A stretch of DNA of 39,428 nucleotides from Gammaproteobacteria bacterium (GTDB lineage: Bacteria > Pseudomonadota > Gammaproteobacteria > UBA5861). Below are positions 1 through 39,428 of this stretch, one piece after another. Positions within the stretch are counted from its first letter, which is position 1, and each line of letters opens with the position of its first letter. The stretch spans positions 1 through 39,428 of the forward strand of contig JAKSCV010000080.1 in NCBI GenBank assembly GCA_022360445.1. Direction: 5' to 3'. The position numbers were made by a program, and so were the translations under genes. Under the pieces are notes generated by a model. The model was not told the DNA's origin and did no database searches. It saw only the letters and a list, made by a program, of their open reading frames with translations.

Positions 1-760
1 CCGTTCGCATCAACGCCGTATGATAGCGACGATAACAGCCAGCCACTTCTAAAAACACGTGTTCTCCAGGCTGCACAATTCGCCCTTCCCACGAAGCGTG
101 ACCGATCATGGTTCGCGGGCCTGATGTGACATAGGGCATAACGGCCGGCGCTTCACCACCGGCCTTAAACATGGCGGCACTGATTTCGGCACCGATTTCA
201 TTTTCTGAAACGCCGGCTCTGCACGCTTCTATGCCGGCTTTCATGGCGGCCTCCGTGGCGATGGATGCCTTGCGCATGACCTCCAGTTCGGCATCTGACT
301 TACAGATGCGCCCTTCTTCAACAATCCCGAAACAGTCCATCAACTTGGCTTCGGTCAATGTGGTGTGGATTACGTCTTGTTGATAAGCCGGGAAGAAATA
401 ACTGTTACGTTCATAGCCGATTCGTTTTTTCGCCAAATCAAACTCGCGCAAGGAATCCACTAACATTTGAACCGCGTCACCGGTATCGGGATAAGGCCGC
501 GTCAGCTCCACCCAAGTTCGGGCAAAAATATTTGACTCTTCCATCGCCCGCGTAATCATAAAAGGCTCACGCTCAAGCGGAACCACCAACGCCTGGAAGA
601 ATGAATAGCCCGTGGTTTGATAATCCGTTAAATACATAATGTTTTCGGGATCGGTAATCACCACGGCATCCAGGCAACGTTGTTGTATACGTTCGCGTAG
701 CTCGGCGATTCGCCGTTCGTATTCCTCGAAGGCGAAAGTCATGTCTTCGCGCTTATTCAT
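1..760 (-). CDS. doeA: Ectoine hydrolase DoeA (partial, C-terminus beyond left edge)
   Basis: Reading leftward from the ATG at 760, the frame stays open to the window edge and gives about 253 N-terminal residues of a roughly 400-residue M24-family protein. It has a creatinase/prolidase-like N-terminal domain (PENIMYLTDYQTTGY, then FQALVVPLEREPFMITR) leading into the pita-bread domain (ICKSDAELEVMRKA, then PYVTSGPRTMIGHASWEGR). DoeA opens the ectoine ring hydrolytically to give N-acetyl-diaminobutyrate, the first step of ectoine degradation in the cytoplasm. The start overlaps the doeD stop (ATGA), so the two are translationally coupled. An in-frame ATG at 743 is an alternative start. The metal-binding residues of the C-terminal half lie outside the window. 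The family call rests on the visible N-terminal half plus the neighbours doeD and doeB2; a generic Xaa-Pro aminopeptidase is the main alternative. Confidence 0.8.
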   Translation of the reverse strand, partial: MNKREDMTFAFEEYERRIAELRERIQQRCLDAVVITDPENIMYLTDYQTTGYSFFQALVVPLEREPFMITRAMEESNIFARTWVELTRPYPDTGDAVQMLVDSLREFDLAKKRIGYERNSYFFPAYQQDVIHTTLTEAKLMDCFGIVEEGRICKSDAELEVMRKASIATEAAMKAGIEACRAGVSENEIGAEISAAMFKAGGEAPAVMPYVTSGPRTMIGHASWEGRIVQPGEHVFLEVAGCYRRYHTALMRT

Positions 761-2061
761 GCCCCCTCCAAATTGCTCAACTGGTTCTGAACGGCGTTAA
801 CGACGATTGCCAGCCCTTGTTGTAAATCCTCATCGGGAATGGTTAACGGTGGAATGAGCTTCACAACACTACCCCCGGTGCCGCAAGCCCCCAGTAGTAA
901 GCCATCGCTAAAACATTGCTCCACGATTGCCTTGGCAATATCACCATTGCCCACATCAATCCCCTGAATCATGCCTTTACCACGAATTTGCACAGTGGCT
1001 TTAACGCCACTGGGGGTTTGGGTGACCTGCTGAGTGAGTGGCGAGAGCGCTTGTTCCATGCTTTCGGTTTTTTCCCCCACAGACTGCATCAATTCATCAT
1101 TCTCAAAGTAACCCAATGCTTCGCTCCCGGCGACAAATGACAGGGATTGACCACGAAATGTGCCGGTATGCTCACCAGGGGACCAGTGCTTATCATGTTC
1201 AGGCTTCACCAGATTCATCGCCAACGGGGTGCCCATTCCCCCCAGTCCTTTGGCAAGGCATACGATATCAGGGTCAACATCGTAATCATCAAAACTAAAG
1301 AAGGAACCGGTTCGCCCCATTCCTACCTGAATATCATCGAGGATCAGCAAGGCACCAATATCCCTCGCAAGTCGGCCTAACTCTTCCAACCAAGGTTTCT
1401 GAGCGACATTGACGCCCCCCTCCGCCTGCACCACTTCGACGAGAAATGCGGCGGGCAGCGTTAAGCCCGAAGAACTATCCTGGTACTGTGCCCGCAGGTA
1501 TTTCAGATCTTCTAGGCCACCCCCCAAATTACTGGCAATGCCTTCCTGCTCACTGCCGAAGGGCCGGTGGCTGACATGGTTTAGGGGCACACCTGCGGCA
1601 CCTCTGAAATAGCTGTTTGCCGTTGCGGCAAGCGAACCGAGGGTCATACCGTGAAAACCATGATTGAAGGCAACAATTTCCTGCCGGTTTGTCACTCTGC
1701 GTGCCAGTTTCATTGCGGCTTCGACGGCATTGGTTCCAGTCGGCCCAACGAACTGCATGAGGTGTGGCATGTTTCGCGGTTCGAGTACGACGCGGGTAAA
1801 GCGTTCCATAAAATCGCGCTTGGCCGTCGTACTCATATCCAAACTGTGGGTGACGCCATTACTTTGAATATATTTCACGACAGCTTCGGTCATCCGCGTA
1901 TTATTATGACCAAAATTCAAAACCCCGGCACCGGCAAAGAAATCGATATATTCATTGCCCTGCTCATCGATCTGTCGAGCATTTATGGCTTTGTCAAAGA
2001 CCGTAGGGTATACGCGACAATAGGCTCGTAGATTAGATTCTCGTTGTTCAAATATACTCAT
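757..2061 (-). CDS. doeD: Diaminobutyrate aminotransferase of ectoine catabolism (DoeD/EctB-like)
   Basis: This 434-residue class III PLP-dependent aminotransferase is close in pattern to EctB/DoeD: FFAGAGVLNFGHNN near residue 42, VGPTGTNAVEAAMKLAR near 105, the PLP-contacting DDIQVGMGRTG near 242, and the Schiff-base lysine K271 in CLAKGLGG. The expected reaction is transfer of an amino group from L-2,4-diaminobutyrate to 2-oxoglutarate, giving aspartate semialdehyde and glutamate. The biosynthetic enzyme EctB has the same fold, but ectA and ectC are absent here while doeA (overlapping downstream) and doeB2 (upstream) are present, so a catabolic role is inferred. The start at 2061 is preceded by a good Shine-Dalgarno (GGAG, 7 nt spacing). 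The 323 bp separating it from doeB2 leave room for a separate promoter. Confidence 0.85.
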   Translation of the reverse strand: MSIFEQRESNLRAYCRVYPTVFDKAINARQIDEQGNEYIDFFAGAGVLNFGHNNTRMTEAVVKYIQSNGVTHSLDMSTTAKRDFMERFTRVVLEPRNMPHLMQFVGPTGTNAVEAAMKLARRVTNRQEIVAFNHGFHGMTLGSLAATANSYFRGAAGVPLNHVSHRPFGSEQEGIASNLGGGLEDLKYLRAQYQDSSSGLTLPAAFLVEVVQAEGGVNVAQKPWLEELGRLARDIGALLILDDIQVGMGRTGSFFSFDDYDVDPDIVCLAKGLGGMGTPLAMNLVKPEHDKHWSPGEHTGTFRGQSLSFVAGSEALGYFENDELMQSVGEKTESMEQALSPLTQQVTQTPSGVKATVQIRGKGMIQGIDVGNGDIAKAIVEQCFSDGLLLGACGTGGSVVKLIPPLTIPDEDLQQGLAIVVNAVQNQLSNLEGA

Positions 2062-2118
2062 GGATTCTCCGCTCCTCTGTCGTTCTAAGATGTATTGCTG
2101 TCTAAATCAGTCACTGTG

Positions 2119-2154
2119 CCCCATTTGCGCTTAGACTTAGAAGCCGCAATGGGG
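2119..2154. other. Inverted repeat in the doeB2-doeD gap
   Basis: The gap 2062-2384 contains no gene. Arms CCCCATTTGCG (2119-2129) and CGCAATGGGG (2145-2154) pair over 10 bases with one bulged T and a 15-nt loop. The repeat lies about 60-90 bp upstream of the doeD start. It could be an operator or a hairpin in the doeD leader. It has no T-run, so it is not a typical intrinsic terminator. Confidence 0.45.
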
Positions 2155-2384
2155 TGCGGTGGAATGTGCCTGGAAATTTTTGCAATCTGCCGTGTAGCGA
2201 TGAGTCACCCAATAGGTGAAATTAAAAAATGGAAAAATCTTTTGCGTGCCATTAGTTTTCCTTTTTGAGGCGGCCGACTACGGATTCTAGATTCAATCTT
2301 TATCAGTTCGAACAGCTTATCCTGGCCTATAAATACAGCGCGGGCGTATTTTTCAGGGTCGACTAGTTATTCCTCGCAACACAG

Positions 2385-3572
2385 TTATTGACAATCTGAG
2401 ATGACAGGCAAGCCAACCAGACGCGAATATAACCTCAGCACTTTCTCTATTAACTTGTCGTTAAAGTCATAATAGGCACTATGACAAGGATAATGATGAT
2501 TTTCTCCATCATCGGCTCCAATCAAAGCATAGGCCCCGGGTATCTTTTCAAGGTAGTAGCTAAAATCCTCCGACGCCATCACAGGAAGTAAAATGTTGTT
2601 ATCCAGACTCTCCGCACCGCCATCTGCTAACCAACAGTCACGAACCTGCTTGGCCGCACTGGGATGATTAATGGTCGCTTCATAGCGGGGATGGATATGC
2701 ACTTCACATTCAACACCATAGGCACGCGCAGTCGCCTCGCTAATGTCGCGAATGAGGGTATTGATATGTTCTTTTGTTTGCCGCTCAGGCACCCGAATAC
2801 TGCCTCCTATATGAGCGTGATCCGGGATCGTGGTTGCACCACTAGGGGCTTCGATGGAGGTGATACTGAGTACCGCGGGTTTCTGCGGTGCAATGCGACG
2901 ACTCACGGCTTGTTGTAAGTTCAAGGTAATCGCAGCAGCGGCTAATACAGGATCGCGACATAATTCAGGCTGACTGGCATGGCCTCCTCGACCTTTGAGG
3001 TTAATTTCAAAAGTGCCATTACCACACATGACGATACTATCCGGACAGACCAACTTTCCATAGGGAATGGCCGGCCAGTTATGCCAACCGTAAATCACAT
3101 CCACGCCGTCCAATGCGCCATCCTCAATCATCGCTTTGGCGCCGTGTCCGCCTTCTTCGGCGGGCTGGAAAAGCAAAGATACCGGCCCCTTAAGTTGTTT
3201 CTCGTGGGCGTTAAGCCAAACCGCTGTAGCCATCAATGTGGCGGTATGACCATCGTGACCACAGGCGTGCATACAGCCTTCCTTTAGCGATTTCCAGGGA
3301 CGATTGCTTTGCTCGGCAATGGGTAACGCATCAATATCACCGCGCAACGCAATATGCTGGCCGCTAGCAGCGCCATTAAAACGAGCAACGGTGCCGGTGT
3401 CGGCGCAGGGCCTCCAGCTAATGTCATTGTCGGTTAGGTATTTCCTAATTCGCTCAGCAGTTGCCTTTTCCTCCCAACTTAACTCAGGATGGCGGTGTAA
3501 CTCACGGCGAAAGTGTTTGGCTTGTTCAAGCGTGTCATACCACTGTTTTTCCATAGCTCTTTCCATTTTCAT
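2385..3572 (-). CDS. doeB2: N-alpha-acetyl-L-2,4-diaminobutyrate deacetylase DoeB2 (M20 family)
   Basis: This is a 395-residue M20-family amidohydrolase. Visible features are the N-terminal HRHPELSWEE typical of the hippurate hydrolase/IAA-amino-acid hydrolase branch, the metal-site segment MHACGHDGHTA (H102, C104, H106), the catalytic PAEEGGHGA (E139/E140), GRGGHASQP in the lid domain, and SEDFSYY near the C-terminus. The M20-type DoeB2 replaces or supplements the aspartoacylase-like DoeB in many ectoine degraders, releasing acetate from acetyl-diaminobutyrate so that DoeD can use the product. Assignment rests on family plus the adjacent doeD-doeA; without them it would only be an M20 amidohydrolase. 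The start may be 3572, or 3554, which has the better-placed GGAAAG ribosome-binding site. It is first in the doe gene set, with the 3702-3767 repeat upstream. Confidence 0.78.
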   Translation of the reverse strand: MKMERAMEKQWYDTLEQAKHFRRELHRHPELSWEEKATAERIRKYLTDNDISWRPCADTGTVARFNGAASGQHIALRGDIDALPIAEQSNRPWKSLKEGCMHACGHDGHTATLMATAVWLNAHEKQLKGPVSLLFQPAEEGGHGAKAMIEDGALDGVDVIYGWHNWPAIPYGKLVCPDSIVMCGNGTFEINLKGRGGHASQPELCRDPVLAAAAITLNLQQAVSRRIAPQKPAVLSITSIEAPSGATTIPDHAHIGGSIRVPERQTKEHINTLIRDISEATARAYGVECEVHIHPRYEATINHPSAAKQVRDCWLADGGAESLDNNILLPVMASEDFSYYLEKIPGAYALIGADDGENHHYPCHSAYYDFNDKLIEKVLRLYSRLVGLPVISDCQ

Positions 3573-3701
3573 TTCTTGATTCCATTTTTAACCTTGGAAC
3601 CACATTTGTTGGAGAAAACTGACCGCTTAGCTGACGTATTATTAGCCAAGAACAATCTTAAAACCTATGCAGACCTTGACTAAAAAGAGAGTTAACCTGA
3701 T

Positions 3702-3767
3702 TTGAAAGTATACCCAGTTACCACCAATAAAATATTGAAAGTATGCGCAGTTACGAATAATAAAATG
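3702..3767. repeat. Two-copy 33-bp tandem repeat upstream of doeB2
   Basis: Two abutting 33-bp units, 3702-3734 and 3735-3767, both begin TTGAAAGTAT, contain CAGTTAC at the same offset, and end with AATAAAAT plus one base. They agree at 27 of 33 positions by eye. They lie 130-195 bp upstream of doeB2, in the 282-bp gap after the flavoprotein gene. A 33-bp period is close to three helical turns, so two bound regulators would sit on the same DNA face. The flanking gap (3573-3854) shows nothing else recognisable. Confidence 0.7.
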
Positions 3768-3854
3768 AACAACAAGCTTAGGTGTGATGGATTAAAAACT
3801 CAAGTCAGCGAGTGGGCCATGTGGGATTGTCCGCTTTATTATTAAATACAAAGG

Positions 3855-5063
3855 CTATACATGCCCAGCCGCCGCCACCGCACTGGCCCAAGCCCACTGA
3901 AAGTTAAAGCCGCCCAAGTGTCCTGTAACATCCAGTACTTCGCCAATAAAGTACAACCCCGGATGTGATTTCACCTCCATGGTTTTGGAGGACACTTCAT
4001 CGGTATCCACCCCACCCAGTGCGACTTCAGCGGTGCGATAGCCTTCCGTTCCCGAAGGCTTCAAGCGCCACTGATGCAACTGTTGTGCGATCATATCCAT
4101 ATTAGCACCACTCAACTGTGCCAGTGTGTAAGCCATTAACGCCGGATGGTTCTGCTCCAGCCATAACACAGCAAACTTCTGGGTAAAGTGTTCGGCCAGC
4201 CAGTTTTTCAGGCTGACTTTCGGGCGCAGATGCTGTTGTTCACGCAGTAGCTTTTCCAGATTTTCGGACGGTAACAAATTGATTTGAATCTCATCCCCTT
4301 CATTCCAATATAAAGAAATCTGTAGCATCGCTGGGCCACTTAAGCCGCGGTGAGTAAACAGCAAATCATCACTGAAACTCTGCCCATTACAGCTAACAGA
4401 TATTGCTAACGATGTTCCTGATAATGACTCGCACAAGCTTTTATTGTGATCTGTCGTCACAAACGGAACTAACGCGGCGCGGGTTGGATAGACCTTTAAG
4501 CCGAACTGGCGGGCAACATCATAGCCAAACCCAGATGCGCCCAGAGTGGGAATGGATGGGCCACCGGTCGCCACCACCAACGATTGACATTGTACTTTGC
4601 CGGATGAAGTTGACACTTGGTAACGCATGCCAGCAGCATCGTCACTGATCAAGGCTTCAATTTGCTCAATCGAGGTTTTTAGCTGCACCTGCGCACCCAC
4701 TTGCGCACATTCATCCAGCAACATATTCAGGATATCGCTGGCTTTGTGATCACAAAATAGCTGACCCTCTTTTTTCTCATGATAAGGAATGCCGTGCTTA
4801 TCAACCAATGCAATAAAGTCCCACTGGGTGTAACGACTCAGGGCAGATTTACAAAAGTGCGGGTTGTGTGACAGGTAGCGCTCGGGTTCGACATAATAGT
4901 TGGTGAAGTTACAACGCGCCCCTCCTGACATCAGAATTTTCTTGCCCGCCTTGTTAGCATGGTCCAATACCAGCACCTGGCGATCGCGCTTTCCCGCTTC
5001 GGCAGCACACATCAGCCCGGCGGCTCCGGCACCCATGATCACAACGTCGTATTTCTGCAGCAT
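3855..5063 (-). CDS. NAD(P)/FAD-dependent oxidoreductase, YhiN/HI0933 (BaiN-like) family
   Basis: This 402-residue flavoprotein has an N-terminal Rossmann FAD-binding motif (VVIMGAGAAGLMCA, residues 8-21), the family signature AGKKILMSGGARCNFTN near residue 40, a second nucleotide-contact region LVVATGGPSIPTLGASGFGYD, and the C-terminal block GLYFIGEVLDVTGHLGGFNFQWAW that closes the FAD site. This matches the HI0933/YhiN family, which is widespread and mostly of unknown substrate; the related BaiN acts in bile-acid reduction in clostridia, which is not implied here. Length is normal for the family. The ribosome-binding site before the ATG at 5063 is weak. It reads in the same direction as the doe genes, but 282 bp and a repeat separate them, so co-transcription is uncertain. 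Confidence 0.85.
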   Translation of the reverse strand: MLQKYDVVIMGAGAAGLMCAAEAGKRDRQVLVLDHANKAGKKILMSGGARCNFTNYYVEPERYLSHNPHFCKSALSRYTQWDFIALVDKHGIPYHEKKEGQLFCDHKASDILNMLLDECAQVGAQVQLKTSIEQIEALISDDAAGMRYQVSTSSGKVQCQSLVVATGGPSIPTLGASGFGYDVARQFGLKVYPTRAALVPFVTTDHNKSLCESLSGTSLAISVSCNGQSFSDDLLFTHRGLSGPAMLQISLYWNEGDEIQINLLPSENLEKLLREQQHLRPKVSLKNWLAEHFTQKFAVLWLEQNHPALMAYTLAQLSGANMDMIAQQLHQWRLKPSGTEGYRTAEVALGGVDTDEVSSKTMEVKSHPGLYFIGEVLDVTGHLGGFNFQWAWASAVAAAGHV

Positions 5064-5447
5064 TAGGCCGTTACATTTTGTTCTTAGAGGGTGAATTTGA
5101 GGTTGCCATTATGTCACAGTTAGTCCCGTTCCAGCGGGAATCAAGAAAGATGGGGAGCTCCTCACTGAGGAACGCTTTTATACCGGCATTGGTCACACGG
5201 CACTCCAACCTGCTAATCATTCACATGAAAAAACGATTAACAACGGCGGGTAAATCCAAGATAACCATTGTGGCAGCAGCCATGATAAAACGGATGCTTA
5301 TTATTGAAGCATATTGAAGAACGCCGTGCCTTTTGATGAGAATTTTGCCTGATCTTTAAGACGCAGACTTCCGGTCCAGTTGAATACTTTCTCATTTCCC
5401 TTCGATTCCGGGCATAATCCAAGCCTTGCTAAGTTGGAGGACTCATC
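5064..5447. other. Intergenic region without a recognisable gene
   Basis: These 384 bp separate the divergent flavoprotein and OmpA-domain genes. Small hairpins are visible: TCCCG/CGGGA around 5122-5140, and ATGCTT/AAGCAT at 5294-5312. No convincing coding sequence is seen. Promoters for both flanking genes must lie here, but no clear -35/-10 pair stands out. The Shine-Dalgarno GGAGG before 5448 is strong. Confidence 0.5.
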
Positions 5448-6434
5448 ATGACCAGATTTCTGCCCGCTGCAGTCACAGCGATCACAATTGCTTGCGTATC
5501 AACCCTAACTTTGGCACAGGACATCGACGGGGTCATCGAGCACCCGATGGTCAAGCGCTATCCAGGGCAAGTGATTGCGTGGCAGCACATCGAGAATTAC
5601 CAACCGTACAAGGTTGCTACAGGTCCGGTTACTGGCTACAGAAAAATTGCTGATTGGATCGAAACTGAAGGTCGGGTTACGCGCACATTTTATAAGCTCG
5701 AAGGTGAGGAGCGTTCCTATTCAGAAGTTTATAAAAATTATCTGGATGCCCTGAAGCAAGAAGGCTTCGAGATTTTGGGCGAAGGTTTTTCAGCCGATCG
5801 TCGAGGCGCAGCGGTAGGCTCACGACAGTGGATGGAAGTCACCTTTCGTGCAAACCCCGCAACCAAGCCGGGTGCGGTGGGTACGATGTTCTCAGGCACG
5901 TCCTCCTCCGGTGGAGCAGGCGCGATAATCGCCACAAAAAAACGCGCCGCCGGTACAGTCTACGTTGTGATTTATGTCGAACAACATTCGAAAAACTACG
6001 TCGGCGCTTTGATCGATATTGTCGAGGTAGAAACAGCTGAGACGGGGCTGGTTGTGGTTGATGCCGAAGCAATAGGCTCCGATATCGACGAATACGGGCG
6101 CGTTGTGCTTCATGGAATCGTCTTCGACTTTGACACAGCCCGGTTGAAACCCGAATCTAAAGCAGCGCTTGATGCGATTGCCGAATATCTCGCTGCCAAT
6201 CCAGATAAGCGCTTTTACGTCGTTGGTCACACCGATTCGACAGGAACTTTCGCATATAATCGCAAGTTGTCCGCTGATCGGGCGCAAGCAGTCGCTGACG
6301 CTTTGACCCAGGAATACAGCGTCGTGTCCCATCGGCTGGAGCCCCAGGGAGTCGGACCGCTTTCACCGGTGTTTTCGAACGAAAACGACGCAGGTCGGGA
6401 CCAGAATCGGCGCGTTGAACTTGTGGAAAAGTAG
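5448..6434 (+). CDS. Periplasmic/outer-membrane OmpA-domain protein
   Basis: This 328-residue protein has a Sec signal peptide (residues 1 to about 23, cleavage after LTLA before QDIDG). A central domain of roughly 190 residues (HPMVKRYPGQVI to DIVEVETAE) resembles the DUF4892-like module often placed before OmpA domains. The C-terminal OmpA/MotB peptidoglycan-binding domain runs from about residue 220 to the end, with VFDFDTARLKPESKAALD, YVVGHTDSTGTFAYNRKLSADRA and a final RDQNRRVELVEK. The last two blocks include the D and R residues that bind diaminopimelate in this family. It likely anchors the envelope to peptidoglycan or senses the cell wall. A GGAGG Shine-Dalgarno seven bases before the ATG supports the start. 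No operon partner; the next gene converges from the other side. Confidence 0.85.
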   Translation: MTRFLPAAVTAITIACVSTLTLAQDIDGVIEHPMVKRYPGQVIAWQHIENYQPYKVATGPVTGYRKIADWIETEGRVTRTFYKLEGEERSYSEVYKNYLDALKQEGFEILGEGFSADRRGAAVGSRQWMEVTFRANPATKPGAVGTMFSGTSSSGGAGAIIATKKRAAGTVYVVIYVEQHSKNYVGALIDIVEVETAETGLVVVDAEAIGSDIDEYGRVVLHGIVFDFDTARLKPESKAALDAIAEYLAANPDKRFYVVGHTDSTGTFAYNRKLSADRAQAVADALTQEYSVVSHRLEPQGVGPLSPVFSNENDAGRDQNRRVELVEK

Positions 6435-6471
6435 CGGAAACACGCCCAGCGCTCCAGCGGCTACCAATAGG

Positions 6472-6533
6472 ATCAAAAGGGTCAGATATCAATCGAGTCT
6501 AACCCTTTTGATTTTGATTTCGACCCTTTTGAT
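6472..6533. terminator. Bidirectional terminator-like hairpin with three copies of an 11-mer
   Basis: ATCAAAAGGGT at 6472-6482 pairs perfectly with ACCCTTTTGAT at 6502-6512. The stem extends inward by AGA/TCT past one mismatch, to about 15 bp with an 11-nt loop. A further direct copy of ACCCTTTTGAT lies at 6523-6533. The stem's 3' side is T-rich (CCCTTTTGATTTTGATTT) as expected for rho-independent termination after the OmpA-domain gene, and the region also lies beyond the 3' end of the convergent lipoprotein gene. Confidence 0.65.
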
Positions 6534-6619
6534 TTAGGTGATGAGATGGACACCTCAATAGGGCGAAAAAGACTGCTCGTAAATAGAATCAAAGTCGTTA
6601 TGCTCCCGAATAGAGCAAG

Positions 6620-8626
6620 CTAATTCAGTGGAATCGGAGATCCCGGTTGATAGCTTATTAATTCACAGGAGTTTAATACGACGTAATCCGAATTGGTACT
6701 CACGTTTTGGAAATTACATACTGGCCCACCATGGGGATATTCAACACGAAGGTCCACTTGTGTATTGGAACCCGTGCCGGTGTGGGTGATTAGGTTCTGA
6801 TACCCCGCCGAAAATGCCCCCACCTGATTATGCGCAACTATTTCGGTGGTCCCCGCGCGGAAGAAGGTTAAGCGCGAGTGCAAACCGTCCGTGTTATCGC
6901 CGAAACCTCTCACCCTGACCCGAATCCAGTTGTTGTCTGTCACGGTGGTGTTTCGATACAGCTGACCGTCCTGAACCGAACCGGTGCCCGGGCCATTATG
7001 AACGATGTCGATCAAGCCATCATTATCATAGTCCGCAGCGGTAAACCAAGGTCTTCTTGAATCATTCCCAAAGTTGCTGGGCGTAAAATCAATCTGTTCG
7101 GTCCGGCTGAAGGTTCCGTCACCATTGTTCAATAGGAAAGTAACAATATTGTTATAGGTCTCGGCACCAAACAGTATATCCGGATAGCCATCAAGATTGA
7201 TATCGGCTATCTGAGAATTACCGTAGGTCGTATTGTACGCGGTGTTAGACAGTGCAATGCCACTCAGCGCCGACGCGGTCACGTTGACAAAATTGCCGTT
7301 GCCATCATTGCGGAACAGATAGGGTTCAAAATCCGTGTTCTGATTGTATTCGCCAGCGCCAACGAACAAATCCAAATCGCCGTCATTATCATAGTCAAGC
7401 GGCAACTTGTGATTGCCCGTGATGTCTTGGCCAGGCACGGTTCCGCTGAATTTTCCGGAGACCCAGTCCATCTCACCATTGATGGCATCATACTCGAAGT
7501 AACCTCCCAGGCCTGAATTCACGATTTCAGGATAGCCATCATTATCGACATCAAACACCACCAGCGACCCCACTCCCACACCATTCTGACCGTTGGAGGG
7601 GTAGATTGTCTGGCCATTGGATGCATTAACGACATAGCCAGTGTTATAGGGGGCGTCGAACGAGCGGTACGCCATTTCAATCACGCCATCACCATCAATT
7701 TCAATGGGGATACATTTGGGTCTTGAACCATAACAACCACCGGATTTATCCAGGTACTGGGGTTGGCCACCCACCGTGGTAAATGATGGATCAAGCACAT
7801 ATTTGGCTGACGCTGAACCATCCACATCCTGTCCAGCGAAAGACCAGAAACCCAGAGGGTGCCCGTACCAATTACCAAACATGTATCTCGACGTAATGCG
7901 AGGCGTCGCCGGCGATGCTTGCGAGTAGTTGTCATTGTCTGGAAAGTGAGTGAACGTACCCTGACAATTGTCGTTGACATTGTCGTGAATCAGCATACTC
8001 GAATCGACACTATCGGCGTGCGCACCGATGTAAAGATCCAAACATCCGTCGCCGTTAACATCTGGCATGCCCGCCCAGAAAACCTGGGGGATCGCCGGCG
8101 ATTGGTCAATCACCGCCGCCGTCATTTGTTGAAAGTTCAGACCGGATTCAACGCCACCTCCTGAACCGCCGCCACCTGAACCGCCACCTCCTGAGCCGCC
8201 AGAATCTACCACTGTTTCTAAGTCATCTAAGTTTTCGGTTCGGGCCCACACCGCTTGGGTACAATTTTCCGAGCCATCGTAACTTGTACCCGCACAGGCC
8301 CAAACACCGTCACTCGGATCAACACTAGAAAATAAAACGAATTCATCCTGATCACTGCAATCAGAATAATCAACCCCCTCCGACCCCGGACATATCGCCA
8401 CGAAATCAGTGGGCTGCAGGTCATCATAGTTGCGCCATCTTCCATCACATTGCCAATGGGGATCATTGCCCTCTTGGCAACTTGAATCACCTACAAATAC
8501 TAATAAGCTGCCGCCGGTTTCTCCACCGGTTCCTCCGCCAGTTTCACCACCGCTCTCGCTTGCGCCACACCCTACTAAAAAAATGCAAAGCCATAGGACG
8601 ATAAATACATTTTTAAGTAATACCAT
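6620..8626 (-). CDS. VCBS/FG-GAP repeat lipoprotein with UnbV/ASPIC-like C-terminus
   Basis: This 668-residue secreted lipoprotein has a signal peptide with lipobox LVGC (acylated Cys at residue 20) followed by a Gly/Ser/Glu-rich tether. A Cys-containing domain (about residues 45-130: SSCQEGNDPHWQCDGRW, then CAGTSYDGSENC) is followed by a second Gly-Ser linker. The rest is a string of calcium-binding-like Asp-rich VCBS/FG-GAP motifs (PDVNGDGCLDLYIG, DVDNDGYPEIVNSG, YDNDGDLDLFVGAG, INLDGYPDILFGA, YDNDGLIDIVHNG), expected to form a beta-propeller. The C-terminal part (NNWIRVRVRG to VDLRVEYPHG) resembles the ASPIC/UnbV module. It is probably surface-exposed and adhesive or carbohydrate/protein-binding; the ligand is unknown. 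A GGAG ribosome-binding site lies seven bases before the ATG. It stands alone, convergent with the OmpA-domain gene. Confidence 0.85.
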   Translation of the reverse strand: MVLLKNVFIVLWLCIFLVGCGASESGGETGGGTGGETGGSLLVFVGDSSCQEGNDPHWQCDGRWRNYDDLQPTDFVAICPGSEGVDYSDCSDQDEFVLFSSVDPSDGVWACAGTSYDGSENCTQAVWARTENLDDLETVVDSGGSGGGGSGGGGSGGGVESGLNFQQMTAAVIDQSPAIPQVFWAGMPDVNGDGCLDLYIGAHADSVDSSMLIHDNVNDNCQGTFTHFPDNDNYSQASPATPRITSRYMFGNWYGHPLGFWSFAGQDVDGSASAKYVLDPSFTTVGGQPQYLDKSGGCYGSRPKCIPIEIDGDGVIEMAYRSFDAPYNTGYVVNASNGQTIYPSNGQNGVGVGSLVVFDVDNDGYPEIVNSGLGGYFEYDAINGEMDWVSGKFSGTVPGQDITGNHKLPLDYDNDGDLDLFVGAGEYNQNTDFEPYLFRNDGNGNFVNVTASALSGIALSNTAYNTTYGNSQIADINLDGYPDILFGAETYNNIVTFLLNNGDGTFSRTEQIDFTPSNFGNDSRRPWFTAADYDNDGLIDIVHNGPGTGSVQDGQLYRNTTVTDNNWIRVRVRGFGDNTDGLHSRLTFFRAGTTEIVAHNQVGAFSAGYQNLITHTGTGSNTQVDLRVEYPHGGPVCNFQNVSTNSDYVVLNSCELISYQPGSPIPLN

Positions 8627-8898
8627 GAGCTGCTCCAGCGCATATTCTTTGTTAATGTAATCTTAGAAAAGCGCGGAACTCAGCTCAAGCAGTATCGGTA
8701 GTAAACCGTTGATGTGTGAGGGGACTCACAGAGTGTGATGCGATTATGCCAATTCAATAGCGTGTAATTGATAACACTCTTTTTTATCACTATAGATCAC
8801 CGCTGTCCCGTTAAGAACCTGAAAAAGAAAGCCTGAAACCAAGCTGTTTGTTATAATTATTTCGCGAAAAACACTATAACAACAGAAGGAATCAGGCT

Positions 8899-9761
8899 TT
8901 GAGCCATAATAATACAGTGCTATCACAATTGCTAAAACTATTACTGAGACATGAATTTGAAACGCTGTCAAAACAGCATCATTCTGGGCGTTCATTCCGT
9001 ACGGCTTCTCGCTGGTGCCAATTTGTAACCTTAGTCATGGCCCAATTATCGGGAAGAAGTAGTTTACGAGATATTGTTGATAATATGGCGGCTCAATCTC
9101 ATCGCTTGTATCACTTAGGAGCTACAAAATTATCACGTTCTAATCTATCTCGAATTAATGAAGAGAAGCCTTATCAGCTTTATGAAGCGCTATTTGGCAA
9201 ACTGCTTGCTCGATGCCAGGGAGTAGTGCCTGGACATACCTTCGGTTTCTCAAACCCACTTTATTCCTTGGATGCAACAACGATTGATTTGTGTTTATCC
9301 GTTTTTCCTTGGGCAGAGTTTCGCTCAACAAAAGGGGCCGTTAAGTTGCACGTTGGCTTAAATCATTCTGGGTACTTGCCCGAATTTGTCACGGTAACGA
9401 ATGGAAAACAACATGACGTTACAGCAGGTAGAGCCATGAAATTTCCCAAAGGCAGTATTGTTGTTATCGACAAAGGTTATAACGACTACGAATGGTATAA
9501 AAGCCTTTCAGATCAAGGTGTTTCCTTTGTAACTCGACAAAAAAGCAACGCAAATATCGGGTAGTTGAGCGTAAAGAAGTCATCAAATCAAAAGGAATCA
9601 CTTCGGATCAAATCATTGAATTCACTGGCGCTCAAACCGCTAAAAAATGTCCAATTAAACTTCGTAGAGCTGGTTATCAAGACAGCGAAACGGGCGAGCA
9701 CTATGTGTTTTTAACGAATCAATTTAAGGAACGTCTGATTAATCGACCAAAAACACCATAA
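8899..9761 (+). pseudogene. IS4-family transposase remnant (frameshifted and 3'-truncated)
   Basis: A TTG start at 8899 opens a 221-residue frame typical of an IS4-family transposase: SHNNTVLSQLLKLLLRHEFE, MAQLSGRSSLRDIVDNM, YSLDATTIDLCLSVFPWAEFR (first DDE aspartate) and IVVIDKGYNDYEWY (second Asp region). The frame stops at 9564, but after a one-base shift near 9552 the protein continues: YRVVERKEV, ITSDQIIEF, GYQDSETGEHYVFLTNQFK, NRPKTP, stopping at 9761. The expected C-terminal third with the catalytic glutamate (WQIE-LFFKWIKQ type) is missing, because the sequence switches to IS5-type DNA. It is inactive unless complemented by a full copy elsewhere. A transposase rather than a host gene is certain; the exact IS name is not recognised. 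Confidence 0.85.
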
Positions 9762-9859
9762 ATAACCGTTTTGCTTTTCAATGAGGGAAAATCCGCCTGC
9801 CCCCCTGCGAACAAACTCAATTTTACGTTTATTCGCAGAATTCAGGCGCAACTTGCCTG

Positions 9860-10383
9860 TCAAACGGACAATAATTGTTTTTTGGCCACGACTAAATTCA
9901 CCAAGGCACATTTGGTGAAAACCGCATGGGCATTGTTATTCAGCCCACGGTAACGAACCTTGTTAAAACCAAACCGCCGCTTCATGATACCGAACAGATG
10001 TTCGACCTTGGCTCTTACTTTGGATTTCTGACGATTCCTGGTGCGGTCTTTTTCAGAAAGCTGTTATGCCGACTGCCTTTCTTCTGAGTAAAGTCTACGG
10101 CCTGTGGGGCAGCTTTCTTCATCTCATCCTTTTGCCCGGCATAGGCTGAATCACCCCACACTCGTGTTTCATCTCCGTGCAATAAATCGCCTAATACTTG
10201 TGAGTCATGGACATTAGCCGGTGTGACCACAACTGAGTGAATAAGCTTGGTGTTACTGTCTACGCCAATATGTGCCTTCATCCCAAAGTACCACTGATTG
10301 CCCTTGCGGGGCTGGTGCATATCGGGGTCGCGCTGCTTCTCTTTGTTCTTTGTCGAGGTCGGTGTGCTAATGACTGCTACGTC
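9860..10383 (-). pseudogene. IS5-family transposase remnant (5'-truncated and frameshifted)
   Basis: Read leftward from about 10383, the frame gives [54 protein letters not shown] and [10 protein letters not shown], the IS5-group catalytic core with its second Asp. The first frame ends at 10015. A shift near 10060 restores [20 protein letters not shown] (with the DDE glutamate), HLFGIMKRRFGFNKVRYRGL and VNLVVAKKQLLSV, stopping at 9860. The N-terminal third of the protein is missing: homology starts abruptly at 10383, where the DNA joins the 3' end of the DUF1772 gene. About 95 bp of GC-mixed sequence between 9762 and 9859 probably belongs to the IS5 terminal region. Confidence 0.85.
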
Positions 10384-10861
10384 TTATGGTTAAAGCACAA
10401 ACAGCTAAGATAAAAGAAATAAATGATGTGCCTACTCGAATAGCATTTGCTTGATTCCATGACTCTCTAGTTTGCTCCCAATCTTGAGGTAAATTCAAGA
10501 GATCCCATGATTCCGTATAATAGTTTAGAGGTAGATTTACTTGAGCTGTAAATACTATGATACCGAATATGTAAATAATAGAAGATAGAGCACATAACCA
10601 AAAGCTAACTTTTCTAAAATGTTTGTAATTTACAATAACAGTTAAAAATGAGGCAGCACCAGCACCGAAGAAGAATAAAAAAAACATAACATGCCTAACG
10701 TTTTGGTTAAATAGAGACTGCATTCTCCCATATGTAGGCCCATCAACCTGCAACATTGCTATATTCACATTGAACGTATAAGTCCAAAAAAAACCTGCCA
10801 TAATGCCAAACATTATTACTGTTACTGCGATACTGATATTTTCTATATGTTTATATTTCAT
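10367..10861 (-). CDS. DUF1772 (anthrone oxygenase-like) integral membrane protein
   Basis: This 164-residue membrane protein (ATG at 10861, AAAAGG six bases upstream; an ATG at 10879 is less well placed) has four hydrophobic segments, around residues 8-28, 58-78, 88-110 and 140-158. Family marks of DUF1772 are [16 protein letters not shown] near the N-terminus and [18 protein letters not shown] followed by [19 protein letters not shown] near the C-terminus. Its biochemical role in bacteria is unknown; fungal relatives act on anthrones, which should not be transferred here. The gene is clearly richer in A and T than its neighbours, suggesting transfer. Its last residues (IRRSSH and the stop) appear to be encoded by DNA of the IS5 remnant, so the original C-terminus was probably replaced, although the family core is complete. 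Confidence 0.72.
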
Positions 10862-10888
10862 TGTGTACCTTTTAAACATAACTTGTTA

Positions 10889-10913
10889 TTAACGGGAAAC
10901 GGTTTCCTGTTAA
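10889..10913. promoter_or_regulatory. 25-bp near-perfect palindrome upstream of the DUF1772 gene
   Basis: Arms TTAACGGGAAAC (10889-10900) and GTTTCCTGTTAA (10902-10913) are reverse complements except for one position, around a central G. The palindrome lies 28 bp before the DUF1772 start. This could be an operator of a dimeric repressor. Alternatively, given the TTAAC...GTTAA ends and the nearby integrase remnant, it could be part of a decayed recombination site. Confidence 0.55.
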
Positions 10914-11006
10914 TTTTTCTATATAGCAGGATTGCAATTCCTATTAATCTGGTACTAAACCTTATACTAAGAATTAACCTTGTTATCTACCAAAGATAAT
11001 ACACCC

Positions 11007-11088
11007 GAATTGCGAGCTCGCTTTCAACCCCGTTCCGATCGTCTGATGGACCAGGTTCGGGACCGACTATGAGGTGTTACGTACCCAG
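11007..11088 (+). pseudogene. Remnant of a tyrosine recombinase / integron-type integrase N-terminus
   Basis: From 11007 the plus strand reads EL-RARFQP followed by RSDRLMDQVRDRL, then a stop at 11070. A one-base shift at 11068 continues as YEVLRTQ. This follows the N-terminal core-binding pattern of IntI and related tyrosine recombinases (LLDQVRE-hYSLRTEQAY). The rest of the integrase is gone; 11089-11165 encodes nothing recognisable. The orientation is divergent from the AT-rich DUF1772 gene, as intI is from its cassettes. The match is short and made from memory of the family, so it is tentative. Confidence 0.4.
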
Positions 11089-11165
11089 ATCTGGCTGAGA
11101 GCCCCCTACCATCTTTGGCGGTTGGCCCACCACGTCAGGGAGCGGAAAAGTCGTTGATTCCTTCC

Positions 11166-12590
11166 TCAAGAAGCCGCCAGCGTTGAAGTAAACTCGCCCA
11201 GCTGTTTGAGTGCCGATTCCACCTGGGTGTTCCACTGCACGGCACTGTTTAAACGGATAAAGTGTTCGTATTTTTGCCGAGCAGAGAATATCTGCCCGGG
11301 GGCAATACTGATCCGGGCTTCCAGCGCCAGGCGGTACAATTCCAACGCATTGACTTGAATAGGCAATTCCACCCAGATTACAAAGCCTCCTTTGGGTTGG
11401 GAAACGCGCGTGCCCTCAGGGAAGTAATGTGTGATTAAATCCAGCATGCGGTGCACCTGGCGCTGGTATTGGGAACGAACTCTGCGTAAAAACCGGTCGT
11501 GATTGGAGTGTTGCAAATAATGCGCGAGGGCCCGCTGGGATAAGGTGGGTGCTGATAGATTGTTGGCGTATTTCAAAAATTCTATCTTTTCCCGGTGTTG
11601 GTGGGAAAACACCCAGCCTACCCGCAAACCCGGTGCCACCGTTTTGGAAAAAGAACTGCAGTAGAGCACCTGATCTTGGGTATCAAATGCCTTAAAGGCA
11701 ACAGGCCGATCACCTGAAAAACCGAGGTCGCCGTAGATGTCATCTTCAATCAGCGGCACCTGGTGTCGCTCCAGCAAGTCAACCAATGCTGCTTTGCGGC
11801 CATCGCTCATGCAATAACCCAGCGGATTGGAAAAGTTCGATACCGCAACGCAGGCCTTGATTTGCCATTGCTCAAGTGCCATTTCAAGCGCACCCAGGTT
11901 GAGCCCTTCAACCGGATCGGTCGGGATTTCCAGTGCCTTCATGCCCAGGTAGTTAATCGCTTGCAACAAACCATAAAAAGTGGGGGACTCCACCGCGACA
12001 ACGTCGCCCGGTGCGCCGACTGCTTGCAAGGCGAGAATGATCGCTTCCTGGCAACCGGCAGTGATCACGATATCATCCGGTCTGGCTTCGCATCCTGCCA
12101 TAACCAGCCGTTTGGCAATTTGCTGCCTCAATTTGATATGCCCAGGCGGAAATTCATAGTAACTGCTGTGCTCCTTTTGCCGCCGTGAAACATGGGCCAC
12201 CGATCGGCCAATGGCGTCAGTCGGCAAAAAACACTCATCTGGCACGGCTGTGCTGAGCTGCAAAATATCAGCATGATGGCTGGCTTTGACAAGGTTCAAC
12301 GCCAGCTGCTGGCTGGTGACGGGCTGGGGAATCAGGTCTGGCTGAGAGGCCGTCGGCAGCGTGATGTGCGCAAGTGTCACCGGTTTGACGTAAAAACCGG
12401 ACCGCGATTGTGCTTCGATCAGCCCTTCAGTTTCCAAAAGCGCCAAGGCGCTTAATACCGTGGAGATGCTCACTCCCAGACCGGCTTTGAGTTTACGGAT
12501 TCCCGGCAACCGCTCACCAGGTGGATAAACCCCTCGGGCAATTTGACCGCGCAGCTGGCGGGCGATTTGCTCATACAATTTTTCAGGCAT
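11166..12590 (-). CDS. MocR-type transcriptional regulator (GntR HTH + aminotransferase-like domain)
   Basis: This protein of about 474 residues (start chosen at 12590, MPEKLYEQIARQ) has a GntR winged helix at the N-terminus (QIARGVYPPGERLPGIRKLK, VSISTVLSALALLETEGLI) and a fold type I aminotransferase domain (GHIKLRQQIAKRL, ITAGCQEAIILALQAV, SNFSNPLGYCMSDGRK, IEDDIYGDLGF, and the PLP-lysine segment YCSSFSKTVAPGLRVGW). MocR proteins use PLP as co-effector and usually control a neighbouring amine or amino-acid gene. Here the divergent aminotransferase operon is the obvious target. The frame extends upstream to 12650, but that stretch holds operator-like CTGTACC motifs and lacks a ribosome-binding site. 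EnuR, the ectoine-utilisation regulator, belongs to the same family, but the gene lies 7.6 kb from the doe genes with IS debris between, so that link is only a possibility. Confidence 0.85.
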   Translation of the reverse strand: MPEKLYEQIARQLRGQIARGVYPPGERLPGIRKLKAGLGVSISTVLSALALLETEGLIEAQSRSGFYVKPVTLAHITLPTASQPDLIPQPVTSQQLALNLVKASHHADILQLSTAVPDECFLPTDAIGRSVAHVSRRQKEHSSYYEFPPGHIKLRQQIAKRLVMAGCEARPDDIVITAGCQEAIILALQAVGAPGDVVAVESPTFYGLLQAINYLGMKALEIPTDPVEGLNLGALEMALEQWQIKACVAVSNFSNPLGYCMSDGRKAALVDLLERHQVPLIEDDIYGDLGFSGDRPVAFKAFDTQDQVLYCSSFSKTVAPGLRVGWVFSHQHREKIEFLKYANNLSAPTLSQRALAHYLQHSNHDRFLRRVRSQYQRQVHRMLDLITHYFPEGTRVSQPKGGFVIWVELPIQVNALELYRLALEARISIAPGQIFSARQKYEHFIRLNSAVQWNTQVESALKQLGEFTSTLAAS

Positions 12591-12615
12591 CGGTACACAT
12601 ACTTCAATGATCGCC

Positions 12616-12678
12616 GGTACAGTTGGCATTTCAGATAAAACTGTACCCATTAAAAATAAAAATTCTAGCTCTGTACCC
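12616..12678. promoter_or_regulatory. Three CTGTACC motifs: candidate MocR operator
   Basis: GGTACAG at 12616-12622 is the inverted form of CTGTACCC, which occurs at 12641-12648 and again exactly 30 bp later at 12671-12678. All lie between the divergent regulator and aminotransferase genes. MocR-family regulators typically bind mixed direct and inverted short repeats in such positions. The 30-bp (three-turn) spacing of the two direct copies supports a protein-binding function. Confidence 0.6.
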
Positions 12679-12734
12679 TTTTTTTGCAGCCTATTACGAT
12701 TACAACATCAAATCAACGACTTTACGGAAGCATA

Positions 12735-13613
12735 ATGAGCACGACACGATACTGGATAAACGGTCAACATAGGGATGAAGCCGATGCTGTTATTCCTGTC
12801 ACGGATCATGGCCTGCTCTACGGTGATGGTGTTTTTGAGGGCATTCGCTTTTATCAGCGCCAGCCTTTCTACCGGGACGCTCACCTAGAGCGATTGTGGG
12901 ACTCGGCGCAGAGCATTCGGCTGAAGATTCCGAACAGTAGAGCACAGTTATCCGAGGTGATTGACACACTGGTTAAACAATTTCCTGAACCGGAAGGTTA
13001 TATCCGCATTCTGGTCACTCGAGGACGAGGCCCCCTTGGCATTGACCCTAACGAATGTGGTACTCCCAATGTCATTCTGATTGTTGATCAACTCAACATG
13101 TTGGATGAAACGACCCGCCAGTCCGGTATTCGCACCATCATCGCCTCCACCCGGCGTATTCCCTCAGATAGCTTGGACTCACGGATTAAAAGCCTCAACT
13201 ACCTCAACCAGATTCTGGCCCGAATGGAAGCCCAGCAGGCAGGTGTGGATGAAGCTATTTTGCTCAATCATTCGGGTTACATCAGCGAGGCTTCGGTCGA
13301 AAATCTGTTCATTGTGAAACAAGGCATGTTGCTGACTCCACCTGCCACGGACGGCGCATTGGATGGGATTACTCGCCGTGTCGTCATGCAACTGGCCACC
13401 CATCGCTCGATTCCTGTATCTGAAAAATCACTCACACCCTACGATTTATACACCGCAGATGAGTGCTTCTTGACCGGTACCGGTGCCGAATTAATACCCG
13501 TTCGCGAAGTCGATGGACGGCTCATCGGCAAACCCGGGCCTGTTTTTCATACCTTGCTGGGCGCCTTTTTAGAGGAAACAGGGCTCCACCAGCAGATGGC
13601 CCGTAGAATATGA
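12735..13613 (+). CDS. Class IV PLP aminotransferase (branched-chain/IlvE-like)
   Basis: This 292-residue fold type IV aminotransferase starts at 12735, where ACGGAAG lies four bases before the ATG; the frame itself is open from 12684. Signature elements are VTDHGLLYGDGVFEGIRFY (residues 22-40), GYIRILVTRGRGPLGID (88-104), the PLP lysine K152 in SRIKSLNYLNQILA, GYISEASVENLFIVK and ECFLTGTGAELIPV. The VFEGIR motif and substrate-pocket pattern favour a branched-chain amino-acid aminotransferase, interconverting Leu/Ile/Val with their 2-oxoacids. D-amino-acid transaminase and aminodeoxychorismate lyase share the fold and cannot be excluded. It is divergent from a MocR regulator and overlaps the next membrane-protein gene by ATGA, so the three form one unit. 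Confidence 0.8.
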   Translation: MSTTRYWINGQHRDEADAVIPVTDHGLLYGDGVFEGIRFYQRQPFYRDAHLERLWDSAQSIRLKIPNSRAQLSEVIDTLVKQFPEPEGYIRILVTRGRGPLGIDPNECGTPNVILIVDQLNMLDETTRQSGIRTIIASTRRIPSDSLDSRIKSLNYLNQILARMEAQQAGVDEAILLNHSGYISEASVENLFIVKQGMLLTPPATDGALDGITRRVVMQLATHRSIPVSEKSLTPYDLYTADECFLTGTGAELIPVREVDGRLIGKPGPVFHTLLGAFLEETGLHQQMARRI

Positions 13614-14221
13614 TGACCTACAAAGCCCTTCTCGGCAGTGCATCCATTGTACTGACCTTGCTGGCCTTTGCACCTTACATCCGGGCGATTCATAAGGGAC
13701 AAGTTATACCGCATCTGTTTTCCTGGATAATCTGGGGCACCACGACGCTGACCGTTTTCTTCGCCCAGTATCACGATCACGGCGGTGCTGGAGCCTGGCC
13801 CATTGGCGTCTCGGGCCTGATCACACTCTATATTGCCTATCTGGCCTACAGGGTGCGTTCACGTCACACCATCACGCCAGCCGACAAGTGGTTTTTAGCG
13901 CTGGCCCTGTCTGCATTACCACTTTGGTACCTGACATCCGACCCCATGTGGGCGGTGATCATTTTGACGACGGTCGACCTGCTCGGATTTGGCCCGACAC
14001 TGCGCAAAGCCTATCGCGCCCCTTATGAAGAAAGTCTGACATTCTTTGCGCTCTTCATTACGCGTAATGTACTGGCTTTACTTGCGCTGACAAACTACTC
14101 CGTAACCACAGCATTGTTTCCACTGGCGGTTTCCCTGGCCTGCCTGGTACTGGGCATCACTGTGATCTACCGCCGACGCCATACCACCCCAGGACTCCCC
14201 CCGCAGTCGCAAACGCGATAA
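13610..14221 (+). CDS. Small integral membrane protein with two PQ-loop-like repeats
   Basis: This 203-residue protein has about seven hydrophobic segments. Two similar blocks can be seen: FAPYIRAIHKGQVIPHLFSWIIWG near the N-terminus and GFGPTLRKAYRAPYEESLTFFAL in the second half. Each is a proline-containing helix start followed by a basic loop and a W/F-rich helix, as in PQ-loop or SWEET-like transporters. This resemblance is by eye only; no named family is claimed. The start overlaps the aminotransferase stop (ATGATGA), so it is co-translated. The context suggests transport of an amino acid or keto acid that the aminotransferase handles, but the substrate is unknown. The C-terminal tail is basic and soluble (YRRRHTTPG). 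Confidence 0.7.
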   Translation: MMTYKALLGSASIVLTLLAFAPYIRAIHKGQVIPHLFSWIIWGTTTLTVFFAQYHDHGGAGAWPIGVSGLITLYIAYLAYRVRSRHTITPADKWFLALALSALPLWYLTSDPMWAVIILTTVDLLGFGPTLRKAYRAPYEESLTFFALFITRNVLALLALTNYSVTTALFPLAVSLACLVLGITVIYRRRHTTPGLPPQSQTR

Positions 14222-14257
14222 AATCTTGCTCAAAATAACGCCCGAGTGTGAAGCAGA

Positions 14258-14596
14258 ATGACTGACGTGGACAACAACGACCCCGAATTACTCCGCCACA
14301 AAATTAACAGCGAAACAGCACAAATTCCCTGGAAGGAGCTGCAACGCTATTTTGCCAGCGGGAAAACGCGAGTGATTCACCCACAGCTGGACCTTGTCGA
14401 AGTGGCATTCCAGCTGAGCCGGGACAATGCACGGCAAATTGAAGACTGGGTTGAGCGAGGGATGATCCAAGCTGTAAGCAATGATCAAGCCCGGCAATGG
14501 TTTGAGGCGGATGAGCACCTCTGGGCCTGCGTGGTCGCCCCCTGGGTATTGATCCAAGCCGGCAGGCCCACTCAACCCGCCGACACCCAGCATTAA
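14258..14596 (+). CDS. DUF2288 family protein
   Basis: This acidic 112-residue soluble protein matches the DUF2288 pattern: KINSETAQIPWKELQRYFASG at the N-terminus, then HPQLDLVEVAFQLSRDNA, an alternating helical middle (EDWVERGMIQAVSNDQARQWF) and the conserved C-terminal LWACVVAPWVLIQ. The family is common in gammaproteobacteria and has no known function. It lies 36 bp after the membrane-protein gene on the same strand and could be the last gene of that unit. It converges with leuA, whose stop is 39 bp away. No strong Shine-Dalgarno is visible (AAGCAGA directly before the ATG). Confidence 0.8.
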   Translation: MTDVDNNDPELLRHKINSETAQIPWKELQRYFASGKTRVIHPQLDLVEVAFQLSRDNARQIEDWVERGMIQAVSNDQARQWFEADEHLWACVVAPWVLIQAGRPTQPADTQH

Positions 14597-14635
14597 ATCG
14601 CATCCCTGCGAAAGAACGGCTCCCAAACTGATGAC

Positions 14636-16303
14636 TTAAGCTGCTTTCTCCATTTGTGTCAGATTTTGATTCACGGCGCTGAGCACAGCGTTCAAGCTTG
14701 CAGAGAGAATGTCTTCGCTCATCGCCACGCCACAATAACGTTGATCCTGGCACTTGGCCTGTACATACGCCACCGCCGTGGCCTCAGCGCCACCGGATAA
14801 CGCATGCTCACTGTATTCGAGGATATCTATTTCAACCCCCAAATGACTGCCCAGCGCATTGATGAATGCATTGATCGCACCGTTGCCTTGGCCAGAGATG
14901 CGTACATCATCCTTATGGTGCCCTAATACCGCTGATAAGGTATCTTCTGTGGTGCGTTCCAACTGGTAGCTTTTCAAATGATAGGGGTCCTGCCGGTCGA
15001 TATACTGTTCATTAAAAAGCGCCCAGATTTGTCGAGAACTGATTTCCGTGGCATGCGTTTCGGTCCACCTCTGAACGACGCGACTGAAGTCGATCTGTAA
15101 CCAACGGGGCAATTCCATCCCGTACTCGTTTTCAACCACATAGGCAACCCCGCCTTTACCCGACTGGCTGTTGATGCGAATCACTTCTTGATACGTTCGC
15201 CCAAGATCTCGCGGGTCAATCGGCAGGTAAGCAATTTCCCAGGTATTACCTTCTGTATATTTATCCAGACACTTTTTGATAGCATCCTGATGACTACCTG
15301 AAAACGCGGTATACACCAACTCACCCGCATAGGGGTGGCGCGGGTGCACGGGCAGGTTGGTACATTCTTTGACACACTTGACGATACGGTCCATGTCGGA
15401 AAAATCGAGAGTCGGGTCAATCCCCTGGCTGTACAGATTCATGGCCATCGTCACAACATCCATATTACCGGTCCGCTCGCCATTCCCCAGCACGGTGCCT
15501 TCGATGCGATCCGCACCGGCTAATACGGCCAGCTCGGCTGCGGCAACGGCACAGCCGCGGTCGTTATGGGTATGAATACTTAAAAGAATGCCTTCTCGTC
15601 GGTTGATATGATCCAGAAACCATTCAATCCGGTCGGCGTAGATGTTGGGTGTGGTCATCTCCACAGTGGCCGGCAGATTAATAATCATCGGGTGAGATGG
15701 CGTTGGTTCAAAAACGTCGATCACAGCATTGCAGATTTCCACTGCATAGTCCATTTCTGTACCGGTGAAGCTCTCAGGAGAGTACTCGACCATCCAGTCT
15801 GTCTCTGGGTGTTCGGCTATCTTTTGTTTGACCAAGCGAGCGGCCTGCACAGCAATGTCTGTGATACCAGCCTTATCCAGCTCAAAAACTTTTTCACGCT
15901 GAACAATCGAAGTCGAATTGTAAAAATGCAGAATGGCTTTTTTAGCCCCCTTTAAGGACTCAAACGTCCGCTCGATCAGCTCCGGTCGCGCTTGGGTAAG
16001 GACTTGAATAGCAACGTCGTCTGGCACTCGGTCTTCGTCGATCAATTGGCGGACAAAATCGTAATCCGGTTGGGAAGCTGAAGGAAAACCCACCTCAATC
16101 TCTTTGAATCCAACATCCACGAGCATATTAAACATTTGCTCCTTTTGCGCGGTTGTCATGGGTTCGATCAACGCCTGATTGCCGTCGCGAAGATCAACAC
16201 TACACCATACCGGTGCTTTCTGAATGGTGTTGTCCGGCCACCGTCTCTTTTTCATTTCAATGGCCGGTTCTGTTGGGTACTTGCGGTAGTTGTAATCTGT
16301 CAT
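14636..16303 (-). CDS. leuA: 2-isopropylmalate synthase
   Basis: LeuA condenses acetyl-CoA with 2-oxoisovalerate, the committed step of leucine synthesis. The protein (about 555 residues from the ATG at 16303, MTDYNYRKYP) is the long LeuA type found in pseudomonads and relatives: SVDLRDGNQALIEPM with the metal-binding Asp near residue 40, GFPSASQPDYDF, SIHTHNDRGCAVAAAELA with the HxH metal ligands, VLGNGERTGN and HPRHPYAGELVYTAFSGSHQDA. The C-terminal leucine-sensing domain has ISGQGNGAINAFINAL and EYSEHALSGGAEATAVAYV, so feedback inhibition is expected. The frame is open to 16366, but a likely -10 element at 16369-16374 places the transcript start close to there, favouring the inner ATG. It is divergent from an Lrp-type regulator, with a shared AT-rich control region. 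Confidence 0.93.
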   Translation of the reverse strand: MTDYNYRKYPTEPAIEMKKRRWPDNTIQKAPVWCSVDLRDGNQALIEPMTTAQKEQMFNMLVDVGFKEIEVGFPSASQPDYDFVRQLIDEDRVPDDVAIQVLTQARPELIERTFESLKGAKKAILHFYNSTSIVQREKVFELDKAGITDIAVQAARLVKQKIAEHPETDWMVEYSPESFTGTEMDYAVEICNAVIDVFEPTPSHPMIINLPATVEMTTPNIYADRIEWFLDHINRREGILLSIHTHNDRGCAVAAAELAVLAGADRIEGTVLGNGERTGNMDVVTMAMNLYSQGIDPTLDFSDMDRIVKCVKECTNLPVHPRHPYAGELVYTAFSGSHQDAIKKCLDKYTEGNTWEIAYLPIDPRDLGRTYQEVIRINSQSGKGGVAYVVENEYGMELPRWLQIDFSRVVQRWTETHATEISSRQIWALFNEQYIDRQDPYHLKSYQLERTTEDTLSAVLGHHKDDVRISGQGNGAINAFINALGSHLGVEIDILEYSEHALSGGAEATAVAYVQAKCQDQRYCGVAMSEDILSASLNAVLSAVNQNLTQMEKAA

Positions 16304-16368
16304 TGGTTTTTTACCCCACTGCGTGCCGCAGTTCATTAGTTTGCCTGTTTCAAAAAGTATGAACATCA

Positions 16369-16481
16369 GTATAGTGTTTTGCGGCCAACAAATATTTCAA
16401 ATCACCTCTTAAAAATCTTATTTTTTGAAATATTAATTCATTTTTTAGTCTTTTTTTGGTAAAAAATATTAAAAATATAAT
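16369..16481. promoter_or_regulatory. leuA-lrp divergent control region with 11-bp inverted repeat
   Basis: The very AT-rich gap between the divergent leuA and Lrp-type genes contains a perfect inverted repeat, AATATTTCAAA (16391-16401) and TTTGAAATATT (16424-16434), centres 33 bp apart. On the plus strand TATAAT at 16476-16481 with TTTTTG 17 bp upstream is a plausible promoter for the regulator gene. On the minus strand TATACT (16374-16369) is a plausible leuA -10. The repeat lies just upstream of that -10, where an Lrp-family protein could activate or repress. Confidence 0.55.
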
Positions 16482-16493
16482 GATAAGAGATTT

Positions 16494-16973
16494 ATGATGA
16501 AATTGGACCGAACCGATAAACGTATTTTGCAGGCGTTGCAAGCCAACGCAAAAATGAGCAATCAGGAACTTGCTGAGCGGGTAGGCCTCTCCCCCTCACC
16601 TTGTTTGCGCCGCGTACGCCAATTGGAAGAGGCCGGCGTGATCGAGCGCTATGCGACTCTACTGAATCGTTCAAAACTTGGCCTCAAACTGATGGCTTTA
16701 GTGTCTATCAGCATGGACCGGCACACCCCCGAGCGCTTCAACCACTTTGAGTCCATCATCCAAAGTTACCCTGAGGTGCTCGAATGCAACCTCATCACCG
16801 GGCAAGATGCCGATTACATCCTGAAAATCGTCGTGCCTGACATGGAGTTTTACCAGGAGTTTCTCCTTGGCAAGCTCACGCGCATCGAAGGGGTCACCGG
16901 CGTTCACACCAGTTTTGTTTTACGCAATATCGTGACAAAGACCGCCGTACCGCTCAACCATCTCAGCTCCTGA
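16494..16973 (+). CDS. Lrp/AsnC family transcriptional regulator
   Basis: This 159-residue feast/famine regulator has an N-terminal helix-turn-helix (LDRTDKRILQALQANAKMSNQELAERVGLS, then PSPCLRRVRQLEEAGVIERY) and the C-terminal RAM ligand-binding domain (LMALVSISMD, VLECNLITGQDADYILKIVVPDME, GVTGVHTSFVLRNIV). Such proteins sense amino acids, often leucine. It sits between divergent leuA and a downstream acyl-CoA carboxylase operon, so it may control either or both, and probably itself. The ATG at 16494 is followed by a second at 16497; AAGAG at 16484-16488 fits either. There is a 182-bp gap to the carboxylase, so that operon probably has its own promoter. Confidence 0.9.
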   Translation: MMKLDRTDKRILQALQANAKMSNQELAERVGLSPSPCLRRVRQLEEAGVIERYATLLNRSKLGLKLMALVSISMDRHTPERFNHFESIIQSYPEVLECNLITGQDADYILKIVVPDMEFYQEFLLGKLTRIEGVTGVHTSFVLRNIVTKTAVPLNHLSS

Positions 16974-17155
16974 AGACAACTACACACAACCGTATCTTCA
17001 ATTTAACACTTGCGATTACAAACCAATTCTTTATCCTGCTCCCATTGTTGTTAAGCCGACGCCTCTCCCACACGGGTATGACAAAGTCACCCAACAGACA
17101 GACACACTTGCTTAACCGCCCAGCGCAGAATGACTAAAACTTATGGGGATCTTTA

Positions 17156-19159
17156 ATGAACCGATACTCTAAAATCCTAATCGCCAACCGCGGTGAGATT
17201 GCTGTTCGTGTCATTCGAACAGCCAAAGCTCTTGGCTACCGCACTGTTGCTATTTTCAGCGAAGCTGACGCCGAAGCATTACACGTCCAACTCGCTGACC
17301 AGGCGGTCTGCGTAGGGCCCGCACCTGTTGGTGAGTCTTACCTGCAGATTAACAACATCCTTGAGGCCGCTGAAAAATCCGGGGCAGACGCCGTTCATCC
17401 CGGTTATGGTTTTTTGTCTGAAAATACCGTCTTCGCTCAACGCTGCGCCGAAAAAAACATCACCTTCATTGGCCCGTCGGCCGAAGCCATCGAATTGATG
17501 GGCAACAAGCGATTGGCCAAAATTCGAATGCTGGAAGCAAACGTACCCTGCATTCCCGGTTACGAAGGCAGTGATCAGTCAGACGCCACACTCATCCGTG
17601 AAATCCAGAAAATAGGTCTGCCTGTGATGGTAAAAGCCGCCGCTGGCGGTGGTGGCCGCGGGATGCGCCTGGTCACGGATGAAAACGACATCGAAAACGC
17701 CATTCAGTCCGCCCGTTCCGAGGCTTTGAATGCCTTCGGCAGCAACGAACTGATTCTGGAAAAAGCCGTGATGCAGCCCAGGCACGTGGAAATCCAGGTC
17801 TTCGGTGACGAACACGGCAATCACCTTCATTTAGGTGAGCGCGATTGTTCCATTCAGCGGCGCCACCAAAAAGTTGTGGAAGAAAGCCCTTCGCCTGCCG
17901 TCACACCGGCAATTCGCGAGGCCATGGGTCAGGCCGCTGTTGAAGCAGCAAAGGCCATTCATTACACCGGTGCCGGCACGGTTGAATTTCTGCTCGACCA
18001 GGAAGGCCACTTTTATTTTCTGGAAATGAATACGCGGCTACAGGTGGAACACCCAGTCACAGAGGAAGTCACCGGTGTTGACCTCGTGGAGTGGCAGCTC
18101 CGTGTTGCCCAGGGCGAAGCGCTGCCCCTCACTCAGAACGATATCTGCTTCACTGGCCATGCGATCGAAGTCCGGCTGTATGCTGAGGACCCTTACAACC
18201 AGTTTTTGCCACAAACAGGCTCCGTGCTTCAATGGCACATCCCCACGCAACCCGGGCTTCGTGTTGACCACTGCGTGCAGGCCGGACAACAAATCAGCCC
18301 TTTTTATGACCCGATGATTGCCAAAGTCATTGTCCACGGGCCTGACCGCGAAACAGCGCGAAGAAAGCTGATCGTCGCGCTGGAAGATATGGTGCTACAC
18401 GGTGTACAAACCAATAAAGACTTCCTGGTCGATATTGTTGCACACCCCAATTTTGCCGATGGCGAGGCAACCACTGCGTTTATCGGAGAGTACTACCCGG
18501 CCGAGAAACTAGAGGCACCGGCCCCTGGCAGCAAAATGCTGGCTCTGGCGGCACTGGCTTTCTACTACCGGGATATCCATACGTTTCACAGCAACCAGCC
18601 GGCCGATGCCGCCGGGTGGATCAATGCAGCCACCGACCCCATTAATCTACTGCTGCAACACGGCGAAGCACCTTATCCCGTCACAATCCGCGTTCACGGG
18701 CCCCACTGCTTTACGGTGCTTGCTGACGAGCAAACCCATGAAGTTGTCATGAACCATGCCGACCAAAACGCGTTGACATTCGTACTCGACGGCGTAGTTG
18801 AGGCTGCTCGTTATCTGATCCATGACAATCAATCACTTTACCTGGACTACAACGGCCGGAGCGTTAACCTTACTGATCAAACCCTGGCGCCAGAAAAACC
18901 CCGGGATGATGCGCTGGACGGTATTATCAGAGCGCCAATGGATGGGCGCATTCTGTCTGTGAACTGCTCAGCGAATAGCACAGTCGAAAAAGGACAGATC
19001 CTGTTCATTCTTGAAGCCATGAAAATGGAACACCAAATTAAATCCAGTGTTGACGGCAGCTTGTCAGAATTATCCGTCAACGAAGGCGACCAGGTTGCCA
19101 TCCGGCAAATTCTGGCTGAAATCGCCGTGACAGAAACAACAGAAGCGGAGGAAGCATAA
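17156..19159 (+). CDS. Biotin-dependent acyl-CoA carboxylase, biotin carboxylase/BCCP subunit
   Basis: This 667-residue alpha subunit carries a biotin carboxylase in residues 1 to about 445 (ILIANRGEIAVRVIRTAKALG, HPGYGFLSENTVFAQ, the ATP-grasp loop KAAAGGGGRGMRL, EKAVMQPRHVEIQVFGD, FLEMNTRLQVEHPVTE), a linker domain, and a C-terminal biotinyl domain with EAMKMEH (biotin on K623). It charges biotin with bicarbonate and ATP and passes the carboxyl group to the partner encoded immediately downstream. The architecture is that of methylcrotonyl-CoA (LiuD/MccA) and geranyl-CoA (AtuF) carboxylases. The other liu or atu genes are not in the window, so the substrate is open. A GGGGAT ribosome-binding site precedes the ATG. 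The divergent leuA and adjacent Lrp gene hint at branched-chain metabolism. Confidence 0.9.
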   Translation: MNRYSKILIANRGEIAVRVIRTAKALGYRTVAIFSEADAEALHVQLADQAVCVGPAPVGESYLQINNILEAAEKSGADAVHPGYGFLSENTVFAQRCAEKNITFIGPSAEAIELMGNKRLAKIRMLEANVPCIPGYEGSDQSDATLIREIQKIGLPVMVKAAAGGGGRGMRLVTDENDIENAIQSARSEALNAFGSNELILEKAVMQPRHVEIQVFGDEHGNHLHLGERDCSIQRRHQKVVEESPSPAVTPAIREAMGQAAVEAAKAIHYTGAGTVEFLLDQEGHFYFLEMNTRLQVEHPVTEEVTGVDLVEWQLRVAQGEALPLTQNDICFTGHAIEVRLYAEDPYNQFLPQTGSVLQWHIPTQPGLRVDHCVQAGQQISPFYDPMIAKVIVHGPDRETARRKLIVALEDMVLHGVQTNKDFLVDIVAHPNFADGEATTAFIGEYYPAEKLEAPAPGSKMLALAALAFYYRDIHTFHSNQPADAAGWINAATDPINLLLQHGEAPYPVTIRVHGPHCFTVLADEQTHEVVMNHADQNALTFVLDGVVEAARYLIHDNQSLYLDYNGRSVNLTDQTLAPEKPRDDALDGIIRAPMDGRILSVNCSANSTVEKGQILFILEAMKMEHQIKSSVDGSLSELSVNEGDQVAIRQILAEIAVTETTEAEEA

Positions 19160-20776
19160 ATGGGCGCGATCAACAGTCAAATTGATGTCAGGTCTGAAAC
19201 CTTTCAAAAAAATCGTGAGGGCATGCTGGCCAAGCTTCAGGAAATCGCTGAAATTCAGGAAAAGATGGTGCAGCGCGCCGAAAAAGTACGCTGGCAATTT
19301 GAAGAGCGCGGCCAGCTGATGCCACGGGAACGACTTAATCTGATCCTGGATAAAGGCGCGCCGTTTATCGAGCTCATGGCGCTGGCCGGCTACCAGATGC
19401 ACGATGATAAAGATGGCACCACCTGTGGTGGCTCCTACATTGGTGGAATTGGTTTTGTCTCGGGTATCCGCTGTGTGGTGCTGTGCAGTAACAGTGCCAT
19501 CAAAGGGGGCGCGATGTCACCCTCTGCACTGGAAAAGACGCTGCGTGCTCAGCAAATTGCTCGTGAAAATAAATTGCCCATGCTGTGTATGGTGGAAAGT
19601 GCTGGGGCCAACCTGGAGCATGCGACGGATATCTTTACTTTCGGTGGCCGGACATTCCGTAACCAGGCACAGATGTCCGCTATGGGTTTGCCTCAGGTGA
19701 CTATCATCCACGGCTCTTGTACTGCTGGGGGCGCTTATCTGCCTGGCCTTTCTGACTATGTGGTACTGGTTCGGGGGCGCGCTAAAATGTTCCTTGCCGG
19801 CCCCCCTCTGCTTAAAGCCGCAACCGGTGAGATTGCCACAGATGAAGAGTTAGGTGGTGCAGATATGCATGTCACCACGCCTGGAACATCCGAGTACATC
19901 GGCGAAAATGATCGCGATGCCATTCGAATTTGTCGGGAACTGATGGCCACGCTTCCCTGGAACGAACAGCTCCCGGTGACTCTCAAGCCAGAATACGACG
20001 AACCTTTGTATTCTGCTGACGAGTTGGCCGGGGTTGTGCCCATGGATTACCGCCAACCTTACGATTGCCGGGAGATTATCGCGCGCATTGCTGACGGCTC
20101 GGTGTTCTTTGAATTTAAAGAATTTTATGACTCGCAAACCATTTGTGGTCATAGCCGAATGGGTGGACGCCCCATCGGTATCATCGGCAATAACGGCCCA
20201 ATCAATTACAAAGGCGCCACGAAAGCCGCTCAATTTATCCAACTGTGCTGCCAAAGCAACACCCCTTTGCTTTATTTGCAAAATACAACCGGTTTTATGG
20301 TCGGCAAAGATTCCGAGCAAAACGGCATTATCAAACACGGCTCCAAGATGATTCAGGCGGTGTCTAATGCCTCTGTTCCCCAAATCACGATATTGGTCGG
20401 CGGTGGTTTTGGTGCCGGCAACTACGGCATGTGCGGCCGGGCTTATGACCCGCGTTTGCTGTTTGCGTGGCCCAGTTCACGAGTTGCCGTCATGGGCGGT
20501 GAGCAAGCCGCGATGGTGTTGGACATTGTTGCCCGCGAAAAAGCTGAGCGCTTGGGTCAAGGCGTTGATGAAGAAAAGTTACAGAAACTTTCAGCTTACA
20601 CGATTGACCGGATGACCCGCGAATCGGAGCCTTTGTATGGCACCGCGCGCTTGTGGGATGATGGGCTGATTGACCCCAGAGACACCCGTAAAATCTTGAT
20701 TCAAGCACTGGAGATGTTTTACGAAGCGGGCGTTCGCCCACTCAAACCCAACAGCTATGGTGTGGCCCGTTTTTAA
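19160..20776 (+). CDS. Acyl-CoA carboxylase, carboxyltransferase subunit (geranyl/methylcrotonyl-CoA type)
   Basis: This 538-residue carboxyltransferase carries both halves of the crotonase-like fold: N-half GQLMPRERLNLILDKGAPF, GGSYIGGIGFVSGIRC, SNSAIKGGAMSPSALEKTLRAQ, GSCTAGGAYLPGLSDYVV, FLAGPPLLKAATGEIATDEELGGADMH; C-half INYKGATKAAQFIQLC, LQNTTGFMVGKDSE, VGGGFGAGNYGMCGRAYDPRLLFAWPSS. It transfers carboxyl from biotin to an unsaturated acyl-CoA. The start codon directly follows the upstream stop (TAAATG overlap context), with GGAGGAAG inside the previous gene, indicating tight coupling. By recollection, AMSPSALEKTLRAQ and MSAMGLPQ look more like the AtuC (geranyl-CoA) branch than LiuB. Substrate-pocket residues would need an alignment to decide, so no symbol is given. 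Confidence 0.88.
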   Translation: MGAINSQIDVRSETFQKNREGMLAKLQEIAEIQEKMVQRAEKVRWQFEERGQLMPRERLNLILDKGAPFIELMALAGYQMHDDKDGTTCGGSYIGGIGFVSGIRCVVLCSNSAIKGGAMSPSALEKTLRAQQIARENKLPMLCMVESAGANLEHATDIFTFGGRTFRNQAQMSAMGLPQVTIIHGSCTAGGAYLPGLSDYVVLVRGRAKMFLAGPPLLKAATGEIATDEELGGADMHVTTPGTSEYIGENDRDAIRICRELMATLPWNEQLPVTLKPEYDEPLYSADELAGVVPMDYRQPYDCREIIARIADGSVFFEFKEFYDSQTICGHSRMGGRPIGIIGNNGPINYKGATKAAQFIQLCCQSNTPLLYLQNTTGFMVGKDSEQNGIIKHGSKMIQAVSNASVPQITILVGGGFGAGNYGMCGRAYDPRLLFAWPSSRVAVMGGEQAAMVLDIVAREKAERLGQGVDEEKLQKLSAYTIDRMTRESEPLYGTARLWDDGLIDPRDTRKILIQALEMFYEAGVRPLKPNSYGVARF

Positions 20777-20793
20777 GTCTCTATAACCGACCG

Positions 20794-20819
20794 GGCATTG
20801 ACCGATAAGGGTCAGTGCC
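20794..20819. terminator. Hairpin between the convergent carboxylase and hslO genes
   Basis: GGCATTGACC (20794-20803) pairs with GGTCAGTGCC (20810-20819) with one G-T wobble and a 6-nt loop. It lies in the 35-bp gap and covers the hslO stop codon (20812-20814). A clear T-run is missing on both sides, so termination strength is uncertain. Confidence 0.5.
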
Positions 20820-21699
20820 TAGTTTGATTGCCGTCATGCCCCGTCGCATCCGCATTGAATATTTGTGCCACATCAATGGCGTCAAACGTATAACAGGCAT
20901 GACAGAACTCGCAGGTGATAGTAATTGCACCTTCTTCCGATAAAATGTGTTTCGCTTCCTCGGCACCGAGTGATTGCACCAGGTGTCGTGTCTTTTCGGT
21001 AGAACAATAGCACTCAAAATGAACCCCTTGAGGTTCATACAGCGACACCCCCTCTTCGTGATAAAGCCGCCATAATAGTTGCTCAGCGTCCAGGTTAATC
21101 AACTCATGAGCCGTCACAGTATCGGACAACATCTTGACGCGATTGAGTGAATCATCATCTTCAGGCGCACCTGGCATTTTCTGAATCATTAAACCCGCCA
21201 CACACGTCATGTCGCTGTGCAGCCAAAAGTAACTGGGCAACTGCTCAGATTGTAGAAAGAAGGTTTCCAAGGCTTCACTCAAACTGGAACCCCGCAAATC
21301 CACAATACCTTGGTAGCGTTCTTGTCCGCCACTTGTGTTTACAGACATTAATAACTGTGCGTCTGTCCCAAAAACATCGTGCAAACTCGAAATCTCATCT
21401 GGAAGGGTGTTGCGCCACTTAGCAGTGCAACGAACACCGCGGTTCGAATTAACCTGAACCACGAGTAAGTGCAGAGGCCCTGTGCCTCGAATTTGCAAGG
21501 TCATCTTCCCATCGAACTTTATCGTTGCCGATAACAGGGCCGTTGCCGCGAGTGCCTGCCCCAAATATTGACTGACAGCCTCAGGGTAATCAGTTCTATT
21601 GAGTACCGTGCGCCAGGTTGTATTTAATCGAATCCACTCACCCCGGAGATGGTTACCGATCAAAAATCGGCGTAATACGTCACGCTCTTTACTCATCAT
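20812..21699 (-). CDS. hslO: Redox-regulated chaperone Hsp33
   Basis: Hsp33 is a cytoplasmic holdase that is inactive while its four cysteines bind zinc, and unfolds into an active form under oxidative stress plus heat. The 295-residue protein has the N-terminal domain (QALAATALLSATIKFDGKMTLQIRGTGPLHLLVV) and the C-terminal redox switch with CxC (FECYCSTEK) and CxxC (CEFCHACY), all four zinc ligands present. An additional cysteine follows the last motif (CHAC). Length is normal. The ATG at 21699 is followed by another at 21696; both have weak ribosome-binding sites. It is divergent from the histidine kinase gene (112 bp) and converges with the acyl-CoA carboxylase operon. Confidence 0.93.
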   Translation of the reverse strand: MMSKERDVLRRFLIGNHLRGEWIRLNTTWRTVLNRTDYPEAVSQYLGQALAATALLSATIKFDGKMTLQIRGTGPLHLLVVQVNSNRGVRCTAKWRNTLPDEISSLHDVFGTDAQLLMSVNTSGGQERYQGIVDLRGSSLSEALETFFLQSEQLPSYFWLHSDMTCVAGLMIQKMPGAPEDDDSLNRVKMLSDTVTAHELINLDAEQLLWRLYHEEGVSLYEPQGVHFECYCSTEKTRHLVQSLGAEEAKHILSEEGAITITCEFCHACYTFDAIDVAQIFNADATGHDGNQTRH

Positions 21700-21811
21700 C
21701 TATGCCAGCATTTTTTCATACACATCAGCAGGTTTCAGGTCGTAGGATTAAAATCTGCTTTATTCAATCTCTTCTATACTCTAGAAAGCTAAAAACTGAC
21801 CGGATGTTTAT

Positions 21812-23932
21812 GTGAAAAAGATCTTGGCCGAGCAAATTGATCTGTTAATGGCCCACTTATTAACCGGTATTATCAGTAGTACAGTCAATGCCATTGTACT
21901 TGCTCTTATCTTACAAGCGTATATCGGTACGGGCGAGCCTTTCTACTGGGCCGCCACAGTTTTGACCGCCAACTTGCTCAGGCTTGAAACCCTCAGGCAG
22001 TACAAAAAATCAAGGTTTACGAAAAATCCTCCCGAGTACTGGGCCAGAATCAGTTTGTACTCAACGACTGCAATCGGTATTTCATGGGGCCTCAGTGGTC
22101 TCATGCTTTTCATGCTGGAAAATGAACCCTTCGTACAAATGCTCATTTTGCTGGCTATCGCAGGCATGGGCGGCGGTGCCATGGTACTGCTCTCTGCGCT
22201 TAAGTGGGTTTATCTGGCTTACGTCATCCCACTGTCCATACCGGCACTTGTCTGGGCCCTGATCCAGACAAACACGCAGATTCAGTTATTAACCGTCTTT
22301 ATATTGGCCTATATGTTTGTGCTCTATAGTGCTTCAACCAATATCCGCACGGCCTTGTTGAATTCTCTTCAAGACCGTCATGAAAAAAATGCTTTGACCA
22401 AACAACTGATGGCGGCCAACCAAGCCAAAAGCGAGTTTTTGGCAAACATCAGTCACGAAATCCGAACGCCGATGAACACGATCGTTGGCATGAGCTACCT
22501 CGCGATGCAAAAAACAGCAAACCAGGCACTCAGAGCTGATCTGGAAAAAATTCAGGTCTCCGCCAATATTTTGTTGGATATGATTAACGATACCTTACAA
22601 CTTTCAGCCAATGAAGTTGGCAAACTCAAGTTGCAGACGGCCCCGTTCCTGTTAAGTAGCGTCATTGATACCGCGCAAACGCTTATCACCATTGAGGCAG
22701 AAAAAAAGGATTTAACACTGACATTTTCTGCTGAAAAGGATATTCCAGAAATCAAAGGCGATGCTCTGCGTTTAACACAAGTCATCGTCAATTTGCTGCA
22801 AAATGCCATCAAATTCACTCCCCGTTATGGAAAAATTGCCTTGAATGTGATGTTGCAGCGCGCTTGTCAAAAAAGTATCGAACTCCGCTTCCAAGTCTCA
22901 GATTCCGGCATGGGTATGGACCCCCAACAACTGGACAGAATTTTTGAACCCTTTAGCCAGGTAGAGGAGGTCAATCAGAGACAATATGGCGGTATGGGCC
23001 TTGGCCTTGCAATCAGTCAAACACTGGTTAATCTGATGGGAAGTAAAATCACTGTATCCAGCAGCCCCAATCAGGGCAGCACCTTCGAGTTCGATGTTGT
23101 CTTCGATCGTATGGTTGAAGATACGCCCCCCTCAACATCAATCGCAACAGACAGAAAGCTCCGTATTCTCATTGCTGAGGATAATGCCTTTAACCGTTCA
23201 TTTTTAGCCGAGCTGTTGACGTCAGCCGGGCTCCAGGTTTTTACAGCAGAAAATGGCTTGGCTGCAATAAAAGTGGTTTTTCAACAACAGCTTGATATCG
23301 TGTTAATGGATATCCAAATGCCAGGAATGGATGGCCTGGAAGCCACACGTCAAATCCGTGAGGATGGCCGAGTAAATGATTTACCCATCATTGCAATCAC
23401 TGCACAAACACAAGACAAACATATTCATCAATACCTCAATGCGGGTATGAACGACTATTTGGAAAAGCCTGTCAATATCGTAGAAATTCAGCAAAAACTG
23501 TTTAAATGGACAGGTGTTCAGACTCAAGTATCCGCACGACAACGGCCACTTTCAGAGATGCCCGATCAAAATGGAGCCGTCCAGAATTTACCCCTCATCA
23601 GTTACTCTCATGGTTTAAAGCACGCGAGTGGGGACCCCATCAAATACCAAACCTGGGCAAAGCATTTCATCAAAATACACCAGAAGAACCTGGAAAAAGC
23701 CACCAAAGCCTTCCAAAAGAGCCACTATGACACCGTCACACACATTACCCATCAATTAAAAGGTGGAGCGGGCTATGTAGGTGCGTTACTCCTCCAGCAA
23801 AAAGCGGACAAACTCGAAAAATGCCTTGCTGCGCCCGATACTGATCGCTGTAAAGTTGTTTTTGATGAGTTCTCCACAGTTTTTCAAAAAACTCTGGATA
23901 AACTTAAGACTGGAGATCAGATAACCGAGTGA
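21812..23932 (+). CDS. Hybrid sensor histidine kinase (6 TM, HisKA-HATPase-REC-HPt)
   Basis: This 706-residue membrane kinase starts with GTG at 21812; the reading frame has no nearby in-frame ATG before the first helix. Six hydrophobic segments fill residues 12-175, with no periplasmic sensor domain of note. They are followed by HisKA (FLANISHEIRTPMN, H215), HATPase (NLLQNAIKFTP N-box, DSGMGM, GGMGLGLAIS), a receiver domain (DNAFNRSFL, D500 in VLMDIQMPGMDG, lysine in YLEKPVN) and a C-terminal HPt domain (ITHQLKGGAGYVG, H647). It has the full set for an ArcB/BarA-like phosphorelay. The signal is unknown; the membrane part resembles MASE-type integral sensors. The adjacent REC-HD-GYP gene, 78 bp downstream, is the likely partner. 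A minimal overlapping frame ATGTTTATGTGA (21804-21815) spans the GTG and may tune initiation. Confidence 0.9.
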   Translation: MKKILAEQIDLLMAHLLTGIISSTVNAIVLALILQAYIGTGEPFYWAATVLTANLLRLETLRQYKKSRFTKNPPEYWARISLYSTTAIGISWGLSGLMLFMLENEPFVQMLILLAIAGMGGGAMVLLSALKWVYLAYVIPLSIPALVWALIQTNTQIQLLTVFILAYMFVLYSASTNIRTALLNSLQDRHEKNALTKQLMAANQAKSEFLANISHEIRTPMNTIVGMSYLAMQKTANQALRADLEKIQVSANILLDMINDTLQLSANEVGKLKLQTAPFLLSSVIDTAQTLITIEAEKKDLTLTFSAEKDIPEIKGDALRLTQVIVNLLQNAIKFTPRYGKIALNVMLQRACQKSIELRFQVSDSGMGMDPQQLDRIFEPFSQVEEVNQRQYGGMGLGLAISQTLVNLMGSKITVSSSPNQGSTFEFDVVFDRMVEDTPPSTSIATDRKLRILIAEDNAFNRSFLAELLTSAGLQVFTAENGLAAIKVVFQQQLDIVLMDIQMPGMDGLEATRQIREDGRVNDLPIIAITAQTQDKHIHQYLNAGMNDYLEKPVNIVEIQQKLFKWTGVQTQVSARQRPLSEMPDQNGAVQNLPLISYSHGLKHASGDPIKYQTWAKHFIKIHQKNLEKATKAFQKSHYDTVTHITHQLKGGAGYVGALLLQQKADKLEKCLAAPDTDRCKVVFDEFSTVFQKTLDKLKTGDQITE

Positions 23933-24010
23933 ATCACTCGGGCTACTCTCAATTAAAGTCACAATCAACCAATACTATCGCCTCTTGGCTATTCAATTAA
24001 GGCACAAGGT

Positions 24011-25147
24011 ATGAGCCTGACGACATACAAGGACAGGATATTAATCATTGATGATGACGTTTTCACATCATCCCTAGTCTCCGACTTATTAGCCTACGAT
24101 TATCACGTAACCGTTGCCAACAGCGCTCAGGCGGGGCTAGAAAAAGCCAAGAGTGATGTTCCTCCAGATCTGATCCTGTTAGATATTGAAATGCCCGAGG
24201 TTGATGGCTATCAGACTTGCCAACAACTCAAAGAAAACTCCCAGACCAATCCAATTCCCGTCATCTTTCTCACTGTTAAAAATGATGTGGTTGACGAAGC
24301 TTATGGACTCGAATTAGGTGCCGTGGATTATATCCACAAACCGATCAGCGCCCCCATCCTTAAGGCGAGAATCAAATCACACCTGCTCTTAAAAAAGACT
24401 CAACGGGCCTTGGAAGAAAAAAATGCCAGGCTGAGAGAGCGTGTCATCCGTCGAACACAAGAAATCTCGCGCACACAAGATGCCGCCATTCTTGCATTAA
24501 CCTCACTGGCAGAAACCCGTCACGAAGAAACAGGCAACCATATTGTTCGCACTCAGGAATATGTTAAATGCCTGGCGATGGAGCTCCGCTCCTATCCGAA
24601 ATACCGCGCACGACTCACCGCAGACTCAATCGAAGCGCTGTATAAATCGGCTCCTCTGCACGACATTGGTAAGGTGGGCGTCCCAGACAGGGTTTTGATG
24701 AAGCCCGGCAAGCTGACGCCCGATGAGTACGAAGAGATCAAAAAACATACCACTTATGGCATGCGCGCACTCAAACACGCCGAAACCATGCTAGGCACCA
24801 ATTCTTTCCTGCGCACCGCCCGGGATATTGCTTATACCCACCACGAGAAATGGGACGGTACAGGTTATCCTCGAGGCTTGAGAGGAGAGCAAATTCCGTT
24901 ATCGGGACGACTGATGGCCATTGCCGACTGTTACGATGCAATCCGTTGTAAACGGGTCTATAAAGAAGCCTGCTCACATCAAGATGCTTATGATTTTATC
25001 GTTCGTTACAGCGGCAGCCACTTTGACCCCACAGCTGTCAAAGCTTTCCAAGAAAAAGCCGAAGAGTTTCAAGCAATTGCTGAACGCTTTGGCCTGATCG
25101 CCCGGACAAAGACACCTAAACGACAAGCCGCCCATGCAGGCGTTTAA
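24011..25147 (+). CDS. Response regulator with HD-GYP c-di-GMP phosphodiesterase domain
   Basis: This 378-residue protein has an N-terminal receiver (ILIIDDDVFTSSLV, phospho-acceptor D58 in LILLDIEMPEVDG, lysine in YIHKPIS), a coiled linker (about residues 120-155: KTQRALEEKNARLRERVIRR) and an HD-GYP domain: H217-D218 in LHDIGKVGVPD, the ETGNHIVRTQ helix, YTHHEKWDGTGYPRGL containing the GYP signature near 284, and LSGRLMAIADCYDA. All metal-binding motifs appear intact, so c-di-GMP hydrolysis controlled by phosphorylation is expected, as for RpfG. It follows the hybrid kinase gene on the same strand and probably receives phosphate from its HPt domain. It converges with lpd, 33 bp away. Confidence 0.92.
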   Translation: MSLTTYKDRILIIDDDVFTSSLVSDLLAYDYHVTVANSAQAGLEKAKSDVPPDLILLDIEMPEVDGYQTCQQLKENSQTNPIPVIFLTVKNDVVDEAYGLELGAVDYIHKPISAPILKARIKSHLLLKKTQRALEEKNARLRERVIRRTQEISRTQDAAILALTSLAETRHEETGNHIVRTQEYVKCLAMELRSYPKYRARLTADSIEALYKSAPLHDIGKVGVPDRVLMKPGKLTPDEYEEIKKHTTYGMRALKHAETMLGTNSFLRTARDIAYTHHEKWDGTGYPRGLRGEQIPLSGRLMAIADCYDAIRCKRVYKEACSHQDAYDFIVRYSGSHFDPTAVKAFQEKAEEFQAIAERFGLIARTKTPKRQAAHAGV

Positions 25148-25180
25148 GCAAAAGCTCTGATACCCTCAGCTCTTGAAAAG

Positions 25181-26938
25181 TTATTTTTTCTTCGGCGCAT
25201 AAATATCAGTCACCGAGCCCTCAGCCACTTCTGCCGAGAAGTTAATCGTTTCCGACAAGGTTGGGTGGGGATGAATCGTTAACGCTAAATCTTCTGTGTC
25301 AGCCCCCATTTCAATCGCCAAAGCAGCCTCAGCTATTAACTCACCCGCCTGACTCCCAACAATGCCGACGCCAAGAACAACGCGGGTTTCAGGATCGTAT
25401 AACACTTTGGTCATGCCTTCTTTACGGCCCATACTCAATGAACGACCGCTGGCTGCCCAAGGAAAAGAGGCTTTCTCATAGGCCTGGCCTTCTGCCTTGG
25501 CTTGAGTCTCTGTTAGCCCTACCCATGCGATTTCAGGCTGGGTATAAGCCACTGAAGGAATCACTCTCGCATCAAAAAAAGCTTTGTGACCCGCAATAAC
25601 TTCTGCCGCGACTTTCGCCTCATGGGTTGCTTTATGGGCCAGCATGGGCTGACCCACGATGTCACCGACTGCAAAAATATGCGGGACATTTGTTCGCTGC
25701 TGCCGATCAACCGGGATAAAGCCTTGATCATTAACATGGACCCCACCAACTTCCGCACCCATGGAAAGCCCATTAGGCCGGCGGCCAACAGCCAGCAGCA
25801 CCCGATCAAACGTATCATGCTCCGGCGTTTTATCCCCCTCAAACCAGACTTTCAACCCATGCTCTTCTGGCTCAATGCGAGTGACTTTTGACTGAAGGAA
25901 AATATTTTCATATTGTGCGTTGATGCGTCGTTGCAAAGGCTTGACCAAGTCAGGGTCACACCCCGGGATTAAAGAGTTGGCAAGTTCTACCACAGTCACT
26001 GAAGTGCCCAAAGCACTGTAAACATTCGCCATCTCCAAACCAATGATACCGCCTCCAATCACTAACATTCGTTTGGGTATGTCCTGCAATGCCAACGCAC
26101 CGGTCGAATCAATCAGCCGCGGATCATCATAAGGGAATCCCGGAATGAGTGTGCTGTGTGATCCTGCCGCAATAATGGCCTGCTCAAAGTGGATAACGGT
26201 TGACTCGTCCTCTTGCTCAACCGAAACACTATGGGCGGAGATCAGTGTTGCCCGCCCCTGGATCACTCGAACCTTTCGTTTTTTAGCCAAAGCGACCAGA
26301 CCGCCGGTCAACTGACCCACCACTTTTTCCTTATGTTGGCGCAGCTTATCCAAATCGATCTCGGGCGTGTTAAATGCAACGCCACTGTCAGCCAGTTCAG
26401 CGGCCTCTTCTATCGTATGAGCCACGTGCAGAAGGGCCTTAGAAGGAATACAACCGACATTCAGGCATACGCCACCCAGCTGATCATATCGCTCGACCAA
26501 TACCACGTCTTTACCTAAGTCTGCTGCGCGAAAAGCGGCTGTATAACCACCCGGGCCTCCGCCAATGACCAGCACTTCAACACGCTCATTGGGCACGTTA
26601 TCATCATCACCGTGAGTGCTTGATGTCGCTGAAGACACGGGAGGCGATGTCGGTGCAGATGTTTCCTCAGGTACTTTCTCCGTCGTGCCCGAGGTTGTTT
26701 GCACGTCCAGTGATAAAATGGCTGTGCCTTCTGAAACTTTATCCCCGACTTTTACAAAAACGTCACCCACCACACCGGCTTCCGGGGCTGGGATTTCCAT
26801 ACTGGCCTTGTCACTTTCCAGGGTGATTAAAGAGTCCTCTGCTTCGACACTATCCCCTTTAGCAACCAGTACTTCAATCACTTCAACATCTGTTGCTTCG
26901 CCAATATTAGGCACTGAAACAGTCACTTTCTGGCTCAT
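25181..26938 (-). CDS. lpd: Dihydrolipoyl dehydrogenase with N-terminal lipoyl domain (PDH E3)
   Basis: E3 reoxidises dihydrolipoamide with NAD+. This 585-residue form carries an N-terminal lipoyl domain (residues 1 to about 78, lipoyl lysine K44 in ESDKASMEIP), a Thr/Ser/Pro-rich linker to about residue 117, then the flavoprotein: VLVIGGGPGGYTAAFRA, the redox disulfide C158/C163 in GGVCLNVGCIPSKALL, the NAD motif LVIGGGIIGLEMANV, IFAVGDIVGQPMLAHKA, and the C-terminal HPHPTLSE with the catalytic His-Glu. Lipoyl-bearing E3 enzymes are known from several proteobacteria (for example Neisseria and Ralstonia). It is the last gene of aceE-aceF-lpd, 56 bp after aceF. Its length exceeds a plain Lpd (about 475 residues) by exactly the lipoyl module. 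Confidence 0.93.
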   Translation of the reverse strand: MSQKVTVSVPNIGEATDVEVIEVLVAKGDSVEAEDSLITLESDKASMEIPAPEAGVVGDVFVKVGDKVSEGTAILSLDVQTTSGTTEKVPEETSAPTSPPVSSATSSTHGDDDNVPNERVEVLVIGGGPGGYTAAFRAADLGKDVVLVERYDQLGGVCLNVGCIPSKALLHVAHTIEEAAELADSGVAFNTPEIDLDKLRQHKEKVVGQLTGGLVALAKKRKVRVIQGRATLISAHSVSVEQEDESTVIHFEQAIIAAGSHSTLIPGFPYDDPRLIDSTGALALQDIPKRMLVIGGGIIGLEMANVYSALGTSVTVVELANSLIPGCDPDLVKPLQRRINAQYENIFLQSKVTRIEPEEHGLKVWFEGDKTPEHDTFDRVLLAVGRRPNGLSMGAEVGGVHVNDQGFIPVDRQQRTNVPHIFAVGDIVGQPMLAHKATHEAKVAAEVIAGHKAFFDARVIPSVAYTQPEIAWVGLTETQAKAEGQAYEKASFPWAASGRSLSMGRKEGMTKVLYDPETRVVLGVGIVGSQAGELIAEAALAIEMGADTEDLALTIHPHPTLSETINFSAEVAEGSVTDIYAPKKK

Positions 26939-26994
26939 ATTTTTTACTCCAAGCCGATTAGGAATTAAACGATTTAAATGAGGACCCGAGCCCT

Positions 26995-28401
26995 TTAATC
27001 ATCGAGCAAGGCGCGCCTCATATCGGCCAGTATCTGGCACAAATGCGCCATAAATCGGGCCGCTTCAGCACCATCAATCACTCGGTGGTCATAAGAGAGA
27101 TCCAGGGGCAGCATCAAGCGGGGGGTAAATTCCGATCCGTTCCAGACTGGCTGCATTTTTGAGCGGGTTACCCCTAAAATGGCCACTTCAGGCGCATTAA
27201 CCAGCGGTGTGAAGGCTGTCCCCCCGATTCCGCCCAGGCTGGATATACTGATTGAACCGCCTTGCATATCCGCAGGTTTCAACTTTTTGTTACGCGCCCG
27301 CTGGCTAATATCAGCCATCTCTTCTGCAAGCGCATAAATGCTTTTTTGATCCACATCGCGAATGACGGGAACAACCAGGCCGTCTGGTGTATCAACGGCA
27401 ATGCCAATATGACTGTATTTTTTCAGAAACAGGCCATCGCCTTCAGGCGTCAAAGAAGCATTGAATCTGGGGTACGCCTTTAATGTTGACGCTAATGCCT
27501 TGGCGATGAATGCAAGCAGGGTAATACGCAGCCCACGCGCTTCGGCCTCTGGCTTGAGGGACTTTCGAAAGGCTTCTGTCTCGGTGATATCCGCTTCATC
27601 ATGGTGCGTCACAAGAGGAATATTGAGCCAGGCGCGGTGCAAATTTTTGGCCGTCAGCTTTTTAATCCGGCTGAGCTCAATTCGCTCAACAGGCCCAAAC
27701 TGGCTGAAATCAATCGCAGGAATCGGCGGAATGCCTGCCCCTCCAGCGGCGGCTGCGCCTTTGCCCTGACCACCTGCGACACCGACACCCGAAAGCGCCT
27801 GTTTCACAAAAGCCTGTACATCCTCTTTCAGGATTCGCCCTTTCGGACCCGATCCTGTGATCAGCGAAACATCCGCACCCAGCTCGCGGGCAAACCGGCG
27901 AACAGACGGGCTGGCATGCGCCTTTTTAAAGCCGGTTTCATTGATATGCGCCGTGGGTGAGGAACGGGAAGGTGCCGACATGTTGCTAATGGGGTCATTC
28001 TCCGCAGACGAGTCTTGTGTCTCTTCAGGTTGGCTTTTAGGAGGCGTTGGTGGTGAGGGTTCTGGCTTAATGGTTTCTTGCGACGGGGACTCGTCGGTAT
28101 CAGACTCAGACTCAGACGCAGACTCAGCCTCAGACTCAGACTCAGACTGGCTGGGTACCACCTCGGATTCCAACCGGAGGATAATGTCACCTTCAGACAC
28201 TTTATCACCCAGTTTGACCATGATTTCGCGCACTTGACCACTGACAGGTGACGGAATTTCCATCGTCGCCTTATCGCTTTCAAGCGTAATCAGCGAGGCT
28301 TCTAATTCAACCGCATCGCCCACAGAGACCAGTATTTCGATGACTTCAACATCGCTCGCATCACCAATATCCGGCACATGTACATCAATCAGTTCAGACA
28401 T
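26995..28401 (-). CDS. aceF: Pyruvate dehydrogenase E2, dihydrolipoamide acetyltransferase
   Basis: This 468-residue E2 core moves the acetyl group from lipoamide to CoA. It has a single lipoyl domain (residues 1-78, K44 in ESDKATMEIPSP), a long linker that is first Ser/Glu/Asp-rich (about 84-110) then Pro-rich, a peripheral subunit-binding domain (HASPSVRRFARELG to GRILKEDVQAFV, 162-200), and the acetyltransferase domain from about 235 to the end with the catalytic H439 in LSYDHRVIDGAEAARF. E. coli AceF has three lipoyl domains; one here plus one on E3 means two per E1/E2/E3 unit. It lies 28 bp after aceE, so the two are co-transcribed. The acidic linker is unusual compared with the Ala/Pro linkers of enterobacteria. 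Confidence 0.93.
   Translation of the reverse strand: MSELIDVHVPDIGDASDVEVIEILVSVGDAVELEASLITLESDKATMEIPSPVSGQVREIMVKLGDKVSEGDIILRLESEVVPSQSESESEAESASESESDTDESPSQETIKPEPSPPTPPKSQPEETQDSSAENDPISNMSAPSRSSPTAHINETGFKKAHASPSVRRFARELGADVSLITGSGPKGRILKEDVQAFVKQALSGVGVAGGQGKGAAAAGGAGIPPIPAIDFSQFGPVERIELSRIKKLTAKNLHRAWLNIPLVTHHDEADITETEAFRKSLKPEAEARGLRITLLAFIAKALASTLKAYPRFNASLTPEGDGLFLKKYSHIGIAVDTPDGLVVPVIRDVDQKSIYALAEEMADISQRARNKKLKPADMQGGSISISSLGGIGGTAFTPLVNAPEVAILGVTRSKMQPVWNGSEFTPRLMLPLDLSYDHRVIDGAEAARFMAHLCQILADMRRALLDD
28101..28148 (-). repeat. GACTCA-type hexamer repeats in the aceF linker
   Basis: The plus strand shows a run of imperfect GACTCA and CAGACT hexamers (with GACGCA and GCCTCA variants). 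It encodes alternating Ser-Glu/Ser-Asp residues of the E2 inter-domain linker on the minus strand. Such simple repeats can change copy number by slippage in multiples of three without breaking the frame. Confidence 0.7.
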
Positions 28402-28429
28402 TTTAAATTACTCCCTGATGAACTTCGTG

Positions 28430-31093
28430 TCACACAGTGACCGGATTGGGTTTGCTAGCGGATACCCGGTACTTCTTGATTGCCTCGGCAACGACTTTCG
28501 CTTCAAGTCGCCCCTCTTCCACCAGTGCTGAAAGCGCACAAATGGCAACGTAGTAGCGGTTAACTTCAAAAAATTCCCGTAACTTTTCACGCGTATCGCT
28601 ACGCCCAAAGCCATCCGTCCCTAACACACAATAGGAACGCTTGACGTAGGCTCTAATCTGATCGGCGTAGTTGCGCATGTAATCGGTCGCAGCAATGACC
28701 GGGCCTTCCCGCCCATCAAAACACTGCTCAACATAACTGACTCTGGATTTGCGACTGGGGTGCAACATATTCCAGCGTTCACAATCAATGCCATCACGGC
28801 GCAATTCGTTAAAGCTGGTCACACTCCAGATATCTGCAGCGATGCCAAAGTCCTCAGCCAGCAGCTCGGATGCCGCAATGACTTCACGCAGTATGGTCCC
28901 GCTGCCAAGCAGCTGTACCCGGAGAGCTGGCTTTGCATTGATTGCTGTTTCTTTAAGCAGGTACATGCCCTGAATGATGCCTTTTTCAACGCCTTTGGGC
29001 ATTTCTGGCTGCAGGTAGTTTTCATTCATTGCTGTGATGTAGTAAAAAACGCTCTCCTGATCTTTGAACATGCGCTGCATGCCATTCTGAATGATCACGG
29101 CCATTTCGTAGCCATAGGTCGGGTCGTACGCGATGCAATTAGGAACGGTAGAAGCCAATACAAGACTGTGCCCATCCTGATGCTGCAAACCCTCACCCGC
29201 CAGCGTTGTCCTGCCTGCTGTGCCACCAATTAAAAACCCTCTGGCCTGCATATCGCCAGCGGCCCAGATCAAATCGCCAATGCGTTGAAAACCGAACATG
29301 GAATAAAAAATAAAGAAGGGAATCATGTTGACTCCATGTGTGCTGTAGGCGGTAGCCGCCGCCAACCAGGAGGAAAATGCTCCCGCTTCGGTGATGCCTT
29401 CTTCCAAGATTTGCCCGGTTTTATCCTCCTTGTAGTACATGACCTGGTCTTTATCCTGCGGCTCATACAACTGACCAACAGACGAATAGATGCCCAGTTG
29501 ACGAAACATGCCGTCCATTCCAAACGTTCGAGCTTCATCCGGCACGATAGGCACAATATTTTTGCCAATTTTTTTGTCCCGAACCAAGGCCGTCAGGATG
29601 CGCACAAACGCCATGGTTGTGCTCATTTCCCGGTCGCCTGAGCCTGCCGTAACAGTTTTAAAATCGTTGAGCTCTGGAACCTCCAGAGGCGCGGCAAAAC
29701 GGGTTCTTTGAGGCAAATAACCCCCTAAGGCTTCACGCTTTGCTTTGAGGTATTGATGCTCCGGACTGTTTTCGTCCAAACGCACATATTCAGCATGTTG
29801 GACTTGTTCATCGCTGAGGGGAATATGGAAGCGATCCCGCATGACCATGAGAGAACTTGTATCCATTTTTTTCTTTTGGTGAGTTGCGTTCTGGCCTTCA
29901 CCCGCTTCACCCATCCCATAGCCTTTGACTGTTTTAGCCAGAATAACCGTAGGCTGGCCGGAGTGATTCACCGCTGCATGATAAGCCGCATACACTTTGT
30001 GTGGATCATGACCGCCTCGGTTTAAGCGCCAGATATCCTGATCACTTAAGGTTGAAACCATATCCAGCAATTCAGGGTATTTACCGAAAAAGTGTTCGCG
30101 AGTATAGGCCCCACCTTTGGCCTTGAAATTCTGGTATTCGCCATCCACCGCTTCCTCCATGCGTTTTTGCAACAAGCCCTGGTGGTCTTTTGCCAGCAGT
30201 GGATCCCAGTAGGACCCCCAAATGACCTTGATTACGTTCCAGCCAGCCCCGCGAAAGAGCGCTTCCAGCTCTTGAATAATTTTACCGTTACCACGAACAG
30301 GGCCATCCAGGCGTTGTAAATTACAATTAATGACAAAAACAAGATTATCCAGTTTCTCTCTACCCGCCAGTGAGATGGCTCCCAGTGATTCCGGCTCATC
30401 TGTTTCGCCGTCACCCAGAAACGCCCAGACTTTCCGATTCCCCAGTTTGCTGATTTTGCGATCGTGCAAATATTTCATAAACCGGGCCTGATAAATCGCC
30501 ATAATCGGACCAAGCCCCATAGAAACAGTCGGAAACTGCCAAAAATCCCCCATGAGCCAGGGGTGAGGATAGGAGGGTAAACCGCCACCATCCACTTCAC
30601 GCCGAAACCGATCCAGCTGAGCTTCACTTAGCCGCCCTTCCAGGAAAGCCCGGGCGTAAATTCCGGGGGCTGAATGTCCTTGAATGTAGAGCAGATCACC
30701 GCCGTGGTCTGGTGTCGGGGCATGAAAAAAGTGGTTAAAACCGACATCGTATAACGTGGCTGATGACGCAAATGATGCAATATGACCACCCAGCCCGGAA
30801 TCATCTCTGTTTGCCCGAACAACCATGGCGGTTGCATTCCAGCGTATCAGTGATCGGATTCGGCCTTCCAATGCCTGATCACCGGGGCTGCGGGCCTCCT
30901 GACCAACCGGAATCGTATTAATGTAGGCGGTATTCGCGCTGTAGGGAAGATTAGCCCCTGATCGACGGGACTTATCAATGAGCTTTTCCAGCAAGTAGTG
31001 CGCGCGTTCGACACCTTCTTCGGCAATAACCGCTTCCAGCGCATCCAGCCACTCTTGCGTTTCCTGGGGATCAATATCCTGCATTTTATCCAT
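28430..31093 (-). CDS. aceE: Pyruvate dehydrogenase E1 component (homodimeric AceE)
   Basis: This thiamine-diphosphate enzyme of 887 residues decarboxylates pyruvate and acetylates the lipoyl arms of AceF (and here perhaps Lpd). Motifs include GGHIASFASSATLYDVGFNHFFH (substrate/ThDP region), the ThDP-Mg signature GDGETDEPESLGAISLAGRE with the closing VFVINCNLQ, EMSTTMAFVRILTALVRD, PDEARTFGMDGMFRQ, and the C-terminal FGRSDTREKLREFFEVNRYYV. Length agrees with E. coli AceE (887). It is first in the aceE-aceF-lpd operon, which is transcribed away from the divergent argG. The start ATG at 31093 follows AAAGAGA and a run of C residues. No pdhR-type regulator gene precedes it here, unlike in E. coli. 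Confidence 0.95.
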   Translation of the reverse strand: MDKMQDIDPQETQEWLDALEAVIAEEGVERAHYLLEKLIDKSRRSGANLPYSANTAYINTIPVGQEARSPGDQALEGRIRSLIRWNATAMVVRANRDDSGLGGHIASFASSATLYDVGFNHFFHAPTPDHGGDLLYIQGHSAPGIYARAFLEGRLSEAQLDRFRREVDGGGLPSYPHPWLMGDFWQFPTVSMGLGPIMAIYQARFMKYLHDRKISKLGNRKVWAFLGDGETDEPESLGAISLAGREKLDNLVFVINCNLQRLDGPVRGNGKIIQELEALFRGAGWNVIKVIWGSYWDPLLAKDHQGLLQKRMEEAVDGEYQNFKAKGGAYTREHFFGKYPELLDMVSTLSDQDIWRLNRGGHDPHKVYAAYHAAVNHSGQPTVILAKTVKGYGMGEAGEGQNATHQKKKMDTSSLMVMRDRFHIPLSDEQVQHAEYVRLDENSPEHQYLKAKREALGGYLPQRTRFAAPLEVPELNDFKTVTAGSGDREMSTTMAFVRILTALVRDKKIGKNIVPIVPDEARTFGMDGMFRQLGIYSSVGQLYEPQDKDQVMYYKEDKTGQILEEGITEAGAFSSWLAAATAYSTHGVNMIPFFIFYSMFGFQRIGDLIWAAGDMQARGFLIGGTAGRTTLAGEGLQHQDGHSLVLASTVPNCIAYDPTYGYEMAVIIQNGMQRMFKDQESVFYYITAMNENYLQPEMPKGVEKGIIQGMYLLKETAINAKPALRVQLLGSGTILREVIAASELLAEDFGIAADIWSVTSFNELRRDGIDCERWNMLHPSRKSRVSYVEQCFDGREGPVIAATDYMRNYADQIRAYVKRSYCVLGTDGFGRSDTREKLREFFEVNRYYVAICALSALVEEGRLEAKVVAEAIKKYRVSASKPNPVTV

Positions 31094-31159
31094 GGGGGGG
31101 TCTCTTTATAAACAGTGGGCTTGTTTTTATCGGCTTGCCTACATTCTAGCTTGTGGCCA

Positions 31160-31175
31160 AACCACTGCAATGGTT
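31160..31175. promoter_or_regulatory. Small dyad upstream of aceE
   Basis: AACCA (31160-31164) and TGGTT (31171-31175) form a symmetric site 67-82 bp upstream of the aceE start, overlapping a second dyad GTGG/CCAC (31153-31165). It resembles the half-sites of GntR-family (PdhR-like) operators only loosely. It is offered as a candidate control site. Confidence 0.3.
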
Positions 31176-31279
31176 ATTTCAAATCTTTCAAATACTTAAG
31201 CAATTCTCTTGCCATATGAAAATATATGTACTGAAAACACGCACCAACGTTCAGACTATAACCAAGGCCTTAATCCCGG

Positions 31280-31313
31280 TAACATTACGCTTGAATTAAG
31301 AAACGTAATGTTA
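31280..31313. promoter_or_regulatory. Perfect 10-bp inverted repeat just before argG
   Basis: TAACATTACG (31280-31289) and CGTAATGTTA (31304-31313) are exact reverse complements with a 14-nt spacer, ending 13 bp before the argG start codon at 31327. It could be an operator or a leader hairpin touching the ribosome-binding region. It does not match the classical ARG box well (TGAAT...ATTCA). Confidence 0.65.
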
Positions 31314-31326
31314 TGTGAGATCAAAT

Positions 31327-32535
31327 ATGTCCTCGGTAAAAAAAGTCGTACTGGCCTATTCTGGTGGCCTGGATACCTCAGTCATCGCCAAGTGGTTGCA
31401 GGAAACGTATCAATGTGAAGTTGTAACATTCACGGCCGATATCGGCCAGGGCGAGGAATTGGAGCCCGCCCGTGAAAAAGCAAAAGCCATGGGTATCAAA
31501 GAAATATACATCGACGACTTGCGAGAAGAGTTTGTGCGCGACTTTGTCTTCCCCATGTTCCGCGCAAACACACTCTACGAAGGAGAGTACCTCTTGGGGA
31601 CCTCCATCGCACGCCCTCTGATCGCCAAACGCCTGGTCGAAATTGCTCAAGAAACCGGGGCAGACGCCATTTCGCACGGCGCCACGGGCAAGGGCAATGA
31701 CCAGGTACGTTTTGAACTCGGTGCCTATGCGTTGCTGCCCGATGTCCGCGTTATTGCCCCTTGGCGGGAGTGGGATTTAAATTCAAGGGAAAAACTGCTC
31801 AATTATGCTGAGCAACACAGTATCCAGATCGATCGTCGCCAAGGGAAAAAGTCACCCTACTCCATGGATGCCAACCTATTGCACATCTCTTATGAGGGTG
31901 GGGAACTTGAAGACCCCTGGTGTGAGCCAGAGGAAAGCATGTGGCTGTGGACAGCATCACCGGAAAACGCGCCAGACAAGCCCACCTATCTCGAATTGAC
32001 TTACAGCCAGGGGGATATCATCGCCATTAACGGCAATCCGCTTAGCCCCGCGCAAGTGCTTGCAGAGCTCAACCGCATTGGGGGTGAAAACGGTATTGGC
32101 CGCACGGATATCGTCGAAAATCGCTATGTGGGCATGAAAGCCAGAGGCTGTTACGAAACGCCAGGCGGCACCATTATGTTGCGCGCGCACCGAGCGATTG
32201 AATCCATCACACTGGACCGGGAAGTCGCCCACATGAAAGATGAACTGATGCCCCGTTACGCTGAAATAATTTACAACGGCTATTGGTGGAGCCCCGAGCG
32301 ACAGATGCTGCAAACCATGATTGATGCCTCGCAAACGAACGTTAACGGCCTGGTGAGACTCAAGCTGTACAAAGGCAATGTGTCGGTTGTTGGACGGCAG
32401 TCCAAGCAAAGCCTCTACGACGAAAGCACAGCAACATTTGAAGATGACCAGGGAACGTATAACCAGGCCGATGCCGAAGGCTTCATCAAACTAAATGCTT
32501 TAAGAATGCGTATCGCAAAGCGTAAATCTAAATAA
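31327..32535 (+). CDS. argG: Argininosuccinate synthase
   Basis: ArgG joins citrulline and aspartate with ATP in the arginine pathway. The protein (402 residues from the ATG at 31327, [19 protein letters not shown]) has the PP-loop ATP-binding motif YSGGLDTS at residues 10-17, [41 protein letters not shown], and [10 protein letters not shown] near the C-terminus. It is the type I (short) form. An in-frame ATG at 31315 lies inside the region next to the inverted repeat and has no ribosome-binding site; GTGAGA precedes the chosen start. It is a single-gene unit divergent from the pyruvate dehydrogenase operon. Confidence 0.95.
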
Positions 32536-32603
32536 CCGCTTAGCGTCCGAACTCGGAGTAAACAGCCGGCCCGAATCAGCCGAGCGCTTAATTCAGTGTT
32601 ATG
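32533..32603. other. attC-like imperfect inverted structure between argG and the GFA gene
   Basis: TAAC (32533-32536, overlapping the argG stop) faces GTTA (32598-32601). Inside them CTCGG (32552-32556) faces CCGAG (32580-32584), around a central GCCGGC. The 3' half, CGCTTAATTCAGTGTTATG, closely resembles the 3' half of integron attC sites. The 5' half is much less convincing, so the call is tentative. Confidence 0.25.
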
Positions 32604-32624
32604 TTTTAGAGTAAAGAAAATCCC

Positions 32625-33029
32625 ATGAAAATGACCGGGGTATGTACGTGCAAAAACTGGACGGTGGCGATGGACTTTCCAGGTCAATTAAAGGACCTTA
32701 CGCCCAGAATTTGCGATTGTGATTATTGTAAAAAATATCCTTCTGTGATCATAAGTCATCCTAACTCGACAGTGTTATTTGAAGGCGGCAAAGCTGAGAT
32801 AAGGTCGAATGGTGATCAGTTAGCAAGATTTAGCTCTTGCTCTGTGTGTAAACGTTTTTTGGCCGTTACATCTGTGATTAATGGGCAGGTTCGAGGCGCG
32901 GTGAATGCTGAATTATTTGGTGACGTGAATATGTACGGGGCACCGAAACAGATACAACCTTATTTGTTATCAGCCGACCAAAAAATTGAAAGGTGGGCAC
33001 AGCTCTGGGGTATAGTAGCTGGGGTGTGA
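32625..33029 (+). CDS. GFA-family (CENP-V/GFA domain) zinc protein
   Basis: This 134-residue protein is of the glutathione-dependent formaldehyde-activating enzyme-like family. The zinc-binding cysteines are visible as GVCTCKNW near the N-terminus, CDCDYCKKYP around residue 30, and SCSVCKRFLAV around residue 72; the last motif replaces the usual CGxCGS. The family comprises small beta-rich zinc proteins; most members have no proven activity, so formaldehyde chemistry is not claimed. The start is either 32625 or 32631. The gene is more AT-rich than argG and upp on either side and has no operon partner. Together with attC-like flanks this suggests it arrived as a cassette. GFA genes are frequent integron cargo. 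Confidence 0.75.
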   Translation: MKMTGVCTCKNWTVAMDFPGQLKDLTPRICDCDYCKKYPSVIISHPNSTVLFEGGKAEIRSNGDQLARFSSCSVCKRFLAVTSVINGQVRGAVNAELFGDVNMYGAPKQIQPYLLSADQKIERWAQLWGIVAGV

Positions 33030-33094
33030 AAACGTCACTAAAACCTATAACGCATTACATGATTCAAGACGAATGGGACACTGGGGCGTAGCAG

Positions 33095-33123
33095 TTGACG
33101 CCGCTATATAACCGGCATTTAAT
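33095..33123 (+). promoter_or_regulatory. Predicted sigma-70 promoter of upp
   Basis: TTGACG (33095-33100) and TTTAAT (33118-33123) are separated by 17 bp and lie 34 bp upstream of the upp start codon. This is the best -35/-10 pair seen in the 127-bp gap. Confidence 0.45.
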
Positions 33124-33156
33124 CAGTACCATTATCCAGCTTCCCGGGGGTACCGG

Positions 33157-33780
33157 ATGAAAAAGATCAAACGCATTGAGCACCCACTGGCACAGCACTC
33201 ACTCAGTATTTTACGTAATCAGCAAACAAGAACAGAGGCATTTCAGCGGCACACCGCCATCGTTTCCCAAATTCTCATCATGGAAGCGACCCGTGATCTG
33301 CTGGTTCAGGAAATTGACATTGAAACACCACTCACACCCACAGTCGGACACCAAATTCTGGATTCACTGGTGTTCGTGCCCGTGTTGCGCGCGGGTATTT
33401 CCATGCTGGTTTCCGCACGCAGCTTTTTACCCTGGGCTCCAGTTGGCTTTATCGGGCTAGAGCGTGATGAGTCGACAGCCAGCGCACACGAGTACTACCA
33501 GAAATTCCCGGACGACCTACACGACAAGCACGTTTTGATCCTTGATCCCATGCTGGCGACGGGCGGTTCTCTGGTTGACACCATTGCCGCATTAAAAAAG
33601 AAATCAGCCCAGGTCATCAGTGTTGTTTGCATTGTGTCAGCGCCGGAAGGCATTGAATTTATTCAATACAAATATCCCAACGTACAGATCTACACCGCCG
33701 CCATTGACTCACATTTGAACGAAAAAAAATACATTGTGCCGGGTCTTGGGGACTTTGGAGACCGCTACTTCGGAACCTGA
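33157..33780 (+). CDS. upp: Uracil phosphoribosyltransferase
   Basis: Upp makes UMP from uracil and PRPP in pyrimidine salvage. This 207-residue protein has the family pattern: HPLAQHSLSILRNQQT at the N-terminus, VFVPVLRAGISMLVSA, the PRPP-binding loop LILDPMLATGGSLVDTI, and the uracil-binding C-terminus YIVPGLGDFGDRYFGT. All key regions are present and length is normal. It is followed after 43 bp by a LysE-family exporter on the same strand. That exporter is not the uracil permease (UraA) often paired with upp, so a functional link is unclear. Confidence 0.95.
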   Translation: MKKIKRIEHPLAQHSLSILRNQQTRTEAFQRHTAIVSQILIMEATRDLLVQEIDIETPLTPTVGHQILDSLVFVPVLRAGISMLVSARSFLPWAPVGFIGLERDESTASAHEYYQKFPDDLHDKHVLILDPMLATGGSLVDTIAALKKKSAQVISVVCIVSAPEGIEFIQYKYPNVQIYTAAIDSHLNEKKYIVPGLGDFGDRYFGT

Positions 33781-33823
33781 AGCCTAATCAATCACCGGCA
33801 CAACACCGCCAGGAAAACCTGCC

Positions 33824-34447
33824 ATGACGCTACTGACTGCCTTCACCCTCGCTGCTGCTGTTCTCGTTCTGGCTGCCACGCCAGGCCCAGGTGTCTTTGC
33901 TGTGGTAGCACATGCACTCTCATCAGGTCTTCGCGCCGCGACTTTGATGATTCTCGGCATCGTTCTCGGTGACCTTGTTTTCTTGCTCCTGGCCATCTAC
34001 GGCCTAGCGGAAATTGCCGATCATATGCATGTGTTGTTCCTGGCCCTAAAATATTGTGGTGCAGCTTATTTGATCTACCTCGGCGTACAACTCTGGCGGC
34101 AAAAACCCCAAATGGTTCCGGCCGACATAGCCACAACAACCGCCAGTTACCGTAGCTTTTCCAGTGGATTACTCATTACTTTGGGGAACCCAAAGGTCAT
34201 TCTCTTTTACCTGGGTTTTCTACCGGCCTTCATGAATTTACAAACTCTGACTCAAGCCAATGCGCTCATCACAGCCTGTGTTGTCGCATGTGTTCTAGGC
34301 ACCACACTTTTTGCCTATGCGCTTGCCGCTAGCCGAGCCCGGCACTGGTTTGATCATCCCTCTGCTCAGCGAGGACTCCAAAGAACCGCCGGTGGCATCC
34401 TGATCGGCACCGGCACACTGCTGGCCACCAAAACCGGAAGCCCCTAG
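33824..34447 (+). CDS. LysE/RhtB family amino-acid exporter
   Basis: This 207-residue inner-membrane protein has six predicted helices. The family signature is ATPGPGVFAVVAHALSSGLRAA at residues 18-39, followed by GIVLGDLVFLLLAIYG, LKYCGAAYLIYLGVQLWR and SSGLLITLGNPKVILFYLGFLPAF. LysE/RhtB proteins export amino acids such as lysine, threonine, homoserine or leucine, driven by the proton motive force; the substrate cannot be read from sequence. AGGAAAAC precedes the ATG at 33824. It is probably co-transcribed with upp (43-bp gap). aidB starts 134 bp downstream. Confidence 0.9.
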   Translation: MTLLTAFTLAAAVLVLAATPGPGVFAVVAHALSSGLRAATLMILGIVLGDLVFLLLAIYGLAEIADHMHVLFLALKYCGAAYLIYLGVQLWRQKPQMVPADIATTTASYRSFSSGLLITLGNPKVILFYLGFLPAFMNLQTLTQANALITACVVACVLGTTLFAYALAASRARHWFDHPSAQRGLQRTAGGILIGTGTLLATKTGSP

Positions 34448-34581
34448 GGAACTTTCACAAGGCCTAGACATTGTTTCAAAACCACATCTCGACCACGAAA
34501 AAAACTCTGAGCCAGCAATATCATGAATTAAATCAGAGGTTCCCTAGCACAAACTGCCTTCAACAACGGGAGGAAACAAAC

Positions 34582-36285
34582 ATGACTCATTACCCCATGG
34601 CCGAACGTTATCTCGCGGAAACACACCGCGTAGAAAACATTCCCCCACTGCTTGAAAACTACAATCTTTACACACAAGACCCCGCTTTAATGGCAGCCGT
34701 TACTCGCGAAGGCGGAGCCTGGGCCAATGAAACACTCACACAATTTGGAGCCCTTACCGGGTCATGCGAGCGCATCAACTGGGGTGAACAAGCCAACCGA
34801 TATCCGCCCCGGTTTACCAGCCATAACCGCTACGGGGAACGGGTCGACGAAATCGAATTTCACCCGGCTTATCATCAACTGATGAAAACCGCCAAAGAAA
34901 GCGGTTTACACGCCTTACCGTGGACACAGTCCGGCCCGGGCGTGCACGTCGTCAGGGCTGCACTCTACTACCAGCAAGCACAGATCGAAGCCGGACACGG
35001 TTGTCCCATCACCATGACTTTTGCCTGCATTCCCACACTCAGAAAACAAACGGATATCGCCAAAGCCTGGCTGCCTAAGATCCTGAGCCCTGAGTATGAT
35101 CCCTCAAATCGACCAGACCAGGAAAAGCAAGGGCTCACACTCGGCATGGCCATGACAGAAAAACAAGGCGGCAGCGATGTACGGACAAACAGCACCCAAG
35201 CCTACGCCATCGGCACTGGCGGCCCGGGGCAGGCCTACGAGCTTGTTGGGCACAAATACTTCGTCTCTGCCCCCATGAGCGACGGCTTCCTCACCCTGGC
35301 CAAAACGGATCAAGGCATCAGCTGCTTTTTAATCCCCCGCTGGCGACCCGACGGCAGCAAAAATCCCATGCACATCAACCAACTCAAAGACAAAATGGGT
35401 AATGTTTCCAACGCCTCCTGCGAAACAGAGCTGAGAGGTGCTCTGGCCTGGATGATTGGGGAAGAAGGTCGGGGCATCGCCAACATCCTTGAAATGGTCG
35501 CACTGACCCGGTTTGATTGCATAATCGGCTCATCCGCTGGCATGCGTCAGGCTGTTAGCCAAGCCGTACACCACTGCACCCATCGCTCAGCGTTTGGCAA
35601 CACACTGACCCAACAACCGCTCATGCAAAACGTACTCGCCGACTTGGCACTCGAAGCCGAAGCGGCCACAGCGCTGACATTTCGCCTGGCTCGCGCCCTG
35701 GACCGCTCTCTCACCGACGAAGCCGAAGCCTTGCTCAACCGTCTGGCCACACCCATCGGTAAATTCTGGGTTTGCAAACGGACGCCTGAACACGCTTATG
35801 AAGCCATGGAATGCATTGGCGGCAGCGGCGCCATGGAAACCACACGCATGCCTCGCCTTTACCGGGAAGCGCCGATCAACGCCATTTGGGAAGGCAGTGG
35901 CAATATCCAATGCCTGGACGTTCTGCGAGCGATTGAAAAAAGTCCTGACGCCCTGGACGTCTTCTTGGCCGAAGTCAAACTCAGCCACGGGCAGCACCCC
36001 GCGCTCGACACCACCATTCGAGACCTGGAAAAGCGGCTCTTAAAACCCAAAGAACTGGAATATCATGCGCGTGAACTCGTAACAAAAATGGCCCTTGCGC
36101 TGCAAGGTTCCTTGCTCATTCGCGCCGGACAGGCGGCTGTCAGTGACGCCTTTTGTGCCGTTCGACTGGCTCCTGACAATACTCGCATCTACGGTTCACT
36201 CCCCAAAGGTGTTGACTGCCAGGCCTTGATTGCGAGAGCCCGACCAGACATTGACTTATCACCCTCGCGGGCCATTCCGGGTTAA
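34582..36285 (+). CDS. aidB: AidB-like acyl-CoA dehydrogenase family protein
   Basis: This 567-residue flavoprotein (ATG at 34582, with GGGAGGAAACAAAC directly upstream; the frame is open from 34471 but lacks a start signal there) is of the AidB type: N-terminal [40 protein letters not shown] in the FAD/acyl-CoA dehydrogenase core, [30 protein letters not shown], and [22 protein letters not shown]-type C-terminal core, followed by the extra helical domain that in E. coli AidB binds DNA. AidB is part of the adaptive response to alkylation damage, thought to protect DNA; catalytic dehydrogenase activity is weak. Length is slightly greater than E. coli AidB (541). No ada or alkB homologue is in the window. 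It overlaps the convergent yaiI by 27 bp. Confidence 0.88.
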
Positions 36286-36729
36286 CCAACTGTCCAGCTG
36301 ATTGGCGAAAGACTGCCGGTCAGCCTGGCTCAATGACGCAGGCCCACCCGTCTCTACACCGCTGGCGCGCAGTGTTTCCATAAAGTCACGCATACTCAAG
36401 CGGGACCGAATCGTCTCCGTTGAGTACAACTCCCCCCGTGGACTCAATGCGTGTCCTCCTTTTTCCAAAACAGCAGCCGCTAAAGGGATATCGGCTGTAA
36501 TCACCAAATCGCCCGACTCCATCCGCTCAACGATCGTATCGTCGGCCACATCAAACCCGGACGGAACCTGTAACATAGTAATGTGTTGAGCACGAGGCAC
36601 ACGAATCGCTTGATTCGCCACCAACGTCAAAGCAACTCCCGTACGTGTGGCGGCTCTGAATAGAATCTCCCGAATCACCACCGGACACGCATCAGCATCG
36701 ACCCAAATTTTAACCGCAACAGACGTCAT
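36259..36729 (-). CDS. YaiI/YqxD family (DUF188) protein
   Basis: This 156-residue protein matches the YaiI/YqxD family: [21 protein letters not shown] at the N-terminus with the conserved Asp-Ala-Asp-Ala-Cys-Pro cluster, [40 protein letters not shown], and a C-terminal helix ending [13 protein letters not shown]. The fold is PIN/NYN-like, suggesting a nuclease or RNA-related role, but no activity is established. Its last nine codons overlap the end of aidB on the opposite strand (36259-36285). The ATG at 36729 is preceded by AAGGAGCTGGT, a good ribosome-binding site. Confidence 0.9.
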
Positions 36730-37146
36730 ACCAGCTCCTTACGCACAGTTTCACAATACTTTTCAAAGACAACTCATCCCACACTCACGGGTTGAGTGAT
36801 AAGGGCATGGACTGGTGCAGGGTTAACATTGAAACGACACCAGCCCTGCTCGGAAAGTTAACGATTATCGCGTGGACGTGCATGCAGCTATGGCCAAGCA
36901 ATAGGCCAATAGTCGCTTACTCAAAACCCTTGCATCCATCACAATCCTTGCGTTTACCAGCTCCCCATTCCCCAAAGAGGAAAAAATTAATAGTTGACCA
37001 GAGCATGAAGTGTATGACCAAAAACAAAACAATAAAAACGATTAAAACGTTCACTTTGATCTCTTTTAAAAAGGGATTGGTATGACTATGGCAGAAGCTG
37101 TAACCGGCATCAAATCAAAGGCCGAGAGCTTACCCGTACAGGAAAG

Positions 37147-37175
37147 TGAGTCATCCTCACGGGTGCGGGGAATAC
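37147..37175 (-). repeat. Single type I-E CRISPR-repeat-like sequence (orphan)
   Basis: Read on the minus strand, the 29 bases start GTATTCCCCGCACCCG and continue TGAGGATGACTCA, close to the GT-TTCCCCGC-nnCG-GGGGATgAaCCG pattern of type I-E repeats, including the C-rich/G-rich stem and the ATGA segment. No second copy is seen at the expected ~61-bp spacing on either side, and no cas gene is in the window, so it is not an array. Confidence 0.35.
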
Positions 37176-37531
37176 CCATTTTAGTTAACACGTATCTGCG
37201 AGATAAAATATTCATTGTGGCTTTTTCCCCTAAAACTAAACCACCATGAAGTAGAGTTTCAGACATTAGCCTGGTTTGGTCAGAGGGAGCCTCTTATTAA
37301 GTCCATACTGTACAAAGATCGTGGAACCCCGGTCTTTGATGGAAATGGGTTTGAGTGGGGCAAAGGGGTTAATTGACTCATCGTGCAAACATCCTTGCTA
37401 TAAGGCACCCCCTAATCAGGCAATAACAAATTCTACAACGGTTCGTGGTTCTTCCATCGATAAACTCGAAAACCACTGTTGGTCAGTGGACAAGATACGA
37501 CTATGACTGAGTGCTCCCGCCAACGGTATGC

Positions 37532-37554
37532 TGGCCTGCCCGGAGAGCAGGCCA
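37532..37554 (-). terminator. Hairpin downstream of the RhlE-type helicase gene
   Basis: TGGCCTGC (37532-37539) pairs perfectly with GCAGGCCA (37547-37554) around a 7-nt loop, 16 bp past the helicase stop codon. There is no T-run in the direction of transcription, so it may act as a transcript-end stabiliser or a weak or Rho-assisted terminator. Confidence 0.5.
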
Positions 37555-37569
37555 TCGTTTGGTGGACGT

Positions 37570-38994
37570 TCAGTGAGTGAGCATTAAGGCCTTGACGGCC
37601 CTGCTGCGCTGACTGCGTTGGCGTTTAGGCCTTGGCTGGGAGCCTGAGTTACTGCGGTATTCACCGTTACCCGCTGTGGGTGCCGATTTTTGAGCAGGTT
37701 TACGGTTACGGCGACTTTGAGGTCGATCGCTACCCGGTGATTTTTTACTGCCCTGTGCGCTGCTACCGGAGCCGCCGAAGTTTTTCTGTTTCTTAGGTTT
37801 CTTATTTTTCAGTGGCAGAATCCTGCGTGACTCGGGCAGCAAGTGCTGTGGCTCGAAGCCATCAACGACCTCGCGGTCAATGTGCTTCTGAAGCAGGCGC
37901 TCAATATCCTGCAGCTGATCGATTTCATCGGCGCTGACCAATGAGATAGCGTGCCCTTGCATGCCGGCACGACCCGTGCGACCAATACGGTGAACATAGT
38001 CAGCAGGTACGTTGGGCAGGTCGTAGTTGACGACTTGAGGCAATTGCTGAATATCAATCCCACGGGCGGCAATATCGGTGGCGATCAGCAGGGTGGTTTT
38101 GCCGTCTTTAAAATCAGCGAGCGCCTGGGTACGTTGGTTCTGGCTTTTGTTGCCGTGAATAGCAGCGGCTTTGATGCCGTCGTTTTCAAGCAGTCGAACC
38201 AGTTTGTTCGCGCCGTGCTTAGTGCGACTGAATACCAGTGCCTGTTCCCAGTTCTGAGTCCGGGTCAGGTAACTGAGCAGGCGTGTTTTTGCCGCCTTAT
38301 CGACCGGGTGCAACTTATGCTCAATCTGGGTATTGGTGGTATTTTTTTTGGCAACACTAACCTCGGCTGGACTATTCAGCAGGCGTTGTGCCAGCTCGCG
38401 TATTTCATCCGAGAAGGTCGCCGAGAACAGCAGGCTCTGACGCTGCTTCGGCAGCACCTTTAATATGCGTTTGATGTCATGGATAAAGCCCATGTCGAGC
38501 ATACGGTCGGCTTCGTCCAGGACCAGAATATCCAGCTCGTTGAATTGCACAGCGTTCTGGCTGTAGAGGTCAAGCAGACGGCCCGGGGTAGCTACCAGCA
38601 CCTCAACACCACCGCGCAGCTTTCGCATCTGTGGATTAATGTTGACACCCCCGAACACCGCGGCAGAGCGGATTTTGGTGTGCTTGCTGTATAACTCAAC
38701 ATTTTCAAGAATTTGAGCGGCAAGCTCACGGGTTGGAGTCAGCACCAGTGTTTTTACACGGTTACCGGAGGCGCGAGGTTTGTCCAGCAGTTGCTGTAAC
38801 ACGGGCAGAGTGAAGGCGGCTGTTTTGCCGGTGCCTGTCTGCGCGGATGCCAGCAGGTCGCCACCTTGCAGTACCACCGGAATGGCTTTGGCCTGGATAG
38901 GTGATGGCGTGGTGTAACCTTTTTCTTTAACAGCGCGGGCAATCGGTTCGGCCAGAGCCAGCTCGTCAAACGTAATTTCAATTGTATCGGACAT
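37570..38994 (-). CDS. rhlE: DEAD-box RNA helicase, RhlE type
   Basis: This ATP-dependent RNA helicase of about 474 residues (start ATG at 38994, [18 protein letters not shown]) acts in RNA remodelling such as ribosome assembly or decay. It has all core motifs: Q motif ([14 protein letters not shown]), Walker A ([11 protein letters not shown]), [27 protein letters not shown] (DEAD), [26 protein letters not shown] and [10 protein letters not shown]. The C-terminal tail from about residue 380 is basic, rich in Lys/Arg/Gly/Ser/Pro, as in RhlE proteins, and probably binds RNA without specificity. The frame runs on upstream to 39120, but that extension has no family resemblance; GGAATATT precedes the chosen ATG. 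It stands alone. Confidence 0.9.
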
Positions 38995-39428
38995 AATATT
39001 CCATCGAATGCCGCCACCCCGCCAGGGTGACCGCAAGAGTTGTTGCCCAGATGGGCAGTAAGCTGCAGTAGACAGAAAGAACGGGGGTTCAACGCATACT
39101 GAAGCCAGCGATTCAGCCAACCTGGGTTGGCAGGGTGCGGCATTCAGATATTGTCAGGATCAAGGAGAAGTCAATGAAGAAGTCGATGAAGAGGCAATAA
39201 AGGATGTCGCGACAGTTGTAAGCTGTCTCTAGATGAGAGTATAACAGCATTGGTGCCCACAGTGGGAAATCCGCAAGAAATAATGATCCGCTAAAAAAGA
39301 GGGGGCTCATCTGAAAAATACTCCAGAAGAAAGCGTTACGTGCGGCTATTAACGCGGGTGACTCAATTGATTCCTGGCCATTTTTCAGGTGTTAATGACT
39401 GACAACCGGTTTACTTTTGCTCATTGAG
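38995..39428. other. Upstream region of the RhlE-type helicase gene, no clear gene
   Basis: No convincing coding sequence is seen. A short degenerate 12-bp repeat (GAAGTCAATGAA / GAAGTCGATGAA, 39167-39190) is present, and a dyad GACAG/CTGTC lies near 39210-39230. This may include a long 5' leader of the helicase transcript, a common trait of cold-induced DEAD-box genes, but no structure could be established. Confidence 0.35.

What the first reader, a model, noticed from the sequence alone, without database searches (positions are those of the whole stretch)
3702..3767. 33-bp tandem repeat ahead of the ectoine-degradation operon
Two abutting, 27/33-identical units lie 130-195 bp upstream of doeB2, with a period of about three helical turns. 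No gene explains them. Regulators of ectoine use (EnuR, a MocR-type protein) often bind repeated sites, so this may be an inducer-dependent operator. Alternatively it is the scar of a small duplication.
Basis: partly seen in the sequence, partly recalled or inferred. Interest (0 to 1): 0.5.

Follow-up and report, generated by a model that had tools for sequence, protein, structure and literature searches.

The report
Diverged 33-bp tandem duplication near doeB2
Two adjoining, slightly different copies of a 33-letter stretch lie before a bacterium's ectoine-breakdown genes; the pair is real, and it is most likely an old small duplication, with a private control site as the one serious alternative.

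Summary
The repeat is real: units 3702-3734 and 3735-3767 abut head to tail, match at 27 of 33 positions and exceed chance. In 439 kb of this genome (about an eighth, window included) it is the only tandem repeat of period 24-60 at 80% identity or more outside long open frames. It lies between a flavoprotein gene and doeB2, upstream of a doeB2-doeD-doeA-doeC operon. The EnuR reading is not supported. No protein in the genome reaches the EnuR/EhuR model's cut-off (best 219.9 bits against 480). The published EnuR operator is an inverted repeat, which the units do not contain. No regulator was found among the neighbouring genes scanned. The paired motif is absent from 368 of 368 other class genomes searched, and 21 other distinct doeB2 loci have no 33-bp-type repeat upstream. 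The best reading is an old slippage duplication with no shown function. A private direct-repeat operator is not excluded: the spacing suits MocR-type operators, and the one congener held has no DoeB2 match, so the decisive close-relative test could not be made. Interest is low.

The parts
3702..3734 (.). repeat unit 1, TTGAAAGTATACCCAGTTACCACCAATAAAATA (nearer doeB2)
3735..3767 (.). repeat unit 2, TTGAAAGTATGCGCAGTTACGAATAATAAAATG; 27/33 identical to unit 1
2385..3572 (-). doeB2, N2-acetyl-diaminobutanoate deacetylase (true start possibly 3554)
   Evidence: NF038260, 653 bits against a cut-off of 550
757..2061 (-). doeD, diaminobutyrate transaminase
   Evidence: NF006733, 585 bits against a cut-off of 438
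2..760 (-). 5' part of doeA (ectoine hydrolase), cut by the contig end; the 3' part and a doeC-like aldehyde dehydrogenase gene lie at the end of contig C28
3855..5063 (-). HI0933-like FAD-binding flavoprotein gene; its 3' end bounds the intergenic region
   Evidence: TIGR00275, PF03486
3655..3682 (-). weak promoter-like match between repeat and doeB2 (TAGTCA-16-TAAGAT, 8 of 12); speculative
   Evidence: below the threshold of the scan
3838..3867 (-). promoter-like match upstream of the repeat (TGGGCA-18-AATAAT, 9 of 12); if real the repeat would lie in the doeB2 leader; speculative
   Evidence: 1 found, 1.1 expected in shuffles

Best explanation
A single 33-bp tandem duplication, most likely by replication slippage, arose in the gap upstream of a doeB2-doeD-doeA-doeC operon and has since drifted to 82% identity. 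It is peculiar to this lineage as far as could be seen and probably has no function as a repeat, although it may overlap promoter or leader DNA. Shown: two abutting head-to-tail copies, above chance, with no second copy found in this genome, and absent from the other doe loci examined. Inferred: origin by slippage, and neutrality.
For: Exactly two abutting copies without indels. As DNA the stretch matches only itself in the genome. The 18-mer core with up to 3 mismatches has 21 matches in the genome against 38 for the reversed control; 2 are the repeat, and of the other 19 I examined 18: all 18 overlap open frames of 100 codons or more. Of 22 other doeB2 loci (21 distinct, since L035 and L045 are identical over 1600 nt), 22 have doeD beside doeB2 and none has a repeat near 33 bp in the 420 nt before the match. 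368 of 368 other class genomes lack the paired motif at up to 3 mismatches. No stable RNA (z = +1.12), no Rfam match, no coding signal, no plasmid match. Shorter tandem repeats of unrelated sequence do occur before doeB2 elsewhere (14 of 14 at period 15 in L029; weaker ones in L031, L048, L049), as expected of unconstrained DNA.
Against: It is the only tandem repeat of period 24-60 at 80% or more outside long frames in 439 kb, of which 41.7 kb lies outside stop-to-stop frames of 150 codons or more, so such scars are rare here, and this one sits before an operon. Spacing is kept despite 18% divergence. A 20-bp core (TTGAAAGTATnCnCAGTTAC) differs at 2 of 20 sites and the remaining 13 at 4 of 13, a leaning toward a conserved core that is too small to mean anything.
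Confidence: 0.57

Rival explanations
1. A private direct-repeat operator: an unidentified regulator (MocR-type or another that binds same-face direct repeats) binds one box per unit, about three helical turns apart, and controls the doe operon.
For: Position upstream of the operon; spacing of 33 bp; direct boxes two or three helical turns apart are described for MocR-type operators (passages of PMC5320631); the genome holds MocR-like proteins below the EhuR cut-off, one of them in the window at 11166-12650.
Against: No second intergenic copy found among the 18 other near-matches examined; before two MocR genes checked (400 nt each) only one match with 5 mismatches turned up (L054); no repeat near 33 bp at 21 other distinct doeB2 loci, and in 15 loci searched for the motif the only match close before doeB2 is a single 14-mer with 2 mismatches at L029:3932; no regulator among neighbouring genes scanned. 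Related doeBDAC operons of methylotrophs are reported without EnuR and AsnC genes (passages of PMC7192451).
Confidence: 0.35
2. An EnuR operator.
For: Position before doe genes only.
Against: No EnuR over the cut-off; the EnuR motif is an inverted repeat and is absent from the units.
Confidence: 0.03
3. A small protein gene with an 11-residue repeat, read on the + strand (47 aa, 3702-3845).
For: The frame is open and 33 is a multiple of 3.
Against: 287 of 1000 shuffles give a frame as long; no match in 368 of 368 other class genomes at E <= 0.01; four of the five codons that differ between units change the residue.
Confidence: 0.02
4. An EctR (MarR) operator linking ectoine synthesis and breakdown.
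For: The genome has ectoine synthase and a MarR gene divergent from the ect genes.
Against: The spacer before ectA carries TTTAGTGCACTAAA-type palindromes; the doe gap matches that spacer no better than 30 shuffles do (14 of 18 against a shuffle maximum of 15).
Confidence: 0.02

Closest known systems
Short tandem duplications in bacterial intergenic DNA (replication slippage scars; general knowledge)
   Same: two abutting head-to-tail copies without indels, seen in one lineage only, outside genes
   Different: none noted; the single-copy ancestral site could not be seen
MocR-type direct-repeat operators (GabR, TauR, PdxR types; PMC5320631, passages)
   Same: two direct boxes about three helical turns apart, upstream of a catabolic operon
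   Different: no adjacent MocR gene, no second site found, box sequences not compared with published ones, no conservation seen
EnuR/EutR/EhuR operator
   Same: location before ectoine-degradation genes
   Different: EnuR sites are inverted repeats ATTGT-N6-ACAAT; not present in the units; no EnuR over the cut-off in the genome
DoeX (AsnC/Lrp) binding region upstream of doeA in Halomonas elongata
   Same: regulatory region upstream of a doe operon
   Different: no AsnC/Lrp gene in this operon; the DoeX-bound 46-nt fragment is directly before the start codon (passages of PMC3187862), whereas this repeat begins 130 or 148 bp away

Membership tests
EnuR operator | inverted repeat ATTGT-N6-ACAAT | tested here: not met
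   no match within 2 mismatches inside 3702-3767; 19 in the window against 22.6 expected; no inverted repeat inside the units by the scan
EnuR operator | an EnuR/EhuR regulator in the genome | tested here: not met
   best 219.9 bits against a cut-off of 480; 0 of 12 matches over it; genome 97.9% complete; no positive control from this class was run
EnuR operator | binding released by N-alpha-acetyl-diaminobutyrate | not testable with these tools
   needs purified protein
MocR-type direct-repeat operator | two direct boxes two or three helical turns apart | tested here: met
   33-bp spacing; rule from passages of PMC5320631
MocR-type direct-repeat operator | a MocR gene next to the target genes | tested here: not met
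   nearest found is 11166-12650, 7.4 kb away beside a class IV aminotransferase; none among the 9 C28 proteins scanned beside doeC (two frames of 123 and 81 aa there were not scanned)
MocR-type direct-repeat operator | same boxes at other target or autoregulatory sites | tested here: not met
   upstream regions of only two of the MocR genes were checked, one with a single 5-mismatch match
DoeX (AsnC/Lrp) target | doeX gene in the operon | tested here: not met
   two places in the genome match the AsnC HTH at E <= 0.001, window 16503 and C88:23247, neither in the doe operon
Tandem-duplication scar | abutting head-to-tail copies above chance | tested here: met
Tandem-duplication scar | not conserved at orthologous loci | tested here: inconclusive
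   absent at 21 distinct loci, but these are only 55-65% identical in DoeB2
Tandem-duplication scar | single-copy ancestral site in a close relative | not testable with these tools
   the one congener held (G001) has no DoeB2 match at E <= 1e-60 and no flavoprotein match at E <= 0.001

The most novel reading that the evidence does not exclude
The two units are the operator of an unknown, EnuR- and DoeX-independent regulator that controls a doeB2-D-A-C operon for recycling the cell's own ectoine, a circuit for which I know of no named regulator.
Probability: 0.28. Interest if true: 0.35.

Novelty: new member of a known kind. Interest (0 to 1): 0.12.

Why it matters
As a scar it matters little. 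If it were an operator it would be a handle on how doeBDAC operons are controlled. The methanotroph studied in PMC7192451 (passages) is reported to lack EnuR-like and AsnC/Lrp-like genes, yet N-alpha-acetyl-diaminobutyrate appeared in a doeB mutant after osmotic down-shock, so the authors call its ectoine catabolism non-constitutive; how it is controlled is open.

Tried and rejected
EnuR operator: no EnuR over the cut-off, wrong symmetry. DoeX: no gene in the operon. EctR site: no similarity beyond shuffles. Dispersed or mobile repeat: the stretch matches only itself in the genome, no plasmid match (the phage records were not searched); 13 IMG/VR stretches hold a single exact match to the 18-mer, about what I would expect by chance for 16 fixed bases (own estimate; the collection's size in bases was not given), and their contexts were not read. 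RNA element: none. Small ORF: chance. The closest near-match (C88:31350, 1 mismatch) lies inside a 348-aa frame that I read as a PilT-type ATPase (label from recall).

Limits and rows dropped: loci L040 and L041 (37-38% identity) and L003-L005 (34-41%) were left out of the upstream comparison; L035 and L045 are identical over 1600 nt, so 22 loci are 21 distinct. The motif search covered 15 loci, L027-L041, and gave 15 loose rows (4 mismatches to the 18-mer or 2 to the 14-mer), of which only L029:3932 lies within 100 nt before doeB2. L043-L051 were covered by the tandem scan and, as whole genomes, by the pattern. One search covered 22 loci with one Lrp and one MocR query; it found MocR-like frames at L036 and L037 and no Lrp, but L043-L051 have only 1.5-kb flanks. 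One of the 21 hits (C103:506-523) had no locus and was not examined. In 'coding' means overlap with a mechanical open frame of 100 codons or more; of six less certain frames (L012, L014, L015, L016, L017, L019) five carry a Pfam family and L016 (134 aa) none; at L014 the hit straddles the frame's first codons. The background scan covered 439 kb of 3.46 Mb. One search also lists one promoter-like site (chance level) and two terminator-like sites (0.3 expected) around the gap.

Full report
Observation. Two abutting 33-nt units at 3702-3734 and 3735-3767 agree at 27 of 33 positions with no indel. Shuffles of the 282-nt gap never exceeded 21 of 33 at period 33 in 2000 trials. In 400 kb of other stretches of the same genome plus the window (439 kb; 41.7 kb lies outside stop-to-stop frames of 150 codons or more), the scan for period 24-60 at 80% or more found three repeats: this one, outside long frames, and two inside them (L072 and window 28100).

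Setting. The repeat lies in the 282-nt gap between the 3' end of an HI0933-like flavoprotein gene (3855-5063, minus) and the 5' end of doeB2 (2385-3572, minus; NF038260 over its cut-off), followed by doeD (757-2061) and doeA, which is cut by the contig end. The rest of doeA (an M24-family frame) and an aldehyde dehydrogenase gene that I take for doeC lie at the end of contig C28. C28 and C86 overlap by 261 nt at 96% identity; I read this as a strain mixture that broke the assembly. The order is thus doeB2-doeD-doeA-doeC, the doeBDAC order described for halotolerant methanotrophs (passages of PMC7192451). Beyond doeC the proteins scanned are an FKBP-type isomerase, a Na/Pi cotransporter, a DUF1722/desulfurase protein, a flavin reductase, a GST, a pirin and a Host_attach protein; none is a regulator by Pfam, and two short frames were not scanned. 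The genome also has ectoine synthase beside a class III aminotransferase and a GNAT protein, with a divergent MarR gene, which I read as ectR-ectABC-ask; so the organism probably makes ectoine and may use the doe genes for its turnover (inference).

Is it an EnuR site? EnuR operators are inverted repeats ATTGT-N6-ACAAT, and EutR motifs are described as palindromic (passages of PMC8739950; section 12 of PMC5320631). A scan for inverted repeats over the gap (arms 6-8, spacer up to 12) found none inside the repeat. Matches with two mismatches to the EnuR consensus are no commoner in the window than in shuffles, and the one in this gap (3641-3656) lies outside the repeat. No protein in the 97.9%-complete genome passes the EhuR model's cut-off (0 of 12 matches; best 219.9 bits against 480); the 14 control genomes also match without passing it, and I ran no positive control from this class. 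The MocR protein in the window (11166-12650) scores best with the PdxR model, below its cut-off (279.8 against 320). I conclude that EnuR control through this repeat is not supported.

Is it any operator? For: it lies before the operon, and MocR operators with direct boxes two or three turns apart are described (passages of PMC5320631). Against: the 18-mer core has 21 near-matches in the genome against 38 for the reversed control; apart from the repeat itself, 18 of 19 were examined and all 18 overlap open frames of 100 codons or more (Pfam supports five of the six less certain frames checked). No repeat near 33 bp lies before doeB2 at 22 other loci (21 distinct), all of which keep doeD beside doeB2, though shorter unrelated tandem repeats do occur there (L029, L031, L048, L049). 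None of 368 other class genomes has the paired motif with up to 3 mismatches. The loci are only 55-65% identical in DoeB2, so their silence is weak evidence against a site private to this lineage.

Other readings. The repeat is not coding by any sign, not a structured RNA, not a dispersed element and not like the palindromes before ectA. Two promoter-like matches bracket it: one at 3867-3838, which would put the repeat in the leader (at chance level), and a weaker one at 3682-3655, which would put the units at about -54 to -119. Neither is evidence of function.

Verdict. An old, diverged tandem duplication without shown function is the most economical reading (0.57); a private direct-repeat operator of an unknown regulator is the serious rival (0.35). 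Papers: PMC8739950, PMC5924519, PMC3187862 and PMC7192451 were seen as passages, PMC5320631 as passages plus one section; the others only as search listings.

Noticed in passing
window 1-261 and L085 19222-19482: Contigs C86 and C28 overlap within doeA at 96% identity (10 of 261 differ), a sign of mixed strains at the assembly break.
   Followed up: partly
L101 (contig C30) 4014-4132: The spacer between a MarR gene (ectR-like by position) and a GNAT gene (ectA by position) holds a TTTAGTGCACTAAA palindrome with a second AGTACACTAAA-type copy beside it, likely EctR operators.
   Followed up: partly
window 8899-9564: IS4-type transposase frame of 221 aa that matches only profile positions 1-212 of 332: probably a broken insertion sequence.
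   Followed up: no
window 28100-28148: About eight copies of the hexamer TCAGAC inside a long open frame, a coding microsatellite.
   Followed up: no
window 11166-13613: PdxR-like MocR regulator (below the model's cut-off) divergent from a class IV aminotransferase gene; target unknown.
   Followed up: no
L053 (contig C88): Neighbouring Lrp-like frames next to a radical-SAM-like frame, which I recall as a nirDLGH/nirJ-type haem d1 cluster (label from recall).
   Followed up: no
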